Origin: Symmachiella macrocystis
Lineage (GTDB): Bacteria > Planctomycetota > Planctomycetia > Planctomycetales > Planctomycetaceae
NCBI RefSeq assembly: GCF_007860075.1
Contig: NZ_SJPP01000001.1
Location: 3,817,490 to 3,881,489, forward strand
Length of the DNA stretch: 64,000 bases
Reading direction: 5' to 3'
The notes under the pieces are model-generated. The model was not told where the DNA came from. It saw only the letters and a list, made by a program, of their open reading frames with translations, and did no database searches. Every line of letters begins with the position of its first letter. Position 1 is the stretch's first letter. Of this stretch, positions 1 to 64,000 are shown piece after piece. Made by a program: the position numbers and the translations under genes.

Positions 1-10
1 CACGCAACTC

Positions 11-1129
11 GTGGATGAGAAAACAGGATTTTCCGCTGCGCCGCTTGAAACCGACGTCAGGATCGAATTCTCACAGCCAAACGTTTCACAACGTCACAAC
101 GCGATGCGAATCATCGATGCCGCCGCCAACCGCGCTCGCGAAGGGGTACGTGTGGTCGAGGATTACGTCCGTTTCATCAGCGACGATGCGCATTTGTCTG
201 CGCTGCTCAAAAGTTGGCGACACGATTTCGCGGCGGCAATTTCCGCAATCGCGCCGCACGACTTGGCTGCGGCGCGGGATACCCTGTCGGACGTGGGAAC
301 GACGATTTCCACAACCGCCGAAGCGCAGCGAGATTCCGCCGCGGAAGTCCTGCAGGCGAATTTGAAACGCGTGCAGGAAGCGGTGCGGACGTTGGAGGAG
401 TATGGCAAGATCCTCGCTGCGGACTTGGGCGGCCAATTCGAACAACTCCGCTATCGGTTTTATACGCTAGAAAAATCGATCTTATCGACGCTTCACAATC
501 AAGCACGGTTGGCTGGCCGCAATTTGTATTTGCTGGTCAGCGAAGCGCTATGTCATCACGGCAGTGGACCGGCGATTCGCGAGGCGCTTGCTGGGGGGGT
601 GAGCATTGTGCAGCTACGCGAAAAGGAAATGCCCGATCGTCAATTGGTCGAATTCGGCCGTCGCGTCCGCCAATGGACGCGCGAAGCGGGAGCCCTCTAT
701 ATCATGAACGACCGTCCCGATTTGGCCGTACTCACCGATGCCGATGGCGTGCATGTCGGCCAGGAGGAACTATCGCTCAAAGACGCCCGGCGGATTGTGG
801 GGACGGAGAAACTCGTCGGCGTTTCGACGCACACCATCGAACAAGCGCGGCAAGCCGTGGTGGAGGGTGCCGATTACATCGGCGTCGGTCCCGTGTTTTC
901 CAGCACGACGAAACAGTTCACGGATCTGGCGGGACTGGAATTCGTCCGCCAAGTTGCCGCGGAGATCACCCTGCCCTGGTACGCCATCGGCGGCATCACA
1001 GCGGATAACATCGCCCAAGTAGCAGAAGCCGGCGCCACGCGAGTCGCCGTCAGCAGCGCCGTCTGCTCCAAGGAAAACAGCCAAACGGCCGCCTCGCAGT
1101 TAATGACAGCATTATCGAACAATCGCTAG
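11..1129 (+). CDS. thiE: Thiamine-phosphate synthase with long N-terminal domain
   Basis: This enzyme joins the thiazole phosphate and hydroxymethylpyrimidine pyrophosphate halves of thiamine in the cytosol. The C-terminal ~200 residues are a ThiE TIM barrel: LREKEMPDRQL, YIMNDRPDLA, DGVHVGQEEL, a GVSTHT loop, the phosphate-binding GVGPVFSSTTK and AIGGI are all present. The first ~165 residues form a helical domain (ANRAREGVRVVEDYVRF, LKRVQEAVRTLEEYGK) that ordinary 210-residue ThiE lacks; similar extensions are known in cyanobacterial ThiE. The reading frame is open to the left edge, so the gene could start outside the window. GTG at 11 and ATG at 104 are the starts visible here, and ATG 104 begins where the conserved helix begins. 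No other thi gene is in view. Confidence 0.92.
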   Translation: MDEKTGFSAAPLETDVRIEFSQPNVSQRHNAMRIIDAAANRAREGVRVVEDYVRFISDDAHLSALLKSWRHDFAAAISAIAPHDLAAARDTLSDVGTTISTTAEAQRDSAAEVLQANLKRVQEAVRTLEEYGKILAADLGGQFEQLRYRFYTLEKSILSTLHNQARLAGRNLYLLVSEALCHHGSGPAIREALAGGVSIVQLREKEMPDRQLVEFGRRVRQWTREAGALYIMNDRPDLAVLTDADGVHVGQEELSLKDARRIVGTEKLVGVSTHTIEQARQAVVEGADYIGVGPVFSSTTKQFTDLAGLEFVRQVAAEITLPWYAIGGITADNIAQVAEAGATRVAVSSAVCSKENSQTAASQLMTALSNNR

Positions 1130-1284
1130 CATTCAATTGAAGTTAATCCTTGTCGGGCTGACTCAAAACGGATCTTTATGCGAGTTGGATTTGTGGTGAA
1201 TGTTTGCGTGTTTCACAGATTCTTGCGAGACTCCTACCTGAAAAGAATCGGGAATGCCCCATCTGCTTATCTCCATCTGCTCCT

Positions 1285-1752
1285 TCACTCCAACCCGTTT
1301 TGAAAACGCCGAGCCGCATCTTGAAGAAGCATTTTTTCAATTCTTCCATCTGGATATAGAACAAACGTCATTCCGTTGTCGTCAACCAATTCAAAATACG
1401 CCAGAATTGTAGGACGTTTAGCATTACCCTGCTCGGTTTTTAGTACAGATAGGTCTGTTTTTACCGTTTGCGACAACCGACGAGCCTCGGATTCATGAAA
1501 TAGGACGTCGCCGTATCGGCTGCTGACAACGTGAAGATTTGCAAGATCGTTAAATGCGACTGGAAATTCTTCTCGTTCTTTTTTGTAGGCAAGAATTGAT
1601 TCGTATAAGAATTGCAAATCATATTCTCGGTAGTCGCCAATTACCTGCCCTTTTTTATGGCGAAGAGCTGGCTGGAGCAAAAGCACGAAAACCACCGTTG
1701 TCACTACGTAAATAGATCCTGACAAAAGCCTTTTTGTAGTTGTCGGCTTCAT
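1285..1752 (-). CDS. Small membrane-anchored protein of unknown function
   Basis: I do not recognise a family. The 155-residue product begins with a short basic stretch and one hydrophobic segment (about residues 12-27, IYVVTTVVFVLLLQ), so it is probably tethered to the membrane with a soluble C-terminal domain outside the cytoplasm. The remainder is mixed alpha/beta and ends with a strand-rich part (YFELVDDNGMTFVLYPDGR). The layout of an N-terminal hydrophobic helix, a helical stem (YDLQFLYESILAYKKE) and a small domain is loosely reminiscent of pseudopilin-like proteins, but the usual processing site is missing. It lies 45 bp downstream of the SPFH gene on the same strand and may be cotranscribed. 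Codon use is less GC-rich than in its neighbours. Confidence 0.6.
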   Translation of the reverse strand: MKPTTTKRLLSGSIYVVTTVVFVLLLQPALRHKKGQVIGDYREYDLQFLYESILAYKKEREEFPVAFNDLANLHVVSSRYGDVLFHESEARRLSQTVKTDLSVLKTEQGNAKRPTILAYFELVDDNGMTFVLYPDGRIEKMLLQDAARRFQNGLE

Positions 1753-1797
1753 TTATTTATCTGGACCTGACTTGAGCATAGGCCAGTCGCCTCACGC

Positions 1798-2907
1798 CTA
1801 CTTCGCCGGCGGTGGTGGTGGCGGAGGAGTCGCGGCGAATTGCGAGGCGAGTGCTGGGACTTGTCCGGCGGTGGTCCAGGCGGGCATGCCGGCAGACCAG
1901 ACCATCGAATCGGCTGTGACTTGTCCAGCAGCAATGCCTTGGGACAGTTGCTGTGCCGTGAAGGGGCCTTGTGTTTCGCCACCCACCGCAATGTGCCAAG
2001 CGACGGCGCCGGGGGCAGGCGGGGGTGCGGGCATGCCTGATCCAGCTTGTCCCGCGCCGCGGAACATTTGATTGGCCATGGCGAATCCCATTCCCAGTCC
2101 CATGCCTTCGGACGCGCCGCCACCGGCCGGGTTTTCCGCGGCGGCGGTCATGGCTTTGCCCATCTGGAACTGTTGATAGCGGCTCATGTCGCCGATGACT
2201 CCCATGCTGCTGCGGGTGTCGAGCGCCTTTTCGACTTCTTCGGGAAGTGAAATATTGACGATGAATAGTTGCGGAATATCGAGTCCGTATTCATCGTCAA
2301 CCCGTTCAACGGCTGCCTCGCGTAGGTCGCCCGAGAGGGCGCGGTAGTTGGCGGCGAGGTCCAATGCGGCGATTTGTGATTTGCCCAGCATCGTGGCAAA
2401 GGCTTCGCTGATGATTGAACGCATCAACTCGTTGATTTCATCCGATGAAAAATCGCTGTCGGTCCCGACCAATTCTTTAAGCAGTGCTTTCGGCTCGACC
2501 GCTTTGAGGGTGTAGGTCCCGAACGCGCGGAGGCGGATGGGACCGAAGTCGGGGTCGCGGAGCATGATCGGGTTGGGAGTCCCCCACTTCAGATCGGTGA
2601 TCTGCGTGGTGCGGACAAAATAGACCTCCGATTTGAACGGACTTTCGAAGCCGTGCTTCCAGCCTTGCAGCGTGCCCAAGATCGGCAGGTTATCAGTGGT
2701 GAGTTCGTAGTGTCCCGGCTCGAAGACGTCGGCCAATTCGCCGCGATGCACGAAGACAGCGGTTTGTCCGGGACGCACGATCAGTTGCGCGCCGTTTTTG
2801 ATTTGGTTGTGGTACCGCGGGAACCGCCAGACGAGTGTGTGGTTGGTGTCGTCAATCCATTCGACAATATCCACCAATTCGCCGCGCAGTTTATCAAGCA
2901 ATCCCAT
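1798..2907 (-). CDS. SPFH/band-7 protein with C-terminal GYF_2 domain
   Basis: This resembles the bacterial 'virion core protein' (YdjI-like) SPFH family, which assembles on or near membranes. The SPFH part covers about residues 1-260, beginning GLLDKLRGELVDIVEWID and containing VRPGQTAVFVHRGELADVFEPG. A Gly/Ala/Met-rich linker (ENPAGGGASEGMGLGMGF) follows. A GYF_2 (DUF4339) module lies at about residues 308-360 (WHIAVGGETQGPFTAQQL, then VWSAGMPAWTT), and the end is proline-rich. I place the start at the ATG at 2907: the TAGGAG ribosome site sits six bases before it but directly abuts the alternative ATG at 2913. GYF_2 usually binds partner proteins, so the protein may be a membrane scaffold; the partner is unknown. 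Confidence 0.85.
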   Translation of the reverse strand: MGLLDKLRGELVDIVEWIDDTNHTLVWRFPRYHNQIKNGAQLIVRPGQTAVFVHRGELADVFEPGHYELTTDNLPILGTLQGWKHGFESPFKSEVYFVRTTQITDLKWGTPNPIMLRDPDFGPIRLRAFGTYTLKAVEPKALLKELVGTDSDFSSDEINELMRSIISEAFATMLGKSQIAALDLAANYRALSGDLREAAVERVDDEYGLDIPQLFIVNISLPEEVEKALDTRSSMGVIGDMSRYQQFQMGKAMTAAAENPAGGGASEGMGLGMGFAMANQMFRGAGQAGSGMPAPPPAPGAVAWHIAVGGETQGPFTAQQLSQGIAAGQVTADSMVWSAGMPAWTTAGQVPALASQFAATPPPPPPPAK

Positions 2908-2971
2908 GGCCATCTCCTAGGTGAACGCAAATTGGGTGAAATGTACTGCCCGTATAGGCCGAGTAGAAATG

Positions 2972-2999
2972 CGGCGCGCCCCGGCATGGGGGCGCGCCG
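2972..2999. terminator. GC-rich hairpin between divergent genes
   Basis: The 11-base arms CGGCGCGCCCC and GGGGCGCGCCG enclose a short loop. It lies upstream of the SPFH gene and beyond the 3' end of the minus-strand oxidoreductase, so it could end transcription of the latter only if readthrough reaches it. No U-tract follows. It could equally be a repeat-type palindrome. Confidence 0.4.
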
Positions 3000-3054
3000 T
3001 GATCAAAGCCTATTCACGACTCGCTCAAATAACTTGATGAAACAACTCAACAGA

Positions 3055-3082
3055 GGGTGCCACTGGCGGCTTGTCCGCCAGT
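3055..3082 (-). repeat. Dispersed palindromic repeat, copy 1
   Basis: Read on the minus strand this is ACTGGCGGACAAGCCGCCAG followed by TGGCACCC. The arms ACTGGCGG and CCGCCAGT pair around a 4-base loop, and the GGCACCC tail follows. The same 28-base unit occurs at 32683 and, degenerate, at 12106. It lies just beyond the 3' end of the Gfo/Idh/MocA gene. Confidence 0.6.
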
Positions 3083-3149
3083 ATAAATCGTGCGAATAGA
3101 TTCAACACCGCTGCACGAGCCAGCAGCGCCACCCGGTCTCAATACTCTT

Positions 3150-4532
3150 CTACGTTCCGCTGGCGACCAAATACGAATCGCGGCTGCGGCGCGATGTTAA
3201 CGCTTGGGCCTGATCGTCGCCGACGAATTTTTCAGCTTTGGGATCCCACTTCAGGTCGCGACCCAACATCACCGAAATGTTGCACAGATGGCAAGAGGTC
3301 ATCGTGCGGTGATGTGTGCCGACGTCGGAAATCGGTTGTTGGCGATCTTCCAGGCATTCGAAGAAGTTCCGCATGTGATGGCCCGGCGTTTTGCCTTTGT
3401 ACAGGTTGGCCACCAGTTCATTAATTTCTTCATTGTCGGCTTCGCTCAACTCGTCAATGAGTTTGCCTTCCAGTTTGCCGCGGTTAACGAAGATACGGCC
3501 GTTTTCACCTTCGAACAAGATGCCGTTTCCAAATTCGATATTCGTGTCCGGACGTTTGTAAACGTCGTTGACGTTCAATACGGAGCCGTTCTTGAATTTC
3601 AAATCGATGTCGAACGTCACGGCGGTGTTAAATCCGCTGGGGAGTTTGGCATCGCCGTTGAGGAACGCATCCCAATTGAAATCATCGGGGACGATTGGCG
3701 GGAAAGTTCCCTTGCCGACGACTTCGACCGGGCCGCTCTTGTCGTAACCGAGTGCCCATTGGGCGATGTCGATGTGGTGCGCGCCCCAGTCGGTCATTTT
3801 GCCGCCGGAATACTCAAACCACCAACGGAATTGCTTGCGGCGTTCTTCGGAGTAATCGGCCTTCGGTGCGGGACCCACCCAGAAATCCCAATCGAGACCT
3901 TCGGGGACAGCGGTCGATTCGAAGGGGCCTTCGTTGGGAGCACCCCCGATGGCGACGTAGGCGTTGACGTTTTTCCCCAGCCGACCGCTTTGCACAATGG
4001 CGACCGCTTTGAGGAACCGGTTGTCGTTTTCGCTACGCTGTTGTGTCCCGACCTGAAACACGCGGCCGGTTTCTTCGACGACGTTGCGGACGTCGATGCC
4101 TTCTTGAATGGTCAGCGTGAGTGGCTTTTCGCAGTAGACGTCACAGCCGGCGCGGAGGGCGGCGATGGCGATCGGCACGTGCCAGTGGTCGGGGGTGCCG
4201 ATGGTGACGACGTCCGGTTTTTCTTTTTCGAGCAAAACGCGGTAGTCGGTGTACTCGTTGAGCTTGCCTTCAAAGTCTTTATTGAATTCGGCGGTGTGTA
4301 CCGAATCGACATCGCAGACGGCGATCATCTTTCCCAGTTTGGCGGCTTTGCGAGCGATGCTTCCACCTTGATTGTAACGTCCACGGCTCCCCCCGACGCC
4401 GATGGAGGCAACGGTCGGTTTGCTGTTGAGGTTGCGACCAAATGCCTTGTCAGGCGTCCAGATCAACGGGGCCGAAACGAGTGCACCGGCCGCGGCCGAT
4501 TTTTTGAGAAAGTCACGTCGTGTTGAGGTCAT
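3150..4532 (-). CDS. Tat-exported Gfo/Idh/MocA-family oxidoreductase
   Basis: This is a predicted NAD(P)-dependent sugar or inositol dehydrogenase-like protein exported in folded form. It opens with a twin-arginine signal (TSTRRDFLKKSAAAGALVSA). A Rossmann fold follows (ASIGVGGSRGRYNQGG), then the family signature DVVTIGTPDHWHVPIAIAAL and the catalytic-region EKP (DVYCEKPLTLTIQEG). The C-terminal half is the usual substrate domain (WWFEYSGGKMTDWGAHHIDI). The start is ATG 4532, with GGAGAG eight bases upstream, rather than the TTG at 4547. Planctomycetes carry large numbers of such paralogs; the substrate cannot be read from sequence. No catabolic neighbours are present, so the gene looks monocistronic. 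Confidence 0.9.
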   Translation of the reverse strand: MTSTRRDFLKKSAAAGALVSAPLIWTPDKAFGRNLNSKPTVASIGVGGSRGRYNQGGSIARKAAKLGKMIAVCDVDSVHTAEFNKDFEGKLNEYTDYRVLLEKEKPDVVTIGTPDHWHVPIAIAALRAGCDVYCEKPLTLTIQEGIDVRNVVEETGRVFQVGTQQRSENDNRFLKAVAIVQSGRLGKNVNAYVAIGGAPNEGPFESTAVPEGLDWDFWVGPAPKADYSEERRKQFRWWFEYSGGKMTDWGAHHIDIAQWALGYDKSGPVEVVGKGTFPPIVPDDFNWDAFLNGDAKLPSGFNTAVTFDIDLKFKNGSVLNVNDVYKRPDTNIEFGNGILFEGENGRIFVNRGKLEGKLIDELSEADNEEINELVANLYKGKTPGHHMRNFFECLEDRQQPISDVGTHHRTMTSCHLCNISVMLGRDLKWDPKAEKFVGDDQAQALTSRRSRDSYLVASGT

Positions 4533-5317
4533 TCGAGTACTCTCCAAATAAGAACGTTAGCTGATGCAACCAAGGTATTTGCTACGACAATTCACGGTAA
4601 CAATTTTAAGTGGTGACAAGGAGAATACGCTCAATCACGGATATATGCGGGTTCTCTTCTTCTAATTATGGTATTCCACGCAGCGTGCCGGATCAATCGT
4701 ACGAAGTGTCGACCTAGTAGCGGAAATGGCAACCCTTGTGAATTCCAGCTGGAATCCGCTGTTTTTCGCCTGTTTTGAGATAGGCCCAGCTCACCACATG
4801 CCTTTCAGCGAATGTCGGTTAGTGCGATTATACCGTACACGCAGCGATCCGAGTAGAACGCATTGATTGCACGCTGGGGGGCGACAACGTGAGAAATCTG
4901 GTCAGTGAGATGGCGATTCTTCAACAAGTCCGATTGCCGCGATTTTGCATTTTATTGTATGATACGGCGGTTGGTGCGCCGCGCTCTAAGTTGGGCGTGT
5001 GCGAATATCGTATACAACACGAAATGTGATCCACGGCACAGACCGTCGCGGTGTTGCCTTCCGATAATATAGCAGTCACGATGTCTCCACCGGCACCTAG
5101 ACATGTCGGTTACAGTCTTGCTCTACTTATATTAGCGCTACCTCAAACTGAAGAACGAGGCTGCTGCTGACCTTGCCCGTGTTTCGCAAGTATTGCACCC
5201 ATTTTGTGTTGCACTGGCAAAGCCAGTAGCACACAACACAAATTATAACGTCGTGACAAACTGCTAGTTGGCATCTCAAACTCCCCTTTATCGCTCTTAG
5301 TTGCCCAGGAAACCTCC
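4533..5317. other. 785-bp intergenic region between divergent genes
   Basis: No convincing gene is seen in this AT-richer stretch. It must hold promoters for both the minus-strand oxidoreductase and the plus-strand DsbD-like gene. A weak candidate for the latter is TTGCCG (4935) with TATGAT (4959), 18-base spacer. A stem-loop at 5203-5242 is listed separately. No tRNA or riboswitch was recognised. Confidence 0.5.
5203..5242 (+). promoter_or_regulatory. Two-tier stem-loop in the DsbD-like gene leader
   Basis: The outer arms TTTGTGTTG and CAACACAAA (9 bp, perfect) enclose inner arms ACTGGC and GCCAGT with an AAA loop. The structure ends 75 bases before the ATG at 5318 and is the most ordered element of the upstream region. 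It could be a leader-RNA structure or a regulator site; no family was recognised. Confidence 0.4.
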
Positions 5318-7759
5318 ATGAGAATGTCCCGAAATGGTTTCGGTTCGCTATTTGCGTTGCTGCTGGTTGCCGTGGTGGGACTCGCCCCACAGCCTGCGGC
5401 GGCGCAGAACGATGTTTTCCAGACTGATCTATTCGGCAGCAAGCCGCCGGTCAACGACGCGAAAAACGCGATCAAATATGACGCCAAAATCGTTCCCGCT
5501 GACGCTGCACCGGGGGACGAGGTCACCTTGCAGTTGACCGCCACGGTCGCTGAAGGTTGGCATACCTTTTCCCTGACCCAAACCGGATTCGGCGGCTCGC
5601 CGACGGTGATCGCTCTGAGCGACCAAGGCGCACTGAAACCTTTGGGCAAAACCTTCACAGCCAGTCGAGCGCCACAGATCCATGAAGAGAAACTGGGCGA
5701 TACGCAAATGCGGTTGGAGGAATACTTCGGTCAAGTAACGTTCTCCCGGCGATTTCAGATTCCCGCCGATGCAAGCCCGGGCGAGATCACAGTCTCGGGG
5801 CAGATCACACATCAAGTCTGCAGCGAAGGGCTTTGCGTGCCCGGCAAGACAGCCTTTCAAGCAACGGTGAAGATCAGCGAAGGCAAACCGAAAGAGAACC
5901 TCGCGGTCACCGGCGAAACAAAGTTTGAACATGATTCGAGCGTGTGGCTCGTCTCACTTTCCTCGGGCGAAGCAGCTCCAGGAGAGACGGTTGAACTGCG
6001 CGTCGAAGCCAATATCAAAAACGATTGGCATACGTACGGTTTGGACCAAACCCGTCCCGAGGGATTGGGACCGTATGCGACGGCATTGCAGATACAAAAA
6101 TATGGCGAGTTAAATCTCGATGGAGATTGGACGGTCGAACCGGCTCCGCACGCTGCGAGTGAACCGTTGTTTGGCGGACTTGAGGTTTTAGAACATTCTG
6201 GGCATGTCGTCTGGACCCGTTCGATTACGGTTCCTGCCGATGCGGCGCCCGGCGCTTACCCCATTAGCGGTGAAGTCGCTTTTCAGTCGTGCACCGGCGT
6301 GAAATGCGTTCAGCCGGTAGGATTCATTTTTGAAGGAAACCTGACGGTCACCCCCACACCGGCAGTTTCCCCAGTGGTGTTTGGTGTTTCCGCTCCCATC
6401 AAGGGCGGTATAGCGGCAGGGTTTATTGAACAGGTTATGGAACAGCGGTCGGCAATGCGGCTGGAGCGGCAAGCTAACGGTGGGGACGCGAATTATACCG
6501 TCATCGGAGAAGAGAACTCTGACTATGGATTGGCGATGTATCTGCTGTTTGCGTTCATTGGCGGCATGATTCTGAACGTTATGCCCTGCGTTCTACCGGT
6601 GATTGCGATCAAGGTGATGAGCTTCGCACAGCAGGCTGGTGAAAGCCGTGGGCGGATCTTGCAACTCAACGTTGTGTATTCGCTGGGTGTGCTCGCCGTG
6701 TTTATGGTATTGGCAACCTTGGCAGTCTTTTTGGGTTACGGATGGGGCGGGCTGTTTCAAAATGCGAATTTCAATCTGATCATGGCGTGCGTCGTGTTCG
6801 CCATGGGACTAAGCCTGTTGGGCGTGTTTGAAATCCCCATGCCGGGCATGGTCGGCACGGCAGCCGGCAATCAACATCAAGAAGGACTGGTGGGGGCCTT
6901 CTCCACGGGTATTCTGGCCACACTATTAGCGACGCCCTGCAGCGGGCCCTTTTTGGGGGCGACGCTCGGCTGGTCGATTACACAACCTACGCTGATTGTT
7001 TATCTCGTGTGGGGCATGATGGGTTTGGGGATGGCGTTTCCGTATCTGATGATCGGCGCATTTCCCTCGACGGTCAAATGGTTGCCCAAACCGGGAAATT
7101 GGATGGTGCGGTTGAAGGAATTTGCCGGTTTCGTGCTGATGGGAACCGTGATCTTCATCGTGCACATTCTGCAGGATGACTACACCATTCCGGCGCTGAT
7201 CATGCTGCTCGGCATTGCACTGGGCTTATGGATGATTGGCAACTTGTACGACATCAACTCCCACATCCGTCATAAAACGACCGTGCGGGTGTCTGCCATT
7301 TTACTGACCGCCGTCATTTGTCTGTTCGGATTCAATCTGACGCTCAAATCCGAAACGGAACTGCCTTGGAAGCCTTTCACCGAAGCCACGTTGAATGCGT
7401 CGTTGGCCGAGAATAAAACGGTCCTGGTCGATTTCTCCGCCGATTGGTGTTTGACCTGCAAGCGAAACGAAAAATTCGCATTGAACACCAAAAAGACTTT
7501 GGATTTGGTCCAAGACCACGATGTCGTCACGCTCTATGCTGACTACACGGCCGAGTCTGAGGAGATCAAGCGCTGGTTGGATAACTTTGAAAGCATCAGC
7601 GTACCGCTCACCGTGATCTTTCCTGCCGGTCAACCCGATAAGGCGATCGTACTGCGCGACTTGTACACAGAGGCCATGCTGCTGGAAAATCTAGAGAAGG
7701 CGGTCAGCGGCAAGAAAACGACTGCGAACGCGGTTGCGGTGGACGAAGTTCGTCGATAG
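5318..7759 (+). CDS. DsbD-type thiol:disulfide interchange protein
   Basis: This protein carries electrons from cytoplasmic thioredoxin across the inner membrane to periplasmic thiols. It has a signal peptide (residues 1-29, ending APQPAAAQ). Two tandem DsbD-alpha/DsbC-like beta domains follow (about 45-190 and 205-345). The cytochrome-c-biogenesis-type transmembrane domain (about 405-700) carries both redox cysteines (NVMPCVLPV and ATPCSGPFLG). A C-terminal thioredoxin domain has W710-C711-L-T-C714-K. All cysteine pairs needed for the relay are therefore present. The duplicated N-terminal sensor domain makes it longer (813 residues) than E. coli DsbD (about 565). An AGGA ribosome site lies seven bases before the ATG. 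It converges on the next gene, with a strong hairpin between. Confidence 0.93.
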   Translation: MRMSRNGFGSLFALLLVAVVGLAPQPAAAQNDVFQTDLFGSKPPVNDAKNAIKYDAKIVPADAAPGDEVTLQLTATVAEGWHTFSLTQTGFGGSPTVIALSDQGALKPLGKTFTASRAPQIHEEKLGDTQMRLEEYFGQVTFSRRFQIPADASPGEITVSGQITHQVCSEGLCVPGKTAFQATVKISEGKPKENLAVTGETKFEHDSSVWLVSLSSGEAAPGETVELRVEANIKNDWHTYGLDQTRPEGLGPYATALQIQKYGELNLDGDWTVEPAPHAASEPLFGGLEVLEHSGHVVWTRSITVPADAAPGAYPISGEVAFQSCTGVKCVQPVGFIFEGNLTVTPTPAVSPVVFGVSAPIKGGIAAGFIEQVMEQRSAMRLERQANGGDANYTVIGEENSDYGLAMYLLFAFIGGMILNVMPCVLPVIAIKVMSFAQQAGESRGRILQLNVVYSLGVLAVFMVLATLAVFLGYGWGGLFQNANFNLIMACVVFAMGLSLLGVFEIPMPGMVGTAAGNQHQEGLVGAFSTGILATLLATPCSGPFLGATLGWSITQPTLIVYLVWGMMGLGMAFPYLMIGAFPSTVKWLPKPGNWMVRLKEFAGFVLMGTVIFIVHILQDDYTIPALIMLLGIALGLWMIGNLYDINSHIRHKTTVRVSAILLTAVICLFGFNLTLKSETELPWKPFTEATLNASLAENKTVLVDFSADWCLTCKRNEKFALNTKKTLDLVQDHDVVTLYADYTAESEEIKRWLDNFESISVPLTVIFPAGQPDKAIVLRDLYTEAMLLENLEKAVSGKKTTANAVAVDEVRR

Positions 7760-7790
7760 CGACTGATTCTTAAGAGTTGAGAACGTAAAC

Positions 7791-7815
7791 GTGGCCGGCG
7801 CAATGCGCCGGCCAC
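7791..7815. terminator. Bidirectional hairpin terminator
   Basis: The arms GTGGCCGGCGCA and TGCGCCGGCCAC are perfectly complementary and separated by a single A. It sits 31 bp after the DsbD-like stop and 31 bp before the 3' end of the opposing gene, the expected place for a shared terminator. There is no clear U-tract on either side. Confidence 0.65.
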
Positions 7816-7846
7816 TCTGCGTTTAGTCCTGTTAAAAAATGCGGGG

Positions 7847-9745
7847 CTAAAAATCTGCGTCAGCCGGAACGGCCTCTTGCACTGGGGCGAAGTGTTGAGC
7901 GCGGCGAAGGCCTAGCATTGGCATGATCGTGCTCATTGCTGATCCGATCGGCAGCGGTAATGTGCTGGTTGACGTCGTCATGATGCCCTCAGGAGTCCGG
8001 ACAGTCGACGACGTGTACGGCCCAATATAGGGAAGAAGCGCGCGGGCCGACGGGATGTCGAAGATGTCGATAGTCACCGCCGCATTGGATTGCACCTCGG
8101 TCATGATCATTTGTCCGAAATAGGGGACCAGAGAATAGAGCAGCTTGGTGGTTGCCTCCGCATCCCAATAGGTCAGCGACAGCAGGTCGCCGTCGGGGAG
8201 TTTGAAATCGACCGCCATTTGGTTGGCAAAGGATTTCTCTTTCGACTTGAGGAATCGCAATTGCGACTTGATGCTTTGCGGGTGCAGCGCCAAGTACAAC
8301 CGGTCCTTGGTCAAACAGAGCGCCGGTGCTAGTGGGACGTCGTCATCACCGACCACATTCAAGTAATCAATATCTTGACCGAGAAAAGCCCGGTTTTTCA
8401 TTTCCGCGCCCCGAGCTCGGAACCCTTCGTTTACGCCCGGTAGGCTAAGTTTGATCAGCTCCATGATCTTATCGTAGGTCGCTTGCGCCTGTTCCGCATC
8501 ACGGATGTCGACGGTCAGCACGATTCCGGAGAACAGCAGTCCGCCACCCGAGGGGCTGTTGTGCAATGTCCAAACGTCACCCACCGCGGTGAGCACATCG
8601 GTTTCAATCGACAGGCCGGTTTCGTTATCGATTTCTTGGATCGCGTCCTCCAAAGCCTGCGCCGGGCCTGGTCCTACGGCTGAGAGAATCTGACGGACTT
8701 CCTCCAGGATCTGCGCTGCATCGAAGCTCATGGCGAAGGCAAAGTCGGCATCAGCCGGGATGTGCTGCAAGTCATCGGTCTTGATACCCCGCCCAGCTGC
8801 CAACTTGAGAATGCCGTTGGTTTTGCCGCCGGTGGCGATGAAATTGCGGCAACTGATTTGGCCATTGGTTTCCATCCCGCTGGACGAGACGAAGTAGTCC
8901 AGCGAATCCAGCCCCAGCATCTCGGCAGTGCCCGCCGCATCGATACCAGCCGGTTCCAGAATCGACGTGACGACCTTGAGCAATTGCCGCGTATCGACCC
9001 AGGTCAATCCACCGCTGCGTTCAAAGCTAACCCGCTTCACCCCCCCTTGGAAACGCTCGGCATCGGCCAGCCCATTCGATTTGCCATCGAGGCCGACAAT
9101 CGCCGCATCCAAGGTACCGTCGCCGAGGGCCAGAATAAAGTAGTCGTTGTGCCGGTGGACGGTGACAGGAATCCCCGGCAACGGTACAGGGATTTGCAAA
9201 TGGTCCAAAGACTCGCGACGTTCGCCGCCGGGAAGAAATTGTGTCAATTCCAGGAAGTCGGCGGCAATTTGGTCCGCTTGTTTTTCGCCATTGATGACCA
9301 AAGCAAACCGCACACCTTGAGCGACGGACATCATCATCGCCGGCGGCGTGTCGCCGTTGATGATGTGGTCTTCCTCATAACTGAGGTACAAGCAGCCGGG
9401 ATGTTTGAGTAGTTCAAACCCCAAGCGAGGCAGGACTTCGCCGAGCACTTGTTCTTCGGGAGAGCGGTTTTCGGTTTCAGCAATGATGCCGTCGACGATA
9501 GCGGTATGGACTTTTTCGAGAAATTGTGAGACTTCCTGATCGGCGATCATCCCTTCGATGCCTGGAGCTCCTTCTTTGCCCGTTCCGCGCGCCGCCCATT
9601 CGGTGTAAACGATCGCATTAGTCGGTGGTAAACGCAGCAACGCTTCGTCACGCGGTCCCGGGGGCATCCCCATCAACGGCCCCAGGCCGCCGCCTGTCAA
9701 CAAAATCAACAATATTTCAGCGAATCCCATTCCCGCCCCACTCAT
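7847..9745 (-). CDS. Large conserved-looking protein of unknown function
   Basis: I do not recognise a characterised family. The 632-residue product starts with a hydrophobic Gly/Leu-rich segment (FAEILLILLTGGGLGPLMGM) that could be a signal or membrane anchor. A repeated-looking alpha/beta architecture follows without cysteine motifs. The opening PPTNAIVYTEWAARG and later FAFAMSFDAAQILEEVRQIL resemble large planctomycete exported proteins in which substrate-like values are summed over domains (DUF3352-like), but this is only a resemblance. A GGGAG ribosome site lies before ATG 9745. It stands alone on its strand, converging with the DsbD-like gene. Confidence 0.75.
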   Translation of the reverse strand: MSGAGMGFAEILLILLTGGGLGPLMGMPPGPRDEALLRLPPTNAIVYTEWAARGTGKEGAPGIEGMIADQEVSQFLEKVHTAIVDGIIAETENRSPEEQVLGEVLPRLGFELLKHPGCLYLSYEEDHIINGDTPPAMMMSVAQGVRFALVINGEKQADQIAADFLELTQFLPGGERRESLDHLQIPVPLPGIPVTVHRHNDYFILALGDGTLDAAIVGLDGKSNGLADAERFQGGVKRVSFERSGGLTWVDTRQLLKVVTSILEPAGIDAAGTAEMLGLDSLDYFVSSSGMETNGQISCRNFIATGGKTNGILKLAAGRGIKTDDLQHIPADADFAFAMSFDAAQILEEVRQILSAVGPGPAQALEDAIQEIDNETGLSIETDVLTAVGDVWTLHNSPSGGGLLFSGIVLTVDIRDAEQAQATYDKIMELIKLSLPGVNEGFRARGAEMKNRAFLGQDIDYLNVVGDDDVPLAPALCLTKDRLYLALHPQSIKSQLRFLKSKEKSFANQMAVDFKLPDGDLLSLTYWDAEATTKLLYSLVPYFGQMIMTEVQSNAAVTIDIFDIPSARALLPYIGPYTSSTVRTPEGIMTTSTSTLPLPIGSAMSTIMPMLGLRRAQHFAPVQEAVPADADF

Positions 9746-10311
9746 TTTCCAACTCCCTGATTTTTAAAAGTCCATTTTAATGGTTGCCCTGACGCCTAAA
9801 ACGGGCAATTCGTCCGTCGCGATGTTTTATTAGCACCGATTCTCGAATCGTACCGATGCGCATGTCGCATGGCCAGTGTTGACGGAATTTGAACTGAAAG
9901 AAGACATGGCAAGATGGCAGGGCCTGATTTTTGAAAATAATTGTCGGTCAAGCGAACCTGTAAGGCTGCAGTGGTGTCTCCCCAGGGCTTCGAATTTTAA
10001 TGACCGCCAACTTCTTATTTCCCGGAGGCCGACGATGCGTATTTCATACCGCTTTACTGTTCCGTCGAGCCTGTGCTGGGCACGGAGATAAGACGCTTTG
10101 CCGGCAACCTGAGTTGCCGGGCTACCGCTGCGCTCATTCCTCCCCGACTGTCGAGCCAGGCTCCTCCCCGATCGAGCAACGATTCTGAGTGAACCGTTCG
10201 CGCCGAGTTGCGGCTGTGCCGTACTCGTTCTGCGCGCCAAATCTCTTCAAAAAATCTAGATGCCCGTCTGATTCGCGCCACGGCCGAATGTCGACAGGCA
10301 TGGGGAGCGGT
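9746..10311. other. 566-bp intergenic region between divergent genes
   Basis: No supported gene is seen. It contains an 8-bp hairpin (CCGGCAAC / GTTGCCGG at 10101-10120) of the short GC-rich kind scattered through this genome. The region must contain the promoters of both flanking genes, but no clear -35/-10 pair stands out. Confidence 0.45.
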
Positions 10312-10755
10312 ATGAAATCTGAACGACAGTTGCAGGAAATTCTCAAGTCTTTGTGCGGATCTCCAGGAGCCGAAGACGGCTCGGATCCCCGCGAATTTCA
10401 TAAACAGCGTGGACGCGATAAGTCGCTACGAAAAACGTATCAACTTTGTAAACAGGTCGACGAGGTTCTTGGCTACGTACTTTCTGGCGAATGCGACGAT
10501 GATGTTCTGCGCGATTTTTACGTCAGCAGTGTCGTGCCAGCACCCGATGCGTCGCGATTGCTGGTCACACTCTGCCCTTATTTTAGGGATACGGTTTTCC
10601 AACCGGTTCAGGTGCTCGAGCGGCTCGGCCATGTGGCGGGCAAACTTCGCAGTGAAGTTGCCGCTACGATTAATCGTCGTCGCACCCCCGAGTTAATGTT
10701 TCAGGTCCTGGCCCTTCCGGCGGAGACTCCTTCGCAACAGGAGGACCAACAATGA
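10312..10755 (+). CDS. RbfA-like ribosome-binding protein paired with RtcB
   Basis: The 147-residue product resembles ribosome-binding factor A, a KH-fold protein that binds the small ribosomal subunit during 16S rRNA maturation. The match covers about residues 45-135: a leading helix (TYQLCKQVDEVLGYVLSG), FYVSSVVPAPDASRLLVTL in place of the usual 'VTVSDVEVSRDLSYAKV' region, the AGKLRSEV helix that matches the RbfA 'AGFLRSEL' segment, and RRTPELMFQ, equivalent to RbfA's 'PELxF' end. The N-terminal extension (GRDKSLRKT) is basic. GGGGAG lies just upstream of ATG 10312. Its stop overlaps the RtcB start by four bases (ATGA), so the two are almost certainly translationally coupled. It may be a second, specialised RbfA rather than the housekeeping copy; no nusA-infB context is present. 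Confidence 0.72.
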   Translation: MKSERQLQEILKSLCGSPGAEDGSDPREFHKQRGRDKSLRKTYQLCKQVDEVLGYVLSGECDDDVLRDFYVSSVVPAPDASRLLVTLCPYFRDTVFQPVQVLERLGHVAGKLRSEVAATINRRRTPELMFQVLALPAETPSQQEDQQ

Positions 10756-11897
10756 AGGACTCGGATCTTCATGAGAAAATCCAGGCATGGCTCAGCGAGC
10801 CATTGCCTGGCGAGGTTCGTGCGTCGCTCAATCGTTTAGCGACGCACGACGATGTGCGGTACATGGCCGTCATGCCGGATGTGCATTTGGCTCGCCACGT
10901 CTGTGTGGGAACCGTCATGGCGACCGCGACACAGATTTTTCCAGCAGCGATTGGAGGCGACATTGGTTGCGGCATGCTTGCCGTCGCCTTAACCGCGGAC
11001 GCAGACCGCATCAACAACCCTCTGGCTGCGGCGAAGATCCTCTCCGGACTTTATGAATGTGTTCCCGCCGGCCGGCATCGTCGCTCCCACGCGGTTGCAG
11101 CGTTACCGGAGGAACTGAGCAATTTGCCGTTGAGCCATCCGCGACTAGAAACGTTCAGTCGTCGAGATGGCCGGGTGCAATTGGGCACACTCGGCCGCGG
11201 GAATCATTTCGTGGAATTCCAGGCTGATCCGGAGAACCGCTTGTGGTTGATGCTGCACAGTGGTTCGCGAGGAATGGGACAGGCGATTACGGCGCATCAT
11301 TTGGCGACCGGCGCGTGTTCGTCACACGAAACCGTCACCTGGGCCGCCGAATCACGCAATGGCGCTGCCTATCTCACCGACATGCGATGGGCCGTCGCTT
11401 ATGCACGGCAAAATCGACTGGCCATGGTGACGGCGATCGGTCGACTGCTCCAAGAAGAATTTGCCATCGATCTGCAATTAAACACTCTGATTCATTGCGA
11501 TCATAACCATGTGCGACAGGAAACGCATTTCGGCCGCGAGCTTTGGGTGCATCGCAAGGGCGCATTGCCGGCGACTGCGGGAGAGCGGGGGGTGATTCCC
11601 GGTTCGATGGGCACACGTAGTTTTCACGTCCTAGGACGGGGTTGTGCAGAGGCTCTCCAATCTAGTTCTCACGGCGCCGGCCGCGCACTCAGCCGCCACG
11701 ACGCACGGCAGGTTATCGGCCAAAAGAAGCTTGAACGCGAGATGCGGGATGTTTGGATTGATCGGCGGCGTATGGGAAAATTTCGCGAAGAAGCCCCGTC
11801 AGCCTATAAGGAGATTGGCCGAGTCATGCGGGCACAGCGCGCACTGACGCGAATCGAACGCGAGCTACGACCCGTGCTGTGCTACAAAGGGACTTGA
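10752..11897 (+). CDS. rtcB: RtcB-family RNA ligase (short form)
   Basis: RtcB seals RNA with 2',3'-cyclic phosphate or 3'-phosphate ends to 5'-OH ends, using GTP and manganese. Visible active-site elements are MPDVH (41-45), the metal-binding GGDIGCGM (Asp70, Cys73), GRGNHFVEF, the HSGSRG loop, CDHNHV, HRKGA, GSMGTRSF and SSHGAGR with the presumed guanylylated histidine. Nothing essential appears missing. At 381 residues it is shorter than the housekeeping E. coli RtcB (408) and close in size to the RtcB2 subfamily. The upstream partner is an RbfA-like protein rather than archease or RtcA/RtcR, which points to ribosomal RNA rather than tRNA as substrate; that is inference. No sigma-54 activator gene is adjacent. 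Confidence 0.92.
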   Translation: MKDSDLHEKIQAWLSEPLPGEVRASLNRLATHDDVRYMAVMPDVHLARHVCVGTVMATATQIFPAAIGGDIGCGMLAVALTADADRINNPLAAAKILSGLYECVPAGRHRRSHAVAALPEELSNLPLSHPRLETFSRRDGRVQLGTLGRGNHFVEFQADPENRLWLMLHSGSRGMGQAITAHHLATGACSSHETVTWAAESRNGAAYLTDMRWAVAYARQNRLAMVTAIGRLLQEEFAIDLQLNTLIHCDHNHVRQETHFGRELWVHRKGALPATAGERGVIPGSMGTRSFHVLGRGCAEALQSSSHGAGRALSRHDARQVIGQKKLEREMRDVWIDRRRMGKFREEAPSAYKEIGRVMRAQRALTRIERELRPVLCYKGT

Positions 11898-12194
11898 ATT
11901 GCCGGTGATACGCGACAGCCTTAGTCGTGGCCTCGGCGTGGGAAAGTTTTCTTACGACTCGTCACCCCAAGCAAATTCCCCCCCGCCTGGATTTGATTCT
12001 CCTGGCCATCTTGCTATCCTGGACCAACTTTGCGCCGAAAATCCTGAAACTGGGGTTTTCTACGCAGATTTCCACGAAAAACAGCCTTGTGGGATGCCTG
12101 CGCGCACTGGCGGACACGCCGCTAGTGGCATCCCCCAATGGTGATGGTTGTGGATTCCGACTGCAATCCTGCCAGATTAGAGGGAACTACCGAC
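11898..12194. other. Intergenic region with repeat, before carB
   Basis: About 300 bp without a gene. Its right part is occupied by the dispersed palindromic repeat (copy 2). No T-box, PyrR-type or other pyrimidine leader was recognised upstream of carB. Confidence 0.4.
12091..12134 (+). repeat. Dispersed palindromic repeat, copy 2 (extended)
   Basis: The core ACTGGCGGACACGCCGCTAG then TGGCATCCC at 12106-12134 matches the copies at 3055 and 32683 with a few changes. Here the element has outer arms too: GGGATGCC (12091-12098) pairs with GGCATCCC (12127-12134). Confidence 0.5.
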
Positions 12195-15475
<3,281 letters not shown>

Positions 15476-15479
<4 letters not shown>

Positions 15480-16105
15480 AACGTGTCATTCTCGCGTCCC
15501 GTTCCCCGCGCCGGCGAGAACTGTTAGCGCATCTCGTCGCCGAGGAGTCCATTCAGGTTCTGCCCCCGCGCAGCGCCGAAGAAGCTGGGTTTGACGGGCT
15601 GCGTGATTGGGCGTCAATCAAATCTCAGTTGCTCAACATAGCAGGCGATAAATGCGACGACGTTTGCGAGCAATTGGCGGAATCCGGCGCAGCGTTTCAT
15701 ACAGTCGTGGCGGCCGATACGGTTGGTGTCTGCGGCGACAAAGACGGAAACCTTGTGGTGCTGGGCCAGCCGCCGGAGGATTCGAATTGGCAGGAGACGG
15801 TCGCCGGATGGTTTCGTGACTATTATTTCGGCCGCGAACATACAGTGCTCACAGGGTTGTGCGTGGCGGATGCCAGCGGCGCGCGTGTTGAATGCATCGC
15901 CACGACGCAGGTCGCTATGGTCGCAGAAGATGACGAGCTGTTAAACTGGTATCTCACCACCGATGAACCGCGCGGCAAAGCGGGTGGGTATGCCATTCAA
16001 GGGGCCGGCAGCATGTTCGTGGAATCCATTTCCGGTAGCCTGAGCAATGTCATCGGTTTGCCGTTGGAGCTGTTGCGGGAAATTTTGAACGAACAAAACC
16101 TCTAA
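15476..16105 (+). CDS. maf: Maf-family nucleoside triphosphate pyrophosphatase
   Basis: Maf proteins hydrolyse non-canonical or pyrimidine nucleoside triphosphates (dTTP/UTP) and are linked to cell-division arrest. The N-terminal signature [10 protein letters not shown] is at residues 8-17, the catalytic-site [14 protein letters not shown] near the middle, a TGLCVAD strand, and the C-terminal [15 protein letters not shown] with GLPLELL. The segment between is longer and more divergent than in E. coli Maf (209 residues here against about 195-200), including an acidic-aromatic insert ([15 protein letters not shown]) in place of the usual 'LSGxxH' loop. The ATG overlaps the carB stop as ATGA, so translation is coupled. 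Confidence 0.9.
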
Positions 16106-16136
16106 TCGTCCGCTCGATGCCCGTCAAAAATACGTC

Positions 16137-17258
16137 ATGAAAACGGCAGACCAACATCCACTCAATGCGCAATCCGCGACGGTTTCACCCGCCCAGCGAC
16201 CGTTCGGCGATGAAGATCCGCGGATTTGCATTGGCGGACGGATTATGGAATCGCGGTATTTTCTATCGCCTTTGGCGGGTTACACGCATCTGGCCTTTCG
16301 ACAGGTCGTACGCGAACTGGGCGGGTTGGGTTTAGCGACGACGGATTTGGTACTCGCCAATCAACTCAGCCACAAAAGTCGTAAATCGATGGAACTGATC
16401 GCCACCAACGACGCCGATCGTCCGTTGTCAGTCCAAATTTACGGTGGTGTGAACGAAGAACTGGTCCGGGCAGCGCGATGGTTGGAGGCTGAGGGCTACG
16501 AGGGAATCGACCTCAACATGGGATGTCCCATGGCCAAGATCACCGGCAATGGTGGCGGCGCGCGGTTGATGTGCGACGTCGACAACGCCAGCCGCGCCGT
16601 ATCGGCTGTGATCGAAGCGGTCGAGATTCCCGTGACGGTCAAAATGCGACTCGGCTGGGATCGGGAGCACATCACCGCACCGATGTTGGCACGGGCATTT
16701 GAACAGTTGGGTGTGGCGGCGATCACCATTCATGGTCGAACGCGACAGCAGGGGTTTCATGGCAATGTGCAGTTGGAGGGGATTCGCGAAACGGTGGCGG
16801 CGGTCGAACGGATTCCGGTGATTGGCAACGGCGACGTGCGGACTGTCGAGGATGCAATCGCCATGCGGCGAATCACCGGGTGCGCCGCTGTGGCGATCGG
16901 CCGTGGTGCGCTCATGGATCCTTGGATTTTCCATCGACTGCAGCGAGTCAACGCGGGAGACACTAGCGTCTGGGAACCACCAGCTGAGGCGCAGATCGAA
17001 TTCCTTGAACGGCATTTTCGACTGATGTTACAGCAGCACGGCGAGACGATGAGCTGTTTGATGTTCCGCAAGTTCGCCGCTTGGAATGGTGCCCGGCTGG
17101 GAATTCCCGAGGACTTGGAAGATCGTCTGCGACGGTTTGAGTCGGAAGCCGAGTTTGCCGCGATTGTCGAGCAGATTCGTCAGCGGCACGGCGAGCGCAA
17201 AAACCCGCGCCCCACAGCCGAAGTCCGCGTTCCCAATGGGCCTGTGGAGCGATGGTAG
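16137..17258 (+). CDS. dus: tRNA-dihydrouridine synthase (DusB-like)
   Basis: An FMN enzyme that reduces uridine to dihydrouridine in tRNA D-loops. The barrel begins ESRYFLSPLAGYTHLAFRQ (residues 38-56). The catalytic cysteine is C130 in LNMGCPMAKITGNGGGARLM, followed by VTVKMRLGW, TIHGRTRQQGF, PVIGNGDV and the FMN-phosphate GCAAVAIGRGALMDPWIF. The first ~35 residues are poorly conserved, so a later start is possible. It lies 31 bp after maf and probably shares the carB-maf transcript. DusB is the closest subfamily by the NMGCP/GNG pattern; assignment to a particular tRNA position is not possible from sequence. Confidence 0.92.
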   Translation: MKTADQHPLNAQSATVSPAQRPFGDEDPRICIGGRIMESRYFLSPLAGYTHLAFRQVVRELGGLGLATTDLVLANQLSHKSRKSMELIATNDADRPLSVQIYGGVNEELVRAARWLEAEGYEGIDLNMGCPMAKITGNGGGARLMCDVDNASRAVSAVIEAVEIPVTVKMRLGWDREHITAPMLARAFEQLGVAAITIHGRTRQQGFHGNVQLEGIRETVAAVERIPVIGNGDVRTVEDAIAMRRITGCAAVAIGRGALMDPWIFHRLQRVNAGDTSVWEPPAEAQIEFLERHFRLMLQQHGETMSCLMFRKFAAWNGARLGIPEDLEDRLRRFESEAEFAAIVEQIRQRHGERKNPRPTAEVRVPNGPVERW

Positions 17259-17919
17259 CCAACTTTGTGAATAGTGCGTTGCCCTAAGCGGCGATTTGAA
17301 CTGTTTGGCATGGAGTCCCTGCGCGATCGAAAACGCCAATTCCCCTGGTCGAAAACAGTGTGATTGCATTGAAAATGCAAACGTTGGGGAATTGCAATTG
17401 ATGATCATGGAAGGCCCAAACAGCGATGGTCTAATCGGGAGCGTGGTTGCAGCGATTGCCTTGCTGTGTCGGTGACGACCGTCTAGATTTGGATCTTCGC
17501 AAAGGGACATAAACTTGCCGACAGGGCATGTCGCGGAAACGCTTGACAAAGGATGGAAACTTTAATAATCAGGGCAATCAGACTGTCCGGTGCGGCTTGC
17601 AGCGCCGCCTTGGATTTGCTCAACTAAAAGTCAGCTGCGACAGCGCCACTACGGCAAGATCGCCCAGTTTTCCGTCTCAGATGTTCCCATCTCACAAGTT
17701 GTGAAACGGGAACGACTGCTACGGCAGTATGTGCGATTGACGACGGTACGAAGAATTCGGATTGTCGGCCGCAAGCGGATTTGTTTTTGATATTCTGGAA
17801 GTCAATGTACTACAGATTCAGATTTCCCGTAACATCACGGGGCTGGCGTTCGAATCGAATGGGATTCGTGCGGCTCATCTGAGGATTACGCAAGAAGGAT
17901 GCTTTCGAGGACGAACACT
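17259..17919. other. 661-bp intergenic region
   Basis: No gene is supported here. A promoter-like pair, TTGACA at 17543 and AATAAT at 17564 (15-base spacer), reads to the right about 350 bp before the acidic-protein gene. If it is used, the transcript would have a long leader or an independent small RNA. No recognised RNA family. Confidence 0.4.
17543..17569 (+). promoter_or_regulatory. Candidate sigma-70-type promoter
   Basis: A perfect TTGACA -35 box is followed after 15 bases by AATAAT (5 of 6 to TATAAT). The spacing is shorter than ideal. It reads toward the hyperacidic protein gene. Confidence 0.3.
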
Positions 17920-18288
17920 ATGCAAGTTGTGAGCCCTGACATTGGTTTGACGGCTTCGCCACTTTTCAAGAGCGGCGAAGCGCCCGAATTCTGGGCGGCC
18001 GCCGATCAGCCGTTTCCGCCTGACGTTCATCTCGAGGATGCCGAAGAACTGGATGATGACGAATTCGATGACGATGAAGACGACGATGACGAATTCGACG
18101 ATGAGCTCGATGAGTTCGACGAGAGTGAAGTGGAAGAGGAAGATCTGGACGATGATCTCGACGACCTCGACGACGACGAACTAGACGACGAGTTCGAAGA
18201 AGACGAAGACGAAGACGAAGAGGACGATGATGATCTAGACGACGATGATCTCGACGACTATGGCGACGATATCGACGACGACTTCTAA
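17920..18288 (+). CDS. Hyperacidic low-complexity protein
   Basis: The 122-residue product has an ordinary N-terminus (MQVVSPDIGLTASPLFKSGE, then PEFWAAADQPFPPDVH). About 80 residues follow that are almost only Asp, Glu, Leu and Phe, in the rhythm DDDEFDDD / DDLDDLDDDELDD. The charge is extremely negative and the tail is presumably disordered. I prefer ATG 17920, with CGAGGA eight bases upstream, over ATG 17899, whose AGAAGG abuts the codon. Codon choice varies (gac/gat, gaa/gag) along the acidic run, suggesting selection on the protein. Possible roles are binding cations or basic proteins, or mimicking nucleic acid; none is demonstrated. It is not a known family to me. Confidence 0.75.
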   Translation: MQVVSPDIGLTASPLFKSGEAPEFWAAADQPFPPDVHLEDAEELDDDEFDDDEDDDDEFDDELDEFDESEVEEEDLDDDLDDLDDDELDDEFEEDEDEDEEDDDDLDDDDLDDYGDDIDDDF

Positions 18289-18337
18289 TACCGTTGCCCG
18301 ATCAGGTTCTTGACGTTGGCAAATCAAGAGACGACTG

Positions 18338-18358
18338 CGGCGGGTTTCCCACCCGCCG
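18338..18358. terminator. Hairpin after acidic-protein gene
   Basis: The arms CGGCGGGT and ACCCGCCG (8 bp) enclose a TTCCC loop, 50 bp after the stop codon. A second hairpin, GCTCGCC / GGCGAGC with a GTTA loop, follows at 18418-18435. Neither has a long U-tract. Confidence 0.45.
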
Positions 18359-18547
18359 GTATGTCGCTCAGGTCACTCCCCCCAAACAAGTCATTTCCCC
18401 TAGCCCAAGTGTCTAATGCTCGCCGTTAGGCGAGCGTGGCCAGTCTATGATCGCGGTACGTGAACTGGCAATGGGCCATATTTCCCCGACTTTATGCAGA
18501 TATGCAGCCAAAAGTCATTGGTCAGGGGGAGGACGGGTCTGCGCACG

Positions 18548-18575
18548 TTGCTCTGCTGCGGCGGTGCGCTATAAT
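18548..18575 (+). promoter_or_regulatory. Promoter of the TPR-protein gene
   Basis: TTGCTC (-35), a 16-base spacer and a perfect TATAAT (-10, 18570-18575) read toward the ATG at 18727. Confidence 0.5.
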
Positions 18576-18726
18576 TCAATCAGCGAGGCAGGAAATAGAT
18601 GGCGATCACGCAGATGCGTCCGTCCCTGTTTGGGTTATAAGACCAAACCAGTGCAACTGCTCGCTTTTTTCGCGGCGCAATGATGCGGACCCGACAACTG
18701 AAATAAGGCCTAGGAGGCTGCTCATC

Positions 18727-19173
18727 ATGTCCAACATGCATAACTCGAAGGCAACGCATCAGGGGGAACCGCCGGCAGAGATGTCACTGGAGGATATCAT
18801 TAGCCGTTCGCAATCGGACTTTGAATTGGACTTTTTCAGTCGCATTGCCACTCAAGCTCCGTGCTACGCCGATATTTTAGTACAACTGGGCCAATTGCTG
18901 ACGCTCAAGGGGCGGCATGATGAGGCGCTGGATATTGATCGACGACTCGCCAAATTGCGGCCGCAAGTGCCGCAAGTCGCTTACAATCTGGCGTGCAGTT
19001 ACTCGTTGTTGGGGCGGACGAATGAGGCACTCGACGCGCTGCGCCGCGCGATTCAGCTCGGGTATTGGGATATCGACCATCTGCTGATGGACCCCGATTT
19101 GACCGGCCTTCACAGTGTCCCGGAGTTTCATGATTTGCTGTCGGATCTCGATTTTGAAATTCTTGAGGATTGA
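18727..19173 (+). CDS. Small tetratricopeptide-repeat protein
   Basis: A 148-residue cytosolic protein with about two TPR units: DILVQLGQLLTLKGRHDEAL and AYNLACSYSLLGRTNEALDA. A distinctive end follows (IQLGYWDIDHLLMDPDLTGL), a pattern common in planctomycete TPR proteins whose last helix pair reads 'DPDLxxLRxxPxFxxL'. TPRs bind peptides or partner proteins; no enzymatic domain is present. AGGAGG lies nine bases before ATG 18727, which rules out the longer in-frame extension upstream. It stands between its own promoter and the purine nucleoside phosphorylase gene, 230 bp downstream. Confidence 0.85.
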   Translation: MSNMHNSKATHQGEPPAEMSLEDIISRSQSDFELDFFSRIATQAPCYADILVQLGQLLTLKGRHDEALDIDRRLAKLRPQVPQVAYNLACSYSLLGRTNEALDALRRAIQLGYWDIDHLLMDPDLTGLHSVPEFHDLLSDLDFEILED

Positions 19174-19403
19174 CAGCAGAGTCGGCCATTGCAGCCATCT
19201 GTTTCCAGAAGATTTCAATCTTTGCCGGATCCTGTTCGCCGGGCAACTCTGCCAGGGTTTGCTGCTGCTCCCCCTCTGTGGAATTGCGCCAATTTCTGCA
19301 GTGACTGTCCCTTTCGCCTCCTGTCGAGGACTGTACAATCGGGGCATTCCGGTCGCAGATGTTCGGCCGATTTCGGGGAGACGATCAAAAAGGGTGATCT
19401 ATC

Positions 19404-20237
19404 GTGAGCGAGCAGCTGGAGCAGATTCAACAGGCCACCAAGGCTGTGCGTGAGCGATTCGCCACCAAACCGCGGGTCGGTTTGATTCTGGGCACGGGAC
19501 TGGCTGGATTGGCGGCGGAAATCGACGAGCAGGCCACCATTCCTTATCACGAGATCCCGCACTTTCCCGAATCGACGGTCGAGTCGCACACCGGGCAACT
19601 GGTTTGCGGCACCCTGAGCGGCCTGCCCATCGTGGCCATGGAGGGACGGTTTCATTTCTACGAAGGCTATTCCATGCGGGAAGTGACATTTCCCGTGCGG
19701 GTGATGCAGGAACTCGGTGTCGAGATTTTATTGGTCACCAATGCCGCCGGCGGAATGAATCCACAGCACAATCTCGGCGATTTGGTGGTGATCGAAGACC
19801 ACATTAATTTCATGGGGGACAACCCGCTGATCGGCCGCAACGACGAGAGTCTCGGCCCACGATTTCCGGATTTGTGTGCTCCCTACGATCGGGACTTGAT
19901 CGCCTTGGTTGAAACGTCCGCCTTGGAATTGGGAATTCGCGCCCATCGGGGCGTGTTTGTGGCTGTGGCAGGTCCCAATTTAGAAACGCGGGCCGAATAC
20001 CGCATGCTGCGGAGTTGGGGGGCGGATCTGGTGGGCATGTCGACCGTTCCCGAAGTTATCGTCGCCGCTCACGCCGGGTTGCGGGTGTTGGCGATTTCGA
20101 TTGTGACCGATGTTTGCTTGCCCGATGCCTTGGAACCGGTCGACATAGCTGCGATCATCAAGGTCGCTGGCGAAGGGGGAGAACGTCTGGCAAAAGTCAT
20201 CCCCGACGTCCTCACACGATTGGCCGCCATTGAGTAG
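19404..20237 (+). CDS. punA: Purine-nucleoside phosphorylase
   Basis: Cleaves purine ribo- and deoxyribonucleosides with phosphate in nucleotide salvage. It matches the trimeric PNP/MTAP family: [12 protein letters not shown] (phosphate loop), [45 protein letters not shown], a [20 protein letters not shown] block, [14 protein letters not shown] and [11 protein letters not shown]. All are typical and intact, and at 277 residues the length is standard. The start is GTG 19404. Cofactor or base specificity is not certain, but the context of methionine is the usual GMSTVPE of guanosine/inosine PNPs rather than MTA phosphorylases. It lies 128 bp upstream of ileS. Confidence 0.95.
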
Positions 20238-20365
20238 GTTGCGCTGTGCGTGACATGGATCGGGTCAGCCACGCGAATTTATCTCGTTCCCAAACTTCGC
20301 TGGAATGAGAGAAGTGAGAATCGATTAGGCGCGGTGTTTTTATTCAATAGGAAAATTGAAGAGTC

Positions 20366-23300
20366 ATGTTTGAAAAAGTTTCGGCTGATGCCGAGTTTGT
20401 GGGGGGAGAACATCAGGTTCTCAAGTTTTGGGAGTCCGCTCGGATTTTTGATAAGCTGCGCGCGAAAAATGCGGGCAAGCCCCCTTGGAGTTTCCTGGAT
20501 GGCCCGATCACCGCCAACAACCCGATGGGCGTGCATCACGCTTGGGGGCGGACCTATAAGGATGCCTACCAACGCTTTTTCGCCATGAACGGGCACGAAC
20601 TGCGTTATCAAAACGGGTTTGATTGCCAAGGGCTGTGGGTCGAGATCGAAGTCGAACGCGATCTCGGTTTCACTACCAAAGCCAGCATTGAAACCATGGG
20701 CATCGACACCTTTTCGAATGCCTGCAAACAGCGCGTCCTCAAGTTCGCCGCACGACAGACCGAGCAATCGATCCGTCTCGGTTATTGGATGGATTGGGAC
20801 AATCCCGAAGAACTGCGCAAGTTGTCAGAAAACGTCGGCCAGGATGAGCCGGTCACGATCACGACACCGTCGGGCAAAACCGCGACCGGTCCGGCGCATC
20901 AACTCGTGGGGCGGCTGGGCTGTCCGGAATGGGGGGGAAGCTACTTCACCTTCTCGACCGAAAACAACGAGACGATCTGGACGTTTCTGAAGAAGTGTTT
21001 TGAGCGGGGCAAAATCAAGAAGGGGCACGACGTGATGCCCTGGTCGGGTCGCGCCGGGTCAGCCTATAGCCAGATGGAAGTCGCCGACGGTCGTAAGCTG
21101 TCGGTGCACAAATCAGTCTTTGTCCGCTTTCCGTTGCGCGACCGCACGGACGAATACCTACTCGTATGGACAACGACTCCCTGGACGCTCACCAGCAACG
21201 TTGCCGCTGCCGTGAATCCGGAATTGGAATACGTCAAACTCAAATCCAAACGCGACGGGGCTGTCTATTATTTCGCCAAAGAAAACCTCGACTTCCAACG
21301 CCTGTCACGCGAATTCAAAGAAGGCTTCGGCCGTCCAGAATGGGAATGGCCCAAGGATGTCCCTAAGCTGAAATCGTTGGGGCAAATCTTCAAAGAGCAG
21401 GGCGGGTTCGAAATCGAAGCGACGATCCTCGGCGCGCAGATGGTCGGTTGGGAGTACGACGGACCGTTTGACGATCTCGCTGCACAGCAACAATCAGGCG
21501 GCGTGCCGACCGAAGACTCGATGGCCGACAAATCCGGTGTCAGCTGCCACCGCGTCATCGACGGCGGACGAGACTCCAAAGGAAAACCGAACGTCGTTGC
21601 CGGCGAGGGAACGGGCATCGTGCATATTGCTCCCGGTTGTGGCGACATCGACCACAAGCTCGGCGCGGAACACGGCATCGTCGGCATTGCCCCGCTGGAA
21701 GAGGATGGCACATTCACGTCGGAATTCGGAGATTTCGCCAGCCGCCGCGCCAACGATCCGGAGACGGCTGCGTTGGTTTTCGAAAAACTGAAGGCCAAAC
21801 ATCTGTTGGTTGCGGTTGAGAGTTATCCGCACATCTATCCGCACTGTTGGCGGACTGGCGACGAGTTGGTGTTTCGCCTCGTCGACGAATGGTTCATCGA
21901 TATGGACTGGCGGGACGAAATCAAAGCGGTCACCGAACAAATCCGTTGGCTCCCTGATTCGATCGATGGCAAGGAGCGGGAAATCGAATGGCTGACCAAC
22001 ATGCGGGATTGGATGATCTCCAAAAAACGCTTTTGGGGACTGGCGTTGCCGATTTGGGTCGATGAAGAAACCGGCGATTTTGAAGTCATCGGGTCATTGG
22101 CGGAGCTCAAGGAACGCGCCGTCGAAGGTTGGGATGAATTCGAAGGGCACACGCCGCACCGTCCTTGGATCGACAAAGTCAAAATCGCGAATCCCAAAAA
22201 CGGCAACGTGATGTCGCGGATCCCCGACGTCGGCAATCCCTGGCTTGATGCGGGAATCGTTCCGTTCTCGACGATGCACTACAACAGCAATCGCGAGGAA
22301 TGGCAGAAGTGGTATCCGGCCGATTTCGTCACCGAATGTTTCCCCGGCCAGTTCCGCAATTGGTTTTATGCGTTGCTGGCAATGGGCACGATGATGGACA
22401 ATTCGCCGCCGTTCAAGAACTTGCTGGGGCACCGGCTCGTGATGAACGAAGAGGGCAAACAAATGCATAAAGGCGACGGTACCGCCATTTGGTTTGAGGA
22501 AGCTGCCGAGCAAATTGGTGTAGACACGCTGCGCTGGATGTACATGTCACAAAATCCCGCAACTGACCTCCGGTTTGGGCATCGGAACCCTGAACAACCC
22601 GTCACTCTACAAACCGCGGATGGACCGATCGATCAGACGGCGGAAGGACATCCGACATGTAAAGTCGTCAGCCCACCCGCCGATGAAACGCGGCGGCAAA
22701 TTTTAATCACGCTGTGGAACACGTATACGTTTTTCGTCAACTACGCCCGGCTTGATGAATTCGACGTCACCACCGAAGCGATGCCAGTTGCCGAGCGTCC
22801 AGAGATCGACCGTTGGGTGTTGGCGAACCTGCACGCGCTGATCCAAACCGCCAACGAGGAAATGCAGGACTTCAACGTTGCCGGATTTTTGCGTGAAGCG
22901 GCGCGATTTATCGACGACCTGTCGAACTGGTACATCCGCCGCAACCGTCGCCGGTTTTGGCGTTCCAAGGATGCGGGTGACCGCGACAAATTGGCCGCCT
23001 ATCAAACGTTGTACGACGTGTTGGTCACGCTGACGAAGTTGCTCGCCCCGGTGATTCCGTTTCTCAGCGAGCGTCTGTATCAAAACCTGGTTTGCGCGGT
23101 CGACAAGAAGGCCCCCGAGAGCGTGCATTTGTGCGACTATCCCCAAGCCGATCCAGCGGTGCTCGATCCGGAATTGAGTGAGCGAATGGCATTGGCGCAA
23201 CTGGTAGTGAATCTCGGCCACGGGCTGCGTGAAAAAACGAGCCTCCGCGTGCGGCAACCATTGGCCGAATTGCGATTCGCTTGCGCGAACCCGGCGCATC

Positions 23301-23917
23301 TCTCGGCGATCGAAAATCTGTTGGACGTGATCAAGGAAGAATTGAACATCAAACAGATCACCGGTTGCGAAAACCTGGACGAATTGGTTTCGTACACCTA
23401 CAAGCCCAACCTAAAAACACTTGGACCGCGGTACGGGAAACTATTGGGCGTGATCCGCAAGGAATTGCCGAATTTGGATGGTCAACTGTTGGCCCCGTTA
23501 CGCAGTGGCGAATCCGTCACGGTCACACTGGGTGGCGAAGAGCTCGGATTAGGACCGGACGACGTGATGGTTGGCACCGAGCAAGCGGCCGATTGGGCGG
23601 CAGCGGACCAGGATGGCGTTCAAATTGCGCTGGCAACGGTGCTCACGCCGGAGTTAATCGGTGAAGGAATGGCCCGCGACGTGGTACGGCACGTACAGCA
23701 ACTGCGTAAAGACGCAGACCTGGAAATTGAGAATCGCATTGTTGTGACCTATTGCACGGACGATGCCGAAGTGGTCGCGGCGATCGAACAATGGCAGGAT
23801 TATATCTGCGGCGAAACTCTCGCCGACGCGTTGAATCGCGACGAGACACCGCCGGAAGGGGCTAAAAGCGTGAGCGTTGGCCCCGCGGATGTCGCGTTGG
23901 CGATTGCCAAGGTGTAA
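20366..23917 (+). CDS. ileS: Isoleucyl-tRNA synthetase, type-2-like, with altered signature motifs
   Basis: A class I synthetase that charges tRNA-Ile. It has a catalytic Rossmann domain with [14 protein letters not shown] (equivalent to GWDCHGLPVE), a CP1 editing domain ([17 protein letters not shown]), and an anticodon-binding helical domain with [12 protein letters not shown]. When [14 protein letters not shown] is aligned to the usual LPHYGHLLAGTIKD, the HIGH motif becomes G55-V-H-H58: first and third positions swapped. The KMSKS loop reads K-Q-M-H-K-G (residues 698-703). At 1183 residues it is longer than most IleRS. No second ileS is in the window, so this may be the only copy or a resistant paralog. 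No T-box leader was seen upstream. AAGAG lies before the ATG. Confidence 0.93.
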
Positions 23918-23973
23918 GACATCGCCGATTTTTTCGTGGATTGATTGATTTCTCTGTTGAGTGCGTGGTGGCG

Positions 23974-24462
23974 ATGCCTGAGAAAAGTGAACCGCTGTTG
24001 CACATTGTCCTGTATCAGCCGGACATTCCGCAAAATACCGGTAATATTGGCCGGACGTGCGCGGCGGTCGGTGCCAAGTTGTGGTTGGTGCGGCCGTTGG
24101 GATTTCATCTCGACGCCAAACACCTTCGCCGGGCGGGGATGGATTATTGGCAGTACGTCGATTGGGAAGCGGTTGATGATCTGAGGGAAATTCGCGAACG
24201 GCTCCCTGAACGCACGTGGTGGTACATCACCAAATTCGGCCGCCGCCAAGTGTGGGATGCCGAGTTCGGGCAAGGCGATGTCGTCGTCTTCGGCAGCGAA
24301 ACCCGCGGACTTCCCGCTGGACTGCTACAGGAAAACGAAGGGCATTGCCTGCAGTACCCCATGCGTGAAGAAGTCCGCAGTTTGAATTTGGCCAGCACGG
24401 CAACAGCAGTGATCTACGAAGCGGTGCGGCAATTTGGAGGCTTGGAAGGGGCAGCAGAATGA
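23974..24462 (+). CDS. trmL: tRNA (cytidine/uridine-34-2'-O)-methyltransferase
   Basis: A small SPOUT methyltransferase that uses SAM to methylate the wobble ribose of tRNA-Leu. The three SPOUT motifs are present: [18 protein letters not shown] (motif 1), [11 protein letters not shown] (motif 2) and [18 protein letters not shown] (motif 3), forming the trefoil-knot SAM site. The length (162 residues) fits TrmL rather than the longer TrmH/RlmB. The start is not fixed: ATG 23974 gives the usual short N-terminus, while GTG codons just upstream are also possible. Its stop overlaps the dgkA start by four bases (ATGA). It lies just after ileS, so several tRNA functions may be cotranscribed. Confidence 0.9.
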
Positions 24463-24827
24463 AACGGACGCCGCTGCTGCAAAGTTTCGTGCACGCTTTC
24501 TCGGGCATATACCAAGCGTGGCGTAACGAGCGGAACTTGCGGATTCATGTCGTCGTCGCCTTAGCCGTCTGCGGACTGGCAGGCTGGTTGCAGATCCCGC
24601 TGCGGGATTGGGCGGTCTTGGTGCTGACGATTGCCCTGGTGATTTCCAGCGAGCTATTCAATACGTCGCTCGAAGCAATCGTCGATCTCATCTCGCCTGA
24701 GCAACATGAATTGGCGAAAACGGCCAAGGATGTGGCCGCTGCGGCCGTATTGGTTCTGGCGATTGCTGCGGTGATTGTCGGGCTATTGATCCTCGGCCCG
24801 CCACTTTATGACCGACTCGCGAATTGA
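24459..24827 (+). CDS. dgkA: Diacylglycerol/undecaprenol kinase
   Basis: A three-helix membrane kinase that phosphorylates diacylglycerol or undecaprenol. The helices fall at about residues 30-48, 52-72 and 92-117. The family signature [20 protein letters not shown] followed by [16 protein letters not shown] contains the catalytic glutamate and the conserved AKD..AAAV segment. The N-terminus ([19 protein letters not shown]) is also typical of the Gram-positive-like undecaprenol-kinase branch. Length 122 is standard. It is translationally coupled to trmL, and its stop lies only one base from the stop of the convergent Uma2 gene. Confidence 0.92.
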
Positions 24828-24828
24828 C

Positions 24829-25509
24829 TCAGGATTGCTCGGGAGCATCCCGTTCGGCCCGTTCGAACAGTTCCTTTAGCGACATAGAAAATCCGGGCAG
24901 CACCTCCCCACCGCCGACCGTGCCCGATTCATCAATTGTCTCGACATCATCAACAGAGGTATAGACCCGCATGTGACGTGCTTTGGGGTCGAGATACCAG
25001 ACGAGTTGCGTGCCCGCTTTGAAGTAGTCGCGTAATTTGCGATCCATCTCGGCCTTGGTGTTTCCTGGGGAGAGAACCTCAACTGCTAGGTCGGGAGGGA
25101 TTCCGTAAACTGCACCAGTTGGACGTCGTCGATCAGGAAAACTGTCCCAGGCAATGAAGGCCACGTCGGGGACGCGTATTTGATCCGGCAAAATGCGCAA
25201 CTGTCCGGCTTCGCCCAAGACAATGCCGAGATTACTATTTCGCAAGTAATCATGCAGATAAAAAATGATCAAAGCAGCCAACTCCGATTCAAAGCTTCCC
25301 ATCGGTTTCTCCACGAGCACATAGTCGATCAGTTCGCAGATGCCTTGCTTGCGATCATTGGCACGAATCAAGTCCGCTTCGGTGGCTTGTCCGAGCGGGG
25401 GGCTAACGCGGATACGTTCCGCAGGGATTCCGCCTAAGTGCTTCTGCAAATCAGCGACGGTCCAGTCCTCGGGGAAAGTCGTCGTGTTCGCTGGGGTTGC
25501 GGTGGCCAT
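24829..25509 (-). CDS. Uma2-family (DUF820) putative endonuclease
   Basis: Uma2 proteins have a PD-(D/E)XK-like nuclease fold and are found in high copy in planctomycetes and cyanobacteria; their function is unproven. The expected elements are present: PDVAFIAWDSFP (acidic residue), PPDLAVEVLSPGN (the second acidic strand), then DRKLRDYFKAGTQLVWYLDP with the conserved lysine and tyrosine, and the RVY strand. AGGAG sits just before ATG 25509. It is 226 residues long and convergent with dgkA, with one base between stop codons. No toxin-antitoxin partner is obvious. Confidence 0.88.
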   Translation of the reverse strand: MATATPANTTTFPEDWTVADLQKHLGGIPAERIRVSPPLGQATEADLIRANDRKQGICELIDYVLVEKPMGSFESELAALIIFYLHDYLRNSNLGIVLGEAGQLRILPDQIRVPDVAFIAWDSFPDRRRPTGAVYGIPPDLAVEVLSPGNTKAEMDRKLRDYFKAGTQLVWYLDPKARHMRVYTSVDDVETIDESGTVGGGEVLPGFSMSLKELFERAERDAPEQS

Positions 25510-25700
25510 GTCATGCTCCTGAAGAATTACTGCTGCTTAATTGTCGCACTCAGTAGCGCCGCGAGCAAGGTGAACTTATTTCCCTGAATTGGTTGGAGAC
25601 GGTAGTCTCTGCAAATTGTGAGGTAACGTGCTATCATTCGTGATGCATTGCTGCCGATTTCCCTCTGTCCACGTTCGCAATACGGCCAACGGAGCGCCTC

Positions 25701-27065
25701 GTGAAGCCCAGCGACAACCTCGATGCCGTCACTCGCGCGGTGCTGTGGAATTCGATGTTGTGGACGGCCGGCAATGCGCTGACCTCGGGCGGGTTTTTGA
25801 GCTACTTCGCCTCGGAATTAGACGCCAGCCCGATTGTTTTGGCCGTGCTGATGGCAACGCCCGAAACGGTCGGCATCATGGCGCTCGCCGGGCGGCCAAT
25901 TATTCGTTGGTTGGGCGACCGTAAACGGACGTGGTTTGTCTGTTCCTTGATTTCGCGCGGGGCGCTGTGTGGAATTCCCTTGCTAGCCATCCCCACGCTC
26001 AGGCCGACTGGCATTGATCCCGTGTGGATCATGATCGGCTGCCTGGCCGTTGCTCAAGCGGCCCAGGCGGTTGCATTTGTCGCTTACTTTTCGTGGTTGT
26101 CCGATTTAGTACCCGGTCGTCGCTGGGGACGGTTTTTTGCGTTGCGGCAAATTGCGACCTTGGTGGTGTTGTTGGTTGTGCCGGTCGCCGCTGGTTATGC
26201 GCGTGGATATTGGCGCAGCAATTATTCCGATCAACAAGCCCTGTGGGCCTTGATGGGGACCATGCTCCTCGGCATCGCGTTGCTCTTGTTGTCGCTAGGG
26301 CCCATGCTCCGCATCCGCTCGATTCCCGTGCAGGAAGCCGCAGCGGACTTGGCCTACCAGCGGCAGGGCGTGAAAGGCGGATCGGTGACGTTGCGGGGAA
26401 TTATCCAGACGCTCGCGGATCGGCCGTTTCGTCGGCTTTGTTTTTATAGTTGGTGGTTGGCATTTTGGTCCGGGCTGACGCAGGTGGTCATCTTCAAATT
26501 TTTGTATGGACCGTTGGCGATTTCGCTCGGCACCTATTATCTGCTCTCCAGCGTGATGAAGTTGGTGCAAATTCCGATCTCTTGGAAGACGGGAGTCATC
26601 GCCGACCGGTTAGGCAACAAGACGGCCCTGATCCTGGGCGTGCTGGCAACGGCTGTGGCGATGCTGTTTTTCTGTCTGGCGGGGATCGCGCAGTGGTGGT
26701 GGGTTTTCGGAGCCTATGTGATGTGGGGCGGTTGGGGAGCCGTGAATATCGCAGCGCCCAATTTGATGCTCAAGCTTTCGCCTCCCAGCGACAATGCCGC
26801 CAACATCGCCTTATTTCGGCATGTGGCGGGGTTGATTGCGGGTGTGAGCGGAATGTTGGGTGGATTTTTGTTCGCCAAATTGGCCGAGCAGGGGACTCTT
26901 GCGATGGGATGGAATTTCACGGCGGATCCTTATCAAGTGTTGTTTCTCATTTCGTTCGTGGGACGTGCTTTGACGGTGTTTTGGATTCTTCCACTCCGAG
27001 AACCGGCTGCGAATTTCAGGGTCGACGTTGAAGAGATAGCTCCGAACGTCGATAATCCCGGCTAA
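25701..27065 (+). CDS. Major facilitator superfamily transporter
   Basis: A 454-residue polytopic membrane protein with about twelve hydrophobic segments in two halves. The loop between helices 2 and 3 is GRPIIRWLGDRKRTWFV, equivalent to the MFS 'GxLaDRxGRR' signature, and the matching loop in the second half is GVIADRLGNKTALILG. The start is GTG 25701. The substrate cannot be predicted. It lies 55 bp before the GcvH-like gene on the same strand and may be cotranscribed, though the intergenic region has no feature to prove it. Confidence 0.9.
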   Translation: MKPSDNLDAVTRAVLWNSMLWTAGNALTSGGFLSYFASELDASPIVLAVLMATPETVGIMALAGRPIIRWLGDRKRTWFVCSLISRGALCGIPLLAIPTLRPTGIDPVWIMIGCLAVAQAAQAVAFVAYFSWLSDLVPGRRWGRFFALRQIATLVVLLVVPVAAGYARGYWRSNYSDQQALWALMGTMLLGIALLLLSLGPMLRIRSIPVQEAAADLAYQRQGVKGGSVTLRGIIQTLADRPFRRLCFYSWWLAFWSGLTQVVIFKFLYGPLAISLGTYYLLSSVMKLVQIPISWKTGVIADRLGNKTALILGVLATAVAMLFFCLAGIAQWWWVFGAYVMWGGWGAVNIAAPNLMLKLSPPSDNAANIALFRHVAGLIAGVSGMLGGFLFAKLAEQGTLAMGWNFTADPYQVLFLISFVGRALTVFWILPLREPAANFRVDVEEIAPNVDNPG

Positions 27066-27120
27066 CCACCCCCGTACGCAATTCGCAATTCAATTCCCCC
27101 ACTCCGCACGGCGAACATGT

Positions 27121-27573
27121 ATGTCCGATGATTTGATTTTTATGATGGGAAGTTACGAAGCTCGGTTTCCCAACGACCGCAATTACGTGGAAAGCCACCT
27201 GTGGTTTCAGCCCCAGGGTGAGGTGTACCGCGTCGGATTCACCGCCTATTCCGTACGGCTGTTGCAAGACGTTTATTTTTTGGATTGGATGATCGATGCG
27301 GATACCGTTGTTCGCAAAAAGCAAGAAGTGGGCGAGGTGGAGAGTTCCAAAGCGCTGTCCACCCTCTACGCCCCCGCTGACGGACGTCTCGTGGCATTTA
27401 ACGACGCGGTGTTGGATGATCCGTCGTTGATCAACACCGACAATTATGGAGCGGGCTGGTTATTCGAATTTGCGACCGAAGCCCCCACGCTGGCGCCGGC
27501 GGAGTACATCGAATTGCTCGAAGCAGGATGGGAAGCGACGCAGCGGATCATCAAGGGGCAAATGAACGATTAA
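27121..27573 (+). CDS. GcvH-like lipoyl-domain protein
   Basis: A 150-residue protein of the glycine-cleavage H-protein fold. The hammerhead beta domain carries a lipoylation-type lysine, K77, in GEVESSKALSTLYAPADG, matching the GcvH pattern 'ExVKA.S...P..G'. LINTDNYGAGWLFEF corresponds to the H-protein 'lvN..pyg.GWl' end, and the last 20 residues are a helix. The N-terminal 20 residues differ from standard GcvH. No gcvT, gcvP or lipoate ligase gene is nearby; instead it sits between an MFS transporter and an iron-sulfur/isoprenoid cluster. It may serve a different lipoate-dependent system, as free-standing H-like proteins do in some sulfur pathways, but that is speculative. Confidence 0.82.
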   Translation: MSDDLIFMMGSYEARFPNDRNYVESHLWFQPQGEVYRVGFTAYSVRLLQDVYFLDWMIDADTVVRKKQEVGEVESSKALSTLYAPADGRLVAFNDAVLDDPSLINTDNYGAGWLFEFATEAPTLAPAEYIELLEAGWEATQRIIKGQMND

Positions 27574-27737
27574 TCGGTAAAAAAACGTCCAGAGAATGCA
27601 GGTTCTTTTTTGGACAATGACATCCGTAATAGTATTTGTCGCACCACGGGCTACAGGTTGCGCTCACGGTTGTTTATAATCCAGGCAGGCGGCTGCGATG
27701 TCCGCAGGCGGTATTTTTACGACAGAGGCGGCGACTT

Positions 27738-28811
27738 ATGGCAGGTCAGCGGATTACGGTGGTTATCTCCCAGGCTCAAAGCAAAAATCCCCAGCTGCGG
27801 GCCTTGGAAGAAGATATCGCCACGCAACTCATGCTTGACGGCAAAGTGGAGGTGTCGCTGGTTCCTCATCTGTACGATCTGACCACCGATCATCCCGGCA
27901 TGCTGTTCCTCAAATCGGTCCCCGGCGATCTGATCGTGCTCTCCTGGCTATACCCCCGTGCCTCGCGGTGGATTCTGGATCGTAACGGCATCAGCGGGCA
28001 AGAGGGCAAAAGCGAGTTGAAGTCCGAGGAGGAAGAAGAGGTTGACGAGGAAGAATTGCAGCCGTCAGCCAATGCCATCGGCGCGCGAGATGTTCCCAAC
28101 CGAAAAATCTATACAATCGATCTCCGCGCCCGGGATCAAGCGGCCGATTTTCTGGGCGAGATCCAGCGGATCGCCAACAGCGCTTCCGTACAAACCGTTG
28201 AGTTGCTGGACTGGATCGGCGGCACGCCCCGTCCGGACCAAATGCAGCAATACTTGAATCCGCAAAAAAATGAAAACGGCAATGGGCAACCGGTCAACGG
28301 AAATGGGAATGGCCACAGTCCGGCTGACAGCAATGGTCACCGTCCCATTGATCTCGAAAGCGGTCCGGTCAAACGTCGCTGGTATCCGGTGATCGATTAT
28401 AGCCGCTGCACAAATTGCATGGAGTGCATCGACTTCTGTCTGTTTGGGGTGTATGGCGTCGATGGGGCGGAGCGAATTTTGGTCGAGCAACAGGACAACT
28501 GTAAAAAAGGTTGCCCTGCCTGCAGTCGTGTTTGCCCCGAAAATGCCATCATCTTCCCGGGCCATAAAACCCCCGCGATTGCCGGTTCGGAGGAAGGGGG
28601 CATTGGGAATCTCAAGATCGACCTTTCCAAACTATTCGGCGCTCCGTCAGCCATGGAATTGGCGGCGCAGGAACGCGATACCGAATTGGTTGCAGATGGC
28701 CGAGATGCGGTGGGCATGACCGTCGGCATTCCCAAACGTCAAGATTCCCAGCCGCAAAAGCGCGACCAACTCGATGACCTGATTGACGGTCTCGACGATC
28801 TCGATTTTTAA
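27738..28811 (+). CDS. Ferredoxin-like protein with 2[4Fe-4S] motif and acidic linkers
   Basis: A 357-residue probable electron-transfer protein. Residues 1-200 form an alpha/beta domain (ITVVISQAQSKNPQLRALEE; SVPGDLIVLSWLYPRAS) of no known family, interrupted by an acidic stretch (SEEEEEVDEEELQ). An Asn/Gly-rich linker (QPVNGNGNGHSPADSNG) leads to a bacterial ferredoxin fold with C224-x2-C-x2-C-x3-C234 and C255-x3-C-x2-C-x3-C266P, enough for two 4Fe-4S clusters. The tail is acidic (LDDLIDGLDDLDF). GAGG lies nine bases before ATG 27738. It heads the isoprenoid cluster and could supply electrons to it, or be an unrelated neighbour; no reductase domain is fused. Confidence 0.85.
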   Translation: MAGQRITVVISQAQSKNPQLRALEEDIATQLMLDGKVEVSLVPHLYDLTTDHPGMLFLKSVPGDLIVLSWLYPRASRWILDRNGISGQEGKSELKSEEEEEVDEEELQPSANAIGARDVPNRKIYTIDLRARDQAADFLGEIQRIANSASVQTVELLDWIGGTPRPDQMQQYLNPQKNENGNGQPVNGNGNGHSPADSNGHRPIDLESGPVKRRWYPVIDYSRCTNCMECIDFCLFGVYGVDGAERILVEQQDNCKKGCPACSRVCPENAIIFPGHKTPAIAGSEEGGIGNLKIDLSKLFGAPSAMELAAQERDTELVADGRDAVGMTVGIPKRQDSQPQKRDQLDDLIDGLDDLDF

Positions 28812-28823
28812 GCAGTCGTATTT

Positions 28824-28870
28824 GTCCGCTGAGCGGACCATAATCCCTTGCACGGTCCGCACCGCGGACC
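28824..28870 (+). promoter_or_regulatory. Two tandem hairpins with the same arms before the cyclase gene
   Basis: The first is GTCCGC-TGA-GCGGAC (28824-28838). The second is GGTCCGC-ACC-GCGGACC (28854-28870). Both have 3-base loops, share the GTCCGC arm, and lie 13 bases after the ferredoxin stop and 24 bases before the cyclase GTG. Because the arms are identical, they could also pair with each other as alternative structures. They may be a terminator/attenuator or paired operator sites. Confidence 0.5.
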
Positions 28871-28894
28871 CGACTCCTGCCGCACTGCCCGCCT

Positions 28895-30733
28895 GTGTTT
28901 GCACACCCCTCCCTCACTCTCGAACGCATCGAAGGCTGTTATCAAACGGCGGCGGGGAGACTGTTGTCCGAGCGCAATGCCGCCGGACATTGGGAAGGAG
29001 AGTTGTCGACGTCGGCACTCTCAACTGCAACGGCGGTCATGGCGCTGCAAATAGTGCAGAAACACAGCACACCGTCGACGCAGGACGATCAAAATTTGAT
29101 TGATGACGGGCTGCAATGGTTGGTGGATCACCAAAACGATGACGGCGGGTGGGGCGATACGGTTCAAAGTCTCAGCAATATTTCCACCACGATGTTGGCC
29201 CACGCGGTGTTTCACGCAACCGGTACGGTTGAATCGTTTTCCAAGACCGTAACCGCTGCCCACGCTTACATAGACACCGCCGGCGGAGTCCCAGCGGTCA
29301 TTGCGCGTTATGGAAAAGACAAGACATTTTCGGTCCCGATTTTGACACACTGCGCGCTGGCCGGGTTGGTCGATTGGAGTGAAGTCTCCGCACTGCCGTT
29401 TGAATTGGCCTGTATCCCGCCGCAATTTTATAAAACCATACGCCTGCCGGTCGTTAGCTATGCGTTGCCGGCGTTGATTGCGATTGGACAAGTTAGATTT
29501 CAGCATCGCAAACCGTGGTTTTTACCGTTGCGCTGGTTGCGGCAAGCAGCGATTGGGCGGAGTCTGCGGTTGCTAGAGAAAATCCAACCGACCAGCGGCG
29601 GATTTCTCGAAGCGGCGCCGCTGACGAGTTTCGTCACCATGAGTTTGGCGGGTTGCGGGTTGACTGATCATGCGGTGGTGCGACAAGGGGTGAAGTTTTT
29701 GCGCGACTCGGTTCGCCCTGACGGCAGTTGGCCGATCGATACGAATCTTGCGACATGGACCACGACGTTGTCGGTGAACGCTTTGCAAGACGATCTGGCT
29801 GTTGCGGACCAATCAGCAATTCGCGATTGGCTGTTGCAGCAGCAATATCGCGAGGTGCATCCCTACACCAACGCCGATCCGGGCGGATGGGCGTGGACCG
29901 ATTTATCGGGTGGCGTGCCGGATGCGGATGACACGCCCGGGGCAATTTTAGCGCTACTCAAATTGCGCAAAGAGGAAACGATTCCCGCCGACGAAGCCGA
30001 GGCACTTGCGGCTGCAGTGAATTGGTTGTTGGATCTGCAAAATCGCGACGGTGGCTGGCCCACGTTTTGCCGCGGTTGGGGCGCCTTGCCGTTCGACCGC
30101 AGCGCCGCGGATTTGACAGCACACGCGATTCGGGCATTGCTCGCCTGGAAGTCACGGCAACCGGAGGCGGAGCCAACGTTGTTGTCACGGTCCGCTCAGG
30201 CTATCCAGCAGGGGTTTGCCTACTTGAGCAAAGTCCAGCGGGCTGATGGCTCCTGGCTGCCGCTGTGGTTTGGCAATCAGTTTTCACCGGATGATGAAAA
30301 TCCGGTCTACGGCACGGCACGGGTTTTGGCTGCATACGCCGCGGCCGGTCGTTACGACGCGCCTGAGGCACTCCAAGGCCTGCAATGTATCAAGTCGGTG
30401 CAAAATTCCGACGGGGGTTGGGGCGGCAATGCCGGTATTTCCTCAAGTGTCGAGGAAACAGCGCTGGCGGTTGAAGCAATATTGGCGGAAACGGAGATAT
30501 CCCCTGCCGCTGGTCGCGGGGTGGGCTGGCTGGTAAGCTGTGTAGAGCAAAATGAGTTCGCTCGCACGACCCCGATTGGTTTTTATTTCGCCAAATTGTG
30601 GTATTTTGAAAGGTTATATCCGATAATCTTCACCGTAGCCGCCCTGGGCTGCGCGCGGGCGAAATCTAGCCAGATGACTCGCGACGAGACGTTCCCTGCC
30701 GAAACTCCGTTACATAGTTCGCATTCAGATTGA
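28895..30733 (+). CDS. Squalene-hopene-cyclase-like terpene cyclase
   Basis: A 612-residue class II triterpene-cyclase-type protein, predicted to protonate and cyclise a linear isoprenoid at the membrane surface. The protonating motif is present as D343-A-D-D346-T (DADDT; canonical DVDDTA) in the GGWAWTDLSGGVPDADDT block. Several QW repeats occur (QNDDGGWGDT-like near the N-terminus, QNRDGGWPTF, QRADGSWLP, QNSDGGWGGN). The N-terminal AGHWEGELSTSALSTATA matches the start of the family. It is somewhat shorter than bacterial SHC (about 630-650) and diverges in the first alpha-barrel. The GTG start at 28895 is uncertain. It is followed after 21 bp by the DUF116-polyprenyl synthase, so its substrate may be that enzyme's product rather than squalene. 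Confidence 0.85.
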   Translation: MFAHPSLTLERIEGCYQTAAGRLLSERNAAGHWEGELSTSALSTATAVMALQIVQKHSTPSTQDDQNLIDDGLQWLVDHQNDDGGWGDTVQSLSNISTTMLAHAVFHATGTVESFSKTVTAAHAYIDTAGGVPAVIARYGKDKTFSVPILTHCALAGLVDWSEVSALPFELACIPPQFYKTIRLPVVSYALPALIAIGQVRFQHRKPWFLPLRWLRQAAIGRSLRLLEKIQPTSGGFLEAAPLTSFVTMSLAGCGLTDHAVVRQGVKFLRDSVRPDGSWPIDTNLATWTTTLSVNALQDDLAVADQSAIRDWLLQQQYREVHPYTNADPGGWAWTDLSGGVPDADDTPGAILALLKLRKEETIPADEAEALAAAVNWLLDLQNRDGGWPTFCRGWGALPFDRSAADLTAHAIRALLAWKSRQPEAEPTLLSRSAQAIQQGFAYLSKVQRADGSWLPLWFGNQFSPDDENPVYGTARVLAAYAAAGRYDAPEALQGLQCIKSVQNSDGGWGGNAGISSSVEETALAVEAILAETEISPAAGRGVGWLVSCVEQNEFARTTPIGFYFAKLWYFERLYPIIFTVAALGCARAKSSQMTRDETFPAETPLHSSHSD

Positions 30734-30754
30734 CCGACAGAGAAGGAGAATTCC

Positions 30755-32617
30755 TTGACGATCGCATCCAGCGAATCACACGGGCGAGATCAAGGTGCGA
30801 CCACTGCGACGGTCAGCGAAACGAACAGTCCCTCGGCAAAGCCGGTCAAGCGGGCGAAACGACGCAGTACCAGCCACCTGAAAGCGGTTCCAGAAACGCT
30901 CGAACTGCGGGAATCGATGCGCGACGATGCCGAGCGCTTCGTGGAGCGTCTCGACAAAAGCAAGCCGTTCAATAAAGGCGAGTTGGAGGCCTACGGTCAC
31001 GAACTGCTCAAAGAGATCAATCAGCCGGAAAAATTCCTCGGCTTCGTCATGGTGCTCATTGGCAATTTCTACTGGAAACGCCAATTCCTAGCCTTACCAT
31101 TCGACCGCCGTTTGTTGTTGCTGCCGCACTGTTTGAAACACGCCGAAGGCTGTCCGGCCGACTACGACGAATTCGGTCTCGATTGCGAAAAATGCGGCGC
31201 CTGCTCGATCGCTGATTATAAAGTCCGCGCCGAACAACTGGGCTATAAGGTCCTGGTTGCTGAAGGGTCGCCGATTGTTCTGAAGATTATTGTCTCGGGC
31301 CATGTCGACGGTATCTTGGGAGTCGCTTGTCTCAACGTGTTGGAAAAGGCGATCGACAAAGTTCTGGTCGCCGGCGTCCCCTCGTATGCGGTGCCGCTGC
31401 ATACGGGAGATTGCAAAAACACCACGCTGGATGAATCGTGGATCTGGGACTGTTTGGAAAAATACGAACCGCTCCCCGAACCGCAGACCAACGGTTATAT
31501 CCCGTTGATGCGGGCCTCGAATCGCATGTTTGAGGAACAGTTCGACGAGTTGGTTCCGCCGATTCGCAGTACGGGGGCCTCAAGCGATGTCGATTCCCCA
31601 TTGGCCTCAACCGAAGCCATTTCCTACGACTGGCTGGCGCACGGCGGAAAACGTTTGCGGCCCTTCATCACACTTGCCGCTTATGATGCGGTGAGTGGCA
31701 GCAGCGGATTGGCGGCGGGATTCGGCGATGACATCGAAATTCCAGTCGCGGTTCGCCGCGGCGCGATTGCTATCGAAGCCTTCCACAAAGCTTCGTTGGC
31801 ACATGATGACATCGAAGATGACGACCTTTACCGTTACGGCCAAGAGACATTGCATCGCCGTTACGGCACAGGCATGGCGATCAACGTGGGCGATTATTTG
31901 ATCGGCCTGGGTTACCGACTGGTGAGCCGTGGAGCTGCGGAATTGGGTGGCGATGTGGTTGCCGATGTGTTGGACAGCATGGCCAAAGCACATATCAAAT
32001 TGTGCGATGGTCAAGGCGCCGAGATGCGGTGGCAAGCCAATGGTGAAATCGACCTCACACCGATTGATGCCCTCAAAATCTATGCCCTCAAAACATCCCC
32101 TGCATTCGAGGCGGCACTGTTTGCCGGTCTGCGGATGGGGGGCGCGATCGACGAATATCGCGAAATGATTCCCGCATTTTGCCGACACCTGGGAGTGGGT
32201 TTCCAGATTCTCAACGACCTGAAAGACTGGCAGGGCGACGACGACAACAAGTTGATCGCCGGTCAAGACGCACTTTCGCTACGACCGACGTTGTTGTTGG
32301 CCATGGCGCTCGAAGCGGCCGATGCCCAGCAGCGCAGCGAACTAGAGGAGATCCTCACCGGAGAGGGTGACGGCGGATTTCGTTTGGGCCGCTTGCGGCG
32401 GATTTACGACGAGTGCGGCGTATTCGAAAAAGCCAACGCCTTGATCGAAAAATCCCGCGCACGCGCCGAAGCATTGGCCGACGACGTACAACCCGACGCG
32501 CTGCGGCAATTGTTGTATTTCATGGTCGACACGGTTCTCGCCGAGGAATCCTCGCAGACATCTCCCGCCACGTCGGTCCTTGCTCCCCTGCCGATTCTGG
32601 GAACTGTCGGAGCCTAA
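30755..32617 (+). CDS. DUF116 domain fused to a polyprenyl synthase
   Basis: A 620-residue two-domain protein. Residues ~1-60 are basic and disordered. Residues ~90-255 are DUF116: [32 protein letters not shown] with five cysteines suitable for a metal or Fe-S centre, [24 protein letters not shown] and [11 protein letters not shown]. Residues ~290-560 are an all-alpha trans-prenyltransferase: HGGKRLRPF (diphosphate site), the first Asp-rich motif D351-D-I-E-D355-D, and [14 protein letters not shown]. In the second motif the first Asp is Asn487 (N-D-L-K-D491). The start is TTG 30755 with AAGGAGA six bases upstream. This fusion is not one I know as characterised. It likely makes a C15-C20 or longer isoprenoid diphosphate for the neighbouring cyclase. 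Confidence 0.88.
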
Positions 32618-32682
32618 CGGCACGATGAAAATCGGTGCTACGAGCGGCTTTGCCGCATGTGGATTTGTGCTACCTGTAAAAC

Positions 32683-32710
32683 ACTGGCGGACGAGCCGCC
32701 AGTGGCACCC
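32683..32710 (+). repeat. Dispersed palindromic repeat, copy 3
   Basis: ACTGGCGGACGAGCCGCCAG followed by TGGCACCC: the arms ACTGGCGG and CCGCCAGT pair perfectly around ACGAG-type loop bases. It is 27 of 28 identical to copy 1 (read on the minus strand there). It lies between the polyprenyl-synthase and prenyltransferase-beta-like genes. Confidence 0.6.
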
Positions 32711-32764
32711 GATTACCTAGCGATTTCCAGTTTTTCAACTGGTTGAAAACGGCCGTTCTCCACC

Positions 32765-33751
32765 ATGCCTGCGGAACCCTATCTTCTCGAACTTGGCAAT
32801 CGCCTCAGTGCTGGATTGGCTGGACTGGATCCGCAGAGGCGCGAACGGCATCGCCGATTTATTCTGGCGCAGCAAACCGCTGATGGCGGGTTTTGCGGAC
32901 GGGAGACGCCCGAGGAACTGCGCGATCCGGGTGACGAGGACGCTCCCCGTGAATCGGACCTCTATTACTCTGCCTTTGCGGTGCGTAGCCTGGCGGTGAT
33001 GGGGGCGATCACTGCTGACGACTGCCGGCCGATTGCCGGATATTTGAAAAGTATCGATCCGTTTGGTGGGTCGGTAATCGATATCGTCAGTTGGTTGTAC
33101 TGCGCATTGATTGTACAAACGACCGCCGGCATCGACGTACTGGCCGAGCACGATCCGGACTGGCCCGTGCATTTGGCTGAGTTTCTAGAAAGCTTTCGCA
33201 CCGAAGACGGTGGATACGCCAAAACCCATGAAGGGGCCGCTGGCAGTACCTATCACACGTTTTTGATCGCGCTGTGCTATGAATTGATCGGCCGCACGAT
33301 TCCCCATCCCGATCGGTTGGTGCAATTCATCTATGATCGGCAGCGGGAGGATGGTGGGTTTGTTGAAATCGGTCCCATGAAACGCAGCGGCACCAACCCG
33401 ACCGCAGCTGCCGTGGCCGTCTTGCGGATGTACAACGCCTTTGATGATGAATTCCACCAAGATGTCCGCGCGTTTTTACGTGAAGTCCGCGGCGACGAGG
33501 GAGGTTTTCAGGCCAACACCCGTATCCCATTTTCTGATTCGCTGTCGACCTTTACCGGACTGCTGACTTGTCAGGATTTGGGCATCGACAACGTGGTCAA
33601 ACCGCACACCGTCGAGCGATTTATCAATGCGTTGGAGTTTCCCGACGGCGGTTTTCGCGGCGCTGGTTGGGATGAACAGGCGGACGTGGAATATACCTTT
33701 TATGCATTGGGTGTCTTGGGTTTGCTTGGCACCGGTGACAAGCCATCGTAG
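32765..33751 (+). CDS. Prenyltransferase-beta / squalene-oxidase-repeat protein
   Basis: A 328-residue alpha/alpha-toroid of the protein-prenyltransferase beta-subunit type. Repeats with QQTADGGFCG, FRTEDGGYAKT, RQREDGGFVE, VRGDEGGFQAN and LEFPDGGFRG are clearly spaced at about 50-60 residues. The eukaryotic beta subunits bind zinc through Asp, Cys and His; here the Cys position is E309 in D307-V-E-Y-T-F. A canonical CaaX prenyltransferase role is therefore unlikely. No alpha-subunit gene is adjacent. ATG 32765 is the only good start. It closes the isoprenoid cluster, so an isoprenoid-binding or terpene-cyclase-like role is plausible but unproven. Confidence 0.82.
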   Translation: MPAEPYLLELGNRLSAGLAGLDPQRRERHRRFILAQQTADGGFCGRETPEELRDPGDEDAPRESDLYYSAFAVRSLAVMGAITADDCRPIAGYLKSIDPFGGSVIDIVSWLYCALIVQTTAGIDVLAEHDPDWPVHLAEFLESFRTEDGGYAKTHEGAAGSTYHTFLIALCYELIGRTIPHPDRLVQFIYDRQREDGGFVEIGPMKRSGTNPTAAAVAVLRMYNAFDDEFHQDVRAFLREVRGDEGGFQANTRIPFSDSLSTFTGLLTCQDLGIDNVVKPHTVERFINALEFPDGGFRGAGWDEQADVEYTFYALGVLGLLGTGDKPS

Positions 33752-33798
33752 CCAACGGAATTGAATTCGCGGTCCTTTCGGAGTTGAAATCAGCTGCT

Positions 33799-34491
33799 AT
33801 GTCCCCACGAATTGAATCCATTCAGATCGGCCGCCCCCAACAATTCGACGGCGAGGGTGAGTCCGCCAAACCGTGGACCTCGGCCATCATCAAAATGAAC
33901 GTCCTAGGTCCGGTATTCGTAAGCCGCACCAATCTTACCGGCGACGAACAGGCTGACTCCAAACATCATGGTGGACCCGACAAAGCCGTTCTGGCGTATG
34001 CGGCGAGTCATTATCCCACGTGGAATTCTGAGATCGAGGACGTTGAGTTTCCAGCCGGCGGCTTCGGCGAAAACTTGACCGTCTCGGGGATTGATGAATC
34101 GTGCTGCTGCATTGGCGACACATTCCGCGTTGGCCAATGTTTATTGCAGGTCTCGCAACCGCGTCAGCCCTGTTGGAAACTCTCGAAACGCTGGAACGTC
34201 CCCAACCTGTCGGTGTTGGTCCAAAAAACAGGGCGAACCGGATGGTACCTCCGCGTCCTGGAAGAAGGCGAGATCGCGGCCGACATGCCGTTTGAACTCG
34301 TCGAACGACTGCACCCCGAGTTAACACTCTCCTGGGCCAGTTCGGTCATGTATGCCAAGCCAAGACAGCATGAGGACGACCTGCGATTGGCGAGTTGCCC
34401 GGAGCTCTCAGAGTCTTGGAGAACCAATCTGGAAACCCGTGCCAACCGTGGCAAGTCGCCGAGTGATGCAAAACGGTTGTTTGGGACTTAA
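33799..34491 (+). CDS. MOSC-domain protein (YiiM-like)
   Basis: MOSC proteins bind the molybdenum cofactor or act in its sulfur-carrier chemistry; YiiM-type proteins reduce N-hydroxylated compounds. The family pattern is clear: RTNLTGDEQADSKHHGGPDK, AVLAYAASHYPTW, FPAGGFGENLTVSGI, CIGDTFRVGQCLLQVSQPRQ and then PCWKL, with the conserved cysteine expected to ligate the cofactor. ATG 33799 is preferred to the TTG 15 bases upstream. Length (230) fits YiiM. No moa/moe gene is nearby; it lies 47 bp after the prenyltransferase-like gene and may simply be the end of that transcription unit. Confidence 0.88.
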   Translation: MSPRIESIQIGRPQQFDGEGESAKPWTSAIIKMNVLGPVFVSRTNLTGDEQADSKHHGGPDKAVLAYAASHYPTWNSEIEDVEFPAGGFGENLTVSGIDESCCCIGDTFRVGQCLLQVSQPRQPCWKLSKRWNVPNLSVLVQKTGRTGWYLRVLEEGEIAADMPFELVERLHPELTLSWASSVMYAKPRQHEDDLRLASCPELSESWRTNLETRANRGKSPSDAKRLFGT

Positions 34492-34545
34492 GCTTCTGTT
34501 TGAAGGAAAAAGCTGGGAGAGCGGACTCCAAAAACAGAATGCCCG

Positions 34546-35586
34546 TCATTGCACGATTTCGCCGCCGTTCCAGCGGTGGATCTGTTTCAGCATGGCCGGC
34601 TCGGTTTGAATGGTGATGCGGTCGGCGACAGCCAGTTTGAGATCGCCTTCGGGATAGAAATCTGAGCGGCCAGCGCGTTTGCAAGTGATTACATAGATGT
34701 CGTGTTTGCGGCGCAGCGTGCGGATGTCGCGGCCGACCAGGGTTGAGTTGTCGGCCACGTCGACTTCAGCCACCACCAGCAGTTTGCCGTCGACATAAAA
34801 CGAGTTGGTGATCGAACGGTCCGTCGATGCGGTGGCAAACAGCGGGGCCGCCACCGCCGAGGTGCTAAACACCAGATCGATGCCAAAGGTTTCACGAATT
34901 TTAGAGGCGAGGTCTTGGTCAAACATCCGCATCACAATGCGGACATCGGGATTGAGCTTTCGGGCATCGATGGCCATTTCCAGATTCGCCAAGTCGTCGT
35001 CCGTGGCGAGAATAATCGACTTGGCTGCGGCCAGATTCAATTCTTCCAGAATGCCTTCCTCGCGACCGCTGCCTACAAACAGCGGAATGCCGCGTTTTCT
35101 AGCATAAGGAATGTTGGTTGAATCTGCGTTTTTCTCCAACACGATCACTTGCTCGCCGAGAAGTTGAAGTTCTTCCAGGATCCGAAATCCCACACGTCCC
35201 AGTCCGCACAAGATGACGTGATCGTTGTAAGTCTTGGCCATGGCCTGCATCCACTCCTTACTGTTTTCGTCGCGCCGGAGAAGGTGGTAGCTGAATTGCA
35301 CAATGCCGTCGAGAATCACCGCCAAACCCAGCGGAGGCAAGCCCCAATAAAACAATCGCAACAGCCAATGCTCAGGGTACTCGTAAATATGCTCCATGAA
35401 GATCAAGCAATACGTCGTATAAAACGCCTCGCTATAACTCATCTGCTGGTGGCGATAATAGTCGTGAAAGCACAATCCGCCCACCACGACCAGCCCCGCC
35501 GCCACCAGCAGTAACAGCGAAAAGCGAAACAGCGGCCGCCGCAGATAGTAGAAATTTGCCAGACCGCGACGCATCAATGGTTTCAT
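34546..35586 (-). CDS. Channel-like protein with RCK (TrkA-N/TrkA-C) domains
   Basis: A 346-residue two-helix membrane protein resembling potassium channels of the MthK type. Membrane segments fall at about residues 21-40 and 78-100. A TrkA-N domain follows (HVILCGLGRVGFRILEEL, NAD site GLGRVG at 128-133; then NADSTNIPYARKRGIPLFVG) and a TrkA-C-like domain at the end (LVGRDIRTLRRKHDIYVITC). The region between the helices (AFYTTYCLIFMEHIYEYPEH) lacks a TVGYG-type selectivity filter, so potassium conduction is doubtful. ATG 35586 is where the membrane domain begins; the frame is open further upstream but overlaps the cupin gene. It may be a regulatory or non-selective relative. Confidence 0.82.
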   Translation of the reverse strand: MKPLMRRGLANFYYLRRPLFRFSLLLLVAAGLVVVGGLCFHDYYRHQQMSYSEAFYTTYCLIFMEHIYEYPEHWLLRLFYWGLPPLGLAVILDGIVQFSYHLLRRDENSKEWMQAMAKTYNDHVILCGLGRVGFRILEELQLLGEQVIVLEKNADSTNIPYARKRGIPLFVGSGREEGILEELNLAAAKSIILATDDDLANLEMAIDARKLNPDVRIVMRMFDQDLASKIRETFGIDLVFSTSAVAAPLFATASTDRSITNSFYVDGKLLVVAEVDVADNSTLVGRDIRTLRRKHDIYVITCKRAGRSDFYPEGDLKLAVADRITIQTEPAMLKQIHRWNGGEIVQ

Positions 35587-35698
35587 GATGTCTTGTCGGA
35601 AATTAAAATAATGCCGGCCGATGGATCCGGGTTCCCCAATGGGATTCCCGCAAATGCAGCGTATCGTAGCACAAACATCGCCAGGAAACCCGCCGGTG

Positions 35699-36022
35699 CT
35701 ATCCCACGGAATAAAAAACGGCCAGCCAGACGGTCTGTTCGTCGGGGGTGGTCCACTCCACTCGATGCCGACGGTGCGCGGGAATCTCAAGGTAGTCGCC
35801 CGCACGCAATTCGACCGGAGCAGCGTCCCCGTCGAATAACAACCGTGCCGCCCCTTGCAACACCATGACCCATTCGTGCTCGGATTGATCGTACCAAAAC
35901 CAAGCGGGGCTGGCTTGGCCGTGGGAGACGATCCGTTCGATACGGACGTTTGCGGCATTGAGCACGGTTTCGGTGAGTTCGTCAGGCAATTCAGCGGGGA
36001 TGTCCGCAAACAAATTCCGCAT
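35699..36022 (-). CDS. Small single-domain cupin protein
   Basis: A 107-residue beta-barrel protein. The cupin motifs are W-x-YDQSEHEWVMVLQGAARL (motif 1, with the His and Glu of the metal site), LRAGDYLEIPAHRRHRV (motif 2 with the last His) and WLAVFY. It opens with NLFADIPAELPDELTETVL, a start seen in many small cupins of unknown role, so I prefer ATG 36022 to the GTG at 36082. Possible roles include metal-dependent sugar or nitrogen-compound binding; nothing indicates a substrate. It is 112 bp upstream of the channel-like gene on the same strand. Confidence 0.82.
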   Translation of the reverse strand: MRNLFADIPAELPDELTETVLNAANVRIERIVSHGQASPAWFWYDQSEHEWVMVLQGAARLLFDGDAAPVELRAGDYLEIPAHRRHRVEWTTPDEQTVWLAVFYSVG

Positions 36023-36144
36023 CAGCTGGTCCGTCGTTTGTGAAATTAACAATTCGGGCGAGGCACCTGTCGAGCCGCGCACACATGTTGTACCCGAATC
36101 TCCTGATCACGCTCTGTCAGGTTCGTCGTGACGTACCCGATAAC

Positions 36145-39100
36145 CTAGGGCGCGTCAGTGCCATTGGCATTATCTTCTTTGGTGATGGTTTCGAAATAGC
36201 GTTCGATGGCGCGGCGGTATTGTTCTGGGGGAGTGTGGCCGCGGCCTTGGCGAAGTTTGTCTTCTAGTTCCGAGGCCAGTGTGTTCCAGCGAATTTGATC
36301 GCGGCGGTTTTTGCGATTCGCCTTCGCCTGATCCACCTGTTTCAATCGCCGATTGGCTTTGCGCAGTTCTTGTTGCAGTTTCGATGATTTCTTGGCGGCT
36401 TCTTGCCCTTGGGCCATACCGGCCATACCACCGCTGCCCTGTCCGCTATTCGGAGCGAGCCAATCTTTTTCGATGTTGATGTTATTGGGGCGGGGCGGAA
36501 TTCCTAGATTTTCCGCCGCCAATCTTTCATCTTCGAGCATGGCCAGCAGTTCTTCCAGGGTCTGAGCTCGCAAATTGTCCCCTCCCTCGAGCTTGGCAAT
36601 CGCCGGAGCGGAGTCCAACTCTTTAATAATGCCGTCCATGATCTCGTCGAGTTGCTCTTCGGCTTTGGCGAAATCCTGGGAGACGGTGATCTGTTGCTCG
36701 ACAGCTTTGGGCATTTGATTCTGTTGCAGTGCCAATTGTGTTGCCACCAGATCGGGTAGCAGATATTCGTCGAATGTCACAAACAGATCTTGCGCCAATT
36801 GAATCAGATGATCCGGCATGCCGGCCAGCGTCGATTCCAGGCTTTCGAGTTTGACGGCCAGATGCGCCGTATCGATGGCGATGCGGTTTTGCTCCACATC
36901 GGCCGCCAGATGATGCAAGCCGTCGGCAACCGTATTGGCCTGATAGACCCATCCCGAGGTTTGTGTGATGAGTTTCTTTACCTCGGCCAGGCGATTTGCA
37001 ACATGTATCGCCAAACGGTTATGTTCGGGATGGTCGTTCATAATGTCCGGTAACCGCGTTTGAAATTCCTTCAGTTGTCGGTGCAAGGATTCTGCTTGTT
37101 CCCGTGCGGCGGCGGCGTTTTCTCCAGCGGCGGCATCGGACAACGATCGCGCCGTGGTGGCCAACATCGTTGCCGCCTCTTGCATTTTTGCCAATTCGCC
37201 TTCATTGACATCCAAGTCCAGCGGAATCCAAGTGACGTAATTATCGAGCATCGTCGCTGCTCCCGCGGCAATTTCCGTGGAGGAACGCACTTGCCACGAT
37301 CGAATATCCTGCTTGGCCAATTCGGTCCGTTCAGCTTCGGGCAGTTTGGCCCACGCAGCGACCTGTTTGTTCAGTTCCTGCTGCCGCCGCGCGAGGATCG
37401 TCAACTGATCTCTGAGTGTGTCGGCCTGTAATCGTGTGGCCGCCATATACCGCCTCAGCAAGCGAGGATCATTGGCCAAGGCCTTGGCCAACTCGGCTTG
37501 AATATCCCGTTTGCGTTCCAACAGTTCTTGGAATTTCTTACGAAATTCTTCGTCGATTTCGTATTCCAGGAACTTGCGGCTCTTGGGATTCAGTGTCGGC
37601 TTTTTGGACTGCAGTAACGCAAACGTTCCTTCGACATAAAACTGGTGCATCTTCTTGATTTGCGCCATGGTCTCATCGAGCTTTTCGTTGAGTTTCACCA
37701 CTTCGTACTTATGCGTCAGTTGTTCCAGCAACTCGCGGGCGCGGCGAATGTGGTGTTGGGCACGCTGCAGATCTTTGCCCCGCGCTTCCGCTGCTTCGGC
37801 AGTGACTGCTGCCAGATGTTCACGGGCCGGGCCTACGTGTTCCTGGCCGATGTTGATCAATTGCAGGCCAATAAACGCATAGGGCGTATCGACTGACTTC
37901 TCGCGTAATTTGAGAATCGTCGCTTTACCGGCGGCGAGATGCCCGTCAGCTTGACCGGCCGCATCGGCTTTGCCTGAGTCCCAATTCGTGTCGGGGCTAT
38001 CGGAGACCAACGGGTTGACGCGTTGTTGGGCAGCGGCGAGTTGTTCGTCTAATTCTTTTAATACCGGGTCGATCTGCAGTTGTAGTTTTTCGCGAGCCTG
38101 CCCGGCGAACGAACCGGCCCACTCATCAATCATCAGTCGCAGCGGTTTGCTGGAACTGCGTTGGCCGACATCCAACATCCGGCGGGTCATCTCATCACCC
38201 GGTTTGGGGGCACCCGCCAATTTGCCGCCTGGTTTCTGCTGTTCGTCCTCCTCAGGTTTTGCTGGGGGACTTTGGGGGTTTTGCGAGCCAGCCGGCGAGG
38301 CTTCGCCCGGCTGAGGAGGTTTATCCGCTGTGTTGGGCTGGGAATCCCCCGGTTGAGACGGCGCAGCTGGTTGGGACGGATCGGTTGGCTGTTTCTCTTG
38401 GGATTCGCCGGGCTTAGTCGCAGCAGGATCGCCCTTGGCAGTCGGCTGAGATTCGCCGGGCTGCTTGCCGGTGGAATCTTGTGCTGGCTTGGATTGCCCG
38501 GTCGTTTTGTTCTCGGTTTTTTTACCAGTTTTCTTACCAGTATTTTCACCGTCGTTTTCGTCGGACGCGTCGTTATTCGGTTTTGTCGATGCTTGATCCT
38601 GCGGCGGTGAAGCACCGGGGGCGGCATCATCTGACGATTCCGATTCGCTATCGGCTGCTGATTTCTCAGTCTCGGATGCTGTGTTGTCTGTTTTGGTCGT
38701 GTTGGGGTTTGCCGTTGGATCATTGCTGGTAATTTGATCTTGGTTTTCCGGATTGGTTTTCGGGGGTTGCGGTTCCTGATCCACGGGTTGTGTCTCGGAT
38801 GCCGCTATTGTGTCGGTTGATTCTTGGTTCGGTTGCGCATCGGCGAGGTCCGTTTCCTGCTCCGGTCGTGTGTCGGACATGGTTTGTTTGGTGTCGAAAA
38901 CCCGTACGGCGTAGCTGATTTCCGTGCCGTGCTTGAGGTCGAACTCCTTGAGCTCCAGGGCGACCTCGCCGGTAACTGCTTCGGCGCCGGCTTGATCATC
39001 GAGTGGAATTTCAATGACCTTCAATTCTTTCGCATCGGGGCCGTGTCCGTCATAGACGACAAGCTCGGCTTTGGTGATGCCGAAATCATCTTTGGCGGCG

Positions 39101-40371
39101 AATTCCACCGTCACGGTGTCGTCGGGACGGACGGCGATTTCACTATCGGGGGTAGTGACTTTGACGCGTGGTGCGCGGTCGCGGTACACAATCACGCGGC
39201 AGGTCGGCGGGCTGTCGTTTTTCAAACCATGCTCACTGGTCAATAGCGGCGAGAGGGTGAGCGGTTTGGTCAGCAGTGTGGAAAAAACATACTTCCCCTC
39301 GCCGTTCGCCGACAACGTAGTGGACTGCTCATCTCCCAGCAGCATTTCAAACATCGATAAGGCTGTACTGGCTTGAAAGGAGACCTCCAGTCGGCTGCCT
39401 TCCAGCGCCTTGATTTTACGGGGCAGGCCCTGTTGGTGCACTGCTTCCAATTGACTGTACGCGGGCGGAGTGATGCGGAAATCAATCCCTGCGATTCGTG
39501 GACGTTCGACGACCGTGACCTTGTGCCACGCCGTTTGGCCGTCGCCGCTGCGGAAGCGGTATTCGAACGATTCTTCGACCGCCAGCACTTCATGAGTGAA
39601 AGTTGTCTGATCGCCTTTTCCAGGAGGAAACAACTCCACAGGTTCGGGGGCGTCTCCGTTGGCATAGCGCATGAACAAAAGCGCCGTGGCTTGTGGTCGG
39701 TTTTTCACGGTCGCCTGTAAGTGCAGCGGTTCGCCTTGGCCGACCAGGGTATCACCCGTGACGGTTGTGACTTCGGTCAAACTGATATTGGCCGCTGGCA
39801 TCCAAAAGCGGTGGATCAACACCGACGTCTGTTGCCAATCCATGACCATGGCCAATAACAACACAGCGGAGATTCCGCCGAGAATATAAGCGCCGTGCCG
39901 TACACCGTCTGTTTTGGCGACGGCATCTGTTGTAACCACAGCGTCCAGATCGGCCGCTTCGTGAGCGACTTTTTGGATCATCGCCTCCGCGCCGCGCATT
40001 TCCAACGGATCATCATTTTCTGAATACTCCGCGACTGTTGACCAACGTTCTTCCAGTTCCGGAATTGCCTCGTCGACCTCGCGAGCCACGTCGCCCAATT
40101 GGTACCGCGCCAGCAGCGGACGCAACCCCCAAGCAAGTATGAACACGCCGCCGGCGGACAACGAGATGACCGTCAACAGCGTACGCATGGAGGTGCTAAA
40201 CAGTGTGAACAGCCAGTCGATCAACATGGCGCCCATCATTACTGCCAGAAATCCCGCGAGCGCAGTCATCGCGCCGGCCAGAAAACGCAACTTGGTATTG
40301 CGGCCCCGGACATCGCGCAACTTTTGGCGGACGGGAGCGGGCACTTCAACAGAGCGCGTGGTCGTCGACAT
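36145..40371 (-). CDS. Giant DUF4175-like membrane protein with disordered linker
   Basis: A 1408-residue protein that ends the MoxR operon. Two N-terminal membrane helices (about 30-52 and 62-82) and a third near 155-172 (GAYILGGISAVLLLAMVMDW) precede beta-rich Ig-like sections with FRITPPAYSQLEA and DTVTVEFAAKDDFGITKAEL. Residues about 505-735 are a low-complexity Pro/Gln/Ser/Lys/Asp linker (such as KPGESQEKQPTDPSQPAAPS). The C-terminal half is long alpha-helical, probably coiled coil. The N-terminus and the extracellular strands match DUF4175-type proteins of this operon in other planctomycetes; function unknown. It may connect the MoxR/VWA machinery to the cell envelope. Confidence 0.8.
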   Translation of the reverse strand: MSTTTRSVEVPAPVRQKLRDVRGRNTKLRFLAGAMTALAGFLAVMMGAMLIDWLFTLFSTSMRTLLTVISLSAGGVFILAWGLRPLLARYQLGDVAREVDEAIPELEERWSTVAEYSENDDPLEMRGAEAMIQKVAHEAADLDAVVTTDAVAKTDGVRHGAYILGGISAVLLLAMVMDWQQTSVLIHRFWMPAANISLTEVTTVTGDTLVGQGEPLHLQATVKNRPQATALLFMRYANGDAPEPVELFPPGKGDQTTFTHEVLAVEESFEYRFRSGDGQTAWHKVTVVERPRIAGIDFRITPPAYSQLEAVHQQGLPRKIKALEGSRLEVSFQASTALSMFEMLLGDEQSTTLSANGEGKYVFSTLLTKPLTLSPLLTSEHGLKNDSPPTCRVIVYRDRAPRVKVTTPDSEIAVRPDDTVTVEFAAKDDFGITKAELVVYDGHGPDAKELKVIEIPLDDQAGAEAVTGEVALELKEFDLKHGTEISYAVRVFDTKQTMSDTRPEQETDLADAQPNQESTDTIAASETQPVDQEPQPPKTNPENQDQITSNDPTANPNTTKTDNTASETEKSAADSESESSDDAAPGASPPQDQASTKPNNDASDENDGENTGKKTGKKTENKTTGQSKPAQDSTGKQPGESQPTAKGDPAATKPGESQEKQPTDPSQPAAPSQPGDSQPNTADKPPQPGEASPAGSQNPQSPPAKPEEDEQQKPGGKLAGAPKPGDEMTRRMLDVGQRSSSKPLRLMIDEWAGSFAGQAREKLQLQIDPVLKELDEQLAAAQQRVNPLVSDSPDTNWDSGKADAAGQADGHLAAGKATILKLREKSVDTPYAFIGLQLINIGQEHVGPAREHLAAVTAEAAEARGKDLQRAQHHIRRARELLEQLTHKYEVVKLNEKLDETMAQIKKMHQFYVEGTFALLQSKKPTLNPKSRKFLEYEIDEEFRKKFQELLERKRDIQAELAKALANDPRLLRRYMAATRLQADTLRDQLTILARRQQELNKQVAAWAKLPEAERTELAKQDIRSWQVRSSTEIAAGAATMLDNYVTWIPLDLDVNEGELAKMQEAATMLATTARSLSDAAAGENAAAAREQAESLHRQLKEFQTRLPDIMNDHPEHNRLAIHVANRLAEVKKLITQTSGWVYQANTVADGLHHLAADVEQNRIAIDTAHLAVKLESLESTLAGMPDHLIQLAQDLFVTFDEYLLPDLVATQLALQQNQMPKAVEQQITVSQDFAKAEEQLDEIMDGIIKELDSAPAIAKLEGGDNLRAQTLEELLAMLEDERLAAENLGIPPRPNNINIEKDWLAPNSGQGSGGMAGMAQGQEAAKKSSKLQQELRKANRRLKQVDQAKANRKNRRDQIRWNTLASELEDKLRQGRGHTPPEQYRRAIERYFETITKEDNANGTDAP

Positions 40372-40474
40372 TGTTCGACTCCTTCAACTTCAAGCGTTGG
40401 GCTGGACGATTCATCTTAACTGTTTTCTGACGGAAACCACAACAACTTACGGGCGGGGCAACGTAAACGTAGAG

Positions 40475-43276
40475 TTAGGCCAAGCCGGTTATTTTGCGAA
40501 TTGTCCATTCCACGGCCAAGCAAATAAAGATGACCCAAAAACACAACCAACTATCCCACAATGCCTGCCGCGACGTCTCTTCGGTCACGTGCGGCGAGAG
40601 ATTGATCGTTTGCAACACTTCGCTCACCGCGGTTGGTGGGACCACCTGTCCGCCGGTCAATTCGGCGATCTGTGCTAACAAGGGGCGGTTGGAGCGGGTG
40701 TCGCCCATTTCCATGGACAATGTGGGATCAATCGAAATCAGTGTTTCAATCGGACCTTCGGCTTTTTCGGATCTCAACAGGTCCTCGACATCACTGCCGG
40801 TCACGGCCACGGCATAGGAACCGACTGCTAACCCGTCAAAGCGTCCTGTATAGCGGCCGGGGATGGTGGTGTCCTCGGTCAGCGGGACTGAAGCTGCGAC
40901 TTTGCCGTTTTGTTGTGCGCGTGCCTCAAGCTGTGCTCCGGTAATTGGAGCGCCTTTCAAATTTCGCAATTGCACAATTGCTTCGACACCCTCGCCAGTG
41001 TTGTAGGTCGATTTGTCGGTCTGAATGCGGACCGTTTTGGAACCGGTCGACAGGTCGCGGGCGATCGCCCAGCGAATGAGTTGCCCCCAAAACTGGTGGT
41101 GGTACCGATCACCATTGCGAATCCGCAATTGATAGGTCGTTGGCGCCGACAAATAAACCACCCGTCCGCGGCCCACCATTTGCCAGCACAAAAAGGCCCG
41201 TCCCGAGTCTCCACTCTCCGTCCCACCCGGCGTAACGGCGCGGATCAAGGTATGACTGGTCGGTTTGGGCTGACTGTAGTCCGACATGGAATAAACCGGC
41301 AGTGAATGCGACATCTCTTGCCAAATCCGGTCGCCACTAAAAGCGTCTTCGCCAATTTGCAGAGCGTCGGCCATTTTTCCTTCGGCCGTCAATTGCAGAT
41401 GGTAGCCATTTTTGCGATTGGCAATCACCGTTGACTCCTCGACAGGGATTAATTCTTCCAAAGGTTCTCCCCGAAAGGCGTGCGGCATTGCTTCCTGGCC
41501 GGCGATGATGACCAGCGTCCCACCTTGACGAGTCACATATTCTCGCAGCGCCTCTTGGCTATCGCGATCGAGTTGGCGGGGAGTCACATCTCCCAGAATC
41601 ACCATGCGGTAGTAGCTCCACTCCTCCACCTTGCGGGGAAATTCCGGCAGCCGCTGCAACCGCCCGGTGCCGGCAATTTCCGGCGCAAACAGCAATTGTT
41701 CGTATTCGAGACTTTTGTCGCGGGTGAACAGATTTGACAGATAGCGAAATTCCCAGCGCGGCAGATTGTCGGCCAATAAGACGCGGATCGAATCCTCAAT
41801 CGTCTCCACCTCGAAAGCTGCGTAGTTGTTGTCGTTGTTGGTTTCGTCGACGAGTGGTTTCACACGCAGCTGAAAGGCATGCCGTCCAAATTCATCCGCT
41901 ACTTTCGAAAACAACACGCGGTGGTCCGCCCGGTCCGAGGTGACGCTGATTTGTTGCTGGTCGATGACACGATCCTGATGCAACAATTCAATATCCAACG
42001 TTTCGCCTTCGCACTTATACGTGGTGACGATGGCCTCGATGGAGATCAGGTCGTCCTTGGCGACTGCCGGCGGCGCGTCAACGTGATGCACAATGACGTC
42101 CCGCAACACATCGGCCATTCCCAACGGAACAACATGCACAGGCAGTTTTCCCAAACCCGCTGCGACATTGCGGGGAGGTCGGCCTTCTACCGCGTTGTGC
42201 CGTCCGTCGGAAAAAAATACGGCCGCTGCAACATCCTCACCGGCGGCATCGCGGCTCAATTGCTCCAAACCGGCGGTGAGATTGGTGATCCGTAGCGCCG
42301 GATCATCGTTCATTTCAGCGGTTGCGGGATCCTCAGGAATCTCCCAACTCGCGTCGGAGACCGCATTGGCGGCATCGGATAACAGATACCGCCGGATGCG
42401 TACCGATTCGGAGAGCTCTTTCAACCAAGTCTCTTCGGCCGAGTTCAACAACTGCATGACTTTGTCACTGCGGCTGTAGGCCAATTCGTTTTGTACCGGG
42501 ATATTGGATTGCGAATTGAAAAACGCGTCTCCCTCCTGATCAGCCATGACCGACACTCGCTCCACGCCGCGCGTCACCCGTTCTAATCGTGGCAACATGG
42601 CATACATCTTCCCTGTGCGATCCTGTGGCACTAACGGCGACGATTGTAGCTCCTCCGAAAGCGTGCCCAATTCGGGGATCAGCACGCCGATGTCTTTAAG
42701 TTGATCTTGTACGATTGCGGTAAATCGCGAACTGGCGGGAAGATCTTGGATTGTGTCCAGATATTCTTGCAGACGTTGCGCAGAGCGATGGGACGCAGCC
42801 ACCGCACGGCCGAGGGAATTGTCCTGGACGCCCCGTTCGAGAGCATCGGTGGCACTGCGAAAATGTCGTTCGGCGGCAATGGCGGAAATCCGCGCTCGGT
42901 CACACGCCTCTAAGGGATGCAATGCGGCGCTCTTGCGGCGAGCCAAGGCCCACCGCCAATCCTCCAAGGCGCGCGGAGCATCGACCACTTCCATACTGCC
43001 GCTATTGTCGGCGAAGATGGCGATCGTGCGGGGAGTCGAATGCTGTTTGATCGTCACATGCGTCGGCCCCAACAACATCCACAACACGACCCCCAACATG
43101 GCCGCTCGCAACACCCAAAACAGGGGGATCAACCACCGTCGCGTTAATCGCCCTTCGCGCCACAATGTCCAACCAAACAGTGCCGCCAAGACGGCCGCCA
43201 ACAGCACCGCTTGTGTGACGGATATTGGGCCTTCAAAGGCAAATTTCTCAATCGTTTCGGTTTGCGGCGCTGTCAT
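40475..43276 (-). CDS. Large membrane protein with VWA domain
   Basis: A 933-residue protein with two N-terminal membrane helices (about 20-38 and 52-69). A von Willebrand A-like fold follows, beginning IAIFADNSGSMEVVDAP, with the metal-site D-N-S-G-S. A C-terminal membrane helix (DSWLCFWVIFICLAVEWTI) closes the chain. The middle has a DUF1355/glutamine-amidotransferase-like section (IRVLLADNLPRWEFRYLSNL, YVTRQGGTLVIIAGQE). It is the fourth gene of the minus-strand MoxR operon. In other bacteria VWA proteins of such operons work with MoxR AAA+ chaperones to assemble or stabilise envelope or metal-enzyme complexes; the client here is unknown. Confidence 0.85.
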   Translation of the reverse strand: MTAPQTETIEKFAFEGPISVTQAVLLAAVLAALFGWTLWREGRLTRRWLIPLFWVLRAAMLGVVLWMLLGPTHVTIKQHSTPRTIAIFADNSGSMEVVDAPRALEDWRWALARRKSAALHPLEACDRARISAIAAERHFRSATDALERGVQDNSLGRAVAASHRSAQRLQEYLDTIQDLPASSRFTAIVQDQLKDIGVLIPELGTLSEELQSSPLVPQDRTGKMYAMLPRLERVTRGVERVSVMADQEGDAFFNSQSNIPVQNELAYSRSDKVMQLLNSAEETWLKELSESVRIRRYLLSDAANAVSDASWEIPEDPATAEMNDDPALRITNLTAGLEQLSRDAAGEDVAAAVFFSDGRHNAVEGRPPRNVAAGLGKLPVHVVPLGMADVLRDVIVHHVDAPPAVAKDDLISIEAIVTTYKCEGETLDIELLHQDRVIDQQQISVTSDRADHRVLFSKVADEFGRHAFQLRVKPLVDETNNDNNYAAFEVETIEDSIRVLLADNLPRWEFRYLSNLFTRDKSLEYEQLLFAPEIAGTGRLQRLPEFPRKVEEWSYYRMVILGDVTPRQLDRDSQEALREYVTRQGGTLVIIAGQEAMPHAFRGEPLEELIPVEESTVIANRKNGYHLQLTAEGKMADALQIGEDAFSGDRIWQEMSHSLPVYSMSDYSQPKPTSHTLIRAVTPGGTESGDSGRAFLCWQMVGRGRVVYLSAPTTYQLRIRNGDRYHHQFWGQLIRWAIARDLSTGSKTVRIQTDKSTYNTGEGVEAIVQLRNLKGAPITGAQLEARAQQNGKVAASVPLTEDTTIPGRYTGRFDGLAVGSYAVAVTGSDVEDLLRSEKAEGPIETLISIDPTLSMEMGDTRSNRPLLAQIAELTGGQVVPPTAVSEVLQTINLSPHVTEETSRQALWDSWLCFWVIFICLAVEWTIRKITGLA

Positions 43277-43342
43277 TATGTTTTATGAATTCGAGAGAAA
43301 ACGTGAACCAGTCCGCCTACGGTATTGCGGGGTGGAACTTCA

Positions 43343-45565
43343 TCACACGGTCGGCGCCGCACGGTATGCGTACCGCCGGTTGGTCGACCAAGCGGAAATC
43401 AACATCTCCACAACGATGAACAGCAAAAACGCCGTCAACAACAGACTCCAAATCGGCTCACGGCGGATTTCCACAGTCTGCCCCGCCGGCACCGATAATA
43501 ACTCCTCGGTAAATCGTAGTCCGCCCGCTTGGGCCAAGAGTGCGTGTTGTGGTTCGTCCAGTAGCGTCAAATCCGATTCAGCGGCATCTCGTTGAACATA
43601 AAAAGGCACTAGGACTTCGGAATTGGCCCCGGGATTAACCGTTAGCAAGTAATTGCCCGGCAGAAAGGCGCGGTGATATTCGAAAACTTCATGGCGGTCG
43701 GTCAATTCGGGTAACAACTCGATCGGCTCACCGACCGGCGGCTGCAGTAACGCCGTCGATTCCTTTTGCCCGACATCCTGAGAAAACAGGAGCGGTTCGC
43801 CCGGCTGCAGATTGCGTTTGGCGACCGCCGGTTCGGAGAGGTACCACAGCCATTCGTGCACCATCGGCACATAGACTTGGCACAACGGCAGATTGCTCCA
43901 ACTCAACCCGACCGGCATGCACTGGGCGATCACACGCCCCTCGCCTGAGTATTTTTCGGCCGCCAAAATCGCTCCACGGTCGGAACGCAATAACACCGAG
44001 ATTCCACTGTCGGATCCCGGATTGCGAAATTGGTGGCGGCGATAGATTTTGACTTCGTCGACATCCAATCGCTGCGTATCGCCCAACAATTCCGTAGCGA
44101 CATGCTCAGCTTCGGGGGGATGGACCATGTCAAATTTGTCGCGATTGTTCGCATCGCCCGTCGGCTCTTCTAGCAGTAACGGCGCGACGCCTTGGCCCTC
44201 CTGATACAGCAGAGTATTGTAGGTCTCCGCATCGGCCTGTTCACCGAGCGCGATCCACAACCCGCCGCCGCTGCGCACATAGTCCGACAACTGTTCGGTG
44301 GTCTCGTCGGACAATTGTGGGACATCGGCCATCACGACCGCGTAATAATCGCTCAATCTCAACGATTCTAATTCGTCGAATTGGGCAACGGTTGGTTGGA
44401 AGACGGAAATCGCCTGCTCATCGTCGTCGTCAATCGATTGAACTTGGCCCAGAGCCGCCAGCAAATAACTCGATTCGCTGCGGCCGTTGATCTCGTCGTC
44501 TTGCGGCCGCAGAATCAACAACGGCACTCGCTCGACCGCCTCGACCACCAGCGAGCCGACGTTATCGGCGTTCAAGTTGTCGCTGCCGTCGATGCGACAT
44601 TGAATGGAACTGACGCCGGCCTCTTCGATCTCGTGTTGGAAAGGAATCGTGACCGACTGACCGGGCGCGAGCGGCTCAATGGAGGAGACGCCCAATGGCT
44701 CGCCGTCGGACTCCCAATTCAGCAACATAGCCGCAGTCGGTTGCGGACCACGATTGGTCAGCACCGCCCGTACGGTGAATTCGTCCTCGACGCCGACTAA
44801 TTTTCTTGAGGTTTGTAACTGGTCCACCGAAATGTTCGTCCATTCGGTATCAACATCCGCCAATTCCAACACGTTCACCACCGTGGGAATCGCGGTTTGC
44901 TCGATGAGTCGTTCTACGCCGGTCCAAGCGGCCGTTGCGTCGCTTTGCCAACCATGCCGACTACCGTCGGTCAAGACGGCGATGGTTCGCGAAGTCGCAC
45001 TGCTCGCCGGCACAGCATCAGCGGCCATTTGAACCGCGGAAAACAGATCGGCTGTGGCTAACGTAGGCTCCAATTCAGAGAGTGCATGCTTGAGTTGGTC
45101 GGTCGTAGCGGAATCAACCACCGCGGCGGAGGAGGTCAACCAGTGCGGACGATTTCCCGCAAGCAACACCCGCACTGAATCTCCGTCGCTCAGTTCGGCC
45201 AACAGGTCATTCGCCCGTTCAATCGCCCGGTCGAACACAGTTCCCTGGTCGAGTTCTCGCGACATTGACAGCGACGTATCGATGACAATCACCACATCCC
45301 GCCCCGCTGTACTGCCGAACCATTGGGATTGCACCATCGGTTGGGCGAGCGCCGCCACGATCATCAAGATCGCCAGCGCCCGCAACAGCATGAGGATCAA
45401 GTCATCGACTCGCATGATCCGCCGCTTTTTTGTGAGGCTGTCGGACAAAAACTGCATGGCCCCCCACTGCACGACTTCGCGGCGGCGGCGATTGAACAGA
45501 TGGATCAACACCGGAACCGCGACCAACGGCAACGCCCACAGAAATATGCCACTCAGAAAACTCAT
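43343..45565 (-). CDS. BatA-like aerotolerance protein with VWA domain
   Basis: A 740-residue membrane protein. It begins with the BatA N-terminal domain (FLWALPLVAVPVLIHLFNRR, then REVVQWGAMQFLSDS) and a second hydrophobic helix (MLLRALAILMIVAALAQP). A von Willebrand A domain carries the metal site D-T-S-L-S in VVIVIDTSLSMSRELDQG. The remaining 450 residues are beta-rich extracytoplasmic domains and a last membrane helix (PIWSLLLTAFLLFIVVEMLI). In the MoxR-Bat operon the Bat proteins are thought to form a membrane complex that aids oxidative-stress tolerance or cofactor insertion. Spacing to the neighbours is 65-66 bp, supporting one operon. Confidence 0.9.
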   Translation of the reverse strand: MSFLSGIFLWALPLVAVPVLIHLFNRRRREVVQWGAMQFLSDSLTKKRRIMRVDDLILMLLRALAILMIVAALAQPMVQSQWFGSTAGRDVVIVIDTSLSMSRELDQGTVFDRAIERANDLLAELSDGDSVRVLLAGNRPHWLTSSAAVVDSATTDQLKHALSELEPTLATADLFSAVQMAADAVPASSATSRTIAVLTDGSRHGWQSDATAAWTGVERLIEQTAIPTVVNVLELADVDTEWTNISVDQLQTSRKLVGVEDEFTVRAVLTNRGPQPTAAMLLNWESDGEPLGVSSIEPLAPGQSVTIPFQHEIEEAGVSSIQCRIDGSDNLNADNVGSLVVEAVERVPLLILRPQDDEINGRSESSYLLAALGQVQSIDDDDEQAISVFQPTVAQFDELESLRLSDYYAVVMADVPQLSDETTEQLSDYVRSGGGLWIALGEQADAETYNTLLYQEGQGVAPLLLEEPTGDANNRDKFDMVHPPEAEHVATELLGDTQRLDVDEVKIYRRHQFRNPGSDSGISVLLRSDRGAILAAEKYSGEGRVIAQCMPVGLSWSNLPLCQVYVPMVHEWLWYLSEPAVAKRNLQPGEPLLFSQDVGQKESTALLQPPVGEPIELLPELTDRHEVFEYHRAFLPGNYLLTVNPGANSEVLVPFYVQRDAAESDLTLLDEPQHALLAQAGGLRFTEELLSVPAGQTVEIRREPIWSLLLTAFLLFIVVEMLISAWSTNRRYAYRAAPTV

Positions 45566-45630
45566 AATCTTGTTGTGCTCTGCATGCCGATTTTTAATTC
45601 AATTGTTTTGGAATCGATCGGTTGGGCGAA

Positions 45631-46542
45631 TTATTTCTTGATCCGGGCCGCACGGCGGTTGAGGTAATACGCCAACGTGTCTCCCAGATTGTCTTCCGTC
45701 GAGAGCGGCACGTAATCACACGCCAGCCGCGCGCAGCTTTCTTGCAGATCCTCTAAGTAGACCCGCATCCGCTCCAAATAGGCCTTCCGGACGGAGGGGG
45801 GATCGAGATCGATCCGCAGGCCGTCTTCTTCGAAACACTCAAACTGCGAAAAACGATCAAACGGAAACGTCCGTTCCTCGGGGGCCAGCACGTGAAAGAT
45901 TAACACCTCATGCCCCCGCAACCGCAGGTGGTGGATCGCCTTTTTTAACGGTTCCAATTCCCCAAAACAGTCGGAGAAAATCACGATCAGACCGCGGCGT
46001 TTGATACGGCGGGCGACTTCCTGCAGGTTCCCCGCCAACGAGGTCATGCCCCCCGCCTCGTTCCTGCGCAAAGCATCGAGAATCGCCTGCAAATGATGTG
46101 CGTGCGCTCGCGGAGGAATATATTGCCGCATCTTTTGATCAATCAAGGCAATCCCAACCGCGTCGCGCTGCCGTAACATCAGTCGAGACAAACAGGCGCA
46201 TGCCATTCGCGCGTAGTCCAGTTTCGAGACCGTTGAATGCCCGTATTGCATCGACCCACTGGCGTCGACCACCATCACCGCTTGCAGATTCGTCTCTTCT
46301 TCGAATTGCTTAATGTAATAGCGATCGCTCTTGGCATAGACCCGCCAATCGATCAGGCGGATTTCATCGCCGGCGGAATAGGCGCGGTGCTCGGCAAATT
46401 CGAAACAGCCCCCTTTGAGCGTCGAACGATGCAACCCAGACAAGACGCCATCGACGACATTCGTCGACAACAATTCCAAGTTCCCGACCTTGCCCAAGGC
46501 TTCGGAATCCAAAAGCTCAATACCGTTCGGCGCGGTTGACAT
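45631..46542 (-). CDS. DUF58 (VWA-like) protein of MoxR operon
   Basis: A 303-residue cytosolic DUF58 protein. The diagnostic DUF58 block is present (YSAGDEIRLIDWRVYAKSDR, preceded by GGCFEFAEHR), followed by a VWA-like fold with D-A-S-G-S in AVMVVDASGSMQYGHST. Such proteins are the constant partner of MoxR ATPases and are thought to be part of the substrate adaptor. It is the second gene of the operon, 84 bp after moxR. Length and motifs are complete, so it should be functional. Confidence 0.93.
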   Translation of the reverse strand: MSTAPNGIELLDSEALGKVGNLELLSTNVVDGVLSGLHRSTLKGGCFEFAEHRAYSAGDEIRLIDWRVYAKSDRYYIKQFEEETNLQAVMVVDASGSMQYGHSTVSKLDYARMACACLSRLMLRQRDAVGIALIDQKMRQYIPPRAHAHHLQAILDALRRNEAGGMTSLAGNLQEVARRIKRRGLIVIFSDCFGELEPLKKAIHHLRLRGHEVLIFHVLAPEERTFPFDRFSQFECFEEDGLRIDLDPPSVRKAYLERMRVYLEDLQESCARLACDYVPLSTEDNLGDTLAYYLNRRAARIKK

Positions 46543-46626
46543 AAGGGGATAGGCTTTAGACTGTAGGAAAAATGATCACCGTCTCACTATATTCTCTGGC
46601 CACTAACCACCGGCCACTATCGCCAA

Positions 46627-47694
46627 CTACCTCCCCGCCACGGCAGCACCTGAACGTTCTTGCCGTGCCTGCGGCGGCTTCAATTGTGCGATCAGTTTGC
46701 GAATGATATCGTCGGTCGAAACGCCCGCTGCTTCGGCGTTGAAGGTGGGAATGATCCGGTGCCGCAATACTGGCAGTGCCACGTGGGCGACATCCGAGGC
46801 GGTCGCGTGATAGCGTTTGTGCAGAATCGCCCGCGCTTTGGCGGCCATTAAGAGGAAAATACTGGCCCGCGGTCCGGCGCCCCATTGCACCATGTCTTGC
46901 AGGTCATCGGGAAGTTTCCCTTCCTCGGGCCGCGTCATTCGCGCCAGCGTGACGGCGAACTTATAAACATGGTCCGCCACCGGCACTTTGCGAACCACGT
47001 TTTGCATCTGAATCAATTGCTCGGCGGTCAGCACCGGTTGGGTCTCGGCGGCGTATTCGGTCGTCGCTCGTTTGCAGATTTCGACTTCGTTTTCGAAGGA
47101 GGGATAACCCAGCTGAATCTTAAAAATGAAGCGGTCCAACTGTGCTTCGGGCAGCGTGTAGGTCCCTTCTTGCTCGATGGGGTTTTGTGTGGCCAACACG
47201 AAGAAGGGGTCGGGGAGCGGATAGGTGTCGCCACCGATGGTCAATTGCCGTTCCTGCATCGCCTCCAACAGGGCACTTTGTGTCTTGGGCGGGGTGCGGT
47301 TGATTTCGTCGGCCAGAATGATGTTGCCGAACAACGGACCTTTGATGAATCGAAACACCCGTTTGCCGGTCGTGTGGTCCTCTTCCAACACGTCGGTCCC
47401 GGTGATGTCGGCCGGCATCAGGTCGGGTGTGAATTGAATGCGGCGAAATGAGAGGTGCAACAGCGACGAGAGCGTCGAGACCAACATCGTTTTCGCTAAT
47501 CCCGGCATACCCTGCAAAATGCAATGACTGCGACACAGGATCGCGATCATCGTTTGCTCGACCACATCCTCCAACCCAACGATCACGCCTCCCATTTGTC
47601 CGCAGATGTGTTGGTACTGCGCATTCAATTGGTCGACGGCTTGGATTTCCTCCGGCGACGCGGAAACATCCGGGGTTTCATTCGCTGCGGTCAT
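46627..47694 (-). CDS. MoxR-family AAA+ ATPase
   Basis: A 355-residue chaperone-like ATPase. The Walker A loop is G62-M-P-G-L-A-K-T69, typical of MoxR rather than the general GxxGxGKT; Walker B is IILADE (125-130) followed by INRTPPKTQSALLEAMQE. Sensor 1 is ATQNPIEQEGTYTLPEAQLD, with the arginine finger in QLDRFIF. A C-terminal helical AAA_lid ends the protein. MoxR ATPases remodel or activate VWA-containing partner complexes. This gene begins the operon (MoxR, DUF58, BatA-like, VWA, DUF4175-like), all on the minus strand with gaps of 65-103 bp. No convincing promoter was picked out upstream. Confidence 0.95.
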   Translation of the reverse strand: MTAANETPDVSASPEEIQAVDQLNAQYQHICGQMGGVIVGLEDVVEQTMIAILCRSHCILQGMPGLAKTMLVSTLSSLLHLSFRRIQFTPDLMPADITGTDVLEEDHTTGKRVFRFIKGPLFGNIILADEINRTPPKTQSALLEAMQERQLTIGGDTYPLPDPFFVLATQNPIEQEGTYTLPEAQLDRFIFKIQLGYPSFENEVEICKRATTEYAAETQPVLTAEQLIQMQNVVRKVPVADHVYKFAVTLARMTRPEEGKLPDDLQDMVQWGAGPRASIFLLMAAKARAILHKRYHATASDVAHVALPVLRHRIIPTFNAEAAGVSTDDIIRKLIAQLKPPQARQERSGAAVAGR

Positions 47695-48130
47695 GAGCGG
47701 CCTCTATAAGAAATTACAGGAGGGGTGTTTTAAGGATTCTAAATTCGGATCACTCAAGAACTAAGATTCTTGTCGTTCGCGAATTGTCTAACTTTCTTCG
47801 ACGGACTTAGGGAAAACCATAGGTTTAGCGGTATTTGCGAAGCGGTCTGTGAGAAACCGGACCGTGAGAATTCGAGCGCAAGAGCGGAGAGGCACTAAGA
47901 GATCGATTGCTGACCGAGCTGAAAGTGCAACGGTTTGCAGGCCAAACAGAAATCATGACGAGCACCTCATGAAAGGACGGGATGTCGAGTGGCAAACTCC
48001 TGCACGCACTGATCCAGCGCATCGCACCAATTACGTGAAGGCTTACACCTGAACGCCATCGTACCGAACTTTTTCACGCAGTCAAGTTTTTTCACGCCGT
48101 CAGGCTTTTGCCTGGAATCGACCGTTGGTC
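47695..48130. other. 436-bp intergenic region
   Basis: No gene is supported. Near its end are two similar short runs, TTTTTCACGCAGTCAAG and TTTTTTCACGCCGTCAGG (48068-48105), a small direct repeat of unknown meaning. The promoter of the MoxR operon should lie in the left part. Confidence 0.4.
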
Positions 48131-49141
48131 TCAATGGTCGTCGAGCCATTCGGAACTAACATCCAGCGACCAGACTTCATTATTCAGCGGCCGCGCGTGT
48201 CCCCCGGCAATCCACAGTTTGTCCTGAAACACGTAGGCGGAATGTTCGTGACGTTCTTTCCAGATCATCTCTGATTTCAATTGCGTCCAATCCCGACCGT
48301 TTCGCGAATACCAGACGTCCCCCAGATTCGTCGAGGGATTGTTGGACCATCCTCCCAAAACCCACATGCGGTCGCGATAGGCCACTGCTGAGAACCAAAG
48401 TCGCGGACCCCAGGGGGCTTCTGCCGTGACTTGTGTCCAATTCTTGCCATCCTCGGAACACCAGACATCGTTGTTTGCCGAATACTCCGGCACGTAGTTC
48501 CCGCCTCCCAGGACCCACATTTTTCCGTCGTGGACCACCGCCGCATGATACGCCCGCGGCGACCAGGGGGCGTTGTCCGTGGCCAATTCCCACGTCTTGC
48601 CGTCGGTCGATGACCAGACGTCGTTCTTCAAGCTCTTTTCGTCGCCGAAGTAATAATTTTCGGTGCCGCCCAGAATCCACATCTTCCCTTTGAATTCGAC
48701 AAGTCCGGCAGCTAGACGCGGCGACCAACCGGCGTTGTCTGTCACTTGCTCCCATTTCAAACCGTCGCTCGTCGACCAGACTTCGTTGCTGGCGGAGTGG
48801 CCGGGCAAGCGTCCGTTGTACCAGCCCCCCATCAACCACATCTTGTCGTTAAACACAACGGTCATCGGCAAGTCGCTATGTTTCCACGGTGCCTGCTTGT
48901 CGACCAACGACCAGTTCTTCCCATCGGCGGATTTCCAAACATCGCGGGGCGGCGCTTCATAGGAACCGAACCAACCCCCGAGCACCCAGAGTTGATCCTT
49001 GAAGACGACCTCTCCTTGCGAGTCGCGCGGCTGCCAAGCCGCTTTGTCGGTGACCTTGGTCCAATTCGGGGCATCACTTTGCGCGAGTACAACTCCGCTG
49101 CTGCAGGACAGGACGACGAGGGTGAGCATGATGTATTTCAA
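48131..49141 (-). CDS. Exported kelch-repeat protein
   Basis: A 336-residue secreted or periplasmic beta-propeller. The start is TTG 49141: AAGGAG lies nine bases upstream and a clean signal peptide follows (KYIMLTLVVLSCSSGVVLAQ). Six kelch repeats end in G-G motifs: QLWVLGGWFG, KMWLMGGWYN, KMWILGGTEN, KMWVLGGGN, RMWVLGGW and KLWIAGGH. Six blades fit a full propeller. No copper-site motifs of galactose oxidase were seen, so a binding role is more likely than oxidase activity. It stands alone, with a large gap on each side. Confidence 0.85.
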   Translation of the reverse strand: MKYIMLTLVVLSCSSGVVLAQSDAPNWTKVTDKAAWQPRDSQGEVVFKDQLWVLGGWFGSYEAPPRDVWKSADGKNWSLVDKQAPWKHSDLPMTVVFNDKMWLMGGWYNGRLPGHSASNEVWSTSDGLKWEQVTDNAGWSPRLAAGLVEFKGKMWILGGTENYYFGDEKSLKNDVWSSTDGKTWELATDNAPWSPRAYHAAVVHDGKMWVLGGGNYVPEYSANNDVWCSEDGKNWTQVTAEAPWGPRLWFSAVAYRDRMWVLGGWSNNPSTNLGDVWYSRNGRDWTQLKSEMIWKERHEHSAYVFQDKLWIAGGHARPLNNEVWSLDVSSEWLDDH

Positions 49142-49733
49142 AGTTGACGTCTCCTTAATGTGTGCGACCTCCGCGCCACACAATATTATCTTCCGTTGGG
49201 CGATAAGTTTGGCATCGGTTCTGCTCGCTAACATAACACGCAGCAGTTCGCGCGGCGACGGTTTTGACTCAATTCTCGGGATCTGCCTGGACGTCGTTCT
49301 AGGACTTTCAATTGCAAAATTAGGCGAATCTTATTGACGTTTGCACATGTGACGGTAATAATGCGAGATGAAGAGGTAATTTGAGTCCTTAACAGTAGAG
49401 TAGCGAGGTACGAAGTCGCGCCGTATTAAAGCACCCTATCTTGAGAGAATTCTTCTCTATCGTAACGGCGAAAAACGCGTACTGAGCATTTCGTGGCGGC
49501 ACCCTTTTCTTGGGCTGCGCCATGGGCACGTCTTTTTTTAAAAGCCAGTCTAATCGTTTTTCACCAATCCAAAGATTCCCTAAGGGCGTCCACGTTGTCT
49601 GTACGCCCAACGTTGTGATGCGCATTTCCGGGCCAACTTTTGGTGCTCGTCGCATCGTTTTTACCGTTCACTCGAGAACTATGCCGGAATCGCCGGTTAA
49701 ACGTTCTCACAGTCTGAAAGCTAAGAGGAGATT
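49142..49733. other. 592-bp intergenic region between divergent genes
   Basis: Nothing was recognised as a gene, although short frames exist on both strands. It holds the promoters of the kelch gene and of the ArsR gene; no clear box pair stands out. No tRNA or known RNA element. Confidence 0.4.
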
Positions 49734-50138
49734 ATGATCTCCAACGTCATCCCCCACGACGAAACCGCTGTCGATGATTCGAGCTCCGACACCGACGCTC
49801 CGCAACTTCCCGAGCAGCTTGAAAAAGACTTGGTTCAAGTCTTTAAATTGTTGTCTGACGAAACGCGATTGCGGATTCTGCTGTATCTCACGCAGCAGGG
49901 CGAATTACACGTCACCGCATTGTGCGACCGCCTGGGCCAAAGCCAACCGGCTGTCAGCCATCACTTGGCGCTACTCCGCGTCGCTGGATTGATCGAAGCT
50001 CGCCGCGACGGAAAACACAATTTCTACCATGTTCGTCGGCAACACTTCTATCGCCTGATGTCCGAAGCCTTTGCTGGTCTGTCGGGCAACGGTGAAATTC
50101 GCTTTGAGGATTTTGTCCTCACACACGCAGAAGGCTAA
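49734..50138 (+). CDS. ArsR-family transcriptional regulator
   Basis: A 134-residue winged-helix DNA-binding protein. The ArsR core is LLSDETRLRILLYLTQQGEL, then the recognition helix CDRLGQSQPAVSHHLALLRV, and the wing AGLIEARRDGKHNFYHV. The classical metal motif ELCVCDL is only partly present (ELHVTALC), so metal sensing is doubtful. GAGGAG lies six bases before the ATG. Its N-terminal 30 residues are acidic and variable. The adjacent genes (kelch upstream, carA downstream) do not suggest an arsenic or metal operon, so the target is unknown; such stand-alone ArsR proteins are common in planctomycetes. Confidence 0.9.
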   Translation: MISNVIPHDETAVDDSSSDTDAPQLPEQLEKDLVQVFKLLSDETRLRILLYLTQQGELHVTALCDRLGQSQPAVSHHLALLRVAGLIEARRDGKHNFYHVRRQHFYRLMSEAFAGLSGNGEIRFEDFVLTHAEG

Positions 50139-50356
50139 CACAGCGAGGGAGTGGGGCTAAACGAGCGCGGTACACGTCCTCAATCCTGTCCCCTCAAGCC
50201 TCAAGTCGATTTCCACGATGGGAGTCGCTTTTCATCCGCACGGCGGTCTGCTAAAACGGAAGCGTTTGGCAGATCGCCCGGTGTCCGCGCCAAACCTGCA
50301 GAAATGCCGATGTCAGCGACACCCGCCCGGATGATGAACTGAGCCAGACTCCGCCC

Positions 50357-51487
50357 ATGCCCGCCGCCAAACTTGCACTGGAAGATGGGACCGTTTTTAC
50401 TGGAGAAAACTTCGGTGCCGCTGGAGAAATCTCCGGCGAAGTCGTGTTCAATACCAGCATGACCGGTTACCAGGAAATCCTCACCGATCCCTCCTACCGC
50501 GGTCAGATCATCACGATGACCTATCCGCTGATCGGCAACTACGGGGTCAATCCCGAGGATGTCGAAAGCTCCGGATTAAAGCTGTCAGGGTTCATCGTTC
50601 GCGAACTCAGCCGCCGCCGCAGTAATTTCCGTTCTTCCGCTGCGCTGGAAGATTACCTCGCCGAGGCCGGTGTGATTGGAATGTCCGGCATCGACACGCG
50701 GGCCTTGGTCAAACATATCCGTACCGCCGGCGCCATGACCGGCGTGTTGTCCACAACCGATCTCGACGACGATTCGCTCGTCGCCAAGGCCAAAGCCAGC
50801 CCAGGTCTCGTTGGTCGCGATTTGGTCAACGAAGTCATTCCCGAGAAGTCATACAACTGGGACGAGAAACTCTCCCCCTGGGCCAACGTTGCCTCGACGA
50901 TCGAAAAACAACCAGCAAGCGGACCGCAACCACATGTCGTTGCCATCGACTACGGCATGAAATGGAACATCCCGCGACATTTAGCGGACATGAATTGCCG
51001 CGTCACGGTCGTGCCGGGAACTGCCACCAGTGCCGAGGTTTTAGCACTCGAACCAGACGGCGTGTTTCTTTCCAACGGCCCGGGTGACCCGCGACCGCTG
51101 GATTATGCAATTCGTACCATCCAGGAATTGCTCGGCAAAAAGCCAATCTTCGGGATTTGCTTAGGGCAGCAATTGCTCGGATTGGCCACCGGGATGGAAA
51201 TCTATAAGTTGAAATTCGGCCATCGCGGCGCGAATCAACCGGTAATGAACAAACAGTCCGGCTGCGTAGAAATCACCTCGCAAAACCACGGTTTCGCGCT
51301 GGATGCCAAAACGATGCCCGATGACGTCGAAGTCACGCACGTGAACCTCAACGACGACACCGTTTCCGGCATCCGCCATAAAACACACGCCGCCTTCGGA
51401 GTCCAATACCACCCCGAAGCCTCCGCCGGCCCCCACGACAGCCGGTATCTGTTCGAGCAATTTTATCAAACAATGCTCGATGATTGA
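50357..51487 (+). CDS. carA: Carbamoyl-phosphate synthase, small (glutaminase) chain
   Basis: Supplies ammonia from glutamine to CarB. The N-terminal CPSase_sm domain starts KLALEDGTVFTGENFGAAG and contains FNTSMTGYQEILTDPSY. The class I amidotransferase domain has the nucleophile C268 in FGICLGQQLLG and the His-Glu pair in FGVQYHPEASAGP. Length (376 residues) is standard. ATG 50357 fits the family start. It is separated by 35 kb from carB in this window and on the same strand, so the two are not in one operon. It converges with the ornithine-cyclodeaminase-like gene. Confidence 0.97.
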   Translation: MPAAKLALEDGTVFTGENFGAAGEISGEVVFNTSMTGYQEILTDPSYRGQIITMTYPLIGNYGVNPEDVESSGLKLSGFIVRELSRRRSNFRSSAALEDYLAEAGVIGMSGIDTRALVKHIRTAGAMTGVLSTTDLDDDSLVAKAKASPGLVGRDLVNEVIPEKSYNWDEKLSPWANVASTIEKQPASGPQPHVVAIDYGMKWNIPRHLADMNCRVTVVPGTATSAEVLALEPDGVFLSNGPGDPRPLDYAIRTIQELLGKKPIFGICLGQQLLGLATGMEIYKLKFGHRGANQPVMNKQSGCVEITSQNHGFALDAKTMPDDVEVTHVNLNDDTVSGIRHKTHAAFGVQYHPEASAGPHDSRYLFEQFYQTMLDD

Positions 51488-51741
51488 TCCGAGCGAGGGA
51501 CACTCCCCGTAGGATGCGTCGCGACGTAGCTTTTTAAGCGGGGCAACAATTACAGGGTGTGCCGCAGGCACAAGAGACAGCAATTTCAACTGTCCCTGTC
51601 AACGAGACTTTGCTCGTTTCAGAGCGCGGAAATTGCGGCTTCTTGCGGGCTGCGCCCGCCCCGGGGTCTGCGCCATCGCGGCTACCCCGAAACCCCTGCT
51701 GCGCGCTCGCTTCGGGGAACTGTGCTCAAGCCCGGGCGGCA
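51488..51741. repeat. Cluster of short inverted repeats between convergent genes
   Basis: This 254-bp gap is packed with small palindromes: CGTCGCGACG (51517-51526, followed by a T-run), TGTGCC-GCA-GGCACA (51558-51572), AACGAG-ACTTTG-CTCGTT (51601-51618) and CGGGGT/ACCCCG (51662-51689). They may serve as a terminator for carA on one side and the opposing gene on the other, or be degenerate repeat elements. Confidence 0.45.
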
Positions 51742-52800
51742 TCACACGCGGACCCAATCTTTCAAATGCGCGTGCTCGAAAATCATCTCGTGTTGGATCT
51801 TCAGATCCTGTCCCATGCCCGCTTCTGCGGCTCGTTCGTACATGGCGACGGCGATGGCGACGTCGACGTAGGCCAATCCCACGGCGTTGAAATAGACCCG
51901 CTCTTCGTTGTTTTCGCGTCCCGGTTTGCGGCCCATTAAGACATCAACCAGATCGGCATGGATGTCTGCGTCGGTCATTTCCCCGGCTTGATAAATGCGG
52001 CTGAGGGTCTGTGTGCGATGTTTGACGGTCTCCCAATCATCGCACACAATTTTGTCGCACAGTTTGGCCACGGCGAATTCATCCTCCCAGCCCCCGACGT
52101 GGCTGTAGAACGCTCCCGGCTTGATCCAGTCGGCTTTGAGCAAAGGTGCCTGTGCACTGGTAGCGGTCACGATGACATCGGCATCGACCACGGCCCGCTG
52201 CAGATCGGAGTCGCACGCGACAATTTCCATGTCGGATAAAATCGGCGACATCTCTGCCAGGAATTGTGCTTCTTCGCTGGGGAGTTTGGCAGCGACGTAA
52301 CAGCTTTTCAGCGAGGGCAGGGCGGTCTTCATCGCAATCAAATGCATTTTTGCCTGCTCGCCGGCACCAATGAATCCAATCGTTTCCGCGTCCTGTCGCG
52401 CCAAGTGTTTCGCAGCGAGTGCTCCCATGCTCCCCACACGGATGTTGGAGCACAGGGTTCCTTCCATGAAAGCGATCGGAAATCCGTGCTCGATTTCCGA
52501 GAGAATGATCACTGCCGAGAGGTTTTGAATGCCATGTTTGACCGGGTTGGGCGGGAAGACCGACACCCACTTCACACCGCAAATCTTGCGAGTTTTGAAC
52601 GTCGCCGGCAGGCAGTTGATTCGCTCCTGGGTTTCATCGTTAAAAATCTGCACGATTTTATCAGGAAAGATTACGTCCCCCTGATCAAAGGCAATGATCG
52701 CCTCCTCTGCCGCCTGCATGGCCATGCGAATGTCCAAACACCCCGCTCCCAGCAGGTCTTCTTGGGAGTAGTATTGGCAGTGAATTTCATGAGAAAACAT
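51742..52800 (-). CDS. Ornithine-cyclodeaminase / mu-crystallin family protein
   Basis: A 352-residue NAD(P)-dependent protein. The Rossmann nucleotide loop is ETIGFIGAGEQAKMHLIAM, followed by the family's conserved DADVIVTATSAQAPLLKADW and IKPGAFYSHVGGWEDEF. The N-terminal part carries CGVKWVSVFPPNP, matching the substrate-lysine region of the family (R/K-VKW). ATG 52800 is preferred to the upstream in-frame extension. Members include cyclodeaminases, alanine dehydrogenases, ketimine reductases and a tyramine-oxidase accessory protein, so the substrate is open. It is the last gene after two CBS proteins on the same strand, with a 60-bp gap. Confidence 0.87.
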   Translation of the reverse strand: MFSHEIHCQYYSQEDLLGAGCLDIRMAMQAAEEAIIAFDQGDVIFPDKIVQIFNDETQERINCLPATFKTRKICGVKWVSVFPPNPVKHGIQNLSAVIILSEIEHGFPIAFMEGTLCSNIRVGSMGALAAKHLARQDAETIGFIGAGEQAKMHLIAMKTALPSLKSCYVAAKLPSEEAQFLAEMSPILSDMEIVACDSDLQRAVVDADVIVTATSAQAPLLKADWIKPGAFYSHVGGWEDEFAVAKLCDKIVCDDWETVKHRTQTLSRIYQAGEMTDADIHADLVDVLMGRKPGRENNEERVYFNAVGLAYVDVAIAVAMYERAAEAGMGQDLKIQHEMIFEHAHLKDWVRV

Positions 52801-52860
52801 GATTCGTCTTTCTATTGGGAATCGGCCGCCGGCATCTAACCGCAGCAAATCGATTGGATG

Positions 52861-53349
52861 TTATTGGTCGTCCATGCATTTCCGCAGGAACTTGGTGACC
52901 CGCTGCGGGCTGACGATACCTACGATGTTTTCTTTCAGGTCTACGACAGGCACGTGCCGATACCCGCTAACCGCCATCACTGCCAGTGCCGATGCGGCCG
53001 ATTCAGATTCGTCGACATAGATCGGACTGGCGGTCATCACTTCCCGCACTGATTTGTTCTTAACGTCGTCGTACTCCAGCGCCACTTTTTCTAGAATGTC
53101 CCGGTCGCTGACCAACCCCATCAGTTTTCCTTGGTTCTCAATCAAAACGCAAGCAATCCCTTCACCGACCAATGTTTGCAGCACTTCCTCTACGGTTGTG
53201 TCGATGGGGACGCAGGCATAGGGCCGTGACTGAATCGCCATCACGGTTTCCTCGTGCAATGCCTGCTCGATGGGATCGTCAAATGTCGGTGGATCATAGT
53301 TTTCCAACGGATCTTGGAAGGGCGTTTCGTTTTGTTTTTCGTTGGCCAT
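52861..53349 (-). CDS. CBS-domain pair protein (second of two)
   Basis: A 162-residue protein with two CBS domains that form one Bateman module. The first, about residues 35-90, reads PYACVPIDTTVEEVLQTLVG ... GLVSDRDILEKVAL. The second, about 100-160, reads REVMTASPIYVDESESA ... VVDLKENIVGIVSPQRVTKF. Such modules usually bind adenosyl nucleotides and regulate a partner. There is no other domain. The first 33 residues are acidic and unstructured (NETPFQDPLENYDPPTFDDP). It starts just three bases after the upstream CBS gene's stop, so the pair is cotranscribed and likely acts together. Confidence 0.9.
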   Translation of the reverse strand: MANEKQNETPFQDPLENYDPPTFDDPIEQALHEETVMAIQSRPYACVPIDTTVEEVLQTLVGEGIACVLIENQGKLMGLVSDRDILEKVALEYDDVKNKSVREVMTASPIYVDESESAASALAVMAVSGYRHVPVVDLKENIVGIVSPQRVTKFLRKCMDDQ

Positions 53350-53352
53350 GGT

Positions 53353-53823
53353 CTAAGCCCCCTCTCGTTGTTCGGGATAGCCTGTGGATCCGACGCGCTG
53401 CACGAGCACCTCGCCGGGAAAGTGTTCCGCGACATACTCCATCAGCCCTTTTTGGCCCGTGATTCCGGCGACCGCGCCGTCTTCGTCTACGACCACAACG
53501 AAGCGTATGTTTTTTGTTTCCATCGCTGCTAAGACGGTTTCGATCGGGTCACTGGTTTTTACCCAGGGAAAGGTCTTTGCCAAGTGCGACTCGATGGGAT
53601 CATTGACCGTCGCCGGATCCCGCGCCAGCAGACCGCGGAGCATCGCTTCGGTAAACATGCCCTGCGGCTTTCCGGTCGCATCAACAGCTATGGCGCAGCC
53701 CAAGTGGGCCTCGCGCAATTTCTCGACAACATCGCGGACTGTTGACCCTGTCTTGATCGTCAACACCGGCCGCATCGCCAAGCGGCTGACCGTCTCGTTT
53801 TTGACGTTTTCAAATAGCCCCAT
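53353..53823 (-). CDS. CBS-domain pair protein (first of two)
   Basis: A 156-residue Bateman module. The first CBS repeat (about 15-70) reads AMRPVLTIKTGSTVRDVVEK ... AVDATGKPQGMFTEAMLRGL, the second (about 85-145) reads FPWVKTSDPIETVLAAMETK ... VVVDEDGAVAGITGQKGLME. The domain pair is complete. No catalytic or DNA-binding domain is attached. It is the upstream member of a two-gene CBS unit; the next gene after them encodes the ornithine-cyclodeaminase-like enzyme, which could be the regulated partner, though that is only positional inference. Confidence 0.9.
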   Translation of the reverse strand: MGLFENVKNETVSRLAMRPVLTIKTGSTVRDVVEKLREAHLGCAIAVDATGKPQGMFTEAMLRGLLARDPATVNDPIESHLAKTFPWVKTSDPIETVLAAMETKNIRFVVVVDEDGAVAGITGQKGLMEYVAEHFPGEVLVQRVGSTGYPEQREGA

Positions 53824-54431
53824 GATTGCTCCTTTTCAAAACCCAGATCCGTCAGTCCAAAACGAAGGTCCACCCCGCTCCCCACTACAGCAAGTTGCCG
53901 GTGGTTACAGCAGTTGCGTAGCCCAGCGTTCGATGAACAGATAGGGAGGTTCCCACTCAGTCCGACACAAGGGGCAGGAAACGCTTTACGCGGGGGCGTT
54001 ACCATTGGTCAAATCTGCCATCGCGGCAACACAATTCGGCGGGAGCAAACCTGCTCCACAATGTGGCGCTCAGCGGCGCGCCAACGCATGCGACCCATCA
54101 TGGGCCAACTCCATCACCGATCAAAAACACGATCCAGGAGGAGCCTGTGGCAGAGAACGGAATCTTGCCGAGCAAGTCATTCGACCACCAATTTTGAGTA
54201 TACCTAACAAATGCGTTTTAGGGCAAGCTTATTGTTCTAAACTGCCGTCGTAAAACCGAGTGATCCAACCGCACCGATATTGCGTTCCTACTGTGGGCGG
54301 TTGTCACTACCGGAAGTTTCCCGGCGGACTCTGGCATCGTTGCCGCAAGATGGTTAAAGTTTGAAAATGCCGTGGCTGCTGCCACGAATATCCTGCATAG
54401 CCTCTGCTAACATTTGGAAGGACACATACTC
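53824..54431. other. 608-bp intergenic region between divergent genes
   Basis: No supported protein gene. An AGGAGGAG ribosome-site-like run at about 54136 precedes a GTG and a 16-codon frame (54147-54197); too short and unsupported to call. The segment must contain the promoters of the CBS pair and of the membrane protein to the right. Confidence 0.4.
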
Positions 54432-55175
54432 ATGGCAGATGAAGCGACATCACCGTCACCGGAAATCAGCCAAGACGCCTCGGTTGCGTCCAGCGGCATT
54501 CCCAAGAGCATCTTTTTGATTTCGTATCCGAAAGTTGTCTTTCTCTACCCGACATTTTTGGCGGCCTTGTTCTGCGGGCTGTACATGACGTTTTCGGGCG
54601 CCGAGCCGGCCGACTCCAGCGGGGTGTTGGTGACGACGTTGTTTCTGTGCGTCCTGGCGGTCAATATGATCGTGCTCAGTTTCGATTTCCCCCGCACGAC
54701 CTCGTTGACGTTGTTTTTCTTCGTTGCGGCGATCATCACCGGCGGCGTGTTGTTGTTTCGCTCCTACCCCGACTTGGTCCCGGCAATCACGGACTTTCTC
54801 AAACTTTTCCACCCCTACGCCAATTCCCACTTTTTCTACTTCTTTGCCACGATGATCGGCCTGATCTTCATCGCTGTGGCGATCAACGTGCAGTTCGACT
54901 ACTGGGAAGTCCGCCCGAACGAACTGTTGCATCACCACGGCATACTCAGCGACCTGAAACGCTACTCCGCACCGAATTTACGGATTGACAAGGAGATCAA
55001 CGACGTCTTCGAGTATGTGTTGCTGCGGTCAGGACGACTGATCCTACAGGCCCGCGGCGAAAGCCGAGCGATCATTCTGGAGAATGTGTTCTTCATCAAT
55101 CGTAAGGAAGAACAACTCACCCGCATGCTCGGCGCGTTGCAAGTGCAGGTCCGCGACCAAAACGCACCTCATTGA
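54432..55175 (+). CDS. Four-helix membrane protein of unknown function
   Basis: A 247-residue protein. Membrane segments lie at about residues 34-55, 70-88, 92-113 and 133-155 (for example TTLFLCVLAVNMIVLSFDF). The C-terminal 90 residues are a soluble domain: NELLHHHGILSDLKRYSAPN, IDKEINDVFEYVLLRSGRLI and ENVFFINRKEEQLTRMLGAL. The strand order is reminiscent of a bacterial PH (YdbS-like) domain, with the helices before it, but this is not certain. I do not recognise a named family. ATG 54432 is favoured over the TTG 18 bases upstream. It converges with the fasciclin gene. Confidence 0.75.
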   Translation: MADEATSPSPEISQDASVASSGIPKSIFLISYPKVVFLYPTFLAALFCGLYMTFSGAEPADSSGVLVTTLFLCVLAVNMIVLSFDFPRTTSLTLFFFVAAIITGGVLLFRSYPDLVPAITDFLKLFHPYANSHFFYFFATMIGLIFIAVAINVQFDYWEVRPNELLHHHGILSDLKRYSAPNLRIDKEINDVFEYVLLRSGRLILQARGESRAIILENVFFINRKEEQLTRMLGALQVQVRDQNAPH

Positions 55176-55202
55176 ACACGGTGAAATCTTGATCATGACG
55201 AA

Positions 55203-55240
55203 AATAGGGCGCCGTGGGTAATAGCCACCGGCGCCCTATT
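55203..55240. terminator. Bidirectional terminator hairpin
   Basis: The arms AATAGGGCGCCGTGG and CCACCGGCGCCCTATT pair over 15 bp with one bulged C and a 7-base loop. It lies between the convergent membrane-protein and fasciclin genes, 28 bp from one stop and 23 bp from the other. A/T-rich bases flank both sides of the stem, as in factor-independent terminators. Confidence 0.75.
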
Positions 55241-55262
55241 GACGTACTGCCCTAACCAACCC

Positions 55263-56270
55263 CTACGGCAACATGACTGCGTCGATTACGTGGATCACGC
55301 CGTTCGCACATTCGATGTCGGCTTTGACAACCGTTGCCTCATCGATGTGAACTTGGCCATCTTTGGTGGCGATCGAAACCGATTCGCCGTTGACCGTCTT
55401 GGCCGACTGCAACTTCACAACATCCGCAGCCATGACGCGACCAGAAACGACGTGGTAGGTCAAAATCGCTTGCAACTGTTCACGGTTTTCCGGTTTGAGC
55501 AGGTCTTCCACAGTCCCCTTCGGTAATTTGGCAAAAGCTTTATCCGTGGGTGTGAAGACCGTAAACGGGCCGTCCCCTTTGAGTGTTTCCACCAAGCCTG
55601 CCGCTTTGACGGCAGCAACCAGCGTCTTAAACGACCCAGCGGCAACAGCGGTATCTACAACATCTGCTTTGGCTTTAGACGTATTCGATGCTTCCGGAGT
55701 CTTCTCAGGAGGCAAAATCACGGCATCGATCACGTGAATGATACCGTTGCTGCAGACGATGTCGGTTTTCACAACGTTCGCGTTATTGACTTTAACCTTG
55801 CCGCCCGCGACAGCGATTGCCACATCATCGCCTTGTAACGTTTTGGCTTTGGAGAGTTTAACCACATCCTTCGCAGCCACTTTACCGGCCACCACATGGT
55901 ACTTCAGAATCGCTTGCAGTGTTTTTTTGTTCTCCGGTTTGAGCAGATTGGCGATTGTCCCTTCCGGCAATTTGGCAAAGGCTTTGTCGGTGGGTGCGAA
56001 TACAGTAAACGACCCATCGCTCTTAAGTGCTTCCACAAGTCCGGCCGCTTTAACGGCGGCGACCAACGTCTTGAATGATTCGGCTTTGACTGCTGTGTCG
56101 ACAATGTCAGCTTGTTTCGACTTTTTGGCAGCAGCGGCAGGTGGAGCGGGATTGTAGTAGGCCACACGCTGCGGCGAGGTGTGTTGAACGGGTCGGCTAT
56201 TGGGGCAGTTACCGGCGACAGCGGTTGTCCAGGTCAGTCCGACGAGTGAAAGTGAAAGCAGAATGCGCAT
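55263..56270 (-). CDS. Exported protein with two fasciclin (FAS1) domains
   Basis: A 335-residue extracytoplasmic adhesion-type protein. ATG 56270 follows GGAGACC and begins a signal peptide ([20 protein letters not shown]). Two FAS1 domains occupy about residues 55-190 and 205-335; each has the family's H1 and H2 regions ([20 protein letters not shown] and [20 protein letters not shown], then [18 protein letters not shown] and [18 protein letters not shown]) and ends IHVIDAV-LP. The two are about 70% alike in these blocks, so they arose by internal duplication. Family members mediate cell-surface or matrix contacts. The gene stands alone. Confidence 0.93.
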
Positions 56271-56648
56271 AACGGTCTCCAAGAAATGTGATGTGGACTA
56301 GCGAACGTCGGTTCCAGATTTCGCCCCGGTTCCAAACCTCGCAGACGCTGATTAGCCGAATCCGTCTAGCTGTCGGAATCGCGCATGCAGCAGAAGGTGA
56401 TGTCAGCGACTAACGGAAACAAGCGGATGTCTCGCATCCACTTACTTCCCATCGCTCAGCGGCTTTCTAGGCCGGAGCGCGCAATTGACAACGTGCAGAA
56501 ACACGGTTTTTTGAGATCCCACTAAAAAGATCTGGTCGGTTTCACCACGGTAATGCCAGTCGTGCTTTCCACGTCACCAAAATGGTGTTTCCAATGCAGA
56601 ACTGCCAAGGGCAAGACAGGCTCAACTCAGCTATATTACTTAGGCCCA
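56271..56648. other. 378-bp intergenic region
   Basis: Between two minus-strand genes, the fasciclin gene and smpB. Nothing was recognised as a gene or RNA. In particular the ssrA tmRNA, often near smpB, was not seen. It should hold the promoter of the fasciclin gene and the terminator of smpB. Confidence 0.4.
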
Positions 56649-57149
56649 CTACCGGCGGTGCGTCATCGCTCGGCGGATTTCCATCTGCGCGGTATCCTTT
56701 TTAAGCTTATCCCGCTTGTCGTGCAGTTTGCGTCCACGGGCAGTGGCCAGTTTGACTTTGGCGACACCCTTCTTGAAATACATGGCCGTGGGGACGAGTG
56801 TTAGGCCATTTTGGCTGGCAGCTTCGGCGAATTTGCTGATCTCGCGGCGATGCAACAACAGCTTGCGCGTCCGCTTTGGCTCGTGATTCATGAGATTGGC
56901 TTGCGGGTACTCCGCGATATCACAGCCGACCAGATAGACTTCGTTCCCTTGCACCCGGCCATAGGCCTCGTCCAACGAGACCTTGCCTCCTCGCGCGCTT
57001 TTGACTTCGCTCCCCTGCAGGACGATGCCGCACTCCATTTCGTCCAGGATCTCATACTGATGCCGCGCTTTACGGTTGCGGGCGATCGTTTTGAAATTCG
57101 GATCCTCGGTCGATTTTTTCTTTTTACTTTTTTTGCTCTTTTTGCCCAT
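56649..57149 (-). CDS. smpB: SsrA-binding protein
   Basis: SmpB binds tmRNA and rescues stalled ribosomes. The OB-fold core begins NRKARHQYEILDEMECGIVL and contains GSEVKSARGGKVSLDEAYGR, YLVGCDIAEYPQAN, and the basic RRTRKLLLHRREIS helix (printed here as PKRTRKLLLHRREIS). The usual tail, VKLATARGRKLHDKRDKLKK, is present; it enters the mRNA channel. It has an extra lysine-rich N-terminus (GKKSKKSKKKK), making 166 residues against about 160. No tmRNA gene was seen nearby. Confidence 0.96.
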   Translation of the reverse strand: MGKKSKKSKKKKSTEDPNFKTIARNRKARHQYEILDEMECGIVLQGSEVKSARGGKVSLDEAYGRVQGNEVYLVGCDIAEYPQANLMNHEPKRTRKLLLHRREISKFAEAASQNGLTLVPTAMYFKKGVAKVKLATARGRKLHDKRDKLKKDTAQMEIRRAMTHRR

Positions 57150-57505
57150 GCCAGTGTTCCCAAGTTGCGCAGTTCGCGGGTTCTTTTTATTGTCACGGAG
57201 GGATCACAGGTTGAACCCAGATTTGGTGGTTCGCGCTATTTTCGTGATCTGCGTCTGTTGTCCTACTTCGAAAAGTGCCTTGTAACGCACCCGAATTTGC
57301 CAGTCTGGAGACAAGTTCGACTAACCAGGTTCGCTATTATAGGCGACCGAGGCGCCGAATAGCACCCCGCCGTGACCGGGCTGGAAAGTCTTCTGTGTGG
57401 GACATAAACTATTTGATAGATCGCAATGTCGCTCTGTAAGCATAGCCCCCCTCTTGGCCGCATGCGCCCATCAGCACAACTGCTGCCCCTACTGAAAGCA
57501 AACTC
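57150..57505. other. 356-bp intergenic region between divergent genes
   Basis: No gene or known RNA was recognised. It carries the promoters of smpB (minus strand) and the esterase gene (plus strand); no clear boxes. Confidence 0.4.
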
Positions 57506-59053
57506 ATGGCGAATTCACGTCGTTTCCTCAGACGGTCAGCTAAGACGCTGCTATTCTTTTTTGCTTGGCTGCTCTTCTTTTATCTGTCGGATCGGCCCGC
57601 CCCGGCGGCAGCTTCGGATTTTGCATTTGAAGTCAGTTTTGATACGGCCATCCACGACAAACCATTTACCGGCCGCGTCTATTTGTTTTTCAGTAAACGC
57701 GAAGCCCCTGCCCCACGTTTTGGTCCCAATTGGTTTCGCCCAGAGCCGTTTCTTTCAACGCAAGTCAAGGATTGGCAACCCGGTACACCGCTCAAGATCG
57801 CCCCCGGCAACCTGGAAGATTTACGGACGTTTCCGAAATCATTTGCCGAGGTCTCGCTGGACGGCCTGCATGCTCAAGCGGTCGTGCGGTTCAATCCCCA
57901 TGAGCGCGAAGTCGGTCAAGGCGCTGGAAATGGATTCAGCAACGTGGTGCGGGTCGATGCCAAGTCACCGGCCAAAACACTGCATCTACGCGTCGACCAA
58001 TTGGTCGAGCCCCCGAAATTCAAAGAATCAAAGTGGTCTAAAGAAGTCGTGATGCGCAGCCCGCTGCTCAGCGATTTTTACGGCCGCGATGTCGAAATGA
58101 AGGCCGCCGTGATTCTGCCGGCCAGCTACTACGACGAGCCGCAGCGGCTTTATCCGGTGATCTATCAAATCCCCGGATTCAGCGGCACGCACTTCCACGG
58201 CCGGCGAAACGAACCGGTTGCGGAGAACAACGAGGAAGGGGTGGAGTTCATGCGCGTGATGCTTGATCCCAATTGCCCTCGCGGACACCACGTCTTCGCC
58301 GACTCGGCCAACAACGGGCCGGTTGGGCAGGCGCTGACCGAAGAATTGATTCCCCACATTGATGACGAATTCCGCACTATCGATCAACCAGCTGCGCGGT
58401 TTCTCACCGGGCATTCCTCAGGCGGTTGGTCGAGCCTGTGGTTGCAGGTGGCCTATCCCGACTTTTTCGGCGGCACCTGGAGCACTGCTCCGGACCCGGT
58501 CGATTTTCGCGACTTTCAACAAATCGACTTATACAACGACGGCGAAAATATGTATGTCGATCACGATGGGCAAAAACGTCCGCTGGCCCGCATCAAAAAT
58601 CAGCCGGTGTTGTGGTATCAGGATTTCGCTGACATGGAATGGGCGCTGGATTATGGCGGACAACTGCACAGCTTCGAAGCCGTTTTCAGCCCCCGTGGAA
58701 AAGATGGGAAGCCTCTGTCCGTCTGGGACCGTGAAACCGGTGCGGTCGATACCGCGGTGGCCAAAACCTGGGAGAATTACGACATCCGGTTAATTCTTGC
58801 GCAGAATTGGCAAACGCTCGGCCCCAAACTGGTGGGAAAAATTCACGTCTTCATGGGAGACGAGGATACGTTCTACCTCAACGGGGCGACCGTGCGACTC
58901 AAAGAAGCACTGGAAAAACTTGGCAGCGATGCCGTTGTCGAAATCTATCCCGGCAAAGATCACGGCAGCTTGATGACACCTGAATTGATGGCCCGCATTC
59001 GCGGCGAAATGGTCGCCGCCTTCTTGCGAGAATATCCCCTCGGGGGACCGTAA
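57506..59053 (+). CDS. Exported esterase-like alpha/beta hydrolase
   Basis: A 515-residue hydrolase of the putative-esterase (EsteraseD/XynZ-like) family. It starts with a basic stretch and a hydrophobic signal segment (LLFFFAWLLFFYLSDRPAPA), so it is exported or anchored. An N-terminal beta domain (about 40-170) precedes the catalytic domain, where the nucleophile is S304 in G302-H-S-S-G306-G. The motif is followed by LWLQVAYPDFFGGTWSTAPD. The catalytic histidine is probably in PGKDHGSLMTPEL near the C-terminus. The substrate might be a carbohydrate ester or siderophore-like compound; sequence alone does not say. It converges with the small membrane-protein gene 20 bp away. Confidence 0.87.
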   Translation: MANSRRFLRRSAKTLLFFFAWLLFFYLSDRPAPAAASDFAFEVSFDTAIHDKPFTGRVYLFFSKREAPAPRFGPNWFRPEPFLSTQVKDWQPGTPLKIAPGNLEDLRTFPKSFAEVSLDGLHAQAVVRFNPHEREVGQGAGNGFSNVVRVDAKSPAKTLHLRVDQLVEPPKFKESKWSKEVVMRSPLLSDFYGRDVEMKAAVILPASYYDEPQRLYPVIYQIPGFSGTHFHGRRNEPVAENNEEGVEFMRVMLDPNCPRGHHVFADSANNGPVGQALTEELIPHIDDEFRTIDQPAARFLTGHSSGGWSSLWLQVAYPDFFGGTWSTAPDPVDFRDFQQIDLYNDGENMYVDHDGQKRPLARIKNQPVLWYQDFADMEWALDYGGQLHSFEAVFSPRGKDGKPLSVWDRETGAVDTAVAKTWENYDIRLILAQNWQTLGPKLVGKIHVFMGDEDTFYLNGATVRLKEALEKLGSDAVVEIYPGKDHGSLMTPELMARIRGEMVAAFLREYPLGGP

Positions 59054-59073
59054 GCCCCCTCGCAAGTGAGCTC

Positions 59074-59445
59074 TTACGCCCAATTGTTGACCACCGGGAT
59101 AAAATCGGTATCCGCACGCAGCTTGGGTTGGATTGGCGCCTTGGGTGACCGGACAGGCGGGTCGACGATGTGCGCTTGAATGCGGCGATCGATTTGCTGG
59201 GCGATCTGCCGATGCTTGTTTGCCTCGCGCCGTCGCACGCTTTCCTGACGCGCGAGCGCAAAGCCCAAGTAGGAAATCAGGCCGACCGTGACTGCCAAGT
59301 ACATCATGGCTGAGAGCGTCGTCGGAATTCCGTTCCCGATCAGCATGCCGGCTTGATAGCTGAGCAGAATGACAATCGTGCTGCGGCTGATTAAGGGGCG
59401 TTCGTTGGCAGAGGGCTTTGCCTTTGAGGATTGAGCTGGGTGCAT
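59074..59445 (-). CDS. Small two-helix membrane protein
   Basis: A 123-residue protein with two predicted membrane helices (about 21-41 and 45-65, TLSAMMYLAVTVGLISYLGF). A basic, probably cytoplasmic helix follows (RRREANKHRQIAQQIDRRIQ) and then a proline-rich tail. GGGAG lies eight bases before ATG 59445, which supports it as a real gene. I do not recognise the family. It is convergent with the esterase and divergent from pckA. Confidence 0.62.
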   Translation of the reverse strand: MHPAQSSKAKPSANERPLISRSTIVILLSYQAGMLIGNGIPTTLSAMMYLAVTVGLISYLGFALARQESVRRREANKHRQIAQQIDRRIQAHIVDPPVRSPKAPIQPKLRADTDFIPVVNNWA

Positions 59446-59731
59446 GTCTCTGACTCCCGGGGGTGGGAAATTGCCTCCGCACCGAGTTCTTTCGAAAAAC
59501 GGCGGGAGGCGGTGAGGAGAGGTTTGGGGGGAAGGAATCTCCTCGGGTTACGCGTCAAAGTTTAGCCTCAAAAATCACGCCGTGCCGGAATTCGCCCCGT
59601 TAAATTCTCCGCTCAACAAGATTCTGCACCACTTAATCCGAATGGTTGGATTATGGGGGCGCGACCCAGTCCTTCTAGCCTTCTAGCGCGTATTGCCTCA
59701 CGTTAGTGTCTAGTTATTGCTTGTGCAGAAT

Positions 59732-59746
59732 CCCCAAATGTTGGGG
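59732..59746 (+). promoter_or_regulatory. Perfect palindrome immediately before the pckA -35 box
   Basis: CCCCAA-ATG-TTGGGG is a perfect 6-3-6 inverted repeat ending one base before TTGACA. Its position is what is expected of an operator, perhaps for activation or repression of gluconeogenesis. The protein that would bind it is unknown. Confidence 0.45.
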
Positions 59747-59747
59747 T

Positions 59748-59775
59748 TTGACATCTCTCTCCTTGTACCTATTAT
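59748..59775 (+). promoter_or_regulatory. pckA promoter
   Basis: A perfect TTGACA (-35, 59748-59753), a 16-base spacer and TATTAT (-10, 59770-59775; one mismatch to TATAAT) read toward pckA. Transcription would start about 59782. Inverted repeats GATGA/TCATC (59776-59788) and GTCCCA/TGGGAC (59789-59809) lie at the start of the transcript. Confidence 0.6.
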
Positions 59776-59940
59776 GATGAAAATCATCGTCCCATCTTGA
59801 CACTGGGACAATCTCTTCAGGGGCCGCTTACGATCGGCGGACGCCCGACGGATGTGTCGGCTTGCATCCAAATCACGGACAGGAATAAGTTCACTCATTC
59901 TTTGGAAACTCCCGACACATCGTTGTCAACAAGGATCATC

Positions 59941-61524
<1,584 letters not shown>

Positions 61525-61671
61525 ATTGTGCCCCAGCAGCTCGATCCGTCGGCTATGAAGCGTGCCGGTGGACAAAATCGCGACCCAGAGTCCAAAAATC
61601 GTGCCCCAATCCGCCAACTTCTGGCATCGGGTCCCTTTTAGAATCGTGTTTCGATTGCTAAGCTAGCGACC

Positions 61672-61704
61672 CGTTTGGCGGATTATTAAAAAACCCGCCA
61701 AACG
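61672..61704 (+). terminator. Stem-loop between pckA and tRNA-Lys
   Basis: CGTTTGGCGG and CCGCCAAACG form a perfect 10-bp stem around a 13-base A/T-rich loop. It lies about 150 bp after pckA and 50 bp before the tRNA. No U-tract follows, so it may be a terminator or a processing signal. Confidence 0.45.
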
Positions 61705-61754
61705 ACGCCAAATCGCGTCGAACGACGCCGATCGAAGCGCATTCGATCACCCCA

Positions 61755-61827
<73 letters not shown>

Positions 61828-62356
61828 TTTGCGTAAGCCCATGTATTACATGGGCTTACTGCGTTCTTTGGGGGTGCAAATTGGACGGGTGGCACATGGT
61901 GTGAGTGGCGATTTCTTAGGCTGCTTGTCATGCAACTCGCTGCCGGGGGCTTCATGGAAATCCTATCGGTTCTTGCGCCTCTTAAATCGAAAAAGCTGCT
62001 TGGCGAATCATAGTTATGCTGTGGTTCCCGAATTCGATGATCGCGCGTCGACCATTGTGATCGAGCGGCAGGCGGCGAGCTGGGGGACCGCTGCTAATTT
62101 GCAGCGAATATACCGCTTTCTGGCGATCGCCAGTACTTTGGCTCGCAAATTGCCTGTTGTGATCGGGACCGGATGCAACTCGGGCATGACTCAAGGTCGT
62201 GAACGCTGCAATGTTCCCCTGGTTGTTTAATGCCTGTGGCTGAACTTGGAATGCAACGGCCTGTGCGGGAAGTTCTGTGCTGTGCACGCGGTAATGTCAC
62301 GAAATTGAGAGGACCTCACGCGGTCGGGCTGAGTTTGGAAAGGGTTATAAAAAACG
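61828..62356. other. 529-bp region after tRNA-Lys
   Basis: Apart from the hairpin (61833-61859) nothing is seen. Frames of up to 130 codons exist but have no family resemblance. No integrase or direct repeat of the tRNA 3' end was found, so there is no sign that a genetic element inserted here. Confidence 0.45.
61833..61859 (+). terminator. Perfect hairpin after tRNA-Lys
   Basis: GTAAGCCCATGT-ATT-ACATGGGCTTAC is a perfect 12-bp stem starting six bases after the tRNA. It is probably the tRNA terminator or a processing signal, although the bases after it are not U-rich. Confidence 0.6.
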
Positions 62357-63100
62357 ATGTACGACAGGTTCACAAGCGGATTTCGCCGGTTCATGTTCTG
62401 GTTGGGAAGTCACGAACTTTCGACGCTGGTCGGTTTTCTTTTCTTAACCGCAGGATTATGGATATTTGTTGAGCTTGCCGGGGAGGTCCGCGCAGGGGAA
62501 ACCCAACATGTGGACCGTACCATTTTGCTCTCATTGCGGGATCAAAGTGATCTCTCCGATCCATGGGGACCGCGGTGGGTCGAGGAACTTGTCCGCGACA
62601 TGACGGCCTTGGGGGGCATTGGCGTGCTCACGTTGATTACTCTGGCCGTCGTTGGTTATTTATTATTGCAGCGAAACAATTCAGCGGCACTGCTGGTGCT
62701 GGTAGCTGTCCTCGGAGGACTTGTCGTGAGCTATTTATTGAAGTGGCAGTTTGCACGTCCACGCCCGGATCTGGTGCCGCATGGTTCTCATGTTCTCACA
62801 GCTAGCTTTCCCAGCGGCCATGCCATGATGTCGGCTACGACCTATTTGACACTCGGTGCGCTGTTGGCTCGCGTACATACCGGGCGACGACTCAAAGCCT
62901 ATTTTCTGCTCCTAGCTGCACTGCTTTCGATCAGCGTCGGCATGAGTCGCGTTTACCTCGGCGTGCACTGGCCGAGTGATGTGTTAGCGGGTTGGACACT
63001 GGGAGCATGCTGGGCGATTTTGTGTTGGATGGTTACGGCCTATCTACAACGCCAGGGCGATGTGGTATCGACCCAACCAGAACCATCAGCCCCCGACTAA
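62357..63100 (+). CDS. PAP2-family membrane phosphatase
   Basis: A 247-residue protein with about six membrane helices of the type 2 phosphatidic-acid-phosphatase family, which includes undecaprenyl-diphosphatases and lipid phosphatases. The three active-site motifs are complete: K-W-Q-F-A-R-P-R-P (KxxxxxxRP), P-S-G-H in TASFPSGHAMMSATTY, and SRVYLGVHWPSDVLAG (SRxxxxxHxxxD). The phosphorylated substrate is probably a lipid. GAAAGG lies upstream of the ATG. It reads toward the partial endonuclease-family gene 285 bp later. Confidence 0.93.
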   Translation: MYDRFTSGFRRFMFWLGSHELSTLVGFLFLTAGLWIFVELAGEVRAGETQHVDRTILLSLRDQSDLSDPWGPRWVEELVRDMTALGGIGVLTLITLAVVGYLLLQRNNSAALLVLVAVLGGLVVSYLLKWQFARPRPDLVPHGSHVLTASFPSGHAMMSATTYLTLGALLARVHTGRRLKAYFLLLAALLSISVGMSRVYLGVHWPSDVLAGWTLGACWAILCWMVTAYLQRQGDVVSTQPEPSAPD

Positions 63101-63385
63101 ACACTACGGTCGAGGGGCATAAATAATCGCTAGCCCCACTATTGGGACAGGCGTTCGTCGCGCAGCGTGGTTGTAGCGGATTGACTTCCAAGAGCATGAT
63201 TTGTGTCATTCTTTTCAGCTGTCTTTGACACTTGCCACGACTTCTACGCTCGATCTAGCTGTCGATCGCGCTGAGCGTTTTTTATCACAGTCCCTATGGT
63301 AAAGCACGGCAGGGCCACAATCCCGCAGTTTGGCACAGGGGTTGCAGTTTGCTCAAGGGACGGATATTGAGAAAAGACGGTAACC

Positions 63386-64000
63386 ATGAAACCTTGCGGA
63401 TTGAAAACAAGGATATGGCGGTTCGCGAATCATGCCATATTTAGAGATCTGCTGATGGTGAAACCGAATTCATTTGCGACAACATCCCCTCCCGGTGGTC
63501 AGACGCCCTCGGTTGACGAAGGCAAAGCGACCGACGGAGGGGTTGCATACAAACAAAACTGGAAGCTCATGTATTTCGTCCTGTTTATCTCCGCAATCTT
63601 AGCCGTCACAGCATTCGCTCCGCTTTTGCCGGTGGATTGGTGGTGGGTCCGGATTGGTGACTTCCCGCGCGTTCAGCTGCTAGTCGCATATTTGTTTTGG
63701 CTGCTGGTATTGGGAGTGTTGTACAAACAGCCCTACGCGAAGCCGGCGGCGGTGTTGATGGTGGCGAGTATCGTCATTCAATTGTACTGGATCTTTCCGT
63801 ATCTGCCCGTTGCCCCGAATCAAGTGGAGTGGGCCCAGTCGCAAGACCAGGACGAGCGGCTCCGGATTGTGATGTCGAACGTTCTTCAAGAAAATGAAGA
63901 CGCAGCCGCACTGCTGCGTTTGATCGACGAGCAATCTCCGGATCTGGTTGTTCTCTGTGAAGTGAACCAACGTTGGATCGATGATATTGGGTCACTCCGT
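63386..64000 (+). CDS. Membrane-anchored endonuclease/exonuclease/phosphatase-family protein (partial)
   Basis: The gene runs off the right edge; about 205 codons are visible. After a variable N-terminus there are three hydrophobic segments (YFVLFISAILAVTAFAPLLP, then LLVAYLFWLLVLGVLY and VLMVASIVIQLYWIF). A domain then begins LRIVMSNVLQENEDAAALLR, LIDEQSPDLVVLCEV: the start of the EEP fold with the catalytic N and E (normally 'xxxxxNv....DVvvLQE'). This architecture resembles YafD-type membrane EEP proteins. The start is either ATG 63386 or ATG 63455; neither has a strong ribosome site. Confidence 0.85.
   Translation, partial: MKPCGLKTRIWRFANHAIFRDLLMVKPNSFATTSPPGGQTPSVDEGKATDGGVAYKQNWKLMYFVLFISAILAVTAFAPLLPVDWWWVRIGDFPRVQLLVAYLFWLLVLGVLYKQPYAKPAAVLMVASIVIQLYWIFPYLPVAPNQVEWAQSQDQDERLRIVMSNVLQENEDAAALLRLIDEQSPDLVVLCEVNQRWIDDIGSLR

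Follow-up and report, generated by a model that had tools for sequence, protein, structure and literature searches.

A co-inherited gene set of planctomycetes and verrucomicrobia that probably builds a ring lipid from an isoprene chain, bypassing squalene

What does an enzyme resembling squalene-hopene cyclase (SHC) act on when the gene beside it encodes a prenyl synthase? This question is raised by a locus of the planctomycete Symmachiella macrocystis, lying in a window of 64,000 nucleotides (the whole stretch of DNA that was analysed), which a sequence-only reading had described as a cluster of four isoprenoid genes. Our best reading assigns the locus to a pathway dedicated to cyclising a polyprenyl chain, with an iron-sulphur/radical arm; the likely outcome is a ring lipid built from an isoprene chain that bypasses the usual squalene route. 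We give somewhat better than even odds (about 0.55) to the view that a conserved pathway, inherited as a unit, has its core in the window and makes a cyclised isoprenoid lipid without need for squalene. Checking the sequence and its open reading frames, we found all four frames in place on the plus strand, and the gene identities, the coordinates, the 21 bp gap between cyclase and fusion gene (30734-30754) and the intact DADD motif were as that reading had given them. The features are:

27121..27573, plus strand: GcvH-like lipoyl-domain protein, family F3, an upstream member of the cluster (Pfam GCV_H 1.1e-22)
27738..28811, plus strand: 2[4Fe-4S] ferredoxin P0001, family F2, ATG start (Pfam Fer4 domains, residues 215-271)
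28895..30733, plus strand: SHC-like class II cyclase P0002, family F0, GTG start (SQHop_cyclase_C 7.1e-37, SQHop_cyclase_N 1.6e-24)
29921..29932, plus strand: DADD (DxDD) catalytic acid motif, P0002 residues 343-346, reading PDADDT
30755..32617, plus strand: DUF116-polyprenyl synthase fusion P0003, family F1, TTG start with AGGAG upstream
31010..31450, plus strand: Cys-rich DUF116 domain of P0003, residues 86-232 (Pfam DUF116 1.7e-37)
Residues 291-535 of P0003, plus strand: polyprenyl_synt domain (Pfam polyprenyl_synt 2.4e-40)
31805..31819, plus strand: DDIED, first Asp-rich motif of the P0003 prenyl synthase domain
32765..33751, plus strand: single alpha-alpha toroid P0004, family F5 (Pfam Prenyltrans 4.1e-17)

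The cluster starts earlier than the ferredoxin, with the GcvH-like gene upstream, and more of its members lie elsewhere in the genome. Repeats in the region are limited to short two-copy matches, and neither promoter-like sites (3, against 3.4 in shuffled sequence) nor terminator-like sites (8 against 8.8) are in excess there.

That the genes form one system is borne out by their inheritance. Across 294 Planctomycetota genomes, 66 of which (the window's own included) carry the cyclase, the genes for cyclase, fusion protein, ferredoxin, toroid and a radical SAM enzyme are inherited together, with pairwise Jaccard values of 0.84-0.96, and all five occur in 54 genomes; because the genomes are related, p-values for this co-inheritance overstate independence. 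In a second phylum, Verrucomicrobia (194 genomes), cyclase and ferredoxin are found in exactly the same 31 genomes, on different contigs in 15 of them. The gene order is likewise kept in relatives, as the idea of a cluster would have it. Of the 65 other carriers, 37 were examined around the cyclase; in 33 of these the fusion gene lay within the same stretch (at most 20 kb), so the linkage is more than chance. It stands at 61 of 80 named cyclase loci, and in 11 of the 14 tested among the 19 remaining loci it is found elsewhere in the genome. Also recurring near the cyclase are the GcvH-like lipoyl protein (28/80 named loci), a CobW GTPase and small proteins of two families that match nothing in Pfam. 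The radical SAM gene is unlinked to the cluster in the window's genome, and its family is absent from 9 of the 66 carriers, including one genome that is 96% complete (G284); the one protein scored (from G057) reached 34.1 bits against an NCBIfam HpnH cut-off of 225.05. The four genes are therefore part of a larger set that is kept or lost together in many planctomycetes and verrucomicrobia: they do belong together, as first proposed, but the set extends beyond them to the GcvH-like, radical SAM, CobW and small proteins.

The cyclase keeps the three aspartates of its motif (Asp 343, 345 and 346) in 118/118 rows, and its AF2 model, searched with Foldseek, has a two-barrel fold closest to SHC. 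A PDB profile search agrees (SHC 3.7e-38, class II diphosphate cyclases 2.9e-14). In a tree of 29 rows, however, the 22 rows of its family form their own clade (100/100) apart from the 6 SHC rows (99/95), so the phylogeny that had been suggested as a check does not group them with SHC, and P0002 scores 118.9 bits against an NCBIfam SHC equivalog cut-off of 431.1. Because of this separate clade and the failed cut-off, the view that P0002 is not an ordinary SHC is supported at the level of sequence. A variant hopanoid pathway, with P0002 as a second squalene cyclase adapted by the other genes, would suit the closeness to SHC in profile and fold, as well as the presence of an enzyme of the squalene/phytoene synthase type (PF00494) in 52 of the 66 carriers. 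The window's genome is one of these, and there a squalene/phytoene-synthase-type pair shares an 18-kb stretch with the CobW gene. We nonetheless hold this route to be quite improbable: the same genome already encodes an ordinary SHC elsewhere, P0002 is set apart by tree and score, its neighbour is a dedicated prenyl synthase and not a squalene synthase, and in 14/66 carriers, a fifth of them, no PF00494 enzyme was detected, although a divergent one could escape detection. Among good-quality carriers (completeness at least 90%, contamination at most 5%) none was detected in 7 of 39, and in six of these seven the five genes of the module are complete. The lack of a detected PF00494 enzyme in 14 of 66 carriers favours a substrate other than squalene for P0002, as already suspected from the sequence, and the cyclase may take the product of the fused prenyl synthase.

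What that product might be depends on the synthase. Of 99 rows, 97 have DDxxD as the first motif and two are fragments; the second Asp-rich motif reads NDxxD in 77, DDxxD in 17 and ADxxD in 1, with 4 not found by pattern; judged by these motifs, the domain of P0003 is catalytically intact. Two other polyprenyl synthases are encoded in the window's genome, and P0003 is therefore extra. Upstream of the first motif, Ala at -5 and Ser at -4 are present in 97/97 rows and Phe at -8 in 96/97. The Ala/Ser pair argues for a chain of C25 or more, in line with a passage on the CrtE variant M87A, in which Ala at -5 leads to a C25 product (PMC7261888), whereas Phe at -8 may hold the chain to C20, as it could in the three-floors model of chain length in the part of PMC9409350 that describes it. 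If growth did halt at C20, P0003 would supply GGPP, P0002 would turn it into a labdane-type bicyclic diphosphate, and iron-sulphur and radical SAM enzymes would then modify it. In this respect, P0002 shares the DxDD motif and a related fold with class II diterpene cyclases, and drimenyl diphosphate synthases are among the structures that align with its model (Foldseek E 7.0e-18, TM by query 0.63-0.67). Yet P0002 exceeds the diphosphate cyclases in length and is nearer to SHC by profile, the Ala at -5 points to a longer chain, and no class I terpene synthase was noticed among the recurrent neighbours of cyclase loci; we regard the diterpene route as unlikely.

The other half of the fusion protein, DUF116, keeps seven cysteines in 43/43 aligned rows (43 of 61 available). 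We know of no function for it, and since a fold search against the PDB gave no match at E <= 0.001 (best E 0.037), the role proposed below is a guess. As a separate observation, DUF116 near SHC in Brocadiaceae-like genomes was considered as a second link and rejected: by eye, the five regions examined show a run of housekeeping genes, def-fmt-DUF116, joined in three of them by an rsmB-like gene, and its place next to SHC and an HpnH-like gene is accidental.

The redox genes had been seen as possible tailoring. They do belong to the set, but as the ferredoxin tracks the cyclase 31/31 in the second phylum, redox looks like a core part and not an optional one. The eight cysteines of the ferredoxin are invariant in 21/21 aligned rows (21 of 24 found). 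Its N-terminal domain is related to a small Cys protein of other lineages (F8; hhalign probability 86%, E 4.8e-6), and in P0001 this domain is without the cysteines of F8. A by-eye idea that the small protein is an HdrA N-domain was dropped, since HdrA did not come up when its profile was searched against the PDB. In the GcvH-like protein the lipoyl lysine K77 is invariant in 17/17 aligned rows (17 of 22 found), and its score is 79.4 bits against 115.85 for the NCBIfam gcvH equivalog. The toroid had been likened to prenyltransferase beta subunits, in which the zinc ligands are D-x-C and a histidine. The family relation holds, with Rab GGTase beta as the best PDB match of the profile of P0004 relatives (6.3e-16), but the zinc site does not, the toroid having an invariant D307-x-E309 (20/20 rows).

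These proteins also allow the set to be primarily an iron-sulphur/lipoyl redox or sulphur system that yields no free ring lipid. Cyclase and toroid would then serve to hold a prenyl group, or the lipoyl carrier would be prenylated by the toroid. Elsewhere, according to a passage of PMC6067878, an Hdr-like sulphur pathway cannot do without a GcvH-like lipoate-binding protein; genes resembling cysteine desulfurases by eye lie at 6 of 40 examined loci; and the toroid is akin to the beta subunits of protein prenyltransferases. Such a system is very improbable given a catalytic acid kept in every cyclase row, an intact fused synthase and a toroid with D-x-E in place of the zinc-binding pair. A small family, F14, found at 23/80 named cyclase loci and typically placed beside the fusion gene, resembles chorismate lyases (UbiC/DUF98) by eye, which would suit a meroterpenoid route of the MstE type, where cyclisation follows the coupling of the polyprenyl chain to an aromatic acid; a Foldseek search with the cyclase model finds MstE structures (E 2.0e-6). 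However, F14 was not seen within the window, none of its 18 rows has a convincing Pfam match, its best PDB match is insignificant (2nwi, E 0.076), and no UbiA-type enzyme was noticed among the recurrent neighbours of cyclase loci. This route is also unlikely.

Returning to polyprenyl cyclisation with an iron-sulphur/radical arm, we infer the following order of steps. The synthase domain of P0003 would extend an all-trans polyprenyl diphosphate beyond C15, perhaps to C25-C30; the Cys-rich DUF116, fed by the ferredoxin, would carry out a reductive step on the chain or its diphosphate end; P0002, through its DxDD acid, would protonate the far end of the chain and close the rings; and the radical SAM enzyme, encoded elsewhere in the genome, would functionalise the product. 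The GcvH-like lipoyl protein may serve as a carrier of thiols/electrons or of an intermediate, while CobW would act as a metal chaperone and P0004, the toroid, as a partner that binds the prenyl chain. It is tempting to go further, to a squalene- and oxygen-independent route from a regular head-to-tail polyprenyl (e.g. hexaprenol) to polycyclic lipids, which would be a biological source of the 'orphan' tricyclic terpanes, for which tricyclohexaprenol is proposed as precursor in a passage of PMC9247107. This extension is a long shot. If it is true, these lipids would be a third sterol-like class beside sterols and hopanoids, whose synthesis needs a ferredoxin, a radical SAM enzyme and a lipoyl carrier.

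A multi-gene lipid pathway would be kept across two phyla, and in one of the two samples cyclase and ferredoxin coincide genome for genome. Cyclases of this family are easily misfiled as hopanoid genes. Among the PMC papers listed by our searches (titles, abstract starts and passages, with subscription journals mostly outside their scope) we found no description of the gene set, and none that pairs DUF116 with planctomycetes. Should the set yield a cyclised polyprenyl lipid, DUF116 would gain a function, the oxygen-free redox set that accompanies terpene cyclisation would be explained, and the origin of orphan tricyclic terpanes would become directly testable in culturable planctomycetes.

Several known systems resemble parts of this set. 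P0004 shares its toroid family with protein prenyltransferase beta subunits and differs from them at the zinc ligands. The sHdr-LbpA system of sulphur oxidation, in which a GcvH-like lipoyl protein acts outside glycine cleavage with Fe-S partners (as a passage of PMC6067878 describes), has a similar pairing, whereas the module has prenyl enzymes instead of Hdr subunits, with no Hdr operon noticed among the recurrent neighbours. P0002 shares with SHC (TIGR01507; PDB 1SQC) the two-barrel fold, the DxDD acid and equivalents of W312 and W489, and departs from it in its clade, its score (118.9 of 431.1 bits), its changed pocket residues and its linkage, which is to a prenyl synthase and not to squalene genes. 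The class II diphosphate cyclases (drimenyl-PP synthase SsDMS, ent-CPS) have the same DxDD chemistry and a related fold, but match P0002 more weakly by profile than SHC does. The merosterol cyclase MstE is also a class II enzyme and a structural match; it has a single barrel and acts on a prenylated aromatic, and an aromatic partner for P0002 is a guess. Finally, the Bacillus sesquarterpene route uses a polyprenyl synthase, YtpB and the tetraprenyl-beta-curcumene cyclase SqhC, and is not known to involve DUF116, a lipoyl protein or a radical SAM enzyme. As in the set proposed here, an SHC-like cyclase there works on a long prenyl product other than squalene, while in our set the synthase is fused to DUF116 and accompanied by a lipoyl protein and a radical SAM enzyme.

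The genes described here form a recurrent set (cyclase, DUF116-polyprenyl synthase fusion, ferredoxin, toroid and radical SAM enzyme, with a GcvH-like lipoyl protein, a CobW GTPase, a small Cys protein and the family F14 nearby), whose most economical reading, at a probability of roughly 0.55, is a polyprenyl pathway with reduction, class II cyclisation and radical functionalisation. A polyprenyl diphosphate would be made and acted on reductively, the chain would then undergo class II cyclisation, and a radical enzyme would functionalise the product. The sequence-only reading had proposed a four-gene isoprenoid cluster, and all four open reading frames (ferredoxin, cyclase, fusion and toroid) were found where it had placed them. 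We also count the GcvH-like gene in the cluster, because it adjoins the ferredoxin gene in related loci. The genes in the window, and two elsewhere in the same genome, are the following.

27121-27573: GcvH-like lipoyl protein, directly upstream of the ferredoxin gene (Pfam GCV_H, 1.1e-22)
27738-28811, plus strand: ferredoxin P0001 (Pfam ferredoxin domains)
28895-30733, plus strand: class II cyclase P0002, squalene-hopene cyclase (SHC)-like, with a DADD acid motif (Pfam SQHop_cyclase N and C domains)
30755-32617, plus strand: fusion P0003 (Pfam DUF116 and polyprenyl synthetase)
32765-33751, plus strand: single toroid P0004 (Pfam prenyltransferase-type toroid)
C1:3012395-3013582: module radical SAM gene, about 0.8 Mb from the window cluster, 76% identical to a cluster copy
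C1:21130-22185: ordinary SHC

The CobW gene of this 7.57-Mb planctomycete genome lies on contig C2 and is 71% identical to a cluster copy. It shares one 8-kb run (L203:8076-15953, about 190-198 kb of C2, in a fetched stretch of 18 kb) with a squalene-synthase-type pair and with LipB- and LipA-like genes recognized by eye. The window cluster is flanked by a transporter-like gene (MFS by eye, 25701-27065), immediately 5' of the GcvH-like gene, and by a MOSC-domain protein gene (by eye, 33784-34491) right after the toroid gene; both fall outside the families that recur in relatives.

Five of the genes are inherited together. Among the same 294 Planctomycetota genomes, we found the cyclase in 66 (E up to 1.2e-30), the fusion in 64 (frames of 480 aa or more that contain DUF116), the ferredoxin in 69 (E up to 1e-20), the radical SAM gene in 59 (E below 1e-100) and the toroid in 66 (E up to 1e-20), with pairwise Jaccard values of 0.84-0.96. 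All five occur in 54 genomes and an incomplete set in 17, several of these being incomplete MAGs; Fisher p-values exaggerate the strength of this co-occurrence, because the genomes are not independent. The radical SAM gene was not found at its threshold in 9 of the 66 cyclase carriers, including G284, which is 96% complete. A second phylum, that of G294, whose record bears the title Verrucomicrobia, is an independent check for two of the genes: across 194 genomes, the 31 with a cyclase (E up to 1e-60) are exactly the 31 with the ferredoxin (E up to 1e-20), and in 15 of them the two genes lie on separate contigs. G087, a 99% complete genome of the window's own family, represents a natural loss of the module: cyclase, ferredoxin, radical SAM gene and toroid were not found at the thresholds used, and the open fusion frame it retains (L085:9622-11469) encodes a DUF116 without four of the seven conserved cysteines (by eye). 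Co-occurrence and this loss together give the pattern expected of a pathway kept or lost whole.

The locus itself is also conserved. Besides the window's genome, 65 genomes of the sample are cyclase-positive, and 37 of them were fetched, within 40 stretches of at most 20 kb from 38 genomes. The fusion gene lies in the same stretch in 33 of the 37 and elsewhere in the genome in the other four. Two gene orders recur. The window has the shorter, cyclase followed by fusion; the longer runs GcvH-like, CobW GTPase, small Cys protein, ferredoxin, radical SAM, fusion, toroid, cyclase. A cyclase alignment scan of named genomes gave at least 580 relatives, and the best 80 were titled mostly Planctomycetota, with several Verrucomicrobia, two Kuenenia-titled bins and two untyped bacteria. 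In these best 80 of at least 580, many interrupted by contig ends, the cyclase locus includes the fusion gene in 61, the ferredoxin and GcvH-like genes in 28 each, F14 in 23, the radical SAM gene and the toroid in 14 each, and CobW in 3. Fourteen genomes from the 19 loci lacking the fusion gene were examined, and 11 carry it elsewhere.

With 118.9 bits, P0002 falls short of the SHC model cut-off of 431.1, and a search with a profile of its family ranks SHC first (3.7e-38), followed by lanosterol synthase (5.6e-19), drimenyl diphosphate synthase (2.9e-14) and ent-copalyl diphosphate synthase (1.9e-8). Its AF2 model (mean pLDDT 92.1) gives TM values by query length of 0.71-0.72 to SHC, 0.73 to human OSC and 0.63-0.67 to drimenyl-PP synthases. 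A 29-row tree sets 22 family members apart with 100/100 support and a stem length of 4.84 changes per site; six SHCs come together at 99/95, and the one lanosterol synthase included has a very long branch. Across 118 family rows, all three Asp of DxDD and a His at SHC position 451 (Arg in five of the six SHCs, all of them planctomycete) are invariant, and SHC W312, W489 and F129 are retained; F365 is replaced by Trp, Y420 by Phe (also present in five of the six SHCs) and I261 by Ala in every row. With W169 and Y609 left out of the pocket comparison, as their columns failed to align, this pattern makes the protonation chemistry look intact and the pocket look different from that of SHC.

Is squalene the substrate? 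The window's organism presumably has it, and a squalene/phytoene synthase family (PF00494) enzyme occurs in 52 of the 66 cyclase carriers. No such enzyme was found in the other 14, which include 7 of the 39 carriers with at least 90% completeness and at most 5% contamination, six of these seven having all five module genes. This speaks against a general use of squalene as substrate, although a divergent PF00494 enzyme could escape detection. That the set makes a variant hopanoid is, in our view, improbable.

P0003 is an extra synthase, since the genome already encodes two others, one long-chain and one short-chain in appearance, judging by their motifs. The first Asp-rich motif is present in 97 of 99 synthase rows (the other two are fragments); position -5 is Ala and position -4 Ser in 97/97, and position -8 is Phe in 96/97. 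Changing Met-87 of the GGPP synthase CrtE, one of the two residues four and five before the motif, to Ala yields C25 (PMC7261888). Under the three-floors model, chain growth may end sooner when a bulky residue sits deeper in the pocket, yet the model was wrong for three bacterial synthases whose second floor carries Phe and whose products exceed C30 (PMC9409350). Because the -5 and -4 residues point to a longer chain and Phe at -8 possibly to a shorter one, we would expect C20-C30. A diterpene, at the lower end of this range, is an unlikely product, and a meroterpenoid slightly less likely still.

In DUF116, seven cysteines invariant in 43/43 aligned rows suggest a metal cluster; its model (pLDDT 82.6, weaker near the cysteines) had no match among solved folds. 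A stand-alone DUF116 beside SHC and HpnH-like genes in Brocadiaceae-like genomes (L196-L200) was set aside, as it lies within a def-fmt-like run and is probably a chance neighbour.

The partner proteins keep conserved motifs: eight invariant ferredoxin cysteines (21 aligned rows), CxxxCxxC in 17/17 aligned radical SAM rows (of 20 found), the lipoyl lysine in 17/17 GcvH-like rows and CxCC in 13/13 CobW rows. One radical SAM member that was scanned stays below the cut-off of every NCBIfam function model (67 bits at best, against a cut-off of 500). In the window's family, the N-terminal domain of the ferredoxin is related to the small Cys protein that stands alone in other lineages (hhalign 86%, E 4.8e-6) and lacks its cysteines. 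A purely redox role for the set, which also includes a cyclase and a synthase with conserved motifs, is in our view highly improbable.

Pfam gave no convincing match for the small Cys protein or F14. The latter (L174:8788-9330 and 22 more named loci among the best 80 of at least 580), usually immediately 3' of the fusion gene, appears chorismate lyase-like by eye. A HemN/HutW-like radical SAM gene (191.5 bits against the hemN model, cut-off 324.95) lies 5' of the GcvH-like gene in 7 of the best 80 of at least 580 named loci (L168:5463-6782 and six others), immediately before it in six, and is a possible additional member. In G107, where the module radical SAM gene was not found at E <= 1e-30, another radical SAM gene between ferredoxin and fusion (L104:7048-8580; closest to a model of the B12-binding TIGR04013 type, at 74 of 251 bits) is a possible substitute.

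The boldest reading is conjectural and carries a low probability: that this polyprenyl pathway is a source of sedimentary tricyclic terpanes. Its grounds are that the chain is probably a regular polyprenyl, the cyclase is SHC-like and the partners, to judge by their families, need no oxygen. Tricyclic terpanes are described as 'orphan biomarkers', with tricyclohexaprenol as a proposed precursor (PMC9247107). A search of PMC, with subscription journals mostly outside its reach, found no description of the gene set. The nearest accounts it turned up are generic notes, such as one on a verrucomicrobial cluster with an SHC that was interpreted as hopanoid (PMC8692599).
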